Assembly: GCA_028694915.1 (NCBI GenBank)
Contig: JAQVJY010000004.1
Coordinates: 1 to 64,000 of the forward strand
DNA: 64,000 bases
Direction: 5' to 3'
Source of the DNA: Paludibacteraceae bacterium
GTDB lineage: Bacteria > Bacteroidota > Bacteroidia > Bacteroidales > Paludibacteraceae
Part shown: positions 1 through 64,000 of the stretch, one piece after another
Layout: every line of letters starts with the position of its first letter
Position numbering within the stretch: position 1 is the first letter of the stretch
Position numbers and translations under genes: made by a program
Notes under the pieces: model-generated
Databases searched by the model: none
What the model was told of the DNA's origin: nothing
The model's input: only the letters and a program-made list of their open reading frames with translations

Positions 1-1
1 A

Positions 2-994
2 GAGCTACAAGCTATTGTGCAAGAGCTCCACATGCCGACTTTTACCGCCAAACAAATAGCAAACTGGCTGTACGTAAAACGCGTAACTTCTATCGACGCG
101 ATGAGCAATATTTCAGCGAAAAATCGCCATCTATTAAGCGAAAAATATACCCTTGGCTTACAATCACCCAGCAATACAGTTGCATCAGAAGATGGAACTA
201 AAAAATATCTATTTTCAACATCAAATGGCGCGATAGAAACGGTATTAATTCCTGAAGAAGATCGTGCTACCTTGTGTGTATCGTGTCAAGTAGGTTGTAA
301 AATGAATTGTGTGTTTTGCATGACTGGCAAACAAGGCTGGAGTGGCAATTTGACCGCCACCGACATTATGAATCAAATTTGTGCGATTCCTGAAAGTAAC
401 ACGCTCACCAATATTGTATTTATGGGCATGGGAGAGCCGTTTGACAACACGTTAGAACTACTCAAAACGTTAGAAATTCTAACATCAGATTGGGGATTTG
501 CTTGGAGTCCACGCCGCATTACGGTTTCGAGCGTGGGACTTATTCCTGGTATGAAACAATTTTTGGAACGTTCGGAGGCTCACCTTGCCATCAGTTTACA
601 CAATCCATTTAGTGAAGAACGTTTGGCAATAATGCCAACAGAGAAAGCCTATCCTATTGAAAAAGTAGTAACAGAACTCAAAAAGCATGATTTTTCGCAC
701 CAACGACGCGTATCATTTGAATATATTATGTTCGAAGGCGTGAACGATTCACCACGTCACGCGCGTGAACTTGTGCGTTTGCTCAACGGGCTACCTTGTC
801 GTGTGAATCTCATTAAATTCCACGCCATTCCTAATGTATCATTACATAGCCCATCGGCAGAAAAAATGGTTTGGTTTCGTGATTACTTAACCAAAAACCA
901 TGTTATTTGTACTATCAGACGTTCACGTGGCGAAGATATTTTGGCTGCATGTGGTTTATTGAGTTCTAACACACCAACACCAAACGCAGACTAA
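2..994 (+). CDS. rlmN: 23S rRNA/tRNA adenine-C2 methyltransferase RlmN (5' partial)
   Basis: Radical-SAM enzyme that methylates C2 of A2503 in 23S rRNA and A37 in some tRNAs. The reading frame is open to the left edge of the window, and the residues before the first possible start (GTG at 17) fit the family's N-terminal helical domain, so the true start lies outside. Visible signatures are the CxxxCxxC cluster motif (CKMNCVFC, about residue 94-101 counted from the GTG), the GMGEP motif, and the C-terminal RRSRGEDILAACG stretch carrying the cysteine that is transiently methylated in this family. It ends 45 bases before a lipoprotein gene on the same strand, and pdxA follows two genes later; these may form one operon. 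Family assignment is firm. Confidence 0.96.
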   Translation, partial: ELQAIVQELHMPTFTAKQIANWLYVKRVTSIDAMSNISAKNRHLLSEKYTLGLQSPSNTVASEDGTKKYLFSTSNGAIETVLIPEEDRATLCVSCQVGCKMNCVFCMTGKQGWSGNLTATDIMNQICAIPESNTLTNIVFMGMGEPFDNTLELLKTLEILTSDWGFAWSPRRITVSSVGLIPGMKQFLERSEAHLAISLHNPFSEERLAIMPTEKAYPIEKVVTELKKHDFSHQRRVSFEYIMFEGVNDSPRHARELVRLLNGLPCRVNLIKFHAIPNVSLHSPSAEKMVWFRDYLTKNHVICTIRRSRGEDILAACGLLSSNTPTPNAD

Positions 995-1039
995 AAAACA
1001 TTTAGAATTCAACCTATCAATAATTTAAACTGATTGATT

Positions 1040-2062
1040 ATGAAAAAAATGATTCTCCCTGTAATATTGGCAGCCATGCTTTTGAGTAGTTGCCACAATA
1101 GTGGATTATTATTACCTAATGCCACAGGAGCTGCATACGAAATACTCGTAGTGATGGACGAAAAAGATTGGCGCACAGAAGGCGGTAAAGCCTTATTCGA
1201 TTTATTAGCTGCGGATATGCCTTGTATTCCTCAAGCCGAACCGATGTTTGCTATTTCGCGCGTATCACAAGACCAATTTGACAATTTACTACGTCCAACG
1301 CGTAACATCGTCATGGTGGAAATTGATTCTACGCAATACACAAAAGCCACTATTAAATTCGTGAAAAATAGATGGGCCAATTCGCAAGCCATTGTACTCA
1401 TCACATCGAACACAGCGCAAAATTTAGCTTCTATTTTAGCCTCAAAAGGGAATGAAATCAGCAATTATTTAGTAGAAGCAGAACGCACACGTCAAATAGA
1501 CTTCTTAAAAAGCAGTATCAACAATACAGCGCTTAATAAGGTTTATACTAAATTTGGCGGACAAATAGCTGTGCCAACTAGTTTAAACAAATATAACGAA
1601 GCTCAAGATTTTATATGGATGTCGAATGGTAGCGCAGTTGCACGCCAAGACATACTAATTTATAGCTATCCATACACGGATAAAAAACAATTAACTGAAA
1701 AAGCATTGCTAGCCAAGCGCGATTCTATATTGCAAGCGCATATACCAGGTTCTTTCAAAGGATCATATATGGGTACTGCTTACACCTTTGAGCCTCCCAT
1801 TTTTAAAGAAATTTGGTTAAACGGTAGTTACTGTGCTGAAATTCGCGGTTTGTGGGAAATGAAAAATGGCGAAGTTATGGGTGGCCCCTTTGTGAGCCAC
1901 ACACGCCTTGACGAAGTCAACAATCGCTTAATCACCATCGAAGGATTTGTATTCGCACCTGGACGCGACAAACGCAATTTAATTCGACAAGTAGAAGCCA
2001 TGATTTATTCTTTCAAAATGCCACAAGAAGTAAACGAAGTAGTGATTACACCGAAAAAATAA
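1040..2062 (+). CDS. DUF4837 family lipoprotein
   Basis: A 340-residue predicted lipoprotein. I chose the ATG at 1040 over the in-frame TTG at 1034 because it directly begins a charged MKKM followed by a hydrophobic stretch and the lipobox LLSSC. The rest of the protein is soluble, with a pattern I recognise as the DUF4837 family found in Bacteroidota; no catalytic motif is evident. It probably sits in the periplasm, anchored to the inner or outer membrane. The neighbours rlmN, a small membrane protein and pdxA lie on the same strand with short gaps. Its function is unknown, so the name reflects family only. Confidence 0.85.
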   Translation: MKKMILPVILAAMLLSSCHNSGLLLPNATGAAYEILVVMDEKDWRTEGGKALFDLLAADMPCIPQAEPMFAISRVSQDQFDNLLRPTRNIVMVEIDSTQYTKATIKFVKNRWANSQAIVLITSNTAQNLASILASKGNEISNYLVEAERTRQIDFLKSSINNTALNKVYTKFGGQIAVPTSLNKYNEAQDFIWMSNGSAVARQDILIYSYPYTDKKQLTEKALLAKRDSILQAHIPGSFKGSYMGTAYTFEPPIFKEIWLNGSYCAEIRGLWEMKNGEVMGGPFVSHTRLDEVNNRLITIEGFVFAPGRDKRNLIRQVEAMIYSFKMPQEVNEVVITPKK

Positions 2063-2074
2063 ATTGATTCACAC

Positions 2075-2497
2075 ATGACACATTTACATAAATGGCAACT
2101 ATTTTGGAGCGCTTTCATAGGCTTAGGAGCCTATTGGGGAGCTGCCATGATGTTCATTGACCCAACTGGCGTAAAATGGGGCATGGAACCGTTATTGCCT
2201 TTATTACAAAAGTTACCATTGTCAGATATATTTTTCCAAAACTTCATTTGGTCTGGCATCGTATTATTACTTGTAAATGGAGTAACTAATACCATCGCAT
2301 TTCTTTTACTCGCCAAAAAACACCAATTGGGAGCTTTGGCTGGTTTAGCATGTGGCATCATCTTAATAATTTGGATATTAGCAGAATATCTTATTTTCGG
2401 ATTTAACTTTTTATCAAATATCTATTTAGCATTTGGTTTCCTACAAGCCGGGAACGGTTTTTTACTTTGGAAACGGACAAAAACACTGAAAAATTAA
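2075..2497 (+). CDS. Small four-helix membrane protein, unknown function
   Basis: A 140-residue protein made of about four hydrophobic segments (roughly residues 8-28, 55-80, 85-105 and 110-132) separated by short loops, with a basic C-terminus. I see no motif that names a family with certainty. It starts 12 bases after the DUF4837 lipoprotein stop codon and is followed 22 bases later by pdxA, so it is likely co-transcribed with both. The start at the ATG gives a short N-terminal tail before the first membrane helix. It is a real gene by length, frame and packing between neighbours, but no role can be assigned. Confidence 0.75.
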   Translation: MTHLHKWQLFWSAFIGLGAYWGAAMMFIDPTGVKWGMEPLLPLLQKLPLSDIFFQNFIWSGIVLLLVNGVTNTIAFLLLAKKHQLGALAGLACGIILIIWILAEYLIFGFNFLSNIYLAFGFLQAGNGFLLWKRTKTLKN

Positions 2498-2519
2498 CGC
2501 ATTACAAAACAACGATAGT

Positions 2520-3584
2520 ATGGAAAAACTACTCAAAATTGGTATCACACAAGGTGACATCAATGGAATTGGTTACGAAGTAATTTTAAAAACCTTAGCC
2601 GATCCACGTATGCTAGAGCTTTGCATACCTGTGATTTATGGTTCATCCAAAGCGATTGGTTACTACAAAAAATTACTTGAACTCGACCATTTGAGCATCA
2701 ATATTATAAAATCGGCTGATGAAGCTGGGGCAAAACGCATCAACATCATCAATTGTGGTGCCGATGAGTTAAAAGTAGAAATAGGACAATGCACAGCCGA
2801 AGGTGGACAAGGTGCTTTTGCTGCCTTGGAAGCTGCTACAGCAGAACTACAAGCCGGACATATCGATGCTTTGGTAACTGCACCTATCAACAAAAGCAAC
2901 ATGCCCAACGATAGTTTTAAATTTCCTGGTCACACAGAGTATTTAGAACATAAAGCCAATGGTCAACACTCATTGATGATTTTGATGAGCGGGAATACAC
3001 GCATTGCATTGGTAACCAACCATATTGCCATTTCGGAAATATCAAAAAATATTACAGAAGAACTCATTCTTAATAAGTTGGAGATTTTAAATCAAACCTT
3101 AATACGCGATTTCGGCATCGTAAAACCACGCATCGCGGTATTTGGATTGAATCCACACGCAGGTGATCAAGGATTATTTGGCGATGAAGAAGCACGCATT
3201 ATCACACCAGCGTTGAAAAAAGCGAATGAAAACGGAATTTTGTGCGTAGGACCGTTGTCAGCAGATGGCTTTTGGGGTTCACGCTCGTTTCAACACTATG
3301 ATGCCATTTTAGCCATGTATCACGATCAAGGATTAGGCGCTTTTAAAGCGCTATATATGGACGAAGGTGTAAATTTCACGGCTGGTTTGCCCTTTGTACG
3401 CACATCGCCAGCACATGGAACTGCCTACGGGTTAGTGGGGAAAAACGAGGCGAGTGAACAATCATTCCGTCAAGCTATGTACAGCGCATGCGACATCATT
3501 CGCTACCGTGCCATGTACGATGAAATGAGCAAAAACCCATTGGTAGTAGAGCCAATACGCGTTTCTAACAAAAAAAATGACTAA
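2520..3584 (+). CDS. pdxA: 4-hydroxythreonine-4-phosphate dehydrogenase PdxA
   Basis: Oxidises 4-phosphohydroxy-L-threonine in the DXP-dependent pathway to pyridoxal phosphate. The 354-residue protein has the family landmarks: the N-terminal ITQGDINGIGYEV, the TAPINK motif near residue 120, the FPGHTEYLE motif that contributes a metal-binding His, and the later NPHAGDQGLFG and AMYHDQGLGAFK motifs with further metal-ligand histidines. Length is slightly above the usual 330. The partner PdxJ is not in the window. It is the last gene of the rlmN run and is followed by the promoter and attenuator of trpB, whose -33 element begins five bases after the stop codon. PLP made by this pathway is the cofactor of the TrpB encoded next door. 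Confidence 0.95.
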   Translation: MEKLLKIGITQGDINGIGYEVILKTLADPRMLELCIPVIYGSSKAIGYYKKLLELDHLSINIIKSADEAGAKRINIINCGADELKVEIGQCTAEGGQGAFAALEAATAELQAGHIDALVTAPINKSNMPNDSFKFPGHTEYLEHKANGQHSLMILMSGNTRIALVTNHIAISEISKNITEELILNKLEILNQTLIRDFGIVKPRIAVFGLNPHAGDQGLFGDEEARIITPALKKANENGILCVGPLSADGFWGSRSFQHYDAILAMYHDQGLGAFKALYMDEGVNFTAGLPFVRTSPAHGTAYGLVGKNEASEQSFRQAMYSACDIIRYRAMYDEMSKNPLVVEPIRVSNKKND

Positions 3585-3588
3585 AAAA

Positions 3589-3620
3589 TTTGCATATTTC
3601 ATTTTTTACTTGTTACTTTG
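3589..3620 (+). promoter_or_regulatory. Promoter of the trp leader
   Basis: A -33 TTTG at 3589-3592 is followed after 20 bases by TTACTTTG at 3613-3620, one mismatch from the Bacteroidota -7 consensus TAnnTTTG. The predicted start near 3627 leaves about 20 bases before the leader peptide ATG. The match is by eye; no transcript data. Confidence 0.6.
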
Positions 3621-3646
3621 CCGACATATTTAACAAAAGACAATTT

Positions 3647-3694
3647 ATGAAATTGAGTTTGACAAACAATTGGTGGTGGCAACCGTTCTTATAG
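3647..3694 (+). CDS. trpL: Trp leader peptide (15 residues, three consecutive Trp)
   Basis: A short open frame, ATG to TAG, encodes MKLSLTNNWWWQPFL. Three adjacent UGG codons (3671-3679) sit midway, exactly the arrangement used to sense charged tRNA-Trp by ribosome stalling. The stop codon lies immediately before the purine-rich segment that forms the antiterminator, and a terminator hairpin follows 45 bases later, ahead of a tryptophan synthase gene. The peptide itself probably has no function. It is too short to be called on coding statistics, so the assignment rests on the Trp run and the RNA structures around it. Confidence 0.85.
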   Translation: MKLSLTNNWWWQPFL

Positions 3695-3770
3695 AAGGAG
3701 GGTCGTTACTTGTTTTGTCATATTTAAACCATATTGAGAAACCGTAGGATACCCTCCTGCGGTTTTTTTT
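3681..3770 (+). promoter_or_regulatory. Transcription attenuator of trpB (antiterminator and terminator)
   Basis: Terminator: AAACCGTAGGA (3739-3749) pairs with TCCTGCGGTTT (3755-3765) over 11 positions with one G-U, loop TACCC, then a U run to 3770. Antiterminator: AGGAGGGT (3696-3703) is fully complementary to ACCCTCCT (3751-3758), and AACCG (3681-3685) can add pairing with CGGTT (3760-3764); both use the terminator's 3' arm, so the structures exclude each other. A ribosome stalled on the Trp codons leaves 3696-3703 free and favours read-through; a ribosome at the stop codon 3692-3694 covers it and favours termination. Confidence 0.85.
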
Positions 3771-3941
3771 GTGTGTTTTTTCCATTTTAAACAGATTCAA
3801 TTGTTATTCACTATGATATTAAATGCTTATATACTTCATTGGTTACATCGCATACTACGGCGATGGCGTTAGAGCGCTACATCCACAAAAAAAATATCAT
3901 TATTCAACTTAACAATTAAACACATTAAAATACAACTCATT

Positions 3942-5303
3942 ATGAAAGTCACTAAAAAAATCGTATTATCAGAAAATGACATGCCAAAACAATGGTATAA
4001 TATTGTAGCAGATTTAACTAACAAACCAATGCCAATGCTACATCCTGGCACCAAACAGCCACTAAAGCCAGAAGAAATGGAAGGGCTTTTTGCCAAAGGA
4101 CTTGTGGAACAAGAATTTACCACCGAACGTTACATTGACATTCCTGATGAAGTACGCGATTTATACCGCATCTATCGTCCGACACCATTAGTAAGAGCAT
4201 CGGGTTTAGAAAAAGCATTAGATACACCAGCCAAAATCTATTTTAAAAACGAAAGCGTTAGTCCAGTTGGTTCTCACAAATTAAATTCAGCTATTCCACA
4301 AGCCTACTACAATAAAATTCAAGGCATCAAGCACATGACTACCGAAACAGGTGCAGGTCAATGGGGTTCGGCATTGAGTATTGCTTGTAAACACTTTGGA
4401 CTCGATTTAGATGTATTCATGGTAAAAGTAAGCTACGACCAAAAGCCTTATCGTAAATCAGTAATGCGTACGTATGGCGCCAATGTAGTAGCTTCGCCAA
4501 GTAACACAACTGAAGTTGGTCGACGTTTACAAGCAGCACATCCTAACACATCAGGAAGTTTAGGAATGGCCATCTCTGAAGCGGTAGAAAAAGCAATGAC
4601 ACAGCCAGATACACGTTACGGTTTAGGAAGTGTTTTAAATCATGTTATTTTACACCAAACAATTATTGGAGAAGAAGCCAAAAAACAGATGGAAATCGCC
4701 GGTGATTATCCTGATGTAGTTATTGGTTGTTTCGGTGGCGGATCAAATTTCTGCGGTATTTCATTCCCATTTTTACACGACAATTTAGTTGGTGGCAAAC
4801 AAACGCGTTTTATTGCTGCGGAACCAGCTTCATGTCCAAAATTAACACGTGGTAAGTTTGAATACGATTTTGGCGACACCGAAGGATTTACACCACTTTT
4901 ACCAATGTTCACCTTAGGACATGATTTTGAACCAGCCGATATTCATGCAGGTGGTTTACGCTACCATGGTGCTGGTACTATCGTGAGCCAATTGATGAAA
5001 GACAAACTCATTGAAGCTGCTGATGTAAAGCAGTTAGAATCATTCGAAGCTGGCGTTTTATTTGCACAAGCAGAAGGTATTATACCTGCTCCAGAATCAA
5101 CACATGCAATTTCGGTCGCTATAAAAGAAGCTTTAAAAGCCAAGGAAGAAGGCAAAGAAAAAGTTATTTTATTCAACCTTTCTGGTCACGGTTTAATTGA
5201 CATGGCATCATACGATCGTTATTTTGCTGGTGAACTACAAAACTATGAAGTACCAGAAGAAGAAATAACAAAAAATGTGGCTAAATTAGAAAAACTAGCT
5301 TAA
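3942..5303 (+). CDS. trpB: Tryptophan synthase beta subunit, TrpB2 type
   Basis: PLP enzyme that condenses indole with serine to give tryptophan. The 453-residue length and N-terminal extension are those of the TrpB2 branch rather than the 390-410-residue TrpB1. Visible features are YRPTPLVRA, the PLP lysine in SPVGSHKLNSA (K113), TETGAGQWGSA with the catalytic Glu, and the phosphate-binding FGGGSN. No trpA or other trp gene is adjacent, which fits TrpB2 proteins that act alone as indole-salvaging enzymes. The gene is preceded by a Trp attenuator, so expression should rise when charged tRNA-Trp is scarce. A strong terminator follows. Whether a second TrpB exists elsewhere cannot be seen here. 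Confidence 0.93.
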   Translation: MKVTKKIVLSENDMPKQWYNIVADLTNKPMPMLHPGTKQPLKPEEMEGLFAKGLVEQEFTTERYIDIPDEVRDLYRIYRPTPLVRASGLEKALDTPAKIYFKNESVSPVGSHKLNSAIPQAYYNKIQGIKHMTTETGAGQWGSALSIACKHFGLDLDVFMVKVSYDQKPYRKSVMRTYGANVVASPSNTTEVGRRLQAAHPNTSGSLGMAISEAVEKAMTQPDTRYGLGSVLNHVILHQTIIGEEAKKQMEIAGDYPDVVIGCFGGGSNFCGISFPFLHDNLVGGKQTRFIAAEPASCPKLTRGKFEYDFGDTEGFTPLLPMFTLGHDFEPADIHAGGLRYHGAGTIVSQLMKDKLIEAADVKQLESFEAGVLFAQAEGIIPAPESTHAISVAIKEALKAKEEGKEKVILFNLSGHGLIDMASYDRYFAGELQNYEVPEEEITKNVAKLEKLA

Positions 5304-5326
5304 ACCTATTTTCTATATTCCAATTC

Positions 5327-5359
5327 AACGGCTGCAATAAAATTTTGCAGCCGTTTTTT
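5327..5359 (+). terminator. Intrinsic terminator after trpB
   Basis: AACGGCTGCA (5327-5336) pairs perfectly with TGCAGCCGTT (5346-5355), nine-base loop, followed by a T run. Confidence 0.9.
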
Positions 5360-5393
5360 CGTTTGTTTAGTATGGCTTTGTCAATTTAAATTG

Positions 5394-5401
5394 TAACTTT
5401 G
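5394..5401 (+). promoter_or_regulatory. -7 promoter element before the deacetylase gene
   Basis: TAACTTTG is an exact TAnnTTTG match 16 bases before the ATG at 5418. A TTTG exists at 5377-5380 but the spacing (13) is too short, so the -33 part is weak. Confidence 0.6.
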
Positions 5402-5417
5402 CAATACTTAAACAACC

Positions 5418-6734
5418 ATGCAAGAAACCATTACATATATTATTGAATTTTTACTTCACGGGAACAAACACTTAATTTCAGAAGTGGGCTATACCAGTGA
5501 TGTAACTCAATTTCATCGTTACCGCGTGGTTATTATTCCGTCAAATTTCTTCGATGATGGTATTTATGGAACGGCGCAATCCATGCCACCATTACCTTTA
5601 GAGGAAATAGAACAAACTCCACTCTTATTTGGGAAACCGCTCCTACGAAAAATAGGTAATACATTACTCGTAGAAGCGGATATTGTTGCGAGCAGTTATT
5701 TTCTTCTATCACGTTACGAAGAGATGCTCAATCCTAAGACATTACGCGATGAGCACGGACGCTTTATTGGTAAAAAATCATTGCCCTACCAAGCGGGTTT
5801 TATAGATAGACCTATTGTAGATGAATATGGCCAATTACTACGTGGTTGGTTACGCCAACAAGGATGTGATGTAACTGAACCAGATGCAACATATAATAAC
5901 ATTTTTTTGACCCACGATGTCGATTCTGTAGCACATTTCAGGCATTTTAGAGGCACTGTGGGCGGATTCTTACGCGGTATCTTACACAAAGGCTGTGCTA
6001 TCAAAGTCGTTCTAAAATCATTACTTTCACTCGAAAAAGATCCTGCATACACTTTCCCGTGGATTTACGAAAGGGATAAACAGGTGCAAGGTGCCATTCC
6101 TATCTATTTTATTAAAGCAGTAAAATACGTAAAAGGATTTGATTATCCTGGCTACAAGTTAAAAGGCAAAGATTTCACCAGATTTGTAAAACACACATTG
6201 AATAATTGTCCTAACGCACAATTTGGATTACACGCAAGTTACCAAAGCGGCTACGAGCCAAATCTCATTCTCGAAGAACGAAATAGGTTGCAAAAAGTAT
6301 TTCCAAAACAAGTCATTACATCGGCTAGACATCATTATCTCCACGCATTACAACCAGAAGATATGATGTACCTTATCAAAGCAGGCATTACAGATGATTA
6401 CACCTTGGGGTATGCCGACATAGCTGGTTTCAGACTTGGCACATGTCGTGCGGTACAATTTATTAATCCACACACGAAAGAACTGACATCTCTTACACTT
6501 CATCCTTTGACCATGATGGATTGCACGTTGTCTAACAACAACTATATGAATTTGTGGTACGACGAAGCATTTAGTTACGCCTGCCAATTAATAGATACTA
6601 CCAAAAAATATCACGGCGATGTATGCTTGCTTTGGCACAATACAATTATAGATAATCAAGGCATAAATAAAAATAGCTATCATAAAAGACTGTATTCCAA
6701 CATTATAAATTATTTACAAAACAGCATTAAATGA
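5418..6734 (+). CDS. Polysaccharide deacetylase-like protein (DUF7033 type)
   Basis: A 438-residue protein of the kind that in Bacteroidota joins an N-terminal DUF7033-like region (about residues 1-150) to a carbohydrate esterase-like barrel. The barrel part shows FLTHDVDS near residue 160, the usual first motif with metal-binding Asp, later HASYQSG, and RHHYLH and LWHN segments that could supply further ligands. No signal peptide is seen, so it likely acts in the cytoplasm or on the inner face of the membrane on sugar or lipid-linked glycans. Its stop overlaps the start of the next glycosyltransferase by four bases (ATGA), showing translational coupling. The exact substrate is unknown. Confidence 0.8.
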   Translation: MQETITYIIEFLLHGNKHLISEVGYTSDVTQFHRYRVVIIPSNFFDDGIYGTAQSMPPLPLEEIEQTPLLFGKPLLRKIGNTLLVEADIVASSYFLLSRYEEMLNPKTLRDEHGRFIGKKSLPYQAGFIDRPIVDEYGQLLRGWLRQQGCDVTEPDATYNNIFLTHDVDSVAHFRHFRGTVGGFLRGILHKGCAIKVVLKSLLSLEKDPAYTFPWIYERDKQVQGAIPIYFIKAVKYVKGFDYPGYKLKGKDFTRFVKHTLNNCPNAQFGLHASYQSGYEPNLILEERNRLQKVFPKQVITSARHHYLHALQPEDMMYLIKAGITDDYTLGYADIAGFRLGTCRAVQFINPHTKELTSLTLHPLTMMDCTLSNNNYMNLWYDEAFSYACQLIDTTKKYHGDVCLLWHNTIIDNQGINKNSYHKRLYSNIINYLQNSIK

Positions 6735-7984
6735 GAACCGTTGCGACACATAAACGCATACTAATTTTGAGCGACGAAATTGGACGACCTGCATACAGCC
6801 CGCGTTTGCGTTCGTTGTGCGACGTGTTGGTCGCAGAGGGATACCATATTGTTGTTTTTACAGAATTCAACGGTCAAGGACTTGATTTTGAACATTATTA
6901 TCCGATTAAAAGTTTTGAATATTACAAATATTCAGGTATAATGCGTCACATAGAATGGGCTCTTAAATTTATATTTAACCTCATTATCGACCATAAAAAC
7001 AGAAGTTTTGCCAAACACATACTTTCAGACTGTCGTTCGGAAAAATCGGAATTCGATGCTATCGTCTGCACCGGTTTTCATACATTTCCGCATCCGGCAG
7101 CAGCATGGCTTGCCAAGCAACTGAACATTCCGTTTTTGTGCGACATTCGCGACCTCGCCGAGCAAATAGGCGGAAGCCATTACCAAAAGCATCAGTCGGC
7201 TCAGCGCAACCCTATTTACCTTGCTGCGAACCAATTATACCGAAACATTAACATCAAACGACGCAATAATGCGCTAAAACAAGCGCACGTTTTGACCACG
7301 GTGTCGCCTTGGCATCAACAATTTTTGAAACAGATTAATCCTTCAACGTCTCTCATTTATAACGGATACGATGCCAACCTCTACCGACCCGAGCATATTC
7401 AAACCAAACAATTTATAATCAGATATATAGGTCGACTTTATGGAGAAGAGATGCAAAATCCGACTCTCGTCTTTGAAGCACTTGCGGAGCTCACACAAAA
7501 CCATAACGATTTGTCGAAATATCTATCTTTTGAATGGTACACTGCCACAACATCACACGACGAAATTCTGAAACTGGCAAAAAAATATCATATCGAACAA
7601 TTGACACATGTTTATAATTATGTGCCACTTAACAATGTTCCGTCGTTGCTCAACACCTCGTCTGTTGTTTTGGTTCTTACCAACAAACCCACCAAAAATG
7701 GACCTTTTGGTGTAATGACGACCAAATTTTTCGAAGCTTTAGGTTGTGAACGCCCTGTGTTATGTGTGCAAAGCGACAAAGGCTGTTTGGCACAAGTTAT
7801 TCAACAAACCAATGCAGGATTGGCCGGAGAAAATATTGAACAGGTTAAAACATTTATTCTTAAAAAATACAGTGAGTGGAAACAAATGGGCTATACAACT
7901 CAAGAAGTAAACTTGTCGGCAAAAAATAGTTTTTCGCGTCAGGCCGAAGCCCAACAGTTTATTCAATTATTATCACAACTTTAG
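6731..7984 (+). CDS. Glycosyltransferase, GT4-like (GT-B fold)
   Basis: A 417-residue GT-B type sugar transferase. The N-terminal half has the usual ILSDEIGRPAYSPRLRSL opening and a HPAAAWLAKQLNIPFLCDIRD acceptor-domain pattern; the C-terminal half holds the nucleotide-sugar domain with SLIYNGYDANLY, RYIGRLYG and the PFGVMTTKFFEALGCERPVL segment where GT4 enzymes bind the donor. It overlaps the deacetylase upstream by four bases and is followed six bases later by a GT2 gene, so the three form one unit for modifying a surface glycan. The first half of the gene appears richer in G and C at third positions than its flanks, which may point to separate origin. Donor and acceptor are unknown. Confidence 0.85.
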   Translation: MRTVATHKRILILSDEIGRPAYSPRLRSLCDVLVAEGYHIVVFTEFNGQGLDFEHYYPIKSFEYYKYSGIMRHIEWALKFIFNLIIDHKNRSFAKHILSDCRSEKSEFDAIVCTGFHTFPHPAAAWLAKQLNIPFLCDIRDLAEQIGGSHYQKHQSAQRNPIYLAANQLYRNINIKRRNNALKQAHVLTTVSPWHQQFLKQINPSTSLIYNGYDANLYRPEHIQTKQFIIRYIGRLYGEEMQNPTLVFEALAELTQNHNDLSKYLSFEWYTATTSHDEILKLAKKYHIEQLTHVYNYVPLNNVPSLLNTSSVVLVLTNKPTKNGPFGVMTTKFFEALGCERPVLCVQSDKGCLAQVIQQTNAGLAGENIEQVKTFILKKYSEWKQMGYTTQEVNLSAKNSFSRQAEAQQFIQLLSQL

Positions 7985-7990
7985 CCAAAT

Positions 7991-8968
7991 ATGAATTCAG
8001 ACGTTGTTTCAATTATTGTTCCTATTTATAATGTTTCTTTATATTTGGAGAGATGTATTCTTTCCATTATTAACCAAACATACCAATCTCTTGATATAAT
8101 TCTGATTGATGATGGCTCTACAGATAATTCGGGACAAATTTGCGACAATTTTGCGACACGCGATTCACGAATAAAAGTATGGCACCAATCTAACAAAGGC
8201 TTGTCCAAAACACGTAATTTTGGCATTGAACGTGCCTTTGGAAAATTTTTAGTATTTGTTGATGGTGACGATTATTTAACCGAAAATCATATCGAAAATG
8301 CCATTAAGCAAATGTATGACAACGATATTTTGTGTACTGGATATACCAAAGTCGATTCTAATGGGAACTTACTAAACGTCAGAAAACTAAAATGTGACAT
8401 AAACTCAAAGCACATTTTGCATTCGGTGTGTTGTAAACTTTACAAAACAGAATTTATTAAAACTAATCAGCTTTCTTTTTATCAGATCAATCCGGGCGAA
8501 GATATTCTGTTTCTCTTTAGGTGTTTGGCTGTAACCAATAAGTTTGCTATTTCAGATTTAACAGGATATTATTACGTAACAAATCCGAATTCTATTTCGC
8601 ATACTATTTATAATAACATCGATCAACAGATAGAAATCATCTTTTCTCAAATTAATCATATCATTACAGATTATCCTTTAAATTTTCAAAAAGAAAAAGA
8701 ACAAATAAGTTTCTCGCTGATTAAAATAGCCTTGTTTTTTATTCGTCATTTGTCTTTCTCATGTAATTCTAAAGCTGATTATAAACATAAAAGTCGTCAG
8801 ATATTAAGCACTGCATTTGAAATAATACAGTTACATCATTTAGGTAAGCCTAATTATTTTTTAGCAGAAAAATTTTCTACAAATATAGTCGTTCTTTTTT
8901 GTTGGTTGCTTTTTAAAATTGGCTTATACACACCTCTTGTGCCATATATTTTCAGATATCGAAAATAA
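7991..8968 (+). CDS. Glycosyltransferase family 2
   Basis: A 325-residue GT-A enzyme. The N-terminal 220 residues carry the standard GT2 order: VSIIVPIYNVSLYLERC, IDDGSTDNSG, a KGLSKTRNFG segment, and the DGDD metal-binding motif (FVDGDDYL). The C-terminal part has hydrophobic stretches that may associate with the membrane. It is the last gene of the three-gene glycan unit that begins at 5418; no terminator is evident before the groES control region. The gene is more AT-rich than its upstream neighbour. Donor sugar and acceptor are not deducible from sequence. Confidence 0.88.
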   Translation: MNSDVVSIIVPIYNVSLYLERCILSIINQTYQSLDIILIDDGSTDNSGQICDNFATRDSRIKVWHQSNKGLSKTRNFGIERAFGKFLVFVDGDDYLTENHIENAIKQMYDNDILCTGYTKVDSNGNLLNVRKLKCDINSKHILHSVCCKLYKTEFIKTNQLSFYQINPGEDILFLFRCLAVTNKFAISDLTGYYYVTNPNSISHTIYNNIDQQIEIIFSQINHIITDYPLNFQKEKEQISFSLIKIALFFIRHLSFSCNSKADYKHKSRQILSTAFEIIQLHHLGKPNYFLAEKFSTNIVVLFCWLLFKIGLYTPLVPYIFRYRK

Positions 8969-8971
8969 TTC

Positions 8972-9035
8972 TGTCAAATTGACAATCCAAACTGACAAAA
9001 TTTTAGCATTCTGGCATTGGCACAAAATATGCCAA
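8972..9035 (+). promoter_or_regulatory. groESL control region with inverted repeats and a sigma-54-like site
   Basis: Three elements stand between the GT2 stop and groES: a perfect inverted repeat TGTCAA-A-TTGACA (8972-8984), a further CTGACAAA (8992-8999), and TTGGCA-N7-TGCCAA (9017-9035). The last also reads as TGGCAC-AAAAT-ATGCC with GG and GC exactly ten bases apart (9019-9020 and 9031-9032), the spacing of a sigma-54 promoter. A start near 9044 would leave a leader of about 70 bases. No clear TAnnTTTG element is present. Which reading is right is open. Confidence 0.5.
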
Positions 9036-9112
9036 ATAGATAACGAAAGTAGACTTCGGGCTCTGCAAAAAATCACAAAAAATATCATTAAATAATTAAA
9101 ATCAATTTAACT

Positions 9113-11054
<1,942 letters not shown>

Positions 11055-11073
11055 TAAATTTCATCCTTTATGT

Positions 11074-11107
11074 AAAAAGCACTTGTTTATGGCAAGTGCT
11101 TTTTTTT
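11074..11107 (+). terminator. Intrinsic terminator after groEL
   Basis: AGCACTTG (11078-11085) pairs with CAAGTGCT (11093-11100); flanking A and T runs extend the stem and supply the U tract. Confidence 0.9.
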
Positions 11108-11146
11108 GTTGTATCAAAGGCAAAACGCATCGGTCTAAATGAAAAT

Positions 11147-11177
11147 TTTGGATATATTAAAAAGATTTGTACATTTG
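11147..11177 (+). promoter_or_regulatory. Promoter before the DUF1295 gene
   Basis: TTTG at 11147-11150, 19 bases, then TACATTTG at 11170-11177: a full Bacteroidota promoter. It lies 35 bases before the ATG at 11213. Confidence 0.75.
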
Positions 11178-11212
11178 CCAATCCAAATGTTAAACCCTAA
11201 CAACAAAATCGT

Positions 11213-12142
11213 ATGAAAAACATCTCGTCTGTTGCGCTCGTGCTATTTTTTACCTTACTCGTAGTGCCGTTTGTTTCCTATTTTTTTGGAACTGCGCTCG
11301 GCACTCTCGAATGGGAAACACTTAAAACATTAATCATTATTACTTCTATTGCTATCGCCTATTCGTTTATTGTGGGTGAACTCACCAACAATAATAGCCA
11401 AGTAGATAAGCTGTGGAGTATTCTGCCAATTGCGTATGTGTGGATCGTTGCCTATTATGGCGATTTCACACCTCGGTTAGTGCTTATGGCGGTTTTAGCA
11501 AGTATCTGGGGAATTCGTTTAACCACCAATTTTGCGTTAAAAGGCGCTTATCAATGGCGATTTTGGGAAGGCGAAGAAGATTATCGTTGGAAAGTATTAC
11601 GCGAAAAACCAGAGTTTAAACCGCGTTGGAAATGGACCCTTTTTAATCTTTTATTCATTTGTTTCTATCAACAAGCCTTAATTTTACTTTTCACGCTTCC
11701 ATCGGTGGTTGCATTACAACACAATGATACGGGATTAACTGTTTTCGATTACGTTGTAGCCGCATTGATGTTATTCTTCATTATGTATGAAACTTTAGCT
11801 GATATTCAACATTGGAATTTTCAAAGCCAAAAATGGAAAAAGATTCACGCAGGCGAGGCATTAAGTGGTGATTATAAAAAAGGTTTCCTCGATAAAGGAT
11901 TATGGGCGTACAGCCGTCACCCTAATTATTTCGCAGAACAATCCATTTGGATTTGTTTTTACTTATTCAGCGTAGTAGCAAGTGGTGAATGGATTAACTG
12001 GTCAATTGCTGGCTGCCTCTTATTATTGGTACTCTTCCGTGGCAGCTCCGATTTTGGTGAAATGTTGAGCGCAAGCAAGTATCCTGAATACAAGACTTAC
12101 CAACAAAAAGTTCCTCGTTTTATTCCTTTTATGAAGTCATAA
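11213..12142 (+). CDS. DUF1295 domain membrane protein (steroid 5-alpha-reductase-like)
   Basis: A 309-residue membrane protein with seven or so hydrophobic segments. The C-terminal part has the signature of the DUF1295/steroid 5-alpha-reductase/isoprenylcysteine methyltransferase superfamily: GLWAYSRHPNYFAEQSIWICFY followed by a last helix and KYPEYKTYQQKVPRFIPF. In characterised relatives the RHPNYF region binds a NADPH or SAM cofactor; which applies here is unknown. It is a single-gene unit with its own promoter upstream and a long hairpin with T run downstream. Substrate is likely a lipid, by family, but this is inference. Confidence 0.85.
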   Translation: MKNISSVALVLFFTLLVVPFVSYFFGTALGTLEWETLKTLIIITSIAIAYSFIVGELTNNNSQVDKLWSILPIAYVWIVAYYGDFTPRLVLMAVLASIWGIRLTTNFALKGAYQWRFWEGEEDYRWKVLREKPEFKPRWKWTLFNLLFICFYQQALILLFTLPSVVALQHNDTGLTVFDYVVAALMLFFIMYETLADIQHWNFQSQKWKKIHAGEALSGDYKKGFLDKGLWAYSRHPNYFAEQSIWICFYLFSVVASGEWINWSIAGCLLLLVLFRGSSDFGEMLSASKYPEYKTYQQKVPRFIPFMKS

Positions 12143-12194
12143 ACTTCACCCAACAATACCCTTAATAGGGCTTATTGGGTGGTAAAATACTCAG

Positions 12195-12246
12195 TTCACG
12201 ATTAGTGGAGGGAAAACTATTTTTTCCTCACTAATCGTGAATTTTT
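12195..12246 (+). terminator. Long hairpin terminator between convergent genes
   Basis: TTCACGATTAGTG (12195-12207) pairs perfectly with its complement at 12229-12241, with inner GAGG/CCTC pairing, then five T on the plus strand. It ends the DUF1295 gene. The stop codon of the convergent O-antigen ligase gene (12217-12219) lies in the loop, so its last codons are part of the stem. Confidence 0.8.
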
Positions 12247-13464
12247 ATCTAAGACAATGTCATTTTTAGTTCTCAACACAGCAAGCATTAACAAACAAAA
12301 GAACAGGCAAAATTGGCCCGTGATAAACATATCAAAAACAGACTGATAGGCACACAAGCCACACAGATAGAGACAAAGAAGACGCCGTTTCGATTCAACA
12401 ATGCCAATTGGACCAAAATAAATAAGCAAGAGTAAGAGTAATCCCACTAAACCAAATTCTAATGTAGTCTGTAAGTATTGATTATGTGTATCAATAAACC
12501 AAAGTTCCTGTTTTGTCCAATATTCACGATACTCAGGTGTTGTATATTTCATATTAACATGATCAAAAGCCACCTGAGCATTGCTGATGCCATAGCCTAA
12601 AATTGGTTTTTTTTCAATCAATTCGAATGCCGAATGCCAAAATGCTAAACGAGGTTCACTCCCGATGGCGTTATGGGAAATACGTGTATGTTGACTGGCT
12701 GCAAAAGCTAAAACCAGAGGTAATAACAAAGCCATAACAAAACCAAGAATTTTTCGACGACGCCACACTTCAACAGCAAGGAAGCTGCATAACAAAAAGA
12801 TAGAAGCCAAAAAGCCGCTTCGTCCCTCCGATATAGATAAAACAAAAAATATTATACACATAGCGAAAACATACAAATAACGGGTATATCTAGGGATTCT
12901 ACGCCAAGAAGAAGAACATATATACCAAATCCCGACCAAAGAAACATTTAGGAAAAGATTGAATCCCATATGTGCATTGACATTCTCAATGCGAGCTTGT
13001 GTAAATAGAAAATTGCGATTAGGTGACATTATAAATTCTACAATACCAACCTTAAAGAAGATAAACAAAATAGCCACTACTGAAGTAACAATCATGGTCT
13101 TAAAGAGATAACTCAATTTGTAATATTTGTTTAAGCCAAATATACCAACAACACTAAATCCAAACAAAGGATAACGGGATTCCATGTGATGCCAAAAATA
13201 GTCACGACCATCAAAAGGTGCATAGATAAAGCCTAGTATAAAAAAACACACTATACAACAAAAATAAATAGTTTTTTTATCCCAACGTATATTATTCCAT
13301 CGTTTTTCAAGAAACACTTCTGCAATAAAAGATAGAAAAAAAAGATAGAATCCACCATATGCAAACCAATATGGTAAATCAACACTCCAAAATAAAACCC
13401 GAACAACAAGCCAACAATAAGCCAATAAATTTAAAATATTTACTCCTTTAATTACTTTTTCCAT
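12217..13464 (-). CDS. O-antigen ligase/polymerase family membrane protein
   Basis: A 415-residue protein with about ten to twelve hydrophobic helices and a large periplasmic loop near residues 270-330, the layout of the Wzy_C (O-antigen ligase/polymerase) family. The loop contains GSEPRLAFWHSAFELIEKK and GYGISNAQVAFDH, then WFIDTHNQYLQTTLEFGLVG; the RxxxW and HNxYLQ elements are the family hallmarks. It would join lipid-linked glycan to lipid A core or polymerise it on the periplasmic side. It is the last gene of the eight-gene minus-strand operon, 31 bases after the DUF5672 gene. WaaL-type ligase and Wzy polymerase cannot be told apart from sequence alone. Confidence 0.85.
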   Translation of the reverse strand: MEKVIKGVNILNLLAYCWLVVRVLFWSVDLPYWFAYGGFYLFFLSFIAEVFLEKRWNNIRWDKKTIYFCCIVCFFILGFIYAPFDGRDYFWHHMESRYPLFGFSVVGIFGLNKYYKLSYLFKTMIVTSVVAILFIFFKVGIVEFIMSPNRNFLFTQARIENVNAHMGFNLFLNVSLVGIWYICSSSWRRIPRYTRYLYVFAMCIIFFVLSISEGRSGFLASIFLLCSFLAVEVWRRRKILGFVMALLLPLVLAFAASQHTRISHNAIGSEPRLAFWHSAFELIEKKPILGYGISNAQVAFDHVNMKYTTPEYREYWTKQELWFIDTHNQYLQTTLEFGLVGLLLLLLIYFGPIGIVESKRRLLCLYLCGLCAYQSVFDMFITGQFCLFFCLLMLAVLRTKNDIVLDKNSRLVRKK

Positions 13465-13495
13465 ACATTATTGTTTTACATTTTCCTCACAATTC

Positions 13496-14275
13496 TTAAT
13501 CCTTAATTTTTTCTTGCCAAAAAACAAATGTTTTCGGACGTTTCCAGCCATGGCATCCAAAAGGATGTTCATTATTCATCAATTGATAACCGAGTTCAGG
13601 ATACGTATCTAAGGCAAAGAAAATAGCTTCCTGCCAAGTTGGATACACAAAAGTCGGATTCTGAGTAGCCCAAAATACATCTTCATTGAACTCTTGATGC
13701 GTAGCACTTTTACGTAAAAAATAGGCTATTTTTTTAGCCTGAATTTCTGTCTGTACGTAATGCGACTGAACCTTACGAAGTGAAAAACCGCCATTCCCAA
13801 CTTTGTCGCCAACAATCATCAAATTGAAGGGCTTACGTTGAATCCAATAAGAAAAAGATCTAATAGACAATATAATACGATAGTAGAAACGATGATACTT
13901 CGGTTTAAGAATCCACGGAGCTCCAACGTAATCGTAACCTTTATTGACCCACTCCATCAAAGCATCTTTGAAAACATAAGCGTCTAGTTGATGAATTAAT
14001 ATGTACTCCGTATCTAAAAAACGCTCGTAAAATTGGCGGTTCAACATCAAGGCATTATAACCTGCTATACTTTCAAAAAAATGGTCGTCGAATGACTCGA
14101 CCGTGCAAGCTGGATAGACGTTTAACCACGATGAAATATCCAAAGATCTAGGTTTTACAAAAACAATAGGATAAGCCGCCAACACCTTGCAACACTGTTG
14201 CAAAGAACGTTGCTCATCACGATTTAATTCATTTTTATAAATCGGGATTATAACTTTTACAGGTATTTTACTCAT
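13496..14275 (-). CDS. DUF5672 family putative glycosyltransferase
   Basis: A 259-residue protein whose features match DUF5672, a family found in surface-glycan loci and thought to have a GT-A fold. Visible elements are KVIIPIYKNE at the N-terminus, ILIHQLDAYVF where a DxD-like metal site would be expected, GYDYVGAPW, VGNGGFSLRK and NEDVFW, the last typical of the family's acceptor-side motif. Its start overlaps the stop of the preceding gene by four bases, so it is translationally coupled. Donor and acceptor are unknown, and activity as a transferase is inferred from family context. Confidence 0.8.
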   Translation of the reverse strand: MSKIPVKVIIPIYKNELNRDEQRSLQQCCKVLAAYPIVFVKPRSLDISSWLNVYPACTVESFDDHFFESIAGYNALMLNRQFYERFLDTEYILIHQLDAYVFKDALMEWVNKGYDYVGAPWILKPKYHRFYYRIILSIRSFSYWIQRKPFNLMIVGDKVGNGGFSLRKVQSHYVQTEIQAKKIAYFLRKSATHQEFNEDVFWATQNPTFVYPTWQEAIFFALDTYPELGYQLMNNEHPFGCHGWKRPKTFVFWQEKIKD

Positions 14276-15291
14276 AATAAACTCAAATAACGTGATTGGT
14301 TTTTGTCGAAATCAGCCGTAAACGTATGCTCCACCTTCCTGTTCTGATTGATTGTATCAACTAATTCATCAAGGTTTTCATAAAAAAGAACATTGTAATC
14401 AAATCCCTTGACTTGAGCAAATAAGTTATGGCACAACATCGTTTTTTCAAACGCTAAAGACAATGGGAACATGCCTGAAATTTTAGTTTTGGTGTAATCA
14501 CCAGCCGTATGGGCATCTGAATGAATGAGAGGCAATAAATAATCCACTTCGCGGACATAGGAATAAAACAGATCGTCCGACACACGCTCGTTGAAATAAA
14601 CAAACCGATGAGCAATATTTAAACGTTGAATCTCTCCAAGAAAAGCTGCGCCTTCACCCAATGTAGCATTTCCCAACAATATAAATTTTACTTTTTCTTT
14701 GAGCTGGGTATGTTGAGCCAGTGCTAACAACGCCTTATAATCACGACGTTTCGATTCAATTGCCCCAGGAATACAAACCCAAATTTCATCTGCTTTATCG
14801 GGTAAATTTACCGTATCAAATTTAGGATAAAATGCAGGCGTAAAAAACTGATGTTTAAAGCCCAAATTGGCGGGAAATAATCGATTCACATAATCAGCTA
14901 ATACATAATACGATTTGATTTTACGACTAATAAGCCGTTGTCCAAAACTCTCTGTCAATTTTTGAGTTTCATGTATAATCCCAGCAAAATGAATACGCTT
15001 TGGAAACGGCAATAACATAAATTTTAAAGGTCGGCTACCTTGAGCAGTATTTAACACAACTGTATCTATCTTATGACGAATCAAATATGAACGCAATTTG
15101 AACAGTGATGATAGCTCTTTAAAGTCGAAGAACAAACATTCTTCGTACACCTGACCAAATGTTTTAACAATTGGCTCAAGGCGTTGATCACAAATAAGCA
15201 CCACACGAGCATTTCCTTGCATAAAAAGCAATTGGGAATAGAGACACTCGCTATGATAAGGAAATAGTTCAACTAAGGCGACTGATTTCAT
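14272..15291 (-). CDS. Putative GT-B glycosyltransferase
   Basis: A 339-residue protein with weak GT-B character. The N-terminal half has alternating beta/alpha segments (VALVELFPYHSECLYSQLLF, TVVLNTAQGSRPLKFMLLPF), and the middle has WVCIPGAIESKRRDYKALL and KFILLGNA, which resemble the start of the donor-binding domain of GT4 enzymes. The C-terminal SGMFPLSLAFEKTMLCH would be the donor-site region. Clear catalytic E-x7-E is not obvious. It overlaps its downstream neighbour by four bases and its upstream neighbour also by four, so it is firmly part of the polysaccharide operon. Assignment to a GT family is tentative. Confidence 0.65.
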   Translation of the reverse strand: MKSVALVELFPYHSECLYSQLLFMQGNARVVLICDQRLEPIVKTFGQVYEECLFFDFKELSSLFKLRSYLIRHKIDTVVLNTAQGSRPLKFMLLPFPKRIHFAGIIHETQKLTESFGQRLISRKIKSYYVLADYVNRLFPANLGFKHQFFTPAFYPKFDTVNLPDKADEIWVCIPGAIESKRRDYKALLALAQHTQLKEKVKFILLGNATLGEGAAFLGEIQRLNIAHRFVYFNERVSDDLFYSYVREVDYLLPLIHSDAHTAGDYTKTKISGMFPLSLAFEKTMLCHNLFAQVKGFDYNVLFYENLDELVDTINQNRKVEHTFTADFDKNQSRYLSLL

Positions 15292-16190
15292 AATAATTTT
15301 TTTCTGATTTTAGACGTTACTCGAATTAACCAAACACGAACAGGAAGCATAAAAAGTTTAACTTTATCCCATGGCGAACCCACACGCCCAGTATAATATT
15401 TCATTGTTTCATGAATCTCGGTGTAGGGCACTTTAGCACGCACCAACACTTTACACAAGCGAACTAGCCAACGTGACTTTCGTTGCATAAACCGTTCTTG
15501 CTCTTCCTGCGAAATAGAAGATTCAAAAAGTGGTAAATGCTTCTCCCATTTTTTAGTGATATAAATCAAATTTTTATAATAATTCCAACCAAACATTCCT
15601 TTTGAGAAATGTTCAATCAATACATCATACATCACAAAATTTTTATAACCTGCCACAATAGATTGGACCGAAATATCAAGATCGTAACCATGAAAACCAC
15701 TTAACTGTTCGTCAAATTGAATATGTTCAAATACATCTTTACGCATACACAGCAAAACGCCATCAAGTAAAACTACAGAGCGTGTTTGTTCTGCATAGTT
15801 AACAGGATAAAGCAAATGCTCTGATTCTGTACCTTCGTTATTTGACTGCACTAAATGCATAGAATAATTCAACGCATACCAGCCTGTTGGCACAGGAGTC
15901 ATGACGTCGCCGCCAGCAACACCAACAATACCAACTTGCGGATTGGTGAGATGTGCCGCCACCTTTTTGCCCCAATCTGGAGTTAAGAACAACACATCTT
16001 CGTGTACAAAACACAAATTCGGAGAAGTAGACCGTTTTACGCCCTCATTATAGGCTGAAAAAATAGAATAATCTTGTTTGGAGTTGTCAATATGAATCAA
16101 CTCGTACTCAACGCCGACAGTTGCCGCCACATTATCAGTAAAAGCGGTAGCTAATTGTTCATATTTTGAGCAAACAATAATTGAAATCAT
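15288..16190 (-). CDS. Glycosyltransferase, GT2-like
   Basis: A 300-residue protein with a GT-A type N-terminus: MISIIVCSKYEQ, then YELIHIDNSKQDYSIFSAYNEGV, and FVHEDVLFLTPDWGKKV, where HED takes the place of the usual DxD. The middle has VAGGDVMTP and GFHGYDLDISVQ, the acceptor-side pattern of the family that bears glycosyltransferase-like DUF motifs. The basic C-terminus with hydrophobic stretches suggests membrane association. It lies 14 bases after the GT2-kinase fusion and overlaps the next gene by four bases. The role in adding a sugar to the surface glycan is inferred. Confidence 0.75.
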   Translation of the reverse strand: MISIIVCSKYEQLATAFTDNVAATVGVEYELIHIDNSKQDYSIFSAYNEGVKRSTSPNLCFVHEDVLFLTPDWGKKVAAHLTNPQVGIVGVAGGDVMTPVPTGWYALNYSMHLVQSNNEGTESEHLLYPVNYAEQTRSVVLLDGVLLCMRKDVFEHIQFDEQLSGFHGYDLDISVQSIVAGYKNFVMYDVLIEHFSKGMFGWNYYKNLIYITKKWEKHLPLFESSISQEEQERFMQRKSRWLVRLCKVLVRAKVPYTEIHETMKYYTGRVGSPWDKVKLFMLPVRVWLIRVTSKIRKKLL

Positions 16191-16204
16191 CCGTATATTT
16201 GACT

Positions 16205-17686
16205 TTATAAATTTGTAATCTGTTGTTTAACGTGCTTTTTCCACCTCATTTTAATAATGGAATTGGTACATAACTGCACATCAAAACCGCGTGCCACAGC
16301 GTAGGCTTTCGCCATAGTACGTAGTGCATCGGCATCAATATTTAATCGTTCAAAATTGCGACAACCTGCTAGTAAATTCACGGTTCCAAACTTCAAACGG
16401 TTTAAATCTATCAGTTCAATGGCTACTTTGCCATCGCGATATTCAAACAAAATATTCCCGCCCGAATAGTCCTGATGACGTATGCCTGACTCGTGCAAAC
16501 GTGCCGTAAACTCCCCAATAGCCGTTAAAATTTCTGTACGAAAAGGGAAGATCGGATTGCCTATCAAATCATTAAACGTGTGTGTGCAAGTAGATTCGGC
16601 AGAAGCGTAATAACTTGTGGTTAAACATCCTAACGTGCGACATTCAAGAAAACCAATGGGTACAGGCGTCCCTATTCCTACTTGTTGAAGGCGTACAGCG
16701 TACTCAAACGAACGTTTAGCTTTCGATTTACGAAACCAGCCATAAATAATTGATTTAAAAAAACTCGGAGTTTTAAATGCTTTAACCACAACAGAACTAT
16801 TTTCCACTGTAAAACGTTTCAACACATTTCGTTTTTGATATAACACACTTCCTTTTGTCGAAAAATCGTGATTCAAACGAGCCACAAATAGTCCAAAATG
16901 GTTATAAGCTGGCGTAACACGAAATGTAGTAGATTTCCAAACATTCACTACCCTATTTATAATCGGTGACATTGACCGACGATGACGTAATGGACCATGC
17001 AACTCACGCAAGAAAAAATCGAGGTGACGCTCATTCAACAAAGCAATACGTTCTGCCTTATTCTGTCTATCACTCACCCGTTTCGACTGTTTTTGAATAC
17101 GGTAAAAAAGTCCAATTTCGCTCAACTGCACCACTTCGCCACCAGTCTTTAACATCGACATCCAAAATTCCCAATCTTCGCGTCCAGAAATCGTTTCACA
17201 ATAACCACCAAAGGCTAGCGCATCCTCTTTGCGATACATGGCACTCACATAAATCTGATTATGCATGGCCAATTTATGCAAACTGTACGTCGGTAAATTC
17301 CACGCACCTTGACGCAAACCGAAAAATTCAGCTTTGGCATATACCACTTTCACTTCAGGCTGCGCATCAAGTACTGCCACGGCATTAGCAATATACGTTC
17401 TACTAATTAAATCATCGGCATCGACGGGTAAAATGTAAGTTCCAACAGCCTCACGCAATGCTCTATTACGTGCCGCTGAAACACCGCTGTTTGGTTGTGA
17501 AAAAGCCCGAACTTGAGCGTGTTTAGACGCTAAATCATTCGCCAAAGCAAACGTATTGTCAGAAGAACCATCATCGACAATGACGACCTCCAAAGCGGGA
17601 TAAGTCGAAGCCAAAATGGAACCAATCGTCTCTTCTAAAAAAGCCGAGGCGTTGTAGGCGGGTACTATAACTGAAACCGTTTTCAT
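16205..17686 (-). CDS. Fusion of GT2 glycosyltransferase and LPS (Kdo/WaaP-type) kinase
   Basis: A 493-residue two-domain protein. Residues 1-240 are a standard GT2 domain: SVIVPAYNASAFLEETI, IVDDGSSDNT, VDADD near residue 88 as the metal site, and REDWEFW. Residues 285-480 look like the WaaP/Kdo-kinase branch of the protein-kinase fold: VVVKAFK (Lys302 as the ATP-binding Lys), GIRHQDYSGGNILFE (HQD 404-406, N411) and IELIDLNR (D427 in place of DFG). The frame runs through without a stop. It would add a sugar and then phosphorylate the LPS core, both on the cytoplasmic face. The stop/start overlap TAATG couples it to the gene upstream. Fusion rather than separate genes is unusual. Confidence 0.85.
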   Translation of the reverse strand: MKTVSVIVPAYNASAFLEETIGSILASTYPALEVVIVDDGSSDNTFALANDLASKHAQVRAFSQPNSGVSAARNRALREAVGTYILPVDADDLISRTYIANAVAVLDAQPEVKVVYAKAEFFGLRQGAWNLPTYSLHKLAMHNQIYVSAMYRKEDALAFGGYCETISGREDWEFWMSMLKTGGEVVQLSEIGLFYRIQKQSKRVSDRQNKAERIALLNERHLDFFLRELHGPLRHRRSMSPIINRVVNVWKSTTFRVTPAYNHFGLFVARLNHDFSTKGSVLYQKRNVLKRFTVENSSVVVKAFKTPSFFKSIIYGWFRKSKAKRSFEYAVRLQQVGIGTPVPIGFLECRTLGCLTTSYYASAESTCTHTFNDLIGNPIFPFRTEILTAIGEFTARLHESGIRHQDYSGGNILFEYRDGKVAIELIDLNRLKFGTVNLLAGCRNFERLNIDADALRTMAKAYAVARGFDVQLCTNSIIKMRWKKHVKQQITNL

Positions 17687-18408
17687 TAAATTTTATCAAA
17701 ACCTTTGGTATATTTCACCCAATAGTATTTCAAAGGATTAGTATATTTTAATTGCTTCCAAGGGCGGCTGCTATGTGGTTGATGCAACACAGGCGAATTC
17801 ATCAACAAACGATTTTTGAAACCTAATTCAAGGGATTGATGCGAGATAAAAACATCGTACCACGATTTCTCAGGATTTAGATTCTTAAAATCATACGCTT
17901 TCAAAAAATCGTAAGTCAACAAGGTGCAACAAAAGCTAAAACGCTTTTTCGTATCCATTGCCACTTTTGGAAATTTTTGAGCATACAAGTACGGGAAATT
18001 AACCTGTTCGTTTGCATCCACCGTAACAGCTGCCACCATCCCTATTTTTTCATCAGCATTGACTGCGTCAATCATGTTCTGTATAGTCTGTTTACGAACC
18101 ACAACATCAGATTCCACCAAAATCAAATGAGCCTGCTCTGCCAACGCCCGTTGTTGTGCCAATTGCAATATCAGCAGATAATTAGGCGACGGATGATTAG
18201 TAACCGAGGCTAAATTGAGCAATTCAAAACCATATTTTTGAGTAATCTGATCCAGATTGGCGGTATTTTCATCGGTACTAAAATCATTGTATACCGTATA
18301 CACGTAATTAGCAGTCGTTTCCGACAGAGCTATCGCCTCAATTGTTTGACGCGTGGTTTCCCACGAATCTTTGACCGGCGTTATAATATGTACGTTTTTC
18401 ATAATCAT
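17686..18408 (-). CDS. Glycosyltransferase family 2
   Basis: A GT2-like protein of about 240 residues. The N-terminus NVHIITPVKDSWETT, then VYNDFSTDENTA and LILVESDVVV, where ESD fills the place of the metal-binding motif, are GT-A features. I placed the start at the ATG at 18408, which shares one base with the stop of the Wzi-like gene (TGATG) and so is coupled to it; an in-frame ATG at 18402 and a TTG at 18420 are alternatives. It is shorter than typical and ends with a basic tail. It shares the operon with four other sugar-transfer genes. Donor sugar unknown. Confidence 0.8.
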   Translation of the reverse strand: MIMKNVHIITPVKDSWETTRQTIEAIALSETTANYVYTVYNDFSTDENTANLDQITQKYGFELLNLASVTNHPSPNYLLILQLAQQRALAEQAHLILVESDVVVRKQTIQNMIDAVNADEKIGMVAAVTVDANEQVNFPYLYAQKFPKVAMDTKKRFSFCCTLLTYDFLKAYDFKNLNPEKSWYDVFISHQSLELGFKNRLLMNSPVLHQPHSSRPWKQLKYTNPLKYYWVKYTKGFDKI

Positions 18409-19856
18409 CAATAAGTCCAAATAATACCTCGCTTTGCCACCGAAAACATCACGCCAAATGAATTACCAAACTGCGTGCCCAAATCGGCACCCAACGAGAG
18501 TGAAAAATCCAAATTCCACCATTGAGGAACTTGTTTATTTACTTCCAATAGAATAGCTGTATTAGTCGATTTCAAAGCATCACCATCGCGATAACGCCCA
18601 TAATTTTTAGCGTACGATACCAATGAGCGATAACGATAGCCGGCAATATCGCCTCGAATACCTAAGTGATGAGCCATCGCACGATTATTAAGCGTAGCTA
18701 TGCTACCATCGGTATTGTAAATAGGCGACGTAATAAAAGGCGTTCCCAACGTTCGATTAAAATAATTCCAGCCATTAGCATACACACTATTGGTAAAATA
18801 CGAATCGTTACCACCAAAAACTAAGCCGTCTTTATCGTGAAAAGGTCCTGATTGGTCAGTGGTATTAACAAATTCATATAAGAGTCGACTAATATAAGGA
18901 AATTGGGATTGTTTAATAGAAATTCCCCAAACACCATCCGATAGATTCATAGCTTCCCAAAGTGGCTTAATCGGGCCATCTTCAAAAATGTTTTGCCAAT
19001 ACGTCGACACTGTCCAAGCGCCCACTTTTACATCTAAACCCAAACTTTGTGAACCCAAATGATTTCCATAGGCATTAATCTGGTCATTGCTCATAGTTCC
19101 ACCTGAACCAGCAAAAAATACCGTTACCAAATCCTTAAACGACGAGCCTAATTCGCCATAAACAGGCGATACACCACCCCATTGAGCCGCATGATGAAAT
19201 TCATAATTCACAGTCACTGGCAAATTTCCACCAACACGTGCACCTATAAACTTGTGATGCAAAAAAGAATTTTTCAAATACACATTATCCGTAAACCAAG
19301 CATGTGTAATACCACCCTTTAGTTCCAAGTAACCATACGTAAATGGTACTGGCGTGTAATGATCAATCCCAATAGTAATACGAGGCATTGGTCGTGCATT
19401 TTGAGAAAATAAAAAACCTCCACTTGATAAGAATTCATCTTGATTTCCCCAAGTTTCAGGTTTTATACCTACCGTAATGTCAATGACATATAACCGTAAA
19501 TGGGCATATAACTGTTGAAAAAACAGTGACGATACGTTTGTATCCACTTGTCCAATGGCTTCTACGCCAAAACTATAATCGTACCACCGACGTGGCCGCG
19601 TCAATTCTTTGGAAACAGATAAACTTAACTGCCCGCTATAAGGTTGATCCGAAACCGCACCATAGCGATTCGAGTGAAACCAAAACGGTGCATAATCGCC
19701 AGACGCCGCCACGGCTCGAACCGAAGCTCCGTAGGTAATTGTGTCAGAATTGACATCAACCGAATCCATTGGTAGCGGCCAAGCTTTGGAAGCTGTAAGT
19801 GGTTGTATACAACACAGCGCCACGCCAATTGTCAGTATGTGAATTAATCGTGCCAC
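18408..19856 (-). CDS. Capsule assembly Wzi family outer-membrane protein
   Basis: A 482-residue protein with a short signal peptide (IGVALCCIQPLTASKA) and then repeating amphipathic beta strands rich in aromatic residues, ending in a strand-like aromatic C-terminus (IIWTY). The GASVRAVAASGDYAPFWFHSNRYGAVSD opening and GYLELKGGITHAWF segment fit the Bacteroidota branch of the Wzi family, which form an outer-membrane barrel that helps retain capsule or LPS at the surface. The start is GTG; in-frame ATG upstream is blocked by a stop, and the gene overlaps the kelch gene by 13 bases. It sits second in the polysaccharide operon, consistent with surface assembly. Confidence 0.82.
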   Translation of the reverse strand: MARLIHILTIGVALCCIQPLTASKAWPLPMDSVDVNSDTITYGASVRAVAASGDYAPFWFHSNRYGAVSDQPYSGQLSLSVSKELTRPRRWYDYSFGVEAIGQVDTNVSSLFFQQLYAHLRLYVIDITVGIKPETWGNQDEFLSSGGFLFSQNARPMPRITIGIDHYTPVPFTYGYLELKGGITHAWFTDNVYLKNSFLHHKFIGARVGGNLPVTVNYEFHHAAQWGGVSPVYGELGSSFKDLVTVFFAGSGGTMSNDQINAYGNHLGSQSLGLDVKVGAWTVSTYWQNIFEDGPIKPLWEAMNLSDGVWGISIKQSQFPYISRLLYEFVNTTDQSGPFHDKDGLVFGGNDSYFTNSVYANGWNYFNRTLGTPFITSPIYNTDGSIATLNNRAMAHHLGIRGDIAGYRYRSLVSYAKNYGRYRDGDALKSTNTAILLEVNKQVPQWWNLDFSLSLGADLGTQFGNSFGVMFSVAKRGIIWTY

Positions 19857-20821
19857 GTATAAAAATCATTACATATTTTTCCACTAGCATCCTCACCTAA
19901 GCCAAAATAACCTTGCCCATTGATAGAAAATGCTATCATATTCTCGCGACCTCCTTGTGGTAAACGTCCACGCAAAAGCCATTTATCTGCCGCTACATCA
20001 TATTCCAATAAATCATCAAACAAAAAACCAGTCGTCAACGATCCGCCAAAATGACGTCCGCCTAACACAAAAATGCGCTCATCGACTGCTGTTGCTGAGG
20101 CGAACATGCGTCCAGCACCAGGAATATGAGCACGTTTACTCCACGTCGTACTTTCTGGATAAAATTCCCACCAATCATTCATATTGGTGGTATTATAACC
20201 TGTTCCGGCGAAATAACGTGCGCCATTACTACAACCCACAGCACCAGCCCGTCCATAAGCCGACGAATCGTCACAGCGAGTCCATTTATCTGTTTGCGTA
20301 TCATACGCATATACATCGTGCGTAAAACCATCAAAAAAGCCAAACGCCACAAAAATACGTTTCCCAAAAACAAACGAAACGGCTACATCCGTGTTATGTG
20401 AAGGGAAATCGGCACAACGTGTCCACGTGGTAGTTTGTAAATCGTAACGCCAAAAATCACGGCGATAAGCACTATCAACATAAACATGACCATTATAACC
20501 AAGTCCCACATAAGCCGAACCATCGACCACTTCGGAAATAGCTTTTACGCGACCAGTAAACGGTACCGAATCCAACTCTGCCCAATTGTCAGTCAGTGGA
20601 TTATACATCCAAAAATCACGTAGGGTTTTATTATTAGCCGAACGACCAGAGAGAACATACGCTTTCCCATCCGCCACAAAGGAAGCAGCCGAAGCTCGGC
20701 CCGTAGGAAGAGGCTGCTTTTGTACGAACACAACTGGCTCAGTAGGTTCAGGCAAAGCCTCACAACCAACTGCCAAAAATGCTATAAAACCGAGCAATAA
20801 GCTACTTAAATGATAGCGCAT
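19844..20821 (-). CDS. Kelch-repeat lipoprotein
   Basis: A 325-residue lipoprotein: signal peptide with lipobox LAVGC near residue 19, then about six kelch repeats of roughly 50 residues, each with a hydrophobic strand, GG or GF/GL turn, and a Y-x5-W pair (for example YNPLTDNWAEL, YDLQTTTWTRC, YDTQTDKWTRC, FYPESTTWSKR, YDVAADKWLLR). This predicts a six-bladed beta propeller on the periplasmic or outer surface. It is the first gene of the eight-gene polysaccharide operon and has its own TAnnTTTG promoter. It might bind a sugar or scaffold the Wzi-like barrel encoded next; enzymatic roles such as mutarotase are possible but not shown. Confidence 0.88.
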   Translation of the reverse strand: MRYHLSSLLLGFIAFLAVGCEALPEPTEPVVFVQKQPLPTGRASAASFVADGKAYVLSGRSANNKTLRDFWMYNPLTDNWAELDSVPFTGRVKAISEVVDGSAYVGLGYNGHVYVDSAYRRDFWRYDLQTTTWTRCADFPSHNTDVAVSFVFGKRIFVAFGFFDGFTHDVYAYDTQTDKWTRCDDSSAYGRAGAVGCSNGARYFAGTGYNTTNMNDWWEFYPESTTWSKRAHIPGAGRMFASATAVDERIFVLGGRHFGGSLTTGFLFDDLLEYDVAADKWLLRGRLPQGGRENMIAFSINGQGYFGLGEDASGKICNDFYTWHD

Positions 20822-20863
20822 TGGGATGAACTATGAATTAAAATATTAAAGTCCTTTAGTGTG

Positions 20864-20871
20864 CAAAGTTA
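20864..20871 (-). promoter_or_regulatory. -7 promoter element of the polysaccharide operon
   Basis: Minus-strand TAACTTTG, an exact TAnnTTTG match, 43 bases before the kelch gene start. No clear -33 element. Confidence 0.6.
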
Positions 20872-20992
20872 CACAATTTTTCGACACACTATACGTTTCA
20901 TACAAGCTTCTATAACGTTTAGATAAACAATATATTAGAGGATACTGAAAACCTTTTTCAAAACAATGCAATAAATACATCTATCTTTTTAG

Positions 20993-21000
20993 TATCTTTG
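20993..21000 (+). promoter_or_regulatory. -7 promoter element of the FKBP pair
   Basis: TATCTTTG, exact TAnnTTTG, 26 bases before the ATG at 21027. Confidence 0.6.
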
Positions 21001-21026
21001 CGAACATTTTTAAAAACAAATAGTAT

Positions 21027-21623
21027 ATGGATAAATTAAGTTATGCGCTCGGCTTGAGTTTTGGTCAAAGTTTACGTCAAAACGATATAAAGGGAATTGA
21101 TTACAACTCATTTGCGAAAGGCATTGAAGCTATGTGCGAAGGCACTCGACCAGAATTGTCAGTACAAGAAGCTCAAGAACTCTTAAACGAGTATTTTACA
21201 AAAAAAGAAACTGAAAAAGAACAAGCTACTGCAGGATTACGCCAAGAAGGCGAAGCATTTTTAGCCGAAAATGCTAAACGTGCAGAAGTAAAAGTAACCG
21301 AAAGTGGGTTACAATATGAAATTATAACTGACGGGAAAGGTGCCAAACCGACAGCTTCAGACCGCGTAAAAGTACATTATCATGGCACATTAATTAATGG
21401 TACAGTTTTTGACAGTTCTGTAATGCGCAACGAGCCTGCCACATTTGGCGTAACACAAGTTATTGCTGGTTGGGTGGAAGCATTGCAATTGATGACTGTA
21501 GGATCAAAATGGAAATTATACATTCCTAGCGATTTAGCCTATGGCGCACATGGTGCTGGTGATGCTATCAAGCCACACACAGCCTTAATTTTTGAAGTAG
21601 AATTACTCGATATTATTAAATAA
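21027..21623 (+). CDS. FKBP-type peptidyl-prolyl isomerase, cytoplasmic
   Basis: A 198-residue proline isomerase of the FkpA/Mip type. Residues 1-80 form an alpha-helical dimerisation domain (SYALGLSFGQSLRQ, FAKGIEAMCEG); residues 90-198 form the FKBP domain with the active-site strands [18 protein letters not shown], the GWVEALQLM stretch and the IPSDLAYG loop. No signal peptide is present, unlike the next gene, so this copy stays in the cytoplasm. It lies 19 bases before a lipoprotein paralogue with the same architecture, and both appear to be transcribed together from the TAnnTTTG promoter. Confidence 0.93.
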   Translation: MDKLSYALGLSFGQSLRQNDIKGIDYNSFAKGIEAMCEGTRPELSVQEAQELLNEYFTKKETEKEQATAGLRQEGEAFLAENAKRAEVKVTESGLQYEIITDGKGAKPTASDRVKVHYHGTLINGTVFDSSVMRNEPATFGVTQVIAGWVEALQLMTVGSKWKLYIPSDLAYGAHGAGDAIKPHTALIFEVELLDIIK

Positions 21624-21642
21624 TTAATCAATTTTTGTGAAC

Positions 21643-22512
21643 ATGAAAAAATTTATTTTGAGTGTTGCTGCCTTAGCAGCTATCACTATGGGGTTTTCTT
21701 CTTGCAATAACACCCCAAAAGCAGAATTAAAAAGCGAAACTGACTCTTTGGCTTATTCTTATGGTATGACTACATCACGTGGTTTAAAAGAGTATTTAGT
21801 TCGTTTAGAAGTTGACACAACCAAAAACATGGACGCTTTCATCAAAGGTTTCTTAAAAGCTACCAAAGATATGAGCGACGAAGAAAAAGCTGAAATGGTT
21901 GGTGCTCAAATTGGTCAACAAGTGATGGACCAAATGATGCCTCATTTCGAAAGCCTTGTTCAGGATGGCGACACAACTAAAGTATTTAACAAAAACGACT
22001 ATTTGGCAGGATTTGTAGCTGGCGTTATGGACGACTCTAAAGTTATGACCGCTGAAGAAGCTGCTACTTATGCTGAAACCGTTCAAAATCGTATGGTATC
22101 AGAAAAAGCTGCTGCTAAATACGGCGACTACCGCAAAGCAAACGAAGCTTTCTTAGCTGAAAATACAAAAAAAGCAGGCGTTACAACTACTGCTAGTGGT
22201 TTACAATACGAAGTTTTAACAGCTGGCACAGGCATTAAACCTACCGCTGCAAGCGTTGTAAAAGTACACTACCACGGAACTTTAATTGATGGTACTGTTT
22301 TTGACAGTTCTGTTGAACGTAAAGAACCTGCTACATTTGGCGTAAGCGAAGTAATCAAAGGTTGGACAGAAGCATTACAATTGATGCCTGTAGGCTCAAA
22401 ATGGAGACTTTACATTCCACAAGAATTGGCTTATGGTCCTGCAGAACAAGGTACTATCAAACCTTTCTCAACCTTAATTTTTGATGTTGAATTAATCAGC
22501 ATCGAAAAATAA
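21643..22512 (+). CDS. FKBP-type peptidyl-prolyl isomerase lipoprotein
   Basis: A 289-residue lipoprotein isomerase. I chose the ATG at 21643, not the GTG at 21637, since it starts [21 protein letters not shown] with lipobox FSSC. The N-terminal helical domain is longer than in the cytoplasmic copy and contains [14 protein letters not shown]; the C-terminal FKBP domain repeats almost the same active-site motifs ([38 protein letters not shown]). It is thus a tandem duplicate that acquired an export signal and would assist folding in the periplasm. A perfect hairpin terminator follows. Confidence 0.94.
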
Positions 22513-22534
22513 GTATAAACAAATTCACTATATA

Positions 22535-22573
22535 AAAAATACCATCTCCAAAATTTTGGAGATGGTATTTTTT
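22535..22573 (+). terminator. Intrinsic terminator after the FKBP lipoprotein gene
   Basis: ATACCATCTCC (22540-22550) and GGAGATGGTAT (22558-22568) pair around a self-complementary AAATTTT loop, with A and T runs outside. Confidence 0.9.
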
Positions 22574-22657
22574 ATTAAATGTACCGTCCATGATAGCAAG
22601 CTGCATAATACTTAGACTTCAATATCCATTAACGTCACTAAATCTTTGAGTCGATAA

Positions 22658-23125
22658 TTAATGAGCTATTTTTACAAGATTGATAAGATTACCACTCTCT
22701 TGCTCAATTTGCAGATAATCATATGTACCTGTAGGTCTATGGATTATTCCAAAAGTTTTATAATTGCCAGAATCCTCAACCTTTAATTGCAGAACAGAAT
22801 CATTTTTAATACGATAACTAAATGGTATAAATGGTGACGTTTCCTCATCACTACTAAAGCTACGAGCTAAATCCATAGCCCACCCACTTAATTCTATTGC
22901 ACCTTTATTGTCGTCATAAAAAGCAAAATTGACATCTACTCCTAGAACAAAAAGTTTACCAAGTCCATTAAGGAAATCACTGTCATCTGGATTTTCAATT
23001 TGTTTTGCTAATCCTGAGGTATCCATTTTGTACCTTCCTATCAAATCTGTACTATTTATTGTTCTACTATTATTACATGCAAATAGCGAACAAGCGATTA
23101 GAACCGTAAGCAATATTTTTTTCAT
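22658..23125 (-). CDS. Small lipoprotein, unknown function
   Basis: A 155-residue lipoprotein. I set the start at the ATG of MKKILLTVLIACSLFAC (23125), which gives a clean signal peptide and lipobox LFAC; the longer frame to 23170 adds an implausible tail through the terminator hairpin. After the Cys there is a polar linker and then a beta-rich body with YRIKNDSVLQL and GTYDYLQIEQES, the pattern of small ligand-binding or structural lipoproteins, but no named family. A hairpin at 23153-23189 separates it from the TM2 gene upstream, so it may depend on read-through or have its own weak promoter. Confidence 0.75.
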   Translation of the reverse strand: MKKILLTVLIACSLFACNNSRTINSTDLIGRYKMDTSGLAKQIENPDDSDFLNGLGKLFVLGVDVNFAFYDDNKGAIELSGWAMDLARSFSSDEETSPFIPFSYRIKNDSVLQLKVEDSGNYKTFGIIHRPTGTYDYLQIEQESGNLINLVKIAH

Positions 23126-23152
23126 CTTTTCTTGTATTAGAATTATGGTAAT

Positions 23153-23189
23153 AAAACTCTGCCAAATCAAATGAATTTGGCAGAGTTTT
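23153..23189 (-). terminator. Hairpin terminator after the TM2 gene
   Basis: AAAACTCTGCCAAAT (23153-23167) pairs with ATTTGGCAGAGTTTT (23175-23189), loop of seven. On the minus strand it lies eight bases past the TM2 stop codon and ends in a U run of four. Confidence 0.75.
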
Positions 23190-23196
23190 CAAAATA

Positions 23197-23460
23197 TTAT
23201 TTTTTCTCCACTTGTTGAGAGGTTTGTTTTGCGTTTGCCATAGCCGCAGTACGTATGGTTTTAAGTTCTTGATTTGTGTTATACTGTTCAACTTTACCAC
23301 CAAGTGTAAACAAGTCGATTAGTGAACCAATACCAAACAAACCACCTGTAAAAATCCAAATAATTCCAGTTCCAATTTTACCCAAATAAAAACGATGAAT
23401 TCCTAACCATCCAAAAATACTTATAAGCCATAATAAATAGGCAACTCCTTTTGATTTCAT
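23197..23460 (-). CDS. TM2 domain protein
   Basis: An 87-residue membrane protein with the TM2 layout: two hydrophobic helices (about residues 6-24 and 32-55) joined by GIHRFYLGKIGTG, followed by a GSLIDLFTL turn and a polar tail. I used the ATG at 23460 (MKSKGVAYLL); the longer frame begins at a non-ATG codon. TM2 proteins are common in bacteria and their function is mostly unknown. It is transcribed away from the rod-RNA region at 23548-23724, and its upstream leader would include that sequence if transcription starts beyond it. Confidence 0.85.
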   Translation of the reverse strand: MKSKGVAYLLWLISIFGWLGIHRFYLGKIGTGIIWIFTGGLFGIGSLIDLFTLGGKVEQYNTNQELKTIRTAAMANAKQTSQQVEKK

Positions 23461-23547
23461 AATATTGTTTAATTTAATTCTACTCACTTAAATATTCGGC
23501 AGAGTAGCTAATCCGTTAAATAGTTCCTTACATAATATACAGACATA

Positions 23548-23724
23548 AAGAAAGCGTGGAACTTTGCCTGTCTATTTGTTTCTTGTGGTCCTAGGAATAC
23601 CATTACACCAAATATAAAGTAAAGCCCACGCTATAACACGTGAGCATCAGACTTTACATTCTTGGTGTTTTGTTTGAAATTTCCTAGGTTTCAAGAAACA
23701 AGAAGTAAGCTAACGCTTTTTTTT
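23548..23724 (+). ncRNA. Rod-shaped structured RNA candidate (6S-like architecture)
   Basis: A series of nested perfect helices: AAAGCGT (23551-23557) with ACGCTTT (23713-23719); TTGTTTCTTG (23576-23585) with CAAGAAACAA (23692-23701); CCTAGGAA (23590-23597) with TTCCTAGG (23681-23688); ACACCAA (23605-23611) with TTGGTGT (23662-23668); GTAAAG (23619-23624) with CTTTAC (23652-23657); and a terminal CACG/CGTG. The largest internal loop has 7 and 12 bases. On the plus strand the outer helix runs into eight T, like a terminator. GAACTTTG at 23559-23566 is one base off TAnnTTTG and could start a shorter 150-base form. No coding frame fits. It could instead be the leader of the TM2 gene on the minus strand, or a small palindromic element. 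Confidence 0.6.
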
Positions 23725-23825
23725 ATTTAAAATGTCTGCACCAACTGTGCTGTTTTATTTCATAGGCAAATTGATTATATCAAGTTGATAGATTTTACAA
23801 ATATAAATATTTTTTCACAACAAAC

Positions 23826-23862
23826 AAAAAAACGCATAAAAACAAATTTAATGCGTTTTTCT
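23826..23862 (-). terminator. Terminator of the fumarase gene
   Basis: AAAAACGCAT (23828-23837) pairs with ATGCGTTTTT (23851-23860); loop of 13; T-rich on either strand, sited 17 bases past the fumarase stop. Confidence 0.75.
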
Positions 23863-23878
23863 TGTCTAAATTGCTCTT

Positions 23879-25513
23879 TTATTTACGAGCGCAAACTGGC
23901 TGTAATTGTTTGAAGAAATCATTTCCTTTATCATCCACAAGGATGAATGCAGGAAAATCAACCACCTCAATTTTCCAAATAGCTTCCATACCCAACTCTG
24001 GATATTCAACACATTCTATCGATTTAATGTTGTTTTGAGCCAAAATAGCTGCTGGCCCACCAATAGAACCAAGGTAAAAACCGCCATGTTTTTTACAAGC
24101 ATCTGTTACTTGTTGACTGCGATTACCTTTTGCCAGCATAATCATGCTTCCACCATGACTTTGGAATAAATCCACATACGAATCCATACGACCAGCCGTA
24201 GTTGGTCCCATAGAACCACATGCCATACCGGCAGGCGTTTTAGCAGGACCAGCATAATAAATCGGATGATCTTTCAAATACTGTGGCATAGCTTCACCAC
24301 GATCCAAACGTTCTTTGATTTTGGCATGAGCTATATCACGTCCAACAATAATGGTTCCGTTCAACGATAAACGTGTAGAAACTGGATATTTGGTCAATTC
24401 TTTTAAAATATCAGCCATTGGTTGATTCAAATTCACTTTTACTGCATCGCCTTCACCTTCGTTTCTCAATTCTTCAGGAATTAAGCTTGCTGGATTATCG
24501 TCCATTTTTTCAATCCAAATACCATCTTTATTGATTTTACATTTGATATTACGGTCGGCCGAGCAACTCACACCCATGCCCACTGGACAGCTAGCACCGT
24601 GACGAGGTAAACGTACAATACGAATATCGTGTGCCAAATATTTGCCACCAAATTGAGCACCTAAGCCAATTTTATAGGACTCTTCTAACACCTGTTTTTC
24701 TAATTCAATATCGCGGAAAGCACGACCATATTCATTACCAGTGGTTGGCAATTCGTCATAATAATGCGTAGAAGCTAATTTTACAGTCAATAGATTTTTT
24801 TCGGCTGACGTACCTCCAATACAAAAGGCAATATGATATGGTGGACAAGCTGCCGTTCCCAATGTCTTAATTTTTTCAATCAAGAAAGGAACTAATGTAT
24901 CTGGATTTAATAACGCTTTAGTTTCTTGGTACAAATACGTCTTATTGGCAGAGCCACCACCTTTAGTGACACACAAAAATTTGTACTCCATACCTTCAGT
25001 AGCCTCAATATCAATTTGGGCAGGCAAATTACATTTGGTATTCACCTCATCGTACATATTGAGTGGTGCATTTTGCGAATAGCGCAAATTTTCTTCGGTG
25101 TAAGTTTTAAAAACACCTAACGATAAAGCTTCCTCGTCGCAATAACCCGTCCACACGTGCTGTCCTTTTTCGCCATGAATAATAGCGGTACCAGTATCTT
25201 GGCACAATGGTAATTTACCCTTAACTGACACGTCTGCATTACGCAACATCGTTAAAGCCACGTATTTATCATTATCACTTGCTTCCGGATCTTTTAAAAT
25301 TTTAGCGACTTGCTCATTGTGCGAACGACGTAATAAGAAGGAAACATCGCGAAAAGCAGCATTAGCCATTTGAGTCAATCCTTCTTTTTGAATTTTCAAA
25401 ATAGGTTGACCTTCAAATTCACTCACCGAGACATAGTCTTTGGTTAATAAATAATACTCTGTTTTGTCCTCACCTAGAGGGAACGGATGTTGATAATGAA
25501 ATTCTGTTGCCAT
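23879..25513 (-). CDS. Fumarate hydratase, class I (4Fe-4S)
   Basis: Interconverts fumarate and malate. The 544-residue length is that of class I, single-chain fumarases, with the alpha part in residues 1-330 and the beta part after. Cysteines that would hold the 4Fe-4S cluster are visible at [18 protein letters not shown] and SCPVGMG; the beta part has [20 protein letters not shown] and PEAIWKIEV-like ending. Class I enzymes are oxygen-sensitive, which suits an anaerobe running fumarate-linked metabolism. It stands alone, divergent from an acyl-CoA ligase gene across 308 bases, with a terminator downstream. Confidence 0.95.
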
Positions 25514-25764
25514 ATTTTTGAGATTATAAATGATTTTAATTTGAGTGGTAAAATTACAATTTTTTCTCGAATAATATAGACAAAAAATACCTCAAAACTG
25601 AGTTTTATAATTCTAGACCATTAAAAACCGTCCTATAAACCAAATTACTTAAAATTTCTACCCCTTGGATAGGGAATTGACCCCTATAAATGATTTTTCA
25701 TACCATTATACTACTTTTCACCTATTTACCAATCAAACTGATTGTCAAAAGTGCTAACAAATTG
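25514..25764. other. Divergent intergenic region, fumarase/acyl-CoA ligase
   Basis: AT-rich spacer between two divergent genes. It contains one inverted repeat, ATAGGG-N7-CCCTAT (25669-25687), that could be an operator. No coding frame, riboswitch or other structure seen. Confidence 0.5.
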
Positions 25765-25772
25765 TATCTTTG
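25765..25772 (+). promoter_or_regulatory. -7 promoter element of the acyl-CoA ligase gene
   Basis: TATCTTTG, exact TAnnTTTG; ATTG at 25741-25744 lies 20 bases upstream as a near -33 element. It falls inside the longest open frame, which shows that the earlier start at 25690 is not used. Confidence 0.65.
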
Positions 25773-25821
25773 TGTTTTAACTTATAAAACAATTCGATTT
25801 TTCATTATTAAATTGGTAACA

Positions 25822-27477
25822 ATGGCAGCACCAACCAAACATTTTCTCTCGTACCTAGAAACATCCATCAAACAGAATGCAAATTGTCCCGCACTAAGCG
25901 ACTATGATGGAGAGTTAACCTACACGTATGCGCAAATGGCGGAAAAAATAGCACGTCTACACGTACTATTCAGCACAAGTGGACTCCGAAAAGGCGACAA
26001 AGTAGCTATATGTGGACGTAACAGCGCTCACTGGGCTATTAGTTTTTTGGCAGTAACCAGTTACGAAGCTATAGCAGTTTCCATCCTTCCTGATTTTCAA
26101 CCAGAAAGCATCCATGCATTGGTAAATCACTCTGATGCCAAATGCTTATTTGTGGGACCTGTGGTTTGGAATGCGATAGACGTTAATGCGATGCCAACAC
26201 TTGGCGGTATCATCTCAATGAATCAATTTGAATTATTAGAGTCACGTACCGATAAATTGACACACGCCTACAATAATTGGGAGAACGCGTTCAACGAACA
26301 ATATCCAAAAGGATTTTTGGCTTTGGAAGTGACTTATCCACAAAATAATCTCGACGAACCAGCTTTAATCAATTATACTTCGGGTACTACAAGCGACCCT
26401 AAAGGTGTAGTATTAAGTTATCGCAGCATTAGCTCTAATGTTCAATTTGGACAAGATCGCATACCAAACAAAGCTGGCTGGAGTATGATTTCAATGCTAC
26501 CACTAGCACACATGTTTGGGCTTACCTTTGAGTTTGTTTATCAATTAGCCGGCGGCTGCCATGTTTACTTTCTGAGCAAAACGCCATCGCCACAGGTACT
26601 TATGAAAGCATTTACCGATGTACATCCATACATGATTTTGACTGTGCCATTGGTTATTGAAAAGATTTTCAAAAAAACGATTTTCCCTGTTATTCACAAA
26701 CCCGTGATGCGTGTTTTGTGGTACACACCGTTTATCAAGAATGTAATTCGTAAAAAAGTACACGAAAAACTCATGGGTGCGTTTGGAGGCGAATTGCGTT
26801 ATTTGATTATTGGAGGTGCCGCTTTAAACCGAGAAGTGGAAAATTGTTTGAAAGCGATTAAATTCCCTTATACTGTAGGTTATGGAATGACCGAATGCGG
26901 TCCAATTCTGGGCTACGAAGATTGGGATGTATTTGAAAAACGTTCGTGTGGTAAAGCTGTACATCGTGTAGAAGTAAAAATTGATTCGGAAGACGAACAA
27001 AACAAGGTTGGCGAAATCTTAGTACGTGGCGACAACGTGATGAGTGGTTACTATAAAAATCCAGAAGCTACAGCAGCCATATTCACCGAAGATGGTTGGA
27101 TGCGTACTGGCGACTTAGGTGTAATCGATGCTAAAGGCAATATTTTTATTCGAGGACGTAATAAAAGTATGATTTTAGGGGCATCAGGACAAAATATTTA
27201 TCCTGAAGAGATTGAAGATAAACTTAACAATATGCCACATGTTATAGAATCTGTAGTTGTAGAACGTAACGGACAATTAACAGCACTCATTTATCCAGAT
27301 CTCGAAAGTTTTAAAACAGAAACAAACCATAAAACTATTGAAGAGCAAATGGAACAAAATCGACTACATGTGAATCGTTTACTACCAGGATTTTGTCACA
27401 TAAAAACAACAGAAATAGTGGATAAAGAGTTTGAAAAAACGCCAAAACGCAGCATTAAACGCTTCTTATATTCTTAA
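25822..27477 (+). CDS. Long-chain fatty acid-CoA ligase (AMP-binding enzyme)
   Basis: Activates fatty acids to acyl-CoA through acyl-adenylate. The 551-residue protein begins at the ATG of MAAPTKHFLSYL; a longer frame upstream spans the promoter and is rejected. ANL-superfamily motifs are in order: YTSGTTSDPKGV (A3), GYGMTECGP (A5), TGDLGVID (A7 region) and the C-terminal RGRNKSMILGASGQNIYPEE (A8 hinge). The final PKRSIKRFL has the catalytic Lys area. It resembles FadD-like enzymes widespread in Bacteroidota. It is monocistronic with its own promoter and terminator. Chain-length preference cannot be judged. Confidence 0.9.
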   Translation: MAAPTKHFLSYLETSIKQNANCPALSDYDGELTYTYAQMAEKIARLHVLFSTSGLRKGDKVAICGRNSAHWAISFLAVTSYEAIAVSILPDFQPESIHALVNHSDAKCLFVGPVVWNAIDVNAMPTLGGIISMNQFELLESRTDKLTHAYNNWENAFNEQYPKGFLALEVTYPQNNLDEPALINYTSGTTSDPKGVVLSYRSISSNVQFGQDRIPNKAGWSMISMLPLAHMFGLTFEFVYQLAGGCHVYFLSKTPSPQVLMKAFTDVHPYMILTVPLVIEKIFKKTIFPVIHKPVMRVLWYTPFIKNVIRKKVHEKLMGAFGGELRYLIIGGAALNREVENCLKAIKFPYTVGYGMTECGPILGYEDWDVFEKRSCGKAVHRVEVKIDSEDEQNKVGEILVRGDNVMSGYYKNPEATAAIFTEDGWMRTGDLGVIDAKGNIFIRGRNKSMILGASGQNIYPEEIEDKLNNMPHVIESVVVERNGQLTALIYPDLESFKTETNHKTIEEQMEQNRLHVNRLLPGFCHIKTTEIVDKEFEKTPKRSIKRFLYS

Positions 27478-27515
27478 ATAGGCTACAGAGCAAAACCATA
27501 AATGAAATTTTAAGT

Positions 27516-27553
27516 AAAATACTCAGTCAAACTAAAGTGACTGAGTATTTTTT
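27516..27553 (+). terminator. Intrinsic terminator after the acyl-CoA ligase gene
   Basis: AAAATACTCAGTCA (27516-27529) pairs perfectly with TGACTGAGTATTTT (27538-27551), loop of eight, then T run. Confidence 0.9.
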
Positions 27554-27725
27554 ATAAATGCGATAAAAAAACCTATATTAGCATTAGTTTTACACAAAAT
27601 ATGGCACGCTATTTGTTTATAAAAAAAGGTTTTGGGGTAAGTTTTACCTTATATTGATACACTTGTTTATTCGTTATATTTATTAACGCAGAACTGATAG
27701 TTCAGGGACGCACAAATTATCTTTT

Positions 27726-28100
27726 ATGAAAAAATTACATGTTTTTATCGCTGGTATTATTGGCTTATTCTTATTAACAGGATGTGCAGGTTCTAATCTA
27801 TCACAACACGTTAATAACGATGTGACGCAAACAAGCGTCGTTTTATCTCAAAACAATTATCGCATTGTTGGTGAAACATCAGGTACTTCAACTTCAACCT
27901 ACATTTTGGGTATTGGTGGTTTATCTAAAACTGCGTTAACTAGCAATTCACGCGCTGACATGTATGCTAATGCGCGCCTAAAAGATGGCCAAGCTATCAT
28001 TAATGTATCAACAACGGTATCATATAAAGTAATTGCTGGCCCTATTTATATGCAACGTATAGCAACTACTACTGGCTATATTATCGAGTTTGTGAAATAA
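27726..28100 (+). CDS. DUF6567 family lipoprotein
   Basis: A 124-residue lipoprotein: MKKLHVFIAGIIGLFLLTGC with lipobox LTGC at the Cys20, then a small body containing NNYRIVGETSG, YILGIGGLSKTAL, RADMYANARLKDGQAIIN and a C-terminal GPIYMQRIATTTGYIIEF strand. I recognise this order as the DUF6567/TRL-like group of Bacteroidota lipoproteins. Function unknown; likely periplasmic. Upstream, TATATTTA at 27676-27683 is one base from the -7 consensus. A long hairpin terminator, shared with the convergent trhA gene, follows. Confidence 0.82.
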   Translation: MKKLHVFIAGIIGLFLLTGCAGSNLSQHVNNDVTQTSVVLSQNNYRIVGETSGTSTSTYILGIGGLSKTALTSNSRADMYANARLKDGQAIINVSTTVSYKVIAGPIYMQRIATTTGYIIEFVK

Positions 28101-28119
28101 CTCTTTCGAACTATCTCAT

Positions 28120-28157
28120 AAAAATAGGGGACGCCAAATGGTGTCCCCTATTTTTAT
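28120..28157. terminator. Bidirectional terminator (DUF6567 gene and trhA)
   Basis: AAAAATAGGGGACGCC (28120-28135) pairs with GGTGTCCCCTATTTTT (28140-28155) with one G-T, loop of four; T runs on both strands. Confidence 0.9.
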
Positions 28158-28181
28158 ACTCATCATATGTATTACTTACAG

Positions 28182-28811
28182 TTACGCTACTAGTTCCCAC
28201 ATCACCATAAAGTGTGACAACGTACCACCTAAAACAAATAAATGCCAAATAGCGTGATAATAAGGATGTTCCTTACTCTTAGCATAAAAATAAGTTCCAA
28301 CTGTATAAGAGAAAGCTTCAGCAGCTAACCAAATAAGAGCAGTAGCTGAAAATGCGTTCCAAATAGGTACAGCCACAAGCACTACCGACCAACCCATAAG
28401 TAAATACACCGTTAGTGATAAACGTGGATGTTTGCCTAATGCAACCACTTTACCAATGGCACCAGCCAAAGCAATAGCCCAAATAGCAGCAAAACCAACC
28501 CAGCCCCAAACGCCGCCAAGCACACACAGCCATACTGGCGTGTAAGAAGCAGCTATGAGCACATAAATATTAATATGATCGATGTGACGCAAAAAACGCT
28601 TTAGCTTGCCTGGCATCGCCCAATGATACACCGTAGACGCCGCATACATAGAAAATACGGCAACGGCAAAAATAGTCATACCAAATAGTTGCTGCCAAGA
28701 GCTATTGATACTATGCGCAATCAACAGCCAACCTGTGGATAGTGCAAAAATAACACCTACCAAATGCGTTAACGTATTGGCAATTTCTTCATTCGTTCTA
28801 CGATTTTTCAT
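28182..28811 (-). CDS. trhA: PAQR/hemolysin III family protein TrhA
   Basis: A membrane protein of 209-211 residues with seven predicted helices. Family marks are the N-terminal EEIANTLTHLVGV with its conserved His, the STVYHWAMPGK motif after helix 3, and the C-terminal HPYYHAIWHLFVLGGTLSHF, whose histidines with the earlier ones bind a metal in PAQR proteins. TrhA relatives take part in membrane-lipid homeostasis. Both ATG codons at 28817 and 28811 are possible; the latter gives MKNRRTN. It ends a minus-strand run after the DUF486 gene. Confidence 0.92.
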   Translation of the reverse strand: MKNRRTNEEIANTLTHLVGVIFALSTGWLLIAHSINSSWQQLFGMTIFAVAVFSMYAASTVYHWAMPGKLKRFLRHIDHINIYVLIAASYTPVWLCVLGGVWGWVGFAAIWAIALAGAIGKVVALGKHPRLSLTVYLLMGWSVVLVAVPIWNAFSATALIWLAAEAFSYTVGTYFYAKSKEHPYYHAIWHLFVLGGTLSHFMVMWELVA

Positions 28812-28849
28812 ACACATCGTGTTTTTAGAAAATTATTAAACTCTATAAA

Positions 28850-29203
28850 TCAACTCCTAAACATAAAATAGACAGCTCCCATTAAACACAATGCCGCCCA
28901 TACAAAATCCCACTTAAAAGGTTGATTCATATAAAATACGGCAAAGGGAATAAAAATAGTTAGCGAGATAACTTCCTGAATAATTTTAAGTTGAGGCAAA
29001 CTGTACACCGTAAACCCTACTCGATTGGCTGGCACCATTATTAAATATTCGCACAAAGCGATACCCCAACTGGCTAATGCAGCTATCCACCAAGCTTTAC
29101 CTGACATATTACGTAAATGAGCATACCACGCAAACGTCATAAAACAGTTGGACAACACCAACATAAACACAGTAAAAATATACGGATTAATAAGTTTCAT
29201 CAT
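28850..29203 (-). CDS. DUF486 (DMT-like) small membrane protein
   Basis: A 117-residue protein of four hydrophobic helices. The string FMTFAWYAHL after helix 1 and CEYLIMVPANRVGF in the middle are characteristic of DUF486, a small group related to drug/metabolite transporters. ATGs at 29203 and 29200 are both possible starts. It follows cinA by 30 bases and precedes trhA by 38 on the same strand. Transport substrate unknown. Confidence 0.85.
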   Translation of the reverse strand: MMKLINPYIFTVFMLVLSNCFMTFAWYAHLRNMSGKAWWIAALASWGIALCEYLIMVPANRVGFTVYSLPQLKIIQEVISLTIFIPFAVFYMNQPFKWDFVWAALCLMGAVYFMFRS

Positions 29204-29233
29204 ACCAGTAGAATTAAATAGAAACGATATAAA

Positions 29234-30475
29234 TTATGCATGTGTCAAATAATACCAAAAATCAAATAAAGCTTGATTTACTGTGCGTTCCTGATGCTGC
29301 GCGCGCGTAGTTCTAAATACATATTTTTTAGAAACCACTTCTTTTTCTGATGCAATAGCAATCCACACGGTGCCTAATGGTTTTTCTTCTGTGCCACCCG
29401 TAGGACCAGAAATACCTGTCGTGGCAATAGCATAATCGGTTTGAAATAATCGACGGCAACCAATCGCCATTGCTTCGGCAGTTTGAGCACTCACGGCACC
29501 ATATTGAGTCAACGTATCCGTATGCACGCCAAGCAATTGTTCCTTGATATCATTAGAATAAGCAACAACACCTCCTAAATAATAGGCACTAGCACCAGCC
29601 ACTTCGGTAATGCGATGCCCCAATTGTCCTCCAGTGCAACTTTCGGCCGTAGCTAAAGTGGCACCACGTTCTATCAAGAACTTACCGATAACAGAGGCAA
29701 ACGTTTCATCATCGTATCCGTAAATATAAGTGTCGATAAGCGGAATTAATTTAGCTAATTGTTCATCCATTTGCTGCTGCAATAACAATTTATCATCACC
29801 ATGCGCCGATAATCGCAAACGCACCTTACCCGCTTCGGGCAAATAAGCCAACCTGAAATTGGTCGGTAATGCTAATTCCCAAGATTCTATCGTGTCGGCC
29901 AAAAAAGATTCGCCAATGCCACACGTTAAAACCGTTTTATGTAAAATAGCTTCCGTTCCTAATCGTTGTTGAAGTTTTGGTAACACATACTCACTCATTA
30001 ACCATTGCATTTCAAACGGAACACCAGGTAACGACACCACAATTTTTCCATCACGCTCAAACCACATACCAGGGGCTGTTCCCACTTTGTTCAACAACGG
30101 TTCACAGCCATCAGGAACTAAACCTTGCATCTGATTAATAGCAGAAATTTGCAATCCGCGCTTGGTGAAAAAATCGGTCACATTAGCCAACGAAGGTTCA
30201 TGCATCACTAACTGCATATCAAAGTAATCGCACAAAGCCGTTTTGGTTATGTCGTCTTTGGTTGGACCTAAACCACCCGTCATAATAACTACCTCGGCAT
30301 GCCCTAAAGCTTCGGAAAGTGTTTTAGTAATATCATTGAAGTCATCAGCAATGGTAACAATACGAGCTACATGTATATTGTTTTTTTCTAACTCACTAGC
30401 TATCCACGAAGCATTAGTGTTCACCACTTGACCAATGAGTAACTCATCACCAATATTTATCAAATATGCATTCAT
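29234..30475 (-). CDS. cinA: CinA-family nicotinamide-nucleotide amidase/pyrophosphatase
   Basis: A 413-residue two-domain protein. The N-terminal MoCF-like domain (1-165) has INIGDELLIGQVVNTNASW and the GGLGPTKDDITK motif; the C-terminal CinA amidase domain (about 250-413) has TAESCTGGQLGHRITEVAGASAYY-like sequence with the catalytic Ser and ATTGISGPTGG. Such proteins clean up NMN made by NAD-dependent DNA ligase and, in some species, hydrolyse ADP-ribose. It follows the relA-like gene by 34 bases on the same strand. Assignment is firm; which activities are kept is not shown. Confidence 0.93.
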   Translation of the reverse strand: MNAYLINIGDELLIGQVVNTNASWIASELEKNNIHVARIVTIADDFNDITKTLSEALGHAEVVIMTGGLGPTKDDITKTALCDYFDMQLVMHEPSLANVTDFFTKRGLQISAINQMQGLVPDGCEPLLNKVGTAPGMWFERDGKIVVSLPGVPFEMQWLMSEYVLPKLQQRLGTEAILHKTVLTCGIGESFLADTIESWELALPTNFRLAYLPEAGKVRLRLSAHGDDKLLLQQQMDEQLAKLIPLIDTYIYGYDDETFASVIGKFLIERGATLATAESCTGGQLGHRITEVAGASAYYLGGVVAYSNDIKEQLLGVHTDTLTQYGAVSAQTAEAMAIGCRRLFQTDYAIATTGISGPTGGTEEKPLGTVWIAIASEKEVVSKKYVFRTTRAQHQERTVNQALFDFWYYLTHA

Positions 30476-30509
30476 ACTAATTTGTATCTTAATTATTTTT
30501 AAAGCCCAT

Positions 30510-32699
30510 TTAGCTACGATAAACTTGTTTTACACCTTTTATAGCACGAATTTTGCGAATCAATTGTTCCAACTGATGTACTTCTTTAACCATTACGGTA
30601 ATATTGCCCTCAAACAAACCATCGTGCGAATCGACTGAAATAGAGCGCATATTCATACCATTTTCTTTGGTAATAACCGACGTTATATTAGTAACAATAC
30701 CAATATCATCGTGACCAATAACACGTAGTGTAATTGGGTATTCGCTTCCATTACCTTCACCCGACCAGCGAGCACTCACAATACGATATCCAAAACGTTC
30801 AATCATTTGTGGTGCATTAGGACAATCTTTACGATGAATTTTAATACCACTATTGATAGTCACAAATCCAAAAATTTCATCTCCAAAAATAGGATTACAA
30901 CATTTGGATAATGTATAATCGATATTCTTCAAATTACGGTCAATCACTAATGCGTCGTCCTGCGCTGAAATCTTTTGTAGCTCAGTTTCACGTGAAAAGC
31001 CATCGGCGGTACGCAACGAAACGGGTTCAGAAGGCGCATCTTCTTCTAATAATTTTTCACGCAAAGAAAGCACATTTATTTTTTCCTTATAAATGGCGAC
31101 ATAAAAATCGGTAAGTGTTTTGTAACCCATCTTTTTGGAAACGCGTGTTACATCCCCATCGGTCACATCCATTTTCCAGTTTTTCAAACGACGCCAAAGA
31201 ATATCGCGCCCATCCTCGGCTTCTTTATGCTCTATTTCCTTAATGCATTGTTTGACCTTAGATCGTGCTTTAGAAGTTACCAAGAATTGTAACCAGTCAA
31301 TCTTAGGCGTTTGGTTAGGCGATGTCAACACGGCTATTTGGTCACCATTTTGTAATACATATTTGAAAGATACATGTTTTTCATTCACAATAGCTCCCAT
31401 ACAGTGCGAACCAATATTGGAGTGGATAGAAAACGCAAAATCGAGCACTGTAGCACCTTTACGCAACCGATGTAAATCGCCTTTTGGTGTAAATACAAAT
31501 ACATCGTCGTCATAAAGCTGCATTTTAAATTCGTTGATTACTTCATTATCAGACGAGTCTGAAGATGTTTCAAGTATTTCACGTAGGTTTTTGAGCCATT
31601 CATCCATCTTTTCAGAATCACTCTTTCCACCTTTGTATTTCCAGTGTGCAGCAACGCCTTTTTCAGCCACTTCGTCCATGCGTTTAGTACGAATTTGCAC
31701 TTCTACCCATTTGCCTTCTGGTCCCATCACAGTCACGTGCAAACTTTCATAGCCATTGGCTTTAGGTGCCGAAATCCAATCACGTAAGCGATTTGTATTA
31801 TAGGAATACATATTGGTAACCACCGAAAATGCTTGCCAACACGCTGCTTTTTCTTTCTCTTCAGGAGCATCTATGATGATACGAATTGCAAACAAGTCGT
31901 ATACTTTTTCAAACGGGACTTGCTGCTTCCGAATTTTTGTCCAAATGGAATGAATGGATTTAGTGCGACCTTTTATGCTAAACGTTAATCCTTGTGCCTC
32001 TAATTGCTCTTTGACTGGCTCTACAAATTGATTGATATAAATATCGCGAGAGCGTTTTGTTTCATTTAACTTTTGAGCTATTTCTTTGTAAATATCACGT
32101 GCCGTATATTTAAGCGACAAATCTTCCAATTCCGTTTTGATAGCATATAAACCCATGCGATGCGCCAAAGGAGCGTACAGCGATGACACTTCACTCGCTA
32201 TTTTTTGCTGTTCGTCGTAGGTAAAAACGTCGAGTGAACGCATAACGTTCAGTCGCTCGATAATCATAATTAGAATAACACGTGCGTCTTCGGCAAAAGA
32301 GATGAGTAACTTCCGAAAATTTTCTGTTTCAACCGCCACATTCCGTTCGTACAAAGCATAGGCTTTGATTAATCCCGAAACAATTACAGCGGTAGATTTA
32401 TCATATCTTTTTTCGATATTAGCCACTGAACAACTGCCAGCCAAAACGAGTTCATATAGCATGATAGCACTAAGACCATGACGTCCCAAAGATATTTCTT
32501 TATGGGCCAACATGGCTGTTTCTAGCGCACGTTCTACTCGCGCCACCTCTAATTGGTTAGTTCGAAGAGCTTCTACTACATCATTTTTAAGTAGACGCCA
32601 TGCCTCTCGCGAATACATATCGCTTAAACAAAGGACTGCCTCTTTATAGAGTGACAGTCCCTTGTTGTTGAGAGGTATTTTTACTATTTCTTTTTCCAT
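30510..32699 (-). CDS. RelA/SpoT-family (p)ppGpp synthetase with degenerate hydrolase domain
   Basis: A 729-residue long RSH protein. The hydrolase HD motif is lost: the LLHDVVED-type stretch reads LYELV (81-85) and the KLADRLHNMRT stretch reads IIERLNVMRS near 146-155. The synthetase looks whole: GRTKSIHSIWTKI (244-256), VYDLFAIRI (266-274), ANGYESLHVTV (314-324) and EVQIRT (333-338). TGS follows near 398-460 and an ACT-like domain ends the protein after the CNPIFGDEIFGF zinc-finger-type segment. It therefore probably makes but does not degrade (p)ppGpp, like RelA. A bifunctional Rel/SpoT should exist elsewhere. It shares a strand with the M6 protease upstream (32 bases) and cinA downstream. 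Confidence 0.92.
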   Translation of the reverse strand: MEKEIVKIPLNNKGLSLYKEAVLCLSDMYSREAWRLLKNDVVEALRTNQLEVARVERALETAMLAHKEISLGRHGLSAIMLYELVLAGSCSVANIEKRYDKSTAVIVSGLIKAYALYERNVAVETENFRKLLISFAEDARVILIMIIERLNVMRSLDVFTYDEQQKIASEVSSLYAPLAHRMGLYAIKTELEDLSLKYTARDIYKEIAQKLNETKRSRDIYINQFVEPVKEQLEAQGLTFSIKGRTKSIHSIWTKIRKQQVPFEKVYDLFAIRIIIDAPEEKEKAACWQAFSVVTNMYSYNTNRLRDWISAPKANGYESLHVTVMGPEGKWVEVQIRTKRMDEVAEKGVAAHWKYKGGKSDSEKMDEWLKNLREILETSSDSSDNEVINEFKMQLYDDDVFVFTPKGDLHRLRKGATVLDFAFSIHSNIGSHCMGAIVNEKHVSFKYVLQNGDQIAVLTSPNQTPKIDWLQFLVTSKARSKVKQCIKEIEHKEAEDGRDILWRRLKNWKMDVTDGDVTRVSKKMGYKTLTDFYVAIYKEKINVLSLREKLLEEDAPSEPVSLRTADGFSRETELQKISAQDDALVIDRNLKNIDYTLSKCCNPIFGDEIFGFVTINSGIKIHRKDCPNAPQMIERFGYRIVSARWSGEGNGSEYPITLRVIGHDDIGIVTNITSVITKENGMNMRSISVDSHDGLFEGNITVMVKEVHQLEQLIRKIRAIKGVKQVYRS

Positions 32700-32731
32700 A
32701 AAAATACCTATTAAATAATTTCAAAAATCGA

Positions 32732-35704
32732 TTAGTTACATATTCCTTTCAATGTATAAGTTTTACCTTCGGCAGTAATTTGAATGGCATACATGCCTGA
32801 AGATAAATCATATACCTTGTATTGATCAGCTTTATTATCCGTCAACATTAAACGCCCCATCATATCAAAAATACGTATTTGTGCATTTGACGGTACATTT
32901 ACCAAACTGAATCCATTTAATTCAGAAACCACCATTACATTGTTCTGCAAAGGATTTTCGACGTCAGTAGTTGGACATTGACCATACTCTATAGCGATAG
33001 ACTTAATATAAACCGCTTTCACTGTATTGGTTAAACGAACTTCCAAATTTCCTTTCGTTGGTTGTGTTAATGTAAATGTATAAGTAGCACTAGTCGTAGT
33101 TAAGGGGCTCGTTGTACCAACCTGATTACCACCAACATAAACAGCCAACTGAGCATCACCACCTGTACCCATAGCTGCATTTACCAACATTTTAGAAACA
33201 CAGCAATCATTCGTATAAGAAGTTGTTAAACTTACTAATTTAGCAGGATTATTAGTTGAACCTATTTGTGCACCCCTGCTAGATTCATAGCCTAAATAGG
33301 TTGCATCAGTAATAGTTGCATTCCATGTATAAGCACCTAATGTCAATGCTCCGGTAGACAATGCTTTTGTAAACGCATACGAATAATTGGAACAGTCTAC
33401 CTTTGAAGGATCTTTAACTGCAATAGCCACAATCACTAAATTCCCGGTCACATTTGGTATCGTCAAAGTAGTTCCCACATAAGTAAAATTAGTAGAAGCG
33501 GTCAAATCTACACCATTCATCGTGATTAAAAAATCATTTTGTGATAATAAATAATCGGTATTAGGAGTCACCGTTGCCGTATACGTAGCACCACTGCTAA
33601 TGCACGCTGCGCCCGTAGTTGTACAATTATCTAAATCAAACGTAACTGTAGGTTTTTGACTCGCATAAATAGTAACCGACACATTATCTGTGACACTTGC
33701 AGCAGGAATTGAAATAGTCAATGTGCCAGCATTGTAAGTATATACATTCGTCAATTCTGTTGAGCCAACAAGCACTTCCACAGCAACACTGGCGTCTGTC
33801 AATGTTTCATAACAACTAGCCGCTGTAAATGTGGCTGTATAAGTCTGGTTTTTAGTAATCACACCAGCATTAGCACCAGTCACTTTGGTAACACCTTCCA
33901 ACGTATACGTTAAATTGGCTTCTGTATTATTTTTATATACAGCATATAACGTACAATTTGCCGTTGGGTGATATATAGCACCAGCCACACCTGCATCCGC
34001 AGTAAGAGCTGACGAAGAAGTAGACCAACCAACAAACGTATAATTTGTTTTTCCTGTTGCTGTCGGTAATACTACGCCCGCACCAGAAGCCGATTCTGTC
34101 AAACTAGTAGTAGCACACGTTCCATTTGTTCCAGCATTAAATGTAACAGTACATTGTGAAATGCCGCCCATAAATTTGAACGAAATAACGCCTGAATTTT
34201 CAGAAATAGAAGTCAACGCATAAGAGCCTGTAGGTGTATAACTATTTTTATTAGATGTTCCAGGATATGTATCGCCAGCATCACCGCCAGTTGAAACACC
34301 ATCAGCTTCCACAATATCATAATACATCGGCGTACCATTATTCGGTTTATTTCCATTCCAAGCTGTTGAATTATATTGAACTTTTGTTACTAGCAATCCA
34401 GTACCTGGCACATATTTATCCCAACCTGTTTGTTGGCGATTTTCAAAATACCAAGCTGCCGATGTGGATCTTGCAGTAGGTAACGTACCTGCAGTAGTAA
34501 CAACCCTATAATCATGTGTGGCTGCGGAATTCATGGTAACATTTGCAGCAGTTTTCATTAAGGTAGGAGTTACCCAACCTAAAAAATACTTATCATACGC
34601 AGAATAATTGGGAGGAGTTTTACCGTAATTATTATATGAACCTTGATCCATCAAAGTCCACTCTCCTGGCGTTGCATTGTTATTATAATTAGTTCCGTAA
34701 TTTGTGTCATAATAATCAGGCAACCCTAACACATGACTAAACTCATGGCAAAAAGTTCCAATACCAGATCTCACAGTGCCTGAAGCCCCATCAAGTTCAG
34801 AACTACAAGCATAATTGTTGACCTTTTTGCCATCAAAACTTGGTGTGGTTCCATAATATTCCATATAAAAATTATGAGGCCATATAGTTGATGGATCTGA
34901 ACCTGTGATATTTTCTCCATAACCAGCATAAAGAATATAAACAAAATCAACAAAACCATCTTGATTAGCATCATATTGACTAAAATCGACAGAAAACTGG
35001 GTGTTAGCAAGAGAACAAGCCTCTTCTACTAATTCTCCCACATACATATCTTGATCATCAGCATCATTTTGCCCATAATGACTCATGTTTTTCGAAACAT
35101 TAACTGGCCCAACCACATCAAATACTGGCGAGTAAGAGCCATTTGATTGATCAGAAAAATATTTTTTTGCAGAACCAGTGGCACCATTATGATTGTAACT
35201 TGTACCATTGAGCATTTCACTAATGGCTGTTTGAGTATTAGTCGATTGGAATGGTCTATCACTATAATTAACTAAAATAACCAAGCCTCGTGGCGCCAAG
35301 TTAACCTCACCCACTTTCGCTGCTCGAATTGCAGTATGTCTTTTAATCTTTGCTATTTGCCTTTGATTATTAGTAAACTCCGGCGTAATATTTTTGGTGT
35401 TTAATTTACTTAAAACTTCAATATCGGAACTTGTACGCTCTACTACAGAACGTGCTTTTACGCCAATCGTTTTAATCACATTATCTGCAGACAATTCAGC
35501 ATATTCTAGCACACCTTTGGCATTTTCTTTGACCAAATAACCATCTTCGGTGGTTTTGTAATGAAAAAACTCATCACCGTGGTTATACACTTTTAAAGTG
35601 GTTCCATCCGGCTGATTTACAGTAATTAGCCCACGATAAGCAGGCACTGCGTGTAATGTCAAAACGAGTAACATTACAGCAAAAAAAGAAAAAATTCGTT
35701 TCAT
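32732..35704 (-). CDS. Secreted M6-family metalloprotease with T9SS sorting domain
   Basis: A 990-residue secreted protease. Residues 1-20 are a signal peptide. Residues 25-105 are a propeptide-like region (NQPDGTTLKVYNHGDEFFHY). The catalytic part carries HEFSH (320-324) in GTFCHEFSHVLGLPDYYD and a later WTLMDQGSYN Met-turn, which are M6 marks, plus an EF-hand-like DANQDGFVDF (about 245-254). After it come an InlB-type repeat (VTFNAGTNG, FVGWSTSS, LYAVYKN) and further Ig-like repeats. The last 70 residues (IRIFDMMGRLML, LSSGMYAIQITAEGK) match the type IX sorting domain. The gene follows a small secreted protein similar to its own propeptide. Confidence 0.9.
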   Translation of the reverse strand: MKRIFSFFAVMLLVLTLHAVPAYRGLITVNQPDGTTLKVYNHGDEFFHYKTTEDGYLVKENAKGVLEYAELSADNVIKTIGVKARSVVERTSSDIEVLSKLNTKNITPEFTNNQRQIAKIKRHTAIRAAKVGEVNLAPRGLVILVNYSDRPFQSTNTQTAISEMLNGTSYNHNGATGSAKKYFSDQSNGSYSPVFDVVGPVNVSKNMSHYGQNDADDQDMYVGELVEEACSLANTQFSVDFSQYDANQDGFVDFVYILYAGYGENITGSDPSTIWPHNFYMEYYGTTPSFDGKKVNNYACSSELDGASGTVRSGIGTFCHEFSHVLGLPDYYDTNYGTNYNNNATPGEWTLMDQGSYNNYGKTPPNYSAYDKYFLGWVTPTLMKTAANVTMNSAATHDYRVVTTAGTLPTARSTSAAWYFENRQQTGWDKYVPGTGLLVTKVQYNSTAWNGNKPNNGTPMYYDIVEADGVSTGGDAGDTYPGTSNKNSYTPTGSYALTSISENSGVISFKFMGGISQCTVTFNAGTNGTCATTSLTESASGAGVVLPTATGKTNYTFVGWSTSSSALTADAGVAGAIYHPTANCTLYAVYKNNTEANLTYTLEGVTKVTGANAGVITKNQTYTATFTAASCYETLTDASVAVEVLVGSTELTNVYTYNAGTLTISIPAASVTDNVSVTIYASQKPTVTFDLDNCTTTGAACISSGATYTATVTPNTDYLLSQNDFLITMNGVDLTASTNFTYVGTTLTIPNVTGNLVIVAIAVKDPSKVDCSNYSYAFTKALSTGALTLGAYTWNATITDATYLGYESSRGAQIGSTNNPAKLVSLTTSYTNDCCVSKMLVNAAMGTGGDAQLAVYVGGNQVGTTSPLTTTSATYTFTLTQPTKGNLEVRLTNTVKAVYIKSIAIEYGQCPTTDVENPLQNNVMVVSELNGFSLVNVPSNAQIRIFDMMGRLMLTDNKADQYKVYDLSSGMYAIQITAEGKTYTLKGICN

Positions 35705-35724
35705 GATTTTAAATAAATAATTGG

Positions 35725-36084
35725 TTAAGGTATAAGTTTTAATTTGTTATTTCTATCAAGTTTTTTCAAGTAATGCCAATCGCATTTGGTACGATTCTCC
35801 GGATTCCGAGCTACACGACAACTTGGTACTATTTGTCCTTTGCTGTTGACCTTGGCATAGCAATAATAGCCTTTTTTATTCTGTTTGATGACATATCCAT
35901 CGATAGTCATGCGGACGTGATAGCGTTCATCACCACGTAAATAAATGGTTAAAAAAGTACTGTCAGGTTGCATTACGTCCATTGGATCGCGTTTTGCAGG
36001 AACTCGCGAAGGACGTTCTTGGGCAAATCCAGCCAGCGCCAAAAATAGGCAACAAGCAGCAAGTATTAATTTTAGTCTGTTCAT
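35725..36084 (-). CDS. Small secreted protein resembling the M6 protease propeptide
   Basis: A 119-residue protein with a signal peptide (LILAACCLFLALAGFAQ) and no lipobox. Residues 39-75 align with residues 30-67 of the M6 protease encoded 20 bases downstream: QPDSTFLTIYLRGDERYH against QPDGTTLKVYNHGDEFFH, then TIDGYVIKQNKKG against TEDGYLVKENAKG, and YAK against YAE. It thus looks like a free-standing propeptide, which in other protease families can act as inhibitor or folding helper. The start overlaps the rmuC stop by four bases. The role is inferred from similarity and position only. Confidence 0.8.
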   Translation of the reverse strand: MNRLKLILAACCLFLALAGFAQERPSRVPAKRDPMDVMQPDSTFLTIYLRGDERYHVRMTIDGYVIKQNKKGYYCYAKVNSKGQIVPSCRVARNPENRTKCDWHYLKKLDRNNKLKLIP

Positions 36085-37361
36085 ACGTCTAATAAATCGG
36101 TGGGTAACTCTTTAGTCGCTTTTGCGCCTAATTGTTTTATTCTATCTGCCGTGCGAAATACATTGCCATTACCTTCTTTCAACTTATTCATGGCCTCGTC
36201 GCACGATTTTCCCGCTCTATCCAAATTCTCTTTCACTTTATTCCAATCAACCACAAAGCCAACTAATTTATCATACATGGTACCACTCAAACGCGCTATT
36301 TCAAGCGCATTTTTCGTTTGATTTTCTTGTTTCCAAATACTAGCCACGGTTCGCAAAGTCGCCAATAACGTAGTAGGGCTTACAATCACAATTTTACGAT
36401 CCCAAGCATCTGCGAACAAGGCTTGGTCAGCCTGAACAGCTACCGAAAAAGAGGCCTCGATTGGAATAAACAAAAGCACAAAATCAGGTGTATTGACACC
36501 TATGGAGTTTTGATAATTTTTATCAGCCAATTCGCGAACATGCTTCTTAATGGATGACAAATGTTCCTTTAAGGCTGCATTATAATCTTCATCAGTCATA
36601 GCAGAGCTCATTCGTTCATAAGCCACCAACGACACTTTGGAGTCAATTATAATGTGTTTATTATCAGGCAAATTAACAACCACATCTGGACGATAAATTT
36701 CACCTTGAGCGCCTTCAACCACTTTTTCTCGTTCGTATTCGAGACCTTTGGTTAAACCCGATGTTTCGAGCACACGTTCTAAGATTATTTCACCCCAATT
36801 ACCTTGTTTTTTAACATCACCTTTGAGTGCTTTCGTTAAATTATTAGCTTCGTCACTAATACGTGTATTCTGTTCCGTCAACGTTTTTAGCTGCTCTTTT
36901 AAACTCATCTTATCACGCATCTCGGTATTAAACGCTTCTTCTACTTGCTTCTTGAAATCAGCAATTTTATCACCCAATGGATTTAACATGGCACCAATAT
37001 TTTTTTCGCTACTTGCCGACAATTCTGCAGCGCGTTCTTTCAATATTTTATTAGCAATATTTTCAAATTCCACGGTCAATTTCTTTTGCAACTCCTCTAC
37101 TTCCGATTTTTGAACGGTCAATTGCTCCTTTAAATTTGCATTATTTGCCTCAACAGTTGCTAACAAAGTCAGCTTTTCGGCGACCTGAGCACGTAACGCC
37201 TGTACTTCGGCTAATAAATTCTGAGCTTCTAACGTTTTTGCTTCCAACTGCGCTTGCACAACGCTATGAGCAGAACGAACTTTATTGCTCATAAAGTAAG
37301 CCACCGCAAAACCTAACAGCGCGGTAAGAAAAGCAATCACAATAGTTAGAATAATACTCAT
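36081..37361 (-). CDS. rmuC: DNA recombination protein RmuC
   Basis: A 426-residue protein with an N-terminal membrane helix (residues 3-25), a coiled coil to about residue 130 (QLEAKTLEAQNLLAEVQALR-like heptads), and the RmuC domain (about 170-390) with GNWGEIILERVLETSGL, RPDVVVNLPDNKHIIIDSK and WKQENQTKNALEIARLSG, the PD-(D/E)xK-like nuclease pattern. RmuC limits inversions at short repeats in E. coli. It precedes the small propeptide-like gene with a four-base overlap and probably starts the minus-strand run. Confidence 0.93.
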   Translation of the reverse strand: MSIILTIVIAFLTALLGFAVAYFMSNKVRSAHSVVQAQLEAKTLEAQNLLAEVQALRAQVAEKLTLLATVEANNANLKEQLTVQKSEVEELQKKLTVEFENIANKILKERAAELSASSEKNIGAMLNPLGDKIADFKKQVEEAFNTEMRDKMSLKEQLKTLTEQNTRISDEANNLTKALKGDVKKQGNWGEIILERVLETSGLTKGLEYEREKVVEGAQGEIYRPDVVVNLPDNKHIIIDSKVSLVAYERMSSAMTDEDYNAALKEHLSSIKKHVRELADKNYQNSIGVNTPDFVLLFIPIEASFSVAVQADQALFADAWDRKIVIVSPTTLLATLRTVASIWKQENQTKNALEIARLSGTMYDKLVGFVVDWNKVKENLDRAGKSCDEAMNKLKEGNGNVFRTADRIKQLGAKATKELPTDLLDV

Positions 37362-37413
37362 AAGCTCCGAAAAAGATAGTAACGATAAAAAAAACTATTT
37401 ACTTTAGACCACC

Positions 37414-37632
37414 TTATTTTTGGTCAAATAACGTGGGGCGATCTTCATCCAATTGGCGCAAAGCTGTACGAATAACGGCTTCGCGTAGAAATTTAGAAAC
37501 ATTTTCAACTTTATATTTGCTCACGTATTTGTCTAAAATCTTCTGCTCGTCGTCGTTCATCAAAAAAGCGACCTTATGAGTACGCTTACTAACAGGGCGT
37601 TGCGACGGTGTTTGTGATACTTTTTTCTTCAT
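37414..37632 (-). CDS. Small ribbon-helix-helix-like protein
   Basis: A 72-residue protein. I used the ATG at 37632 (MKKKVSQTPS) because the -7 promoter element lies upstream within the longer open frame. The basic N-terminal tail precedes THKVAFLMNDDEQKILDKYV and VSKFLREAVIRTALRQL, which suits a beta strand followed by two helices as in RHH DNA-binding or MobC-like proteins. It is divergent from yraN and ends 52 bases before rmuC. DNA binding is plausible but unproven. Confidence 0.7.
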   Translation of the reverse strand: MKKKVSQTPSQRPVSKRTHKVAFLMNDDEQKILDKYVSKYKVENVSKFLREAVIRTALRQLDEDRPTLFDQK

Positions 37633-37657
37633 GCAATATTCATTTCTAAATAACCTA

Positions 37658-37665
37658 CAAATATA
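37658..37665 (-). promoter_or_regulatory. -7 promoter element of the RHH-like gene
   Basis: Minus-strand TATATTTG, exact TAnnTTTG, 26 bases before the ATG at 37632. This supports the short start. Confidence 0.65.
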
Positions 37666-37762
37666 CACATTTTTGGAATAAAAAATACCCACTTTGCATA
37701 TTTCCGAAGGACTTTTAAACCTCTTCGTCGAGACAAAATAATCATCAAATAATAAAAAATTG

Positions 37763-37770
37763 TATCTTTG
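37763..37770 (+). promoter_or_regulatory. -7 promoter element of yraN
   Basis: TATCTTTG, exact TAnnTTTG, 21 bases before the ATG at 37792. An upstream TTG start would fall inside this element. Confidence 0.65.
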
Positions 37771-37791
37771 TACAATAACACAATACAACTT

Positions 37792-38157
37792 ATGGCTGAA
37801 CATAATGATTTTGGGAAAGAAGGTGAGCTACAAGCACAACGTTTTTTACAATCAAAAGGTTATCAAATTATAGCTTGCAATTGGCGCTCTGGCAAAAACG
37901 AACTCGATATTGTAGCTCGCTTATCAAATGTTTTAGTGATAGTGGAAGTCAAATCACGATCGACCGAATATTTTGAGCATCCCAAAGATGCCATAACCAA
38001 TGCTAAAATACGTCGAACGGTAGAAGCTGCACACGAATATGTATTATCGCATGGTTTAGACATAGACGTTCGCTTCGATGTAATAAGCGTTATACCAAGT
38101 CCCAGCGGCTATAAAATTGAACACATAGAAGATGCCTTTTTAGCTCCAATCAATTAA
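37792..38157 (+). CDS. YraN family protein (UPF0102)
   Basis: A 121-residue protein of the YraN family, which has a Holliday-junction-resolvase-like PD-(D/E)xK fold. Seen here are NDFGKEGELQAQRFLQSKGY, NWRSGKNELDIVARL with the predicted metal-binding Asp, and VIVEVKSRS with the ExK pair, then RFDVISVI. Length is typical. Start chosen by the promoter element just upstream. Biological role not settled for the family. It is followed by two tRNA genes with their own promoter. Confidence 0.9.
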   Translation: MAEHNDFGKEGELQAQRFLQSKGYQIIACNWRSGKNELDIVARLSNVLVIVEVKSRSTEYFEHPKDAITNAKIRRTVEAAHEYVLSHGLDIDVRFDVISVIPSPSGYKIEHIEDAFLAPIN

Positions 38158-38268
38158 CGAACCACAAAATTACGCACGAAGAAAATAGCACAATATTTTA
38201 GTTATCAAACCCTTACAAAAGGCGCTATAATTTTTCACAAACTTCTTGTGTAATTCAACAAAAAAGAT

Positions 38269-38276
38269 TACTTTTG
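38269..38276 (+). promoter_or_regulatory. Promoter of the tRNA-Asn pair
   Basis: TACTTTTG, exact TAnnTTTG, with CTTG at 38245-38248 placed 20 bases upstream. It lies 37 bases before the first tRNA. Confidence 0.65.
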
Positions 38277-38313
38277 CCGAGCAATTCCGATGAGGACTGC
38301 AAGTTTTATTTAT

Positions 38314-38390
38314 TCTTCCTTAGCTCAGTTGGTTAGAGCATCTGACTGTTAATCAGAGGGTCCTTGGTTCAAGTCCAAGAGGGAGAGCCA
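38314..38390 (+). tRNA. tRNA-Asn (GTT), CCA encoded
   Basis: Acceptor TCTTCCT pairs with AGGGAGA (one T-G), D arm GCTC/GAGC, anticodon stem TCTGA/TCAGA with loop CTGTTAA and anticodon GTT at 38348-38350, T arm CTTGG/CCAAG with TTCAAGT loop. The discriminator G is followed by an encoded CCA. Confidence 0.97.
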
Positions 38391-38444
38391 CTTTTAAAAA
38401 ACGTGAACGTGATGATGAGTCATTATTCACCACGTCACACTTAT

Positions 38445-38518
38445 TCTTCCTTAGCTCAGTTGGTTAGAGCATCTGACTGTTAATCAGAGGGTCCTTGGTT
38501 CAAGTCCAAGAGGGAGAG
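38445..38518 (+). tRNA. tRNA-Asn (GTT), second copy, CCA not encoded
   Basis: Identical to the first copy through the discriminator base G at 38518, but the next three bases are CTA in place of CCA. Maturation would need trimming and CCA addition by nucleotidyltransferase. Spacing from copy one is 54 bases, and both share the upstream promoter. Confidence 0.95.
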
Positions 38519-38579
38519 CTACTTTTTAGAAGGTAAAGCACTAGTTTTAGGGTTTTACATGACAAGAAGAGACAATTGG

Positions 38580-38610
38580 AAGCCGCAACTTTTTTAGCAG
38601 CGGCTTTTTT
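38580..38610 (+). terminator. Terminator of the tRNA-Asn unit
   Basis: AAGCCGC (38580-38586) pairs with GCGGCTT (38600-38606), 13-base loop, then T run. Confidence 0.8.
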
Positions 38611-38644
38611 ATTTTCTAAAAAACGCCAACAAGTATTTCCGCAC

Positions 38645-39619
38645 ATGAAAAAAGTTCTCGGCATGGGCAATGCACTTGTGGATATCCTAATGATGTTAAA
38701 ATCTGACGATTTATTACATCAGCTCAGGTTACCCAAAGGGAGCATGCAACTCATAAACGAGGCAAAGATGCGGGAAATTCAAGAAGCTACCATTCTACTC
38801 GATCAACATGTAGCGACTGGCGGTTCCGTTTCAAACACAATTTCTGGCTTAGCACGATTAGGAGTCGACGTGGGCTTTATCGGTAAAATCGGCAACGATT
38901 CTATCGGTGATTTCTTCAAGGTTGATTCGTTCGAAAATGGTGTACTCACCTATTTGCTAGGCTCACAATTACCATCTGGTCGTTGCCACGTACTCATTTC
39001 GCCCGATAGCGAACGCACCATGTGTACGTATTTAGGCGCAGCTAGCGACCTACGTGCCACGGATTTACACGAACGCATGTTTAGCGATTTCGACGTACTA
39101 CACATCGAATGTTATCTGGTCGAAAATCGTGAATTAATGGTACGCACGGCCGAAATGGCAAGAGCAGCTAACATGAAACTTTCACTGGATTTAGCCAGTT
39201 ATAATGTAGTAGAATCGAATCTTGACTTTTTGCGCGACTTTGTAAAAAACTACGTTGATATTGTATTTGCAAATGCCGAAGAAGCTTTTGCTTTTACCGG
39301 CAAACAAGATAAAGAAGCGGTAGCCGAAATCGCTTCGATGTGCGATATCGCAGCTGTAAAAGTGGGCAAACGCGGCTCTTTTATCCAATCGGGCGACGAA
39401 TTTCACACCATTGGAGCGGCTAAAGTAAATTGCATCGACTCCACAGGTGCTGGCGACTTATATGCAGCTGGCTTTTTATACGGATATGCACGCGATTTAT
39501 CACTCGATAAATGTGCCAAAATTGGGACCATTTGCGCTGGTAACGTTATTCAAACCATTGGCGCTAAAATAGACGATCGCATTTGGAAATCCATTAATGC
39601 CATTGTGTCTAACTTCTAA
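38645..39619 (+). CDS. PfkB family sugar/nucleoside kinase (adenosine kinase-like)
   Basis: A 324-residue ribokinase-fold kinase. I chose the ATG at 38645 (MKKVLGMGNALVDIL); the longer frame from 38576 runs through the tRNA terminator. Family signs are GGSVSNTISGLARLG and GFIGKIGNDSIGDFF in the N-terminal half (first PfkB signature region), and DSTGAGDLYAAGFLYG near the C-terminus, whose GAGD holds the catalytic Asp and anion hole. The overall pattern resembles the adenosine kinase-like branch found in Bacteroidota, but the substrate is not certain. A strong terminator follows. Confidence 0.9.
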   Translation: MKKVLGMGNALVDILMMLKSDDLLHQLRLPKGSMQLINEAKMREIQEATILLDQHVATGGSVSNTISGLARLGVDVGFIGKIGNDSIGDFFKVDSFENGVLTYLLGSQLPSGRCHVLISPDSERTMCTYLGAASDLRATDLHERMFSDFDVLHIECYLVENRELMVRTAEMARAANMKLSLDLASYNVVESNLDFLRDFVKNYVDIVFANAEEAFAFTGKQDKEAVAEIASMCDIAAVKVGKRGSFIQSGDEFHTIGAAKVNCIDSTGAGDLYAAGFLYGYARDLSLDKCAKIGTICAGNVIQTIGAKIDDRIWKSINAIVSNF

Positions 39620-39650
39620 TAAAATTTTTCACAAAACTTATTGATACAAC

Positions 39651-39687
39651 AAAAAAGCGCTGCTCACAAGTGAACAGCGCTTTTTTT
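39651..39687 (+). terminator. Intrinsic terminator after the PfkB kinase gene
   Basis: AAAAAAGCGCTG (39651-39662) pairs with CAGCGCTTTTTT (39675-39686); inner TCAC/GTGA extends the stem. It also faces the convergent glycogen phosphorylase gene. Confidence 0.88.
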
Positions 39688-39700
39688 AGATTCAACCCGA

Positions 39701-42271
39701 TTAGTTCAATCGTTGCAACCAACGTACATAGCAGAAATCCATACGATGAGGCAAATCGCTATTTTTAGGGAACATACGGAAAGCGTATTTATAAGTTCCA
39801 CCTTGTGATAGTTGATAATCCAACTTGTACACAAGCAAAGAACCTTCACGTTTCACTAAATCAAATTCTTTTACTTCCGACACATGAGTTTGACCTTTAG
39901 CGTCTTGGTAAGTTACCACCAACTCGATACCAATACCATTATCATTCAAACCTTTAGTATCAATTTGAGCGGTAATATCATAATGATCGCCTACTTCCAC
40001 CGATTGATGATCTAAGTTTTTAATATCCAATGATTTTAACTCAATTTCATCCCAATGAGTGGCCACATTATGTTTCCAAGCAGCCAATTCTTTTGCTTTT
40101 GCAAAATTGTTAGCACAAACTTCTGCCGACCGTTTTGAAAGAGGCGTGTAGAAACGTTCGATATAATCATCAATCATACGTTTAGTAGTAAAACGTGGCG
40201 TAATTTCAGCAATCGATTTTTTGATAGTTGCTACCCATTCTGGTGAAAAACCTTTGGTATTTTTAGCAAAATAGAGTGGGATAATTTCATTTTCCAACAT
40301 ACTATAAATCGTTGCCGCATCGAGTTGATCTTGATGTTCTTGATTTTCATATGTACGTTTTTCGGTAAGTGCCCAACCTGCACCTTTTACATAACCTTCG
40401 AGCCACCAACCATCAAGTACCGAGAAGTTTAACACACCATTCATCTGTGCTTTTTCACCAGATGTGCCAGATGCTTCCAAGGGACGAGTTGGCGTATTCA
40501 ACCAAATATCAACACCTGAAATTAAACGTTTAGCTAAACGCATATCATAATTTTCCAAGAAAATTACTTTACCCAAAAATTGAGGCATGCGTGAAATTTC
40601 AATGATACGTTTGATCAAATTTTGACCGCCACCATCAGCAGGATGCGCTTTACCTGTAAATAAGAACTGAACCGGACGAAGTGGATCGTTCACAATACGT
40701 TCCAAACGTTCCAAGTCGGTAAACAAGAGGTGAGCACGTTTATAGGTAGCAAAACGACGACCAAATCCAATTATCAACGCATTAGGATTGATACGCTCTA
40801 AAATAGATACAATTTTAGAAGGGTCTTGTTGTGTTTTCAACCAGTTTTCTTCAAATTGTAATTTGATATAATCAATCAATTTATTCTTCAAAGCCGTACG
40901 TGTAGCCCAAATTTCTTCGTTGGGAACAGCATGAATTTTGTTCCAGATTTTCAAGTTAGACTGATCTTGATAAAAATCTTTATCGAAATATTTTTCGTAA
41001 ATTGCTTTCCATTCCGAAGCCGCCCATGTAGGCATATGCACACCATTGGTAACATAACTCACATGTAATTCTTCTGGGAAATAACCTTCCCAAATAGGAT
41101 TAAACATTTCTTGCGACACTTTACCGTGTAACCAGCTCACACCATTCACAAATTGGCAAGTATTACAAGCAAATACACTCATCGAGAATTTTTCTTGCGT
41201 ACCAGGATTTTCACGTCCCATATCGATAAAATCATTCCACGAAATGCCTAATTTTGCAGGATATTCACCCATATATTTACCAAATAAACTTTCTTCAAAG
41301 CTATCGTGACCAGCAGGAACTGGCGTATGAACGGTATAAAGTGAACTTGCACGAACAGCTTCCAAAGCTTCAGGCAAGGTTAAACCACCAGCCACAAAAT
41401 CGACCATGCGTTGTGCATTAATCAACGCTGCATGACCTTCGTTGCAATGGTAAACTTGTTTTTTGATACCTAACTTTTTCAAAGCTAACATACCACCAAT
41501 ACCAAGCATAATCTCTTGTTTCATACGATTTTCCCAATCGCCACCATACAATTGATGTGTAATAACACGGTCGAATTCACTATTCATTTCCATGTCGGTA
41601 TCCAACAAGTAAAGCGAAACGCGTCCCACAGCCACTTTCCAAAGATATGCATATACAATACGCTCTGGATAAGGAACTTCTACTATTACAGGTTGATCAT
41701 TTTCATCTTTAACCTGAGTAATAGGCAACATATTAAAATTTTGAGCCTCATATTTAGCTATTTGTTGACCTTCCATCGATAAGGTTTGTGTAAAGTAACC
41801 ATAACGATATAAGAAACCAATGGCTGTCATATCCACATTGTGGTCAGATGCTTCTTTTAAATAATCACCTGCCAAAACGCCTAAGCCACCAGAATAAATT
41901 TTCAAATGGTCAGTTAAACCATATTCCATACTAAAATAAGCCACAGAAGGCGTTTTAGTACTTGGTTTTGTATCTACATACGCACGGAATTCGGCATACA
42001 CCTCATCCAATTTCTTGAGAAATTTCTCGTCAGTTGAAAGTGCTACAAACCGATCAATTTTTACAATTTCCAACATCGTAATTGGATTATGACGACACTG
42101 GCTCCACAATTGTGGATCAATACTACGGAAAAGTGATTTGGCACTCACATTCCAAACCCACCATAAATTTTTGGAAATCTCGTGTAAACGTTCCAAATTT
42201 TGTGGTAATCTTGTCTTAACAGTAAATTCAATCCAATTAGGATCATTCACTTGGTTGACTTTTACATCCAT
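39701..42271 (-). CDS. glgP: Alpha-glucan (glycogen) phosphorylase
   Basis: Releases glucose-1-phosphate from glycogen-like glucan using PLP. The 856 residues begin with a DUF3417 region ([17 protein letters not shown]), then the GT35 catalytic part with [20 protein letters not shown] near 110, HCNEGHAA, and the PLP-Lys region [17 protein letters not shown]. This is the shorter phosphorylase branch common in Bacteroidota and many anaerobes. It is next to the glycogen synthase gene (30 bases) on the same strand, so synthesis and breakdown are made together. Terminators of both flanks lie just downstream. Confidence 0.94.
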
Positions 42272-42301
42272 AATTTTTATTATCTAATTTTAATAGTATG
42301 A

Positions 42302-43924
42302 TTATTTCTTTTTACTCAATGCAATTGTATAGGCATCATAATAATAGCCAATAAATTCCTGCCAAAGAGCCTTTTGAGCGATAGCAGTTGTCTTAGCTTT
42401 AATATTTTTCTGTTCTACCGCCGAAATATTGGCATATTCAGCCATCATTTCACTAATTCGTTTCACGATGTCATGATAATTATAATCCGAGCGATGTACC
42501 ACTCCAACTCCCGTCGTAATATCTTGTGGCGTAGACGAAACCCATTGACCAAAACCTGATAAATCGGTCGTAATTGTTGGAATGCCAAACGCAGCGCTTT
42601 CCAATGGCGTATAACCCCAAGGTTCATAATAAGAAGGATATACCGTCAAATCAAAACCCACCAATAAATCATAATAAGATTTATTAAAAATACCATCGAC
42701 GCCATTCAAATAAGTAGGTACAAATATGACTTTCACTAGCTCATGTTGACGATTGGTAAGATGGAACCATTGTAAAGCATTCATAACAGGATCGTTCCAA
42801 GGTTCAACCAACGCATGTGTACTAAATGGGTTATTTAGTATCGTTTGGGTATGTGCGTGCAATTTTTGACTCAAATCTTGGCGAGGGCCGTGAGCCCAAG
42901 CTGGCACCAGTACAAAGGCCACAACTTCGCGAGATAACGGTGCCTGAGAAAGCAATTTGAGCGATTCGATAAAAGCGTCGATACCTTTATTTTTATATTC
43001 GTAACGACCTGAAGTGGAAACAAACAGAGCATTATCTTTCAACTCGTAACCTAACAAAGCCTCAGCCACTTCGCGCAATTTTAGACGAGCGGCCTTACGA
43101 GCCGATGAAAATCGAACCCCTTTTGGTACAAAATCGTCCTCAAAACCGTTAGGTGTAACCACATCGGCTGATTTATCAAGCAGTTGCGCGCATTCTTTAT
43201 TCGTAATATCACTCACCGTTGTAAAGCAATCGCAAATATGAGCTGCTATTTTTTCAATCGAATGTTTGGCTACCATATTCAACTCACGAGCCATTTGATC
43301 GCCATTGTATTCAGTCAAGTAATCGTACAATGGTTTATGATTTCCGGCAATAGAACGACCAATAGAAGTAGCATGAGTTGTAAAAACAGTAGCGACTTTT
43401 GGTAAATAATGTTTTACATAACATACTCCAAAAGCCGTCATCCACTCATTAAAGTGGGCAAGAATCTTTTTCTTGCCTAAATCGTGAAATTGTATAAAAC
43501 TATCCACCACTTTACCCGAAGCATAACCAAACATACTTGCTTCATCGTAATCGCCATAAGCGGTTAAAGATTCCACACCAAACCACATCCAGAAATCACC
43601 GTAAATACGATTTTTTTCTTCCAAAAAAGGCTTAAAATCAACCAAAATAACAAGTGGTTTTCCCGATACATCCCATCGGCCAACACGTACATGTAAATTG
43701 TCATGTTCGCGAGCATACGTTACCCAATCCGCAAAATCAGTAGTTGGAATAAAATCTGGCGATGGCGTTTCGGCCCAAACATCAGGACCTATAAAGCAAA
43801 GATGATCTCCAAAAGCGGTTTGTAAGGTGCGCGCACGCGTAGAAAGTACCGTATAAATACCGCCTACTTTATTGCACACTTCCCAACTCGTTTCAAAGAT
43901 ATAATCAGGATTTATATGTTTCAT
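42302..43924 (-). CDS. Glycogen synthase, GT3 (eukaryote-like) type
   Basis: A 540-residue GT-B enzyme that elongates alpha-1,4-glucan. The sequence starts FETSWEVCNKVGGIYTVLSTRA, where the KVGGIY donor-binding motif is shared by glycogen synthases, and continues with ILAHFNEWMTAFGVCYVKHYLP, TTHATSIGRSIAGN and FIVPTYLNGVDGIFNK-like stretches close to the GT3 (animal and yeast) family. The C-terminal YPSYYEPWGYTPLESAAFGIPTITTDLSG is the E-x7-E donor site. GT3 enzymes use UDP-glucose in eukaryotes; the bacterial donor is not shown. No glgC lies nearby. A TAnnTTTG promoter precedes it. Confidence 0.9.
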   Translation of the reverse strand: MKHINPDYIFETSWEVCNKVGGIYTVLSTRARTLQTAFGDHLCFIGPDVWAETPSPDFIPTTDFADWVTYAREHDNLHVRVGRWDVSGKPLVILVDFKPFLEEKNRIYGDFWMWFGVESLTAYGDYDEASMFGYASGKVVDSFIQFHDLGKKKILAHFNEWMTAFGVCYVKHYLPKVATVFTTHATSIGRSIAGNHKPLYDYLTEYNGDQMARELNMVAKHSIEKIAAHICDCFTTVSDITNKECAQLLDKSADVVTPNGFEDDFVPKGVRFSSARKAARLKLREVAEALLGYELKDNALFVSTSGRYEYKNKGIDAFIESLKLLSQAPLSREVVAFVLVPAWAHGPRQDLSQKLHAHTQTILNNPFSTHALVEPWNDPVMNALQWFHLTNRQHELVKVIFVPTYLNGVDGIFNKSYYDLLVGFDLTVYPSYYEPWGYTPLESAAFGIPTITTDLSGFGQWVSSTPQDITTGVGVVHRSDYNYHDIVKRISEMMAEYANISAVEQKNIKAKTTAIAQKALWQEFIGYYYDAYTIALSKKK

Positions 43925-43951
43925 TTATGCAGTTTTTCACATTTTAGGTCG

Positions 43952-43959
43952 CAAAGATA
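43952..43959 (-). promoter_or_regulatory. -7 promoter element of the glycogen operon
   Basis: Minus-strand TATCTTTG, exact TAnnTTTG, 28 bases before the glycogen synthase ATG. Confidence 0.6.
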
Positions 43960-44248
43960 CAAATAATTATAGAAAATAAACGTTAAAAAACAGAGAATTT
44001 GCAAATCGTTATGTTTTTCGGCTAGAAAGCTTATAAAATTGTATTGAAAATATATTTATCACTATTAATCAGATAGTTATATAACTATAAAAAAGAAAAA
44101 GATTGTAACAAACAGGTTATAAACAGCAAAAATAGATTATAGTAAAACATGTTATAAAACATATATACACATTTCATTTCCACTATAAGCATTGTGACAA
44201 AAAGTATCCGCAAAAAACACTAAGAATGGTTTGAGAGGGTATACAAAC
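43960..44248. other. AT-rich spacer upstream of the glycogen operon
   Basis: No coding frame. It holds a perfect 16-base palindrome ATAGTTATATAACTAT (44073-44088) and several GTTATAAA-like repeats (about 44115-44160), possible operator or bent-DNA signals. No DnaA-box cluster was found, so it does not look like a replication origin. Confidence 0.5.
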
Positions 44249-44283
44249 AAAAAAAGTTGACAATAAATTGCCAACTTTTTTTG
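44249..44283 (-). terminator. Terminator of lon
   Basis: AAAAAAAGTTG and CAACTTTTTTT pair around CAAT/ATTG inner pairs; 18 bases past the lon stop codon. Confidence 0.82.
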
Positions 44284-44300
44284 GTGAATAGGATGATTGA

Positions 44301-46712
44301 TTACAATAAAGCTTCCTTCAAAGCCTCGCGAACGTCTTTCACAAAATGGAAATGAAGACCTTTAAGATAAATATCGCTAATCTCCTCAATATCTTTACGA
44401 TTATCTTCGCACAAAATAATATCGGTAATGCCTGCTCGTTTAGCCGCTAAAATCTTTTCTTTGATACCACCCACAGGCAAAAGTTTGCCTCGCAGCGTAA
44501 TTTCGCCAGTCATGGCTAAGTTTTTGCGCACCTTGCGTTTGGTAAAGGCCGATGCTAAAGCGGTAAGCATGGTAATACCAGCTGATGGACCATCTTTGGG
44601 GATAGCACCTTCTGGCACATGAATATGTACATTGTAATCCTCGAACATAACTTCGTCAATGCCAAATAAATCAGCGTGTGCTTTAAGGTATTCAAGTGCC
44701 AACATAGCCGATTCCTTCATCACCTCGCCCAAATTACCTGTGAGAGTCAATTTGCCACCCTTTCCTTTGCTCAGACTCGACTCAATATAAAGAATTTCGC
44801 CACCAACACTCGTCCAAGCCAAGCCCGTGACCACGCCGTAATAATCATTGCCTTGATAAAAATCGTGCATATAACGTGGCGCTCCTAAATACACCTTTAA
44901 ATCTTCGATGGTCAAAGCTGGTTCAAACACTTCGTCAGACGCAATTTTACGCGCCACTTTACGCATTAGTTTAGCAATAACACGGTCCAACTCGCGCACA
45001 CCAGATTCGCGTGTATAATTATCCACCAAATGACGAACTACTGATTTAGAGAATTTAATACGTGACTTGTCGATACCATGGGCAGCTAATTGTTTTGGAA
45101 TCAAATGACGCATGGCAATTTCCACTTTTTCTTCAGCAATATAACCAGTTACTTCGATGAGCTCCATACGGTCGAGCAGTGGTTGCGAAACAGAACTTAA
45201 TGTATTAGCCGTGGCAATGAACAACACTTTTGATAAGTCGTAATCTACATCCAAAAAATTATCATGAAAAGCGTTATTTTGTTCAGGGTCAAGCACTTCA
45301 AGTAATGCCGAAGCTGGATCGCCTTTAAAATCAGAACTTACTTTATCTATTTCGTCCAAAACAAACACCGGATTTGACGAGCCCGCTTTATTCAAATTTT
45401 GAATAATACGTCCAGGCATAGCGCCAATATAGGTACGACGATGACCACGAATTTCGGACTCATCGTGCAAACCACCAAGCGACATACGAATATATTTTCG
45501 TCCAAGCGTTTCAGCTATTGATTTACCAAGCGATGTTTTACCAACACCAGGAGGGCCATATAGGCAAATAATTGGCGCTTTCAAATCACCTTTTAGTTTA
45601 AGTACAGCCAAATGTTCAATAATCCGTTCTTTTACCTTATCCAAACCAAAATGGTCGCGATCGAGCACCTTTTGAGCTTTTTTCAAATCAAAGTTATCGT
45701 TGGTATAATCGTTCCAAGGTAAATTAACAAGCGTTTCTACATAGTTTAATTGAACCGAATAGTCGGGGGCATGAGGATGTGTACGTTCTAATTTTGCCAA
45801 TTCTTTTTGGAAAATTTCCGCTGTTTTTACATCCCATTTCTTAGTCTTCGCCTTTTCGCGAAACGAGCTAATTTCCTGCTCAGCACCGCCACCACCCAAC
45901 TCTTCTTGAATGGTTTTCATTTGCTGTTGCAAGTAATATTCACGCTGTTGTTGATCCATATCAAGACGCGCTTTCGACTGAATAGACGCTTTAATCTCCA
46001 GCAATTGCGATTCTTTTGTTAAAACGTCAAGTAACTGATAGCCACGCTCCTTCATGTCGTCCAATTCCAACAAACGCTCTTTTTCGGTCAACTTCAGTCC
46101 AAAATTGGCACAAATAAAGTTAATCAGCGATGATGGTTGCTCTATATTTCGAATTGCAAAGGAAGCTTCTTCGGGCATTGAACCAGAATTTTTAATAATC
46201 TTCACGGCCAATTCCTTAATCGCTTCTAGCAAGGCAATAAACACGCGATCATCGTCTTTGGGAAATGATTCGGTCAACAAATCGACACTCGCCATCATAT
46301 ACGGATCAAGCGCATTCACTTGTAAAATTTTTGCACGCTGTTTTCCTTGCAAAATCACCGTAGTCGATCCGTCGGGCATTTCCAAAATACGAATAATACG
46401 AGCAATCGTACCAATAGGATACAAATCAGTTAAAGTTGGTTCTTCTACACGTGCGTCACGTTGCGTAGTCACAAAAAGTTCACCACTGTTATTGTAAACT
46501 TCGCGAATCAATTTCAGCGATTTTTTGCGACCAACCGACACTGGCATCACCACCTGAGGATACAATACCATGTTACGCAATGGCAACACAGGCATCACAT
46601 CGCCCGATTGACAAGCCAAAGGGGTACTATCTTCATCGGACATCAACGGGATGAAATCACTTTGAACATCACCCGTTTCTTCTCCAAACATATTGTCAAA
46701 CATTACTTTCAT
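44301..46712 (-). CDS. lon: ATP-dependent Lon protease
   Basis: Degrades misfolded and regulatory proteins. About 803 residues from the ATG at 46712; a TTG at 46739 and ATGs at 46703 and 46691 are other options. The N-terminal substrate domain includes [20 protein letters not shown]; the AAA+ module has Walker [10 protein letters not shown] and Walker [10 protein letters not shown]; the protease domain carries [11 protein letters not shown] with catalytic Ser and [13 protein letters not shown] with catalytic Lys. Length fits the family. Two copies of TTTGTCAG lie just upstream and resemble elements before groES, suggesting shared stress control. Confidence 0.96.
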
Positions 46713-46732
46713 ATAAATTTTGATCTTTGCAT

Positions 46733-46759
46733 CTGACAAAATAACATTTTACTGACAAA
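46733..46759 (-). promoter_or_regulatory. Two direct repeats upstream of lon
   Basis: TTTGTCAG on the minus strand occurs twice (46733-46740 and 46752-46759), 19 bases apart. The same octamer in reverse, CTGACAAA, is at 8992-8999 before groES. On the minus strand TGGCTG-N5-TTGT lies at 46755-46769 with GG ten bases from GT, a partial sigma-54 likeness. Function is inferred. Confidence 0.4.
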
Positions 46760-46903
46760 TTAACAGCCATGATACTATCTCGCCTAGCAAGTATTAATAT
46801 TAAAACTCACTCAAAATAAATCATTTAACCTCAAAAAAGTTAAATAGTAACTAATTAAGTCAATTGTTATGCCAAATAGATTAAGGGAAAAATAAAAACA
46901 GCG

Positions 46904-48310
46904 TTACATACCACGCCCTTTTATGATGACTTCAAGACTATAAATCATAATCTTCAAATCGTTGAGTAGGGTCATATTATCCATGTAAATAATATCATAG
47001 TTTAGCCGTTCAACCATTTTTTCAACCGTATCAGAATAACCAATTTTGATAGGCCCCCAAGAGAGTAAACCCGGTTGAATTTTGTAAATTAAACAGTAAT
47101 AAGGAGCCTTTTCTTCTATCTGATTGATAAAATAACGTCGTTCGGGACGTGGTCCCACCACCGACATATCGCCCTTCAAAATATTCCAAAACTGGGGAAG
47201 TTCATCGAGTCGGTACTTACGCATGATAGCGCCAAAAGGCGTAATACGCTCATCGTTTTGTGATGACAATTGTGGTCCATTTTGCTCAGCGCCCACATAC
47301 ATGGTTCTGAATTTGTACATATAAAAAGGGCGACCATCTTTACCAATACGCTCTTGTTTATAAAAAATAGGACCCGGGGAATCGCGTATAACGCGTACAG
47401 CCACATACACCATGATGGGGAAAAATAAAACTAACGCAAAAAGACTCATCAAAATATCAAACACGCGTTTAACGGATTGTTGCCAAGCTGCCATGGACGG
47501 CTGAGTTAATGTAACAACAGGCGTAGAATCGATATCGTGTAAACGAACACGACCAGTCAAAATTTCAAATGAACGAGGTGGAAACTGAATATCCACATCG
47601 TATTTCATCAAACGATTAATAATAGCATAGAGATCAGGCTCTTCCAACGTATCGGCTGCAATAATGACTGAATGAATAGGTTGGCGCTGCATAATTTCAT
47701 CCAATTGGGTCATCGAGCCAAGCACTAAAAAATCATTTGCAACCACTTCATCATCCATTTTCACATAACCCACAATTGAACGACCATATTTACGCAATTT
47801 ATGTTCCAAATCATAAGTTACTTTTTGAGCCATGCGCCCCGTACCAATGACCAAAACGGGAATAATTGTTTTGCCATTACGCAAATGGGTATAACTACGG
47901 CTCGTCAAAATTAATCGGAACAGATAGGTAACACTAAATTGTAAAACCAACAGTACAAGAAATGATTTGTAGTAAAATGTATATGAAGTTACCACATCAT
48001 CAATCATCACCGAGAAGTAAGCCAAAAGCGAAATAAATACAGCAGTTATTAATGTTGTAAGTAATTCCAACAAGCGTGAACGACTACGTGAACGATTATA
48101 AAATCCAGACAGATAGTGTACTCCTAAAGCCATCACGGGATATAGAGCCATGCTTAGGTAAAAATTAAATGATGGCGAAAAAATTGGCATATCACCAAAT
48201 AACGCCATATCATTTACCACACGACGAAACACATAAAATAGCAACCAAACAATCATGGCTGCTATCCAATCAAAAACAATATACTGTACTATGTTTTTAC
48301 GATCAATCAT
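46904..48310 (-). CDS. Polyprenyl glycosylphosphotransferase (exopolysaccharide/O-unit initiation)
   Basis: Transfers a sugar-1-phosphate to undecaprenyl phosphate, the first step of a lipid-linked glycan. The 468 residues start with four or five membrane helices (1-135), then a nucleotide-binding-like CoA domain with VLVIGTGRMAQ (about 150-250), a further helix, and the bacterial sugar-transferase domain after 280 with VKRVFDILMSLFALVLFFP, GPIFYKQERIGKDG, YKFRTM and VGPRPERRYF. These are the WcaJ/WbaP family signs. It follows the Sua5-like gene by two bases on the same strand. It may serve the glycan operon at 12-21 kb, though that link is inference. Confidence 0.93.
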   Translation of the reverse strand: MIDRKNIVQYIVFDWIAAMIVWLLFYVFRRVVNDMALFGDMPIFSPSFNFYLSMALYPVMALGVHYLSGFYNRSRSRSRLLELLTTLITAVFISLLAYFSVMIDDVVTSYTFYYKSFLVLLVLQFSVTYLFRLILTSRSYTHLRNGKTIIPVLVIGTGRMAQKVTYDLEHKLRKYGRSIVGYVKMDDEVVANDFLVLGSMTQLDEIMQRQPIHSVIIAADTLEEPDLYAIINRLMKYDVDIQFPPRSFEILTGRVRLHDIDSTPVVTLTQPSMAAWQQSVKRVFDILMSLFALVLFFPIMVYVAVRVIRDSPGPIFYKQERIGKDGRPFYMYKFRTMYVGAEQNGPQLSSQNDERITPFGAIMRKYRLDELPQFWNILKGDMSVVGPRPERRYFINQIEEKAPYYCLIYKIQPGLLSWGPIKIGYSDTVEKMVERLNYDIIYMDNMTLLNDLKIMIYSLEVIIKGRGM

Positions 48311-48312
48311 TT

Positions 48313-48876
48313 TTATGGTCGAATAATTTTTACTTCTCCATTAACGCCCAATTTTATGATACTCGAAGGAAACGCTGGCGTCACATCATCTTGTCGATAA
48401 CTCACCACATAATCGACAGCGGCCAAAATTTCTTCTGAGATCTCTTGAAAACAACTTGCCGAAGGATTTCCACTAATATTGGCTGACGTCGATACAATGG
48501 GCTTACGGAAAGCCTCACACAAGCGTTTTGAAAAAACTTCATTAGTGATGCGAATACCCACCGTACCATCCTCTGCAACCAAATTCTTCGCTAAATTCTT
48601 CGCTCCCGAATAAATAATGGTCAACGGCTTTTCGCTTAACTCAATCAAATCCCAAGCCACATCCGGTACTTCATCAACATAGCCCTGCAATTTAGCAGCG
48701 CTATCCACCAATACAAGCAATGCTTTAGAATCAACACGTTTCTTAATGTCATACACTCTTTGCACAGCAGCTTCACAAGTTGCATCGCACCCGATGCCCC
48801 AAATTGTATCAGTTGGGTAAAGAATTACACCACCTTGGCGTAACACTTCCACAGCTTGTTTGATATCAAACGTCAT
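48313..48876 (-). CDS. Threonylcarbamoyladenylate synthase, Sua5/YrdC family
   Basis: Makes threonylcarbamoyl-AMP for the t6A37 tRNA modification, used by TsaD, which is encoded at 51.5-52.5 kb. The 187-residue single YrdC domain has GGVILYPTDTIWGIGCDA, the KKRVDSKALLVLV basic stretch, and PIVSTSANISGNPS near residue 140. Length matches YrdC/TsaC rather than the longer Sua5. It shares a unit with the glycosylphosphotransferase gene and has a TAnnTTTG promoter. Confidence 0.92.
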   Translation of the reverse strand: MTFDIKQAVEVLRQGGVILYPTDTIWGIGCDATCEAAVQRVYDIKKRVDSKALLVLVDSAAKLQGYVDEVPDVAWDLIELSEKPLTIIYSGAKNLAKNLVAEDGTVGIRITNEVFSKRLCEAFRKPIVSTSANISGNPSASCFQEISEEILAAVDYVVSYRQDDVTPAFPSSIIKLGVNGEVKIIRP

Positions 48877-48893
48877 AATTCAAGATTTATTTG

Positions 48894-48901
48894 CAAAAAT
48901 A
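48894..48901 (-). promoter_or_regulatory. -7 promoter element of the YrdC-like gene
   Basis: Minus-strand TATTTTTG, exact TAnnTTTG, 18 bases before the ATG at 48876. Confidence 0.6.
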
Positions 48902-49094
48902 GCCTATTTTAGTGAGATAATTATCAAAAAGAATTATTTTTTGAAAAACAGGTAAGAACCAATGCTACTTTCAAAGAAAAAATAATATCTTTAGGGTTCG
49001 GTTTGATATATACATGCTAAATGTGTTTTTTACTCAAAAACAGAAGTTTAGAATATCGAATCACTTAAGTTCGCAAACAAAAACAAATATAATA

Positions 49095-50819
49095 ATGATT
49101 AATCAATGGATTTTCAATTCACTCACACCCGAACAAGAAGAAAACCAAGCGCAAATTACCGAGGCGCTGGGGGTGAGCCCTATTCTGACTAAACTATTAG
49201 TACAGAGAGGAATAAACACTTTTGAAGATGCAAAAAAATTCTTTAGACCCGATCTTAACGACTTGCACGATCCATTTCTTATTAAAGATATGGACAAAGC
49301 TGTAGAGCGTCTAAACAAAGCACTTTCAAAAAAAGAAAAAATTCTCATTTATGGCGATTATGATGTAGACGGAACTACTGCGGTAGCATTAGTCTACATG
49401 TTTTTATCGCGGTTTACCAATGCCATCGAATTTTATATCCCCGATCGGTACACCGAAGGTTATGGTATTTCTTATAAAGCCATTGACTTTGCCAATGAAA
49501 ATGGTTTTTCGTTAATTATTGCACTTGATTGTGGCATCAAGGCAATCGACAAAGTAGCTTACGCCAAAGAAGCGGGCATCGATTTCATCATTTGCGATCA
49601 CCACACCCCTGACGCCACCTTGCCAGCGGCTGTAGCCGTATTAGATAGCAAGCGCGAAGATTGTACCTATCCTTATAAACATCTATCTGGTTGTGGTGTT
49701 GGCTTCAAATTAATGCAAGCATTTGCCCAAAACAATGGAATCGATTTTGCATTACTTAAACCATCGTTAGACCTTGTAGCCGTAAGTATTGCCTGCGATA
49801 TTGTTCCCATTGCAGGAGAAAACCGTATTTTAGCATACTATGGTTTAAAACAACTCAGCGAAAGCCCAAGCGTAGGACTAAAAGGAATTATAGACGTCTG
49901 TAAACTATCAGGTAAAGAATTGTCTATTAGCGATATCGTATTCAAAATTGGGCCACGTATCAATGCCTCTGGGCGGATGCAATCGGGTTATGAAGTCGTA
50001 GAATTACTCACGTCACACGACGTATCGTTTGCCAAAGAAAAAAGTGCTTGTATCAACGATTACAATGATGCCCGACGTGATATTGACAAACGCACAACTG
50101 ATGAAGCAAAGACTGTTCTCGTAAACGATGAAGACTTAAAAAACCGTCGTTCTATTGTTATTTATAATGCCGAATGGAGCAAAGGAATTGTGGGTATTGT
50201 AGCTTCACGCTTATGCGAAGAATATTACAAACCAACCATCGTACTCACTAAAGCAAACGGCTTTATAAGTGGTTCTGCACGCTCTGTACAGGGATTTGAC
50301 TTATATAGTGCTATTGACAGTTGCCGCGATTTACTGGAAAACTTTGGAGGTCATATGTACGCGGCTGGTTTAACCATGAAAGAAGAAAACTTGGACGAAT
50401 TTACACGCCGTTTCGAAGAGTTTGTAGCACAAAATATTCTCGAAAATCAATTAGTTCCTCAAATTGAAATTGACGCCGAAGTAAAATTCAGTGATTTAAC
50501 GCCAAAATTTTTTAGAATCCTAAAACAATTCAGCCCTTTTGGGCCAGGCAACATGAAACCTGTTTTTTGTACGCGACGAGTGTTTGATTACGAAGGTAAT
50601 AGTCGCCCAGTGGGAAAAGAACAAGAGCATTTAAAACTAGAGTTAGTAGATTCGAGTTGCGAAAACGTAATGAGCGGAATTGCCTTTCGTATGAGCGATT
50701 ACAATGAACAACTCAAGGCTCTGAATCCTCTCGATATTTGCTATACATTGGAAGAAAACACGTTCAATGGCAATAATTCGATGCAACTTATGATTCGAGA
50801 TATCCAATTATCGAAGTAA
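49095..50819 (+). CDS. recJ: Single-stranded-DNA-specific exonuclease RecJ
   Basis: A 574-residue 5'-3' ssDNA exonuclease. I used the ATG at 49095 (MINQWIFNSL); the longer frame from 49014 adds a tail unlike RecJ. DHH-family motifs are in order: YGDYDVDGTTAVAL (motif I, about residue 82), ALDCGIK, CDHHTPD (motif III) and later GGHMYAAGLTM from DHHA1. The C-terminal part contains FSPFGPGNMKPVF, the OB-fold region. It is divergent from the YrdC-like gene and converges on the exosortase-like gene with a shared terminator. Confidence 0.96.
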   Translation: MINQWIFNSLTPEQEENQAQITEALGVSPILTKLLVQRGINTFEDAKKFFRPDLNDLHDPFLIKDMDKAVERLNKALSKKEKILIYGDYDVDGTTAVALVYMFLSRFTNAIEFYIPDRYTEGYGISYKAIDFANENGFSLIIALDCGIKAIDKVAYAKEAGIDFIICDHHTPDATLPAAVAVLDSKREDCTYPYKHLSGCGVGFKLMQAFAQNNGIDFALLKPSLDLVAVSIACDIVPIAGENRILAYYGLKQLSESPSVGLKGIIDVCKLSGKELSISDIVFKIGPRINASGRMQSGYEVVELLTSHDVSFAKEKSACINDYNDARRDIDKRTTDEAKTVLVNDEDLKNRRSIVIYNAEWSKGIVGIVASRLCEEYYKPTIVLTKANGFISGSARSVQGFDLYSAIDSCRDLLENFGGHMYAAGLTMKEENLDEFTRRFEEFVAQNILENQLVPQIEIDAEVKFSDLTPKFFRILKQFSPFGPGNMKPVFCTRRVFDYEGNSRPVGKEQEHLKLELVDSSCENVMSGIAFRMSDYNEQLKALNPLDICYTLEENTFNGNNSMQLMIRDIQLSK

Positions 50820-50841
50820 TAAACTCTTGCAAATACAAACT

Positions 50842-50873
50842 AAAAAGGCTATCAAATTGATAGCCTTTTTTTT
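50842..50873. terminator. Bidirectional terminator of recJ and the exosortase gene
   Basis: AAAAAGGCTATCAA (50842-50855) and TTGATAGCCTTTTT (50857-50870) are complementary around a tight loop, with T runs on both strands. Confidence 0.9.
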
Positions 50874-51456
50874 ATGATTCTATAGCAGTAGCCTTTTTAC
50901 GCGATAATGAAGCAAACTTTTCTTCCCACCACATCCAGAGTAAAAACAATATACCATAAAACAGATATTTAAACAGATGTTCATGCAGAAAATCGAACCA
51001 CTCACGATGGTTATAAATAATCATATTCAACCCTGTGATACGGATAATATTTACCACATAGCACACCAAAATACCCAATGGAATAAACCATAATTTATGT
51101 TTCCAAGAACCACGACTAAACAGAATGATACAGAAAAATATATACGACTGTTTGATGCCCGTACAACTCCAAACGATACGTGCGCCATTACCATTGGCAA
51201 AGCGCACGATGGTATCGCCAATACGTTCCACATCGTAGCCAAACCACTGTAAAAACATATACACTACCGAAGCTATATGTTCACTCATCCACACAAATGG
51301 TGCTGAAATATCACAACCAAAGAACGTCACCTGTCCGCCCGACTCTTCGCCTAGAACCGTCAATTTCCAGACAAAGTGGCTCACAACTAGAATAATCATA
51401 AAACGAATAATTCCAGCGTACGGAAGCAATGTGGTTTTGATATCTTTAAAATTCAT
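50872..51456 (-). CDS. Exosortase/archaeosortase family protein
   Basis: A 194-residue membrane protein with about six helices and the exosortase triad: Cys in IVWSCTGIKQSYIFF (about residue 100), Arg in VVNIIRITGLN (about 139), and His in DFLHEHLFKYLFYG (about 159). Such enzymes are transpeptidases that process C-terminally tagged surface proteins. ATG at 51456 chosen over TTG at 51462. It starts two bases past the tsaD stop, so both are co-transcribed. No candidate target protein is encoded nearby. Confidence 0.88.
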   Translation of the reverse strand: MNFKDIKTTLLPYAGIIRFMIILVVSHFVWKLTVLGEESGGQVTFFGCDISAPFVWMSEHIASVVYMFLQWFGYDVERIGDTIVRFANGNGARIVWSCTGIKQSYIFFCIILFSRGSWKHKLWFIPLGILVCYVVNIIRITGLNMIIYNHREWFDFLHEHLFKYLFYGILFLLWMWWEEKFASLSRKKATAIES

Positions 51457-51458
51457 AA

Positions 51459-52478
51459 TCAAAAAGTGACACGAGAAAATGGAGGTAACGATACATCACA
51501 AAAATCGCCTGCTTTATATTTAAAATAACCCGTAATAGCTACCATGGCAGCATTATCAGTAGTGAACGCAAATTTAGGAATAAACACTTGCCATTTTTTG
51601 CGTTGCCCATAATCTATAAACGCATTACGCAAGCCAGAGTTAGCAGAAACGCCACCAGCCACAGCCACCTGATTTACGTGTAAATCTTTAGCTGCTTGTT
51701 CCAGTTTTTTCATCAAAATATCAATAATCGTTTTTTGTAGCGACGCACACAAATCAGCTTTATTTTCTTCTATAAAATCGGGATTGATTTTTATTTGATC
51801 GCGCAAAAAATAGAGAAAAGAAGTTTTTAAACCACTAAAACTATAATCATACCCAGCAATATGAGGTTTATTAAATTGAAATGCTAATGGATTTCCCTCT
51901 TTAGCCAATTTATCGATAAATGGCCCACCAGGATAAGGTAATCCCATCACTTTAGCACACTTGTCAAAAGCTTCACCAGCCGCATCATCAATAGTTTGTC
52001 CTATCACTTCCATATCGGTGTAACCTTTCACCAAAATGATTTGGGAATTACCGCCAGAAACCAACAAACACAAGAAAGGAAATTTTGGTTGTACAGGTTC
52101 TACATCTGGCTCTTGAATAAAATGAGCTAGCACATGCGCTTGTAAATGATTCACGTCGACTAACGGAATGTTAAGCGATTGCGCAAAACTTTTGGCAAAC
52201 GATGTCCCAACTAATAACGAGCCTAGAAGTCCTGGACCGCGGGTAAAAGCTACAGCGCTCAACTCCGACTTATCCACCCCTGCGCGTTTCAACGCCTCAT
52301 GCACCACGGGCACAATGTTCTGTTGATGAGCACGAGAAGCTAACTCTGGCACAACACCGCCGTACGATTCATGCACAGATTGACTTGCTATCACATTCGA
52401 CAATAAAACACCATTACGAATAACAGAAGCCGATGTATCGTCGCAAGACGACTCAATACCCAAAATTGTAATATCCAT
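51459..52478 (-). CDS. tsaD: tRNA threonylcarbamoyltransferase TsaD
   Basis: Attaches threonylcarbamoyl to A37 of ANN-decoding tRNAs. The 339-residue ASKHA protein begins ILGIESSCDDTSASVI, has the metal-binding HLQAH motif near residue 111, GGNSQIILV, FDKCAKVMGLPYPGGP, and VAGGVSANSGLR near 270. Its substrate is made by the YrdC-like protein at 48.3-48.9 kb. It is divergent from tamB and leads the exosortase gene. Confidence 0.97.
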   Translation of the reverse strand: MDITILGIESSCDDTSASVIRNGVLLSNVIASQSVHESYGGVVPELASRAHQQNIVPVVHEALKRAGVDKSELSAVAFTRGPGLLGSLLVGTSFAKSFAQSLNIPLVDVNHLQAHVLAHFIQEPDVEPVQPKFPFLCLLVSGGNSQIILVKGYTDMEVIGQTIDDAAGEAFDKCAKVMGLPYPGGPFIDKLAKEGNPLAFQFNKPHIAGYDYSFSGLKTSFLYFLRDQIKINPDFIEENKADLCASLQKTIIDILMKKLEQAAKDLHVNQVAVAGGVSANSGLRNAFIDYGQRKKWQVFIPKFAFTTDNAAMVAITGYFKYKAGDFCDVSLPPFSRVTF

Positions 52479-52585
52479 ATAATAAATTAGAGCCTAAAAA
52501 GATAAATTCGATACCGCAAACACATAATAGTTGTACTACTTTTTTTCTTTTATTTTTTTACTTTACAAGTAACACAAATTCTTAT

Positions 52586-52593
52586 TATATTTG
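52586..52593 (+). promoter_or_regulatory. -7 promoter element of tamB
   Basis: TATATTTG, exact TAnnTTTG. A start near 52600 would place the RNA 5' end about 13 bases before the ATA at 52613 and 60 bases before the GTG at 52661. Confidence 0.65.
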
Positions 52594-52660
52594 CAAATTA
52601 AAGCCCAAAGGTATAAAAAAATCGGTTAAAATAACACTCATTGTTACAGCAACACTCATT

Positions 52661-55600
52661 GTGTTGTTATCGACGCCCTTTATTCTATTGAATTTCAATG
52701 GAGTACAAAACTTCGTCGTCGATAAAATTACCGTTTTTTTAGAAGAAAAGCTTCAAACTACCGTGAGCATCGAACATGTCGACATGCGTTTTTTCAATGA
52801 GATTACGCTCGAAAACGTGTATATTGAAGATTTAGAGGGCGACACTTTACTATCCACCGACGAACTACATGGGCACATTTCATTATTTGCTCTATTTCAC
52901 AAAGAGATTTATATCACTACACTGGAGCTAAATACGCCACAATTCAATCTAAAAGTAAAGAAAGATGGCAGTACCAATTTAGATTTTATTACACAGTTAA
53001 TACCGAAATCAAATAAAGAGCCCATGCTATTTCGGGTGGATAATATCGAAATTATTGACGGCGGCTTTAAACTACACACCGAACAACCGCTTAACCCTAA
53101 GAATAAAGCAGCCTTTAAGGGTAACGATATTGCGATAACAAAACTCAACACGGTTATCCGTTTAAATAAATTTCTGAAAACAGATATTATTGGCAAGATA
53201 AAAAACCTTAGTTTTGAAGAACAGTCGGGATTTGTAGTTTCTAATATCGCCACAGAATTTCAGATAACGGACTCGACATGCGTTGTGCCATCTTTGGCAA
53301 TCAGTTTACCAAATTCGGAATTGATATTTGATACAATTTCTTTAAAATACGACCACTTAAGCGATTTATCAAAAAATATAAATGCGCTTAAAGTTAAAAC
53401 AAAACTACTCCCATCAAACATCTATTGCCCCGACTTACAAGCGTTTTTACCAGAGTTAGGCAATTTGCGACGCAAAACTATTGTATCGTGCGAACTGTTA
53501 GGACACCTAGATAACATTAAGGCTAATTCCTTGAATTTACATTATGGTTCAGATATTGTATTTGATGGTGATTTTGAATTCTCTGGCTTACCAAAACTTA
53601 GCGAAACATTTGTTTATGCGCGCCTGAACGAAATTAGTTTTACCACCACCAGTTTGCAGGATTTAATTGCCAACATCACCCAGAAACCATTTGTTTTACC
53701 AGCCGAATTTAGAAACTTTGGCAGATGTAAATACAGTGGCAATATCGCTGGATTCTTTAGCAATATGGTTCTTTTTGGCCAACTCACCACTGGCGTAGGT
53801 AATGTTTCAACGGATATTTCATTAGAGCTATCCAACAACATGCAAGATCTCCACTTAAACGGACAAGTGCGCTCCCAACGCCTTCAATTGGGGCGTATAA
53901 CACCAGCTCAAAGTGGCTTGGGCGATGTAGCTTTCAATGTAAAAACGCAACTACAAGTAGGCAAAAACAAACCATTAAAAAGTAGTGCAGATCTCACTAT
54001 TGCGTCATTGACTTATAGAAATTACACCTACAATAATATTAAAGTCAAAGGTGACTACACCAATAAAACATTTATCGGCGACGTTGATATTAATGATACC
54101 AATGGGCAATTAACATTTGGTGGTCAAATTGATTTGAACGCCAATTCATACTTATTTAATTTTGATGCAAATGTCAAGAAATTCCGCCCCTATGCACTTA
54201 ATTTGACAACTAAAAATCCAAATTTAGAAGTATCTTTCAATATAAATTCTGAATTTGCAGGACCAAATGTTGACCACATGAATGGCCAAATCGTTATTGA
54301 CTCTATTCTTTTGGCGAATAATAAACAGGAGTATTATGTAGAGGACTTTATAATACGTTCAAACTCGGCAAGTAACAACGGGAAGGTAAAAACGTTATCT
54401 ATTGAGTCGCCAATTTTGGTAGGTATGGTGTCTGGTGATTACACTATTGGATCCTTAATAACTAGCTTTAAAAACACCGCAGCGAATTACTTCCCTGTGA
54501 TTGGAACACAAACAACCATAAAACAACCAACTCGCAACAACCTACAGTTAGCGTTCGAGTTAGAAAGTACTCAAAAGTTGGCTAGCGTTTTAGATATGCC
54601 TTGGTTTACCACCAAGACATCAACCATCAGTGGGCATTATAATGATAGTCAAAATGAGCTCAAATTAGACATCCACGTTCCTACACTTACGAATAAGAGG
54701 AATTTCGTATTGGAAGACATTTCGCTAGCTCTCAACAATCAAAACAAACAGATAAATTGTTTATTGCATGCACAAACCAAAACAAAAAGCAATGACACCA
54801 TCTCTTTAAACCTTGACTTAAAGGGCGTGAACGACTCTCTCAAGGCCTATTTATCGTGGGATAACACATTACCAACCATCTCTCAATCTGGCGAAATATT
54901 AGTCAATACGCATTTTGTGTCGATTGATAATAGGGTGAATGCACACATACAATTTTTACCAACCCAGCTCGTGATTCAAAATGCCATTTGGGATATGGCC
55001 GCTTCGGACATAACAACTAACTTTAAAGAATTTACAGTAAACGATTTTAACCTAGAATCGGACGACCAACTTATACATATCGATGGCAAAGCCTCCAAGT
55101 CCATTGATGATTTACTGGCTGTCGACCTGCATAATATTGACTTAGAATTTATCAGTGGCTTATTGTTACGGAATGCTGCCATTGAATTTGGAGGCAAAAC
55201 AACAGGTCAAGTAAACCTAACACGGTTATTTGATAAACCAATTATCGAAGCAGATGTTTCTATCTCCGATTTCTTGTTTAACCGCGCGTATTGGGGAAAT
55301 GTACACGCCACCTCAAATTTTGATAACATCAATAAAAAAATAAACTTCGGAGGCGTTGTTTTAGCTGATAATCGAGATACAACAGCAGTTATTGACGGAG
55401 GTTTTTACCTTGGAAAAGATTCACTCGATTTGAAGGGGAAAGCCAAACGGTTAGATTTACGGTTTTTGGATTATTATTTATCGAGTGTTTTACAAAACGT
55501 GAGAGGATATGGTTCGGGAGATATTCATGTGTATGGAAACACACGTAAAAACACCATCACTGTAACTGCTGATGCTTTAGCTGAAGAAGCTCAAGCTAGC

Positions 55601-57115
55601 ATCGACTTTCTCAAAACAACTTATTTTTTCCATGATTCTATCCATGTAACGCCCACTGAAATCAAATTAAAAAATATTACGGTACTTGACACGGAAGGTA
55701 ATAAGGGAAAATTAAACGGTTATATTACGCATCAGTATTTTAAAGATTTGAAATACCGTATCGAACTTGATTGTAACAAAATGAAAGTGTTGAATACCAC
55801 TAAAAAAGATAATTCAACATTCTACGGAACAGCTTACGCCACGGGGAAAGCCATCATCGCAGGCACTGAACAGAAAACGAATATAACCGTGAGAGGAACC
55901 ACAGAAAAAAATTCAAAATTAATTATCCCGTTTGGTAGTTCTGTGGCCACAGAAAATGCATTTATCACATTTGTGGATCATCGCGCACCAACTACGACTA
56001 AAGAAAAAGAGGTTAAGCCTGTCGTAGAAAGTGAAAATGAAATAAGCCTCAATTTAATGGTAGATGTGAATCCTAATGCAGAAATTCAGCTCCTAGTCGA
56101 CCAGCAAGCTGGTGATGTCATTAAAGCGCGCGGAGATGGAAACTTGCGTATGGATTACAATACAAAAAATGAGGAATTTAAAATGTATGGCAATTATGAA
56201 ATAGAACAAGGTTCTTATCTATTTACATTCCAAAATGCCTTACGCAAAGATTTTAAAGTAACTCAAGGAGGTACCATTAATTGGAATGGAGATCCGTTCA
56301 ACCCGACTGTCAACCTCAGAGCGATCTATCAAGTAAATGCTTCGTTATTGGACGTTCTTGAAAAAAGTATTTTGGAGTCGAGCAACCGGACAACAGTGCC
56401 AGTACAATGTATTCTTAATCTAACGGGCAATATTATGAGCCCAAATATTAAGTTTGATTTAAATCTTCCTAACTCCGAAGAAGAATTAAACCGTGCGTTG
56501 CAAGCTGTAGTAAATACGGATGAAATGATGAATCGTCAAATCATTTATCTACTAGTTCTTGGTAAGTTTTTCACGCCAGAATCTATGAAAAGTACTACTG
56601 CAGGGATTATAAATCAAAATGACCTCCTAGCTGTAGCATCGTCGACACTCTCCACCCAGTTAAACAATTGGGCTTCGCAGATGTTCGACAACTGGAATTT
56701 TGGTGTCAATTTCCGCAGTACGGGCGAAGGGAATGAACGAAGTAACGAATATGAGTTTAATTTCCTATATACGCCAAATAACCGTATCACATTCAACGGC
56801 AACGTTGGATATCGTGACGACAATTTATCCGCCTCCAAATTCATTGGAGATTTCGACTTCGAATACACGCTTATACAATCGGGAAAATTAAGTGCCAAGG
56901 CTTACACCCACACCAACGACTACAAAGAGTTTAAAAGCGCTCTAACCACGCAAGGCATCGGTCTTGTATATCGCGAAAGCTTTAACTCGTTAGCCGAGCT
57001 ATGGGACAGTTGGAAATCAAGCACTGCCGATAGTAAAAAGGAGCGAGAAGCTAAGAAGAGAGAGCGAGAAGAAAAAGCAGCTCTGAAAGAAGAGGAAAAA
57101 GAAAAAGGAAAATAA
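52661..57115 (+). CDS. tamB: TamB-like translocation and assembly protein (DUF490)
   Basis: A protein of about 1484 residues that should span the periplasm and carry lipid or assist outer-membrane protein insertion. After the N-terminal hydrophobic anchor come long runs of beta strands and a C-terminal DUF490/TamB domain (from about 1150: INWNGDPFNPTVNLRAIY, LNLTGNIMSPNIKFDLNLP, ending near TRVYRESFN-like strands) and a charged coiled tail rich in KERE. The only standard start is GTG 52661, which leaves a shortened anchor. The frame is open further upstream and would add about 16 residues with a basic KKS and hydrophobic stretch if ATA at 52613 were the start. A terminator follows. Confidence 0.88.
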   Translation: MLLSTPFILLNFNGVQNFVVDKITVFLEEKLQTTVSIEHVDMRFFNEITLENVYIEDLEGDTLLSTDELHGHISLFALFHKEIYITTLELNTPQFNLKVKKDGSTNLDFITQLIPKSNKEPMLFRVDNIEIIDGGFKLHTEQPLNPKNKAAFKGNDIAITKLNTVIRLNKFLKTDIIGKIKNLSFEEQSGFVVSNIATEFQITDSTCVVPSLAISLPNSELIFDTISLKYDHLSDLSKNINALKVKTKLLPSNIYCPDLQAFLPELGNLRRKTIVSCELLGHLDNIKANSLNLHYGSDIVFDGDFEFSGLPKLSETFVYARLNEISFTTTSLQDLIANITQKPFVLPAEFRNFGRCKYSGNIAGFFSNMVLFGQLTTGVGNVSTDISLELSNNMQDLHLNGQVRSQRLQLGRITPAQSGLGDVAFNVKTQLQVGKNKPLKSSADLTIASLTYRNYTYNNIKVKGDYTNKTFIGDVDINDTNGQLTFGGQIDLNANSYLFNFDANVKKFRPYALNLTTKNPNLEVSFNINSEFAGPNVDHMNGQIVIDSILLANNKQEYYVEDFIIRSNSASNNGKVKTLSIESPILVGMVSGDYTIGSLITSFKNTAANYFPVIGTQTTIKQPTRNNLQLAFELESTQKLASVLDMPWFTTKTSTISGHYNDSQNELKLDIHVPTLTNKRNFVLEDISLALNNQNKQINCLLHAQTKTKSNDTISLNLDLKGVNDSLKAYLSWDNTLPTISQSGEILVNTHFVSIDNRVNAHIQFLPTQLVIQNAIWDMAASDITTNFKEFTVNDFNLESDDQLIHIDGKASKSIDDLLAVDLHNIDLEFISGLLLRNAAIEFGGKTTGQVNLTRLFDKPIIEADVSISDFLFNRAYWGNVHATSNFDNINKKINFGGVVLADNRDTTAVIDGGFYLGKDSLDLKGKAKRLDLRFLDYYLSSVLQNVRGYGSGDIHVYGNTRKNTITVTADALAEEAQASIDFLKTTYFFHDSIHVTPTEIKLKNITVLDTEGNKGKLNGYITHQYFKDLKYRIELDCNKMKVLNTTKKDNSTFYGTAYATGKAIIAGTEQKTNITVRGTTEKNSKLIIPFGSSVATENAFITFVDHRAPTTTKEKEVKPVVESENEISLNLMVDVNPNAEIQLLVDQQAGDVIKARGDGNLRMDYNTKNEEFKMYGNYEIEQGSYLFTFQNALRKDFKVTQGGTINWNGDPFNPTVNLRAIYQVNASLLDVLEKSILESSNRTTVPVQCILNLTGNIMSPNIKFDLNLPNSEEELNRALQAVVNTDEMMNRQIIYLLVLGKFFTPESMKSTTAGIINQNDLLAVASSTLSTQLNNWASQMFDNWNFGVNFRSTGEGNERSNEYEFNFLYTPNNRITFNGNVGYRDDNLSASKFIGDFDFEYTLIQSGKLSAKAYTHTNDYKEFKSALTTQGIGLVYRESFNSLAELWDSWKSSTADSKKEREAKKREREEKAALKEEEKEKGK

Positions 57116-57118
57116 TTT

Positions 57119-57150
57119 AAAAAGGCAGAGTTTACAAACTCTGCCTTTTT
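57119..57150. terminator. Bidirectional terminator of tamB and the DUF721 gene
   Basis: AAAAAGGCAGAGTTT (57119-57133) pairs with AAACTCTGCCTTTTT (57136-57150), loop of two or three; both strands have T runs. Confidence 0.9.
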
Positions 57151-57152
57151 AA

Positions 57153-57449
57153 TTAGCGAAACACAATACTATAGACAATGTTCTTCCCAATAGCGTTATT
57201 AATTTTCTCTATCAGATGCGAACGCTGCATAAACAAATCATTACGTAAAACGGCTGATGTAATGCGTACGTTCAAAGCACCATCTTTGAACTCTAAGTTG
57301 GTAGAATATTGAGCCAACGGACCCAATATTTGCGCCCATGCTTCCTGAACCGACAATTCTGTTAAATGTATAGCCGCCTCATTGCCGTTGGAGCTTAGCG
57401 CCTCACGCAATAAATCAGACGACAGACGTACAACTTCTTTCCTTTGCAT
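57153..57449 (-). CDS. DUF721 domain protein
   Basis: A 98-residue protein of the DUF721/DciA-like group. The conserved region is VQEAWAQILGPLAQYSTNLEF with LNVRITSAVLRNDLFMQRS and ends in a short strand. In bacteria this fold is related to DciA, a loader of the replicative helicase, but small members may differ. It stands alone on the minus strand with terminators on both sides. Function unproven. Confidence 0.82.
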   Translation of the reverse strand: MQRKEVVRLSSDLLREALSSNGNEAAIHLTELSVQEAWAQILGPLAQYSTNLEFKDGALNVRITSAVLRNDLFMQRSHLIEKINNAIGKNIVYSIVFR

Positions 57450-57513
57450 ACAGGTTTATATAATTAGAATATTACAAAGATAATAAAATTATAACAGTTC
57501 TCCTATCGACATA

Positions 57514-57546
57514 AAAAAAGCGCCTGAAAATATCAGGCGCTTTTTT
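57514..57546 (-). terminator. Terminator of the ribosomal protein operon
   Basis: AAAAAAGCGCCTGA and TCAGGCGCTTTTTT pair around AAATA; it lies 17 bases past the rplQ stop codon. Confidence 0.9.
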
Positions 57547-57562
57547 ATATAAAATGAACTTA

Positions 57563-58033
57563 TTATTCAGCAGCTTCTGTTGCAGGAGCTTCAACTACTG
57601 GAGCAGCTTCTACCGCTTTTTTGCTACGACGAGTACGAGTAGCTTTTTTAGCTGAAGTTTCTTTCAACATGTTTTCGTTGTAGTCAACCAACTCAATAAT
57701 ACACATTTCTGCAGCATCACCTTGACGGAATCCTGTACGTAAAATACGTGTATAACCACCTGGGCGATTAGCCACTTTTTGAGAGATTTCACGGAACAAT
57801 TCAGTCACAGCTTCTTTGTTCTGTAATTCGGCAAATACCACGCGACGAGAATTAGTTGAATCCTCTTTACTTTTGGTAATAAGAGGTTCCACAAATTTTC
57901 TCAACGCTTTAGCTTTCGCTGTTGTAGTGGCAATGCGTTTATGTTGAATCAACGAGCATGCCATATTCGCCAACATAGAATTACGGTGCGCTGTTTTACG
58001 ACCTAAATGATTGAATTTTTTATTATGTCTCAT
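57563..58033 (-). CDS. rplQ: Ribosomal protein L17
   Basis: The 156-residue large-subunit protein L17. The core is standard: [38 protein letters not shown] and [19 protein letters not shown]. About 35 extra residues at the C-terminus, rich in Lys then Ala, Glu and Val ([17 protein letters not shown]), form a low-complexity tail as often seen in Bacteroidota. It is the last gene of the operon, six bases after rpoA. Confidence 0.98.
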
Positions 58034-58038
58034 GTTTA

Positions 58039-59031
58039 TTAATCTTTATCTAATTTATATTTCGAAAGATCCATGCCAAACGACAAGTTTAAGCTTGCCA
58101 ATTTAGCTTCCAACTCAGTTAATGATTTTTTACCGAAGTTTCTGAATTTCAACAACTCAGGACGAGTGATTTTACACAAAGCACCTAAGGTTTCAATATC
58201 AGCAGCTTTCAAGCAGTTAATGGCACGAACTGAAAGATCGAGATCCACTAATTTACTTTTAAGCATTTGACGCATGTGTAACACTTCTTCATCAAATTCT
58301 TCGTTACCAGCACCTTCTGTTGTATCCAACGCAATTTTATCGTCAGAGAATAACATAAAGTGTTGAATCAAAATACGAGCGGCTTCCTTCAATGCTTCTT
58401 TAGGGTGAATTGAACCGTCAGTATCAATATCCAAAAGCAATTTTTCGTAGTCCGTTTTTTGTTCTACGCGGTAGTTTTCTATCGCATATTTCACATTACG
58501 AATTGGTGTAAAAATTGCATCAATTGGAATAACACCGATTTCATCAGCTACCAATTTATTCTCTTCTGCTGGTAAATAACCACGGCCCTTATTAATTGTC
58601 AATTCCATTTTAAAAGTAGCCGAAACATCCATCTTGCACAAAACAAGTTCAGGATTCAACACTTCAAAATTGGTCAACAATGAATTTAAGTCACCTGCTT
58701 TCACCACTTCGCGACCCGAAACAACTAATGTCAATTTTTCGCCATCAGCCTTATCGTGAGTAGCTTTAAAACGAACTTGTTTCAAGTTGAGGATAATATT
58801 TGTAACATCATCGATTACTCCTGGAATGGTAGCAAATTCGTGATCAACTCCTTCAATTTTAATCGAAGTAATTGCATATCCTTCCAAAGAAGAGAGAAGA
58901 ATGCGGCGCAAAGCATTACCTATAGTAATACCAAATCCGGGTTCCAACGGACGAAATTCAAATTTACCTTGAAAGTCGTTCGCTTCCAACATGATTACCT
59001 TGTCTGGTTTTTGAAATGCTAATATAGCCAT
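58039..59031 (-). CDS. rpoA: RNA polymerase alpha subunit
   Basis: A 330-residue subunit. The N-terminal domain (1-235) with [21 protein letters not shown] nucleates core assembly; the C-terminal domain after residue 250 ([33 protein letters not shown]) touches upstream DNA and activators. Position between rpsD and rplQ is the common bacterial order. Spacings of nine and five bases show close coupling. Confidence 0.99.
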
Positions 59032-59040
59032 ATTCTACAA

Positions 59041-59646
59041 TTATTTAGAGTACAATTCAACGATTAATTGTTCCTTAATGTTTTCAGGAATATCAGCACG
59101 TTCTGGAGTGTGTAAGAACTTACCAGCCATAGCTGTGTTATCCCATTCTAACCAAGGATATTTGCTGTGGTTAAAGCCGTTCAAAGAATCAACGATAACA
59201 GACATTGATTTGTCTTTTTCACGAACTGCAATCACTTGTCCTTGTTTTACTGAATAAGAAGGTATATTCACCACTTCTCCATCTACAGTGATGTGTTTGT
59301 GTGATACCAACTGACGAGCAGCAGAACGTGTTTTAGCGATACCTAAACGATAAACAACGTTATCGAGACGGCATTCTAACAATTTCAACAAAATTTCACC
59401 TGTAATACCAGAGTGTGCTTGAGCTTTTTCAAACAAATTGCGGAATTGTTTTTCTAATACGCCATAGGTATATTTAGCTTTTTGTTTTTCTTTCAACTGA
59501 ACACCATACTCAGACGTTTTACGTTTACGAGTATTACCGTGTTGTCCAGGAGGATAATTTCTACGGGCTTGAGCTTTATCAGGTCCGAAAATTGGTTCAC
59601 CAAATTTGCGAGCAATTTTTGATTTTGGTCCAGTATATCTTGCCAT
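59041..59646 (-). CDS. rpsD: Ribosomal protein S4
   Basis: A 201-residue 16S rRNA-binding assembly protein, [21 protein letters not shown] at its start and the S4 RNA-binding domain at [20 protein letters not shown] to [14 protein letters not shown]. It lacks the N-terminal zinc cysteines found in some S4 proteins. In many bacteria S4 also represses this operon; no pseudoknot was identified here. It is between rpsK and rpoA. Confidence 0.99.
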
Positions 59647-59668
59647 TTTTCTTTAATGTTTTAAACTG

Positions 59669-60058
59669 TTATACTCTTCTGCGTTTTGCGGGACGACATC
59701 CATTGTGTGGAAGTGGTGTAACATCGATGATTTCTGTTACTTCGATACCTGCACCGTGTACAGTTCTGATAGCAGATTCGCGACCGTTACCTGGTCCTTT
59801 TACATACGCTTTTACTTTTCTCAAACCAAGATCAAATGCAACTTTGGCACAATCTTGAGCTGCCATTTGAGCAGCATACGGCGTGTTCTTTTTAGAGCCA
59901 CGGAAACCCATTTTACCGGCTGATGACCAGGAGATTACTTGACCTTCGCCATTTGCAAGGGTTACAATGATATTATTAAATGATGAGTGAACGTGTAATT
60001 GTCCGACACCATCTACTTTAACTACCCTTTTCTTGGTTGTTACTGTTTTCTTTGCCAT
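59669..60058 (-). CDS. rpsK: Ribosomal protein S11
   Basis: A 129-residue small-subunit platform protein. Core motifs: [50 protein letters not shown] and the C-terminal [18 protein letters not shown]. It is 27 bases after rpsM and 22 before rpsD. Confidence 0.99.
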
Positions 60059-60085
60059 ATCAACTTCTAATTTTTAAGCAGTTAA

Positions 60086-60466
60086 TTACTTAGTTGCTTT
60101 TTTCTTGTTAGCAACTGTTTTCTTTTTACCTTTACGTGTACGTGCATTGTTTTTAGTACTTTGACCACGAAGTGGCATACCTAAACGGTGACGTACACCT
60201 CTGTAACAACCAATGTCCATCAATCGCTTGATGTTCAATTGTACTTCAGAGCGAAGTTCACCTTCAACTTTGAAGCCCGCGCCAATGATTTCGCGGATTT
60301 TTGCAGCCTGGTCATCAGTCCAATCTTGAACTTTAGTGTTGAGATCAACACCAGCCTCTGCTAAAATCTTGCGTGCACTACTGCGACCTATTCCGTAGAT
60401 ATAAGTCAATCCAACTTCCCCACGTTTGTTTTGGGGTAAATCTACTCCTACAATTCTTATAGCCAT
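60086..60466 (-). CDS. rpsM: Ribosomal protein S13
   Basis: A 126-residue protein at the subunit interface. It has [37 protein letters not shown] and [21 protein letters not shown] with a Lys-rich tail. Position after rpmJ and before rpsK is standard. Confidence 0.99.
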
Positions 60467-60482
60467 AAACTGTTTTTTAAAA

Positions 60483-60599
60483 TTACCCTTGACGTTGTTT
60501 CATCTTAGGATTTTTTTTGTTAATAACATACAAGCGTCCTTTTCTACGAACGATTTTGCAATCGTCATTGCGCTTTTTAATAGATGCTCTTACTTTCAT
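60483..60599 (-). CDS. rpmJ: Ribosomal protein L36, zinc-free form
   Basis: A 38-residue protein read from the ATG at 60599: [20 protein letters not shown], then [18 protein letters not shown]. The KVRAS start and KQRQG end are L36. The usual zinc-ribbon CxxC pair and the later Cys and His are missing, leaving one Cys. This matches the C-minus form known from many bacteria. It lies between infA and rpsM as expected. Confidence 0.96.
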
Positions 60600-60621
60600 G
60601 TGATATAATTTTTATGAAAAT

Positions 60622-60840
60622 TTATTTATATCGAAACGATATACGACCCTTTGTCAAGTCGTAAGGCGACATTTCAACTTTTACTCTATCACCAGGAAGA
60701 ATACGAATGTAATGCATACGCATTTTGCCAGAGATATGAGCCGTAATTTCATGCCCATTTTCCAATTCAACGCGGAACATAGCGTTCGACAATGCTTCCA
60801 CTATCGTACCGTCTTGTTCTATTGCTGACTGTTTTGCCAT
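60622..60840 (-). CDS. infA: Translation initiation factor IF-1
   Basis: A 72-residue OB-fold protein that binds the ribosomal A site: [41 protein letters not shown] and [17 protein letters not shown]. It lies four bases after map. Confidence 0.99.
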
Positions 60841-60844
60841 AAAT

Positions 60845-61627
60845 TTAATTCAGATTACTTAATACGTTTTCTATAATTCCAAAATCGGAAAGGATATCTG
60901 CTTTCCCTTTTTTAATTGCTACTGCATGTTCAAAATGTGCAGAACATTTTCCATCGATAGTACGAGTGGTCCAACCATCACGTTCGAAGCGTAACTCTTT
61001 ACGACCTAAATTAATCATAGGCTCAATGCAAATAGTCATGCCTGTTTTTAATAATGGACCCGATCCACGGCGACCATAGTTAGGAACCTCTGGAGATTCG
61101 TGCATCTTACGACCCACACCATGACCCACCATTTCACGTACCACACCGTATCCTTGAGCTTCGCAGTGATTTTGAACCGCATACCCTATATCTCCGATAC
61201 GATTACCTTCGATAGCTTGTTCTATACCTTTGAACAAGGAATTTTTAGTGATTTCTAAGAGGTTTCTTATCTCGACACTCACTTCTCCTACGCAAAACGT
61301 ATAAGCTGAGTCGCCAACAAAACCGTTCTTAAAAGTTCCACAATCAATGGATACAATATCACCATCTTTCAAAATTACTTTGTCCGATGGGATACCGTGT
61401 ACCACTTGATCATTTACCGACGTACAAATTGAAGCTGGAAAACCTCCATATCCTTTGAACGCTGGTGTTGCTCCGTTATCTCGAATAAATTCTTCTGCAA
61501 TTTTATCCAGCTGAGCTGTTGTTACGCCAGGCTTCACTAGTTTTGCTAACTCTGCCAAAGTTTTACTAACCAAAAGGTTGCTTTCTCGCAACAACTCAAT
61601 TTCCTCTGCTGTCTTTAAATAGATCAT
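60845..61627 (-). CDS. map: Methionine aminopeptidase, type I
   Basis: A 260-residue enzyme that removes the N-terminal Met from nascent proteins. I chose the ATG at 61627 ([13 protein letters not shown]), four bases past the secY stop. Metal ligands are visible: [21 protein letters not shown] holds two Asp, [12 protein letters not shown] a His, and TICIEPMI and HFEHAVA-type segments the Glu residues. The secY-map-infA order is usual. Confidence 0.98.
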
Positions 61628-61631
61628 TTTA

Positions 61632-62969
61632 TCAATACGCAGCAATAGAGCCTGTGCGACCTTTAATACGACCTGATTTTAATAAGCCATCATAATGTCT
61701 CATTAATAAGTGGCTTTCTACTTGTTGTAAAGTATCAAGCACTACACCTACTAAAATCAACAGTGATGTACCACCATAAAATTGTGCAAAACTACCAGTT
61801 ATACCAAATATGCTTGCAAAAGAAGGCATAATAGCTACCAATGCCAAAAAGAACGATCCTGGCAAAGTAATACGTGACATAATCATGTCAATATATTCGG
61901 CAGTTTTTTTACCTGGTTTTACACCTGGAATAAATCCGTTATTACGTTTCATTTCCTCTGCCATTTGCGTTGGATTGATAGTGATAGCAGTATAAAAATA
62001 GGTAAAAGCAACGATCATAATTGCGAATACAAAATTATACCAAAAACTGGTATTATCCATGAAAACTCGCATAAAGTTACTAACACCTTCTGCATTAAAT
62101 CCAGCGAGCATAATTGGCACCATCATAATGGCTTGCGCAAAGATGATAGGCATTACACCTGCAGCATTTACTTTCAATGGAATATACTGACGTACACCAC
62201 CGTATTGTTTGTTACCAACTACTCGTTTTGCATATTGCACAGGCACTTTACGAGTACCTTGTACTAATAAAATACTAGCAGCAATAACCAATAGCAATAC
62301 AACTATTTCACCAAGGAACATAATCAAACCACCACCAGCGTCGCCTGAACGAGAGATGAACTCTTGAATAATAGCAGCAGGGAAACGAGCGATGATACCA
62401 ATCATAATGATCATGGAAATACCATTACCAATACCTTTATCAGTCATACGCTCACCAAGCCACATCACAAACATAGAGCCAGCACAAAGAATTACTGTTG
62501 AAGAGATGCTAAACCACAAACCCGAAGGTAGTGCAGCACCTGCTTGTCCCAACTGAACGCTTAGGTTAATTAAATAGGAAGGACCTTGTAACAAAAGAAT
62601 CGCAACTGTTAGATAACGAGTTAATTGATTCATTTTGCGACGTCCACTTTCTCCATCTCGTTGCATCTTTTGGAAATAAGGAACTGCTATAGTTAGCAAT
62701 TGAATAACAATAGAGGCTGAGATGTAAGGCATAATTCCTAACGCAAAAATTGAAGCGTTAGAGAACGCACCTCCAGAGAACATATCTAACAACGAAAGCA
62801 ACCCACCGCTTGTTTGTGATTTCAAAGCGGTAAGTGCACTCGGATCAATACCTGGAAGAACGATAAACGAACCAAAACGATAAATTAAAATAAATAAAAT
62901 TGTCGTTAAGATTTTTGAGCGTAAATCCTCAATCTTCCAAATATTTTTAAAAGTCTCTAGTAATTTCAT
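61632..62969 (-). CDS. secY: Protein translocase subunit SecY
   Basis: The 445-residue, ten-helix channel of the Sec system. Marks include FKNIWKIEDLRSKILTTILF, the plug-region GGLLSLLDMFSGGAFSNASIF, GIGNGISMIIMIGI and the cytoplasmic loops with FQKMQRDGESGRRKMNQ and KVPVQYAKRVVG. The final GRTGSIAAY tail is short. It is the route for all the signal-peptide proteins noted in this window. Confidence 0.99.
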   Translation of the reverse strand: MKLLETFKNIWKIEDLRSKILTTILFILIYRFGSFIVLPGIDPSALTALKSQTSGGLLSLLDMFSGGAFSNASIFALGIMPYISASIVIQLLTIAVPYFQKMQRDGESGRRKMNQLTRYLTVAILLLQGPSYLINLSVQLGQAGAALPSGLWFSISSTVILCAGSMFVMWLGERMTDKGIGNGISMIIMIGIIARFPAAIIQEFISRSGDAGGGLIMFLGEIVVLLLVIAASILLVQGTRKVPVQYAKRVVGNKQYGGVRQYIPLKVNAAGVMPIIFAQAIMMVPIMLAGFNAEGVSNFMRVFMDNTSFWYNFVFAIMIVAFTYFYTAITINPTQMAEEMKRNNGFIPGVKPGKKTAEYIDMIMSRITLPGSFFLALVAIMPSFASIFGITGSFAQFYGGTSLLILVGVVLDTLQQVESHLLMRHYDGLLKSGRIKGRTGSIAAY

Positions 62970-62973
62970 TGTA

Positions 62974-63420
62974 TTACAATTTTACTACACTTCCACCAAC
63001 TGCAACGATAGCGTCTTCAGCAGCTTTAGAAAATGCGTGTGCTTCTACTTCTAGTTTAGCAGTCAATGAACCTTTAGCTAAAATTTTAACTAATTGGCTT
63101 TTTGTAATAAAGCCAGCTTGGATTAAAGCCGCTAAATCGATTTTAGTTGCTTTTGTAGCTTCAGCTAATGTTTGAAGGGTATCCAAATTAATAGCTTTGT
63201 ACTCTACACGATTAATATTGTTAAAACCAAACTTAGGCAAACGGCGTTGCAAAGGCATCTGACCGCCTTCGAAACCAATTTTACGTGAGTAACCTGAACG
63301 CGATTTTGCGCCCTTGTGACCACGTGTAGAAGTACCGCCTTTACCAGAACCAGTACCACGACCTAAACGTTTATTGGTTTTTACAGAACCCATTGCGGGT
63401 GTAATGTTACTTAAATTCAT
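62974..63420 (-). CDS. rplO: Ribosomal protein L15
   Basis: A 148-residue large-subunit protein with a Gly/Arg-rich start (KRLGRGTGSGKGGTSTRGHK) and a globular end with VNLDTLQTL-like and FITKSQLVKILAKG segments. It lies four bases before secY. Confidence 0.98.
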   Translation of the reverse strand: MNLSNITPAMGSVKTNKRLGRGTGSGKGGTSTRGHKGAKSRSGYSRKIGFEGGQMPLQRRLPKFGFNNINRVEYKAINLDTLQTLAEATKATKIDLAALIQAGFITKSQLVKILAKGSLTAKLEVEAHAFSKAAEDAIVAVGGSVVKL

Positions 63421-63453
63421 ATCTTTTTTTGTTTAAAGATTTTACCAATGTTA

Positions 63454-63630
63454 TTAGTCTACTATTTTTACCAAGTGTTTCACTTTTTGCACCATTCCTA
63501 AAATAGAAGGTGTAGCTTCGTGCTCAACTACGGCATTCATCTTTTTTAGTCCAAGTGCATCTAAAGTCAATTTTTGAACTTTAGGACATTTGATTCTGCT
63601 TTTTACTTGTTGAATTTTTATTGTTGCCAT
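63454..63630 (-). CDS. rpmD: Ribosomal protein L30
   Basis: A 58-residue protein read from the ATG at 63630: MATIKIQQVKSRIKCPKVQK, with LDALGLKKMNAVVEHEATPS and IVD at the end. It matches L30 and has the usual place between rpsE and rplO. Confidence 0.95.
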   Translation of the reverse strand: MATIKIQQVKSRIKCPKVQKLTLDALGLKKMNAVVEHEATPSILGMVQKVKHLVKIVD

Positions 63631-63642
63631 AATTATCTAGTT

Positions 63643-64000
63643 TTAACCTTTAAACACTTTTTCCATAGAAACACCTCTGTTCTGTGCTACTGTATAAGCA
63701 TCACGCAATTCGCCTAAAGCCGAAAATGTTGCTTTTACCAAGTTGTGAGGGTTAGAAGAACCTTTTGACTTAGCCAAAACGTCTGTTACACCAACACTTT
63801 CAAGAACAGCACGCATAGCACCACCAGCTTTAACACCGGTACCTTGAGATGCAGGGTGAAGAAAAACTTCAGCACCTCCAAAACGAGCGATTTGTTCGTG
63901 AGGGATTGTTCCTTTGTGAACTGGGACACGAATCAAGTTTTTCTTTGCAGCTTCAACGCCTTTAGCGATAGCAGCAGTTACTTCACCAGCTTTACCAAGT
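63643..64000 (-). CDS. rpsE: Ribosomal protein S5 (5' partial)
   Basis: The C-terminal two-thirds of S5; the frame is open to the right window edge, so the start is outside. Seen are [20 protein letters not shown] at the edge, [20 protein letters not shown] and [19 protein letters not shown]. An internal ATG at 63936 is not the start. Next gene is rpmD, 12 bases on. Confidence 0.97.

Follow-up and report, generated by a model that had tools for sequence, protein, structure and literature searches.

We describe a structured RNA element that probably acts in cis as a control region within the 5′ leader of an mRNA and that belongs to a family outside Rfam. It lies on the minus strand of a 64,000-nt stretch of DNA from a Paludibacteraceae bacterium (the whole of which we call the window). 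Its structure, covariation, promoter position, gene linkage and mini-ORF conservation are supported by comparison of homologous sequences. The same comparison indicates a multicopy family that extends through much of the class Bacteroidia, with each copy standing before a different gene, often one for a predicted surface or secreted protein. That the leader works specifically as an attenuation switch is a more tentative proposal, which we develop from two sets of mutually exclusive pairings.

Results

Position, strand and extent of the element

The element is flanked by a fumarase gene (23879-25513, minus strand) and by a gene on the same strand that encodes a TM2-domain membrane protein (23197-23460, with its ATG at 23460; PF05154, E 4.3e-18). 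A preliminary description of the window had proposed five helices without a coding frame at 23548-23724, read from the plus strand and ending in a run of T. The helices are present, no gene overlaps them, and the stretch folds beyond chance on either strand: the predicted energy is -55.3 kcal/mol for plus (z -5.1 versus dinucleotide shuffles) and -60.5 kcal/mol for minus (z -6.8), with 0 of 200 shuffles as favorable in each case. The choice of strand has to be reversed. A covariance model made from homologues scores the window copy at 162.8 bits (E 1.5e-28) on the minus strand versus 24.7 bits on the plus strand; the sense strand is minus, and we rejected a plus-strand transcript on these scores. 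The T-run of the plus strand does exist, but it is complementary to an A-run, the partner of the U-run in the minus-strand RNA. Likewise, the rod lies where it had been placed, but the full element is larger. The covariance-model match delimits a core structured RNA of 180 nt (23543-23722, minus), and together with the promoter, mini-ORF, outer stem and downstream pairing partner the element reaches from about 23828 down to 23522. The leader extends on to the gene start at 23460.

Directly after the fumarase gene, and adjoining the predicted -33 box, there is an inverted repeat (AAAAACGCATAAAA/TTTAATGCGTTTTT, 23828-23860), probably the fumarase terminator.

The core folds into a branched rod with two kissing hairpins

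Across 96 distinct aligned copies, 92.7% of the cells of the proposed structure are paired, and 32 of 54 pairs show two-sided changes. When the partners were slid by 1-3 columns as a control, pairing fell to 37-50%. Helices were also assessed by a swap test, which compares a strand's own partner with the partner strands of other copies (66 non-redundant copies unless stated otherwise; the swap and slide statistics ignore kinship among the sequences).

The outer stem P0 pairs CAGACAT (23738-23732) with ATGTCTG (23546-23540; z -5.4), and its arms read TACGCACAT/ATGTGCGTA in many homologues. P1 joins AAAGCGT (23719-23713) to ACGCTTT (23557-23551), with 93.5% of cells paired and a swap z of -2.5, or -6.0 in a larger set. 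P2, at about 23702-23692/23585-23576 (CTTGTTTCTTG/CAAGAAACAA), is part of the predicted fold and gives z -10.1. Towards the apex, P4 (ACACCAA, 23668-23662, with TTGGTGT, 23611-23605) and P5 (GTAAAG, 23657-23652, with CTTTAC, 23624-23619) are paired in 93-94% of cells and share a swap z of -24.7. The rod is capped by the apical hairpin P6 (GCTCACG, 23645-23639, with CGTGGGC, 23630-23624), in which 98% of cells are paired (z -8.0, and -10.8 in a second swap test).

Two further hairpins are found between P2 and P4. Ha (23674-23694) has the arms TTGAAA and TTTCAA around CCTAGGAAA, with 94.3% of cells paired, two-sided changes at 5 of 5 pairs and z -4.6; Hb (23586-23602) has the arms TGGT and ACCA around ATTCCTAGG, with 96.3% of cells paired and z -8.6. 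A helix that we call P3 (23590-23688) pairs CCTAGGAA in the Ha loop (23688-23681) with TTCCTAGG in the Hb loop (23597-23590); its main helix is paired in 97.0% of cells and shows two-sided changes at 5 of 5 pairs (z -18.3). Because the P3 strands are the loops of two conserved hairpins, this covariation points to an intramolecular kissing contact. RNAalifold returned Ha and Hb from the first alignment and the P3 rod from 100 sequences. Both results are supported, and they are compatible as kissing loops; since Ha, Hb and P3 are all supported, we rejected a simple nested rod as the sole structure.

Alternative pairings at the 3′ end

ALT (23554-23631, minus) joins the 3′ arm of P6 (GCGTGGG, 23631-23625) to the strand immediately before the terminal U-run (TTCCACGC, 23561-23554, followed by the T-rich run 23553-23547); this partner is GTCCGCGC in most copies. 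Of the ALT cells, 93.3% are paired versus 40-53% after sliding, and the swap test over 102 copies gives z -9.6. In L201, a distant homologue, the whole stem is exchanged, its two strands reading GGGGTGTTCC and AGGAACACCC. ALT has nucleotides in common with P6 and P1 and excludes them both, and all three covary. The RNA thus shows the layout of an attenuator, namely mutually exclusive stems of which one is followed by a U-run.

PT (23522-23563, minus) pairs AGTTCC (23563-23558) with GGAACT (23527-23522), 3′ of the U-run, so that partners about 30 nt apart meet across it. The swap test gave z -10.4 for 102 copies and -3.6 for the 19 copies from outside Bacteroidales alone. Its 5′ strand, AGTTCC in the window, is TTTGTCC in most copies and AGCACC, GTACC or others elsewhere. 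PT fits readthrough, yet it could equally be a purely structural pseudoknot.

PL is a local hairpin (AAGC-GTTA-GCTT) formed from the P1 5′ arm (region 23719-23713, minus), which excludes P1. It can form in 94% of copies, compared with 45% of shuffled sequences; as its covariation is weak (z -2.1), we propose PL from the conservation of a foldable hairpin only. The 3′ end is U-rich (at least 6 T within 8 nt) in 97% of copies. Pairing with the A-run in P1 also explains this U-run, which therefore does not require a terminator role. Together, ALT and PT suggest two exclusive folds, one of them ending in a terminator-like stem and U-run.

Predicted promoter and a start-stop mini-ORF

Upstream of the core we predict a promoter (23798-23828, minus) composed of a -33 TTTG (23828-23825), a 19-nt spacer and the -7 box TATATTTG (23805-23798), which would place the transcription start at about 23792-23789. 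Of 96 copies, 70 have a Bacteroidota-type TAnnTTTG box upstream, against 8.8 expected. The interval from element to gene contains one in 4 of the 96 (4.1 expected), giving no sign of a second promoter there.

The promoter is followed by a start-stop mini-ORF, ATG AAA TAA (23755-23763, minus), inside the conserved motif TTTGCCTATGAAATAA. Bacteroidales copies carry the motif GCCTATG after the promoter, with a conserved ORF of 1-6 codons, typically ATG-NNN-TAA. Among 55 motif-bearing copies, an in-frame stop is reached by codon 2 in 67% (17% when shuffled) and by codon 6 in 98% (42% when shuffled). The products vary widely (MK-stop, ME-stop, MNK-stop, MKHRV-stop). These homologue statistics suggest that the mini-ORF is translated. 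The motif was not found in the Flavobacterium-like copies.

Right after the mini-ORF, sequence and visual comparison of copies revealed a small hairpin, PU (GCAC/GTGC, 23738-23750, minus), that competes with P0. Closer to the gene, the sequence contains a potential hairpin before the start codon (23480-23507, minus; CTACTC, 23507-23502, with GAGTAG, 23485-23480), of which GAGTAG recurs in relatives. Eight loci of one genome (G026) share additional conserved sequence downstream of PT and ahead of the start codon, for example CGGAGNAANNCGAAAAGCCG, then GTGAGTAG or GTGGAGG, which is perhaps a ribosome-site module. In five other copies, belonging to several families, a second small hairpin with AAGG in its loop (for example GTCCGTATAAGGAACGGACGTA) is seen near the start codon.

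Distribution of the family

The source genome holds two copies; the second (G000:C38:32681-32861) is diverged and precedes another gene. BLAST found matches in 14 of the 61 nearest genomes, often several per genome. Of 150 genomes in the source genome's family, 125 had the element by a covariance model built from 24 copies, with at least 18 matches in some (copy numbers are lower bounds, as the large searches scored 9-18 candidates in each genome). Across Bacteroidales it was present in 117 of 295 genomes, representing 78 of 178 genera, and in a sample of the phylum in 24 of 248 genomes, mostly from other orders in the same class. A pattern for the apical part, searched over 84,980 named species, matched 95 stretches; among the matches listed, 80 of 80 were Bacteroidota by title, and the taxa include Alistipes, Dysgonomonas, Parabacteroides, Odoribacter, Tannerella and Muribaculaceae. 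Named isolates with the family are Dysgonomonas sp. 520 and 511, Alistipes muris DSM 112343 and Parabacteroides sp. 52.

Copies within one genome are mostly about 53% identical. G026 has two copies that are 97% identical and have different downstream genes. The apical pattern had no exact match among 2.9 million viral contigs, and one homologue gave no BLAST match in phages or plasmids; we rejected a plasmid, phage or viral-contig origin for want of such matches.

Genes downstream of the element

Of 101 copies, 96 have a 3′ neighbor in the same orientation, and for the 5′ neighbor the figure is 49 of 69; by inspection, some of the five 3′ exceptions also have a same-strand gene. The median distance from element to next gene is about 80 nt. 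Several Flavobacterium-like copies lack the mini-ORF and stand more than 200 nt from the gene. Four Flavobacterium-like copies precede TonB-receptor-like genes about 220 nt off.

Pfam matches of 84 downstream proteins spread over 33 families, with at most 5 members in any one, and we rejected a common downstream function on these counts. The families include LRR_5, SusC/TonB receptors, BACON, DUF6567, TM2, recombinases, DNA methylase and ECF sigma. By a simple heuristic, signal-peptide-like starts are found in 71 of 100 targets versus 128 of 401 other genes in the loci (P 1.7e-12); lipobox-like starts, scored in a similarly simple way, are found in 35 of 100 versus 44 of 401. One lipoprotein family keeps the element in Bacteroidaceae, Prevotellaceae, Alistipes and Limimorpha, its proteins being 35-45% identical across Bacteroidaceae, Prevotellaceae and Limimorpha.

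The window also encodes a small lipoprotein (27726-28100) that by eye resembles the element-following lipoprotein of another locus (L089). It has no element copy nearby, so that gain or loss of the leader within one gene family is open to study. Six copies elsewhere precede serine recombinases or small XRE-like regulators; as such neighbors are typical of integrative elements, the leader may also travel with mobile DNA.

Comparison with Rfam and the literature

At gathering score, Rfam 15 has no match at the window element or at 20 homologue loci, and homologue L097 gave no Rfam match up to E 1. Weak matches at relaxed threshold (for example MIR5998 and MicC) were far below gathering scores and were rejected. 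The genome contains no match to RF00013 (6S) or to RF01685 (6S-Flavo), the latter model being equally silent in controls. The single genome match to RF01693 (Bacteroidales-1; G000:C22:255456-255635, 88.3 bits) lies elsewhere than the element, which matches neither 6S nor Bacteroidales-1 even at a permissive threshold. Fremin and Bhatt 2021 (PMC8040213) describe candidate structured RNAs that include palindromic ones of Bacteroidetes near TonB and other genes. Our literature search found no published description of the family, the candidates of that study being compared by their descriptions only; fragments of the family may be among them, unnamed. The RNA family is apparently uncatalogued.

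The preliminary description had likened the element to 6S or Bacteroidales-1 RNA, and this likeness is not supported by the searches above. Nor is its open-promoter-mimic bubble, whose strands are the arms of Ha and Hb and are paired within themselves in 94-96% of copies. Its other suggestion, a structured RNA that may be new, is now strongly supported by covariation (32 pairs with two-sided changes among 96 copies) and by the silence of Rfam. It had also warned that identical dispersed copies would mark a repeat; since the second copy is diverged and precedes a different gene, and structure is maintained by compensatory changes, that objection does not apply.

Discussion

A central question about Bacteroidota, the dominant bacteria of the human gut, is how they regulate their numerous surface proteins. 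A leader RNA before unrelated envelope genes, absent from Rfam 15, would be an unrecognized layer of that control. The family is present in most sampled genomes of the source's family and in many genera of the order, in gut as well as environmental Bacteroidota.

We infer that the unit is transcribed as a whole, that termination and mini-ORF translation occur, and that the RNA switches, as well as the direction and signal of that switching. In the proposed mechanism, one promoter would transcribe mini-ORF, structured RNA and gene as a single unit, and the RNA would fold into the branched rod with its two hairpins kissing. The overlapping strands define two exclusive sets of pairings: A, with PL and ALT next to the U-run, and B, with P1 and P6 together with PT. 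In state A, the apical 3′ arm would leave P6 and form ALT before the U-run, giving a terminator-like stem; at the same time, the P1 5′ arm would fold into PL. In state B, P6 and P1 would form, ALT would be blocked and the polymerase would pass; PT, beyond the U-run, would act as a pseudoknot that locks this readthrough form. A tie to translation would arise in Bacteroidales if a ribosome at the start-stop mini-ORF opened PU and favored P0. Kissing loops, competing P6/ALT stems and a start-stop mini-ORF offer precise testable predictions. Against a leader switch, the targets have no obvious common pathway, which is unusual for a riboswitch, and several Flavobacterium-like copies have a distant gene and no mini-ORF. 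A broader version, which we consider somewhat unlikely, is a class-wide plug-in switch, built on the kissing-loop core and, in Bacteroidales, the start-stop mini-ORF. Through it, unrelated envelope genes, often for lipoproteins and surface adhesins, would answer to one RNA-sensed signal; this might be translation initiation status, a nucleotide alarmone or an ion. If true, Bacteroidota would possess a regulon defined by RNA, with up to 20 or more genes.

Two rival readings are less probable. The element could be a free-standing, trans-acting sRNA present as many paralogues, with neighbors that are incidental or reached by readthrough only; its own promoter, a U-run at the stem end (at least 6 T in 8 nt in 97% of copies) and the distance of more than 200 nt to the next gene in Flavobacterium-like genomes agree with this. 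However, a promoter between element and gene is no more frequent than chance (4 of 96 versus 4.1), PT pairs and covaries with sequence beyond the U-run, the next gene shares the element's strand in 96 of 101 copies, at a median of about 80 nt, and gene linkage is stable across families. We regard an sRNA as unlikely. The signal-peptide enrichment of the targets, the mini-ORF near the inferred start and the lack of a common pathway would also suit a leader that does not switch and serves the localization, stability or translation of mRNAs for envelope proteins, for example as a constant ribosome-loading or 5′-protecting structure. The conserved and mutually exclusive pairs P6/ALT and P1/PL point instead to two states, making a non-switching leader quite unlikely.

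Two others fare worse still in our estimate. Several copies per genome, the terminal inverted repeats formed by P0 and the two 97% identical G026 copies with different downstream genes could indicate a nonautonomous, MITE-like mobile palindrome that supplies promoter and terminator incidentally. Yet most copies within a genome are only about 53% identical with the structure kept by compensatory changes, their orientation towards the gene is fixed, the same gene association recurs across families, and neither the apical pattern in 2.9 million viral contigs nor one homologue in phages and plasmids found a match; we consider this reading very unlikely. The long rod with internal loops would also suit an RNA of 6S type, which binds RNA polymerase as a mimic of an open promoter, but this is extremely improbable: neither RF00013 nor RF01685 matches (the latter model being silent in controls too), Bacteroidales-1 lies elsewhere, many copies stand before many genes, and the supposed bubble consists of two kissing hairpins with covariation. 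A cis-acting leader remains our preferred explanation.

Among known systems, 6S and 6S-Flavo RNAs (RF00013, RF01685) are likewise rod-like, and 6S is of similar length at about 180 nt, whereas the new family is multicopy within a genome and linked to downstream genes, and 6S was not detected here. Bacteroidales-1 (RF01693) is also an RNA of about 180 nt in Bacteroidales, but it occupies a separate locus of this genome and its model has no match at the element. None of the candidates described in PMC8040213 matches in size and architecture, a distinction drawn from their descriptions. The purine riboswitch, as an example of loop-loop riboswitches, shares the loop-loop tertiary contact, the cis position and alternative pairing near a U-run; the present element differs in its fold, in having no Rfam match and no known ligand, and in targets without a common metabolic theme.

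Attenuators with leader peptides are exemplified by the trp leaders and the Bacteroides tetQ leader. The element resembles them in that a 5′ leader with a very short ORF, alternative stems and a U-run precedes the gene. Unlike them, its ORF is a start-stop without regulatory codons, and its structure is larger, is built around a kissing-loop core and recurs before unrelated genes.
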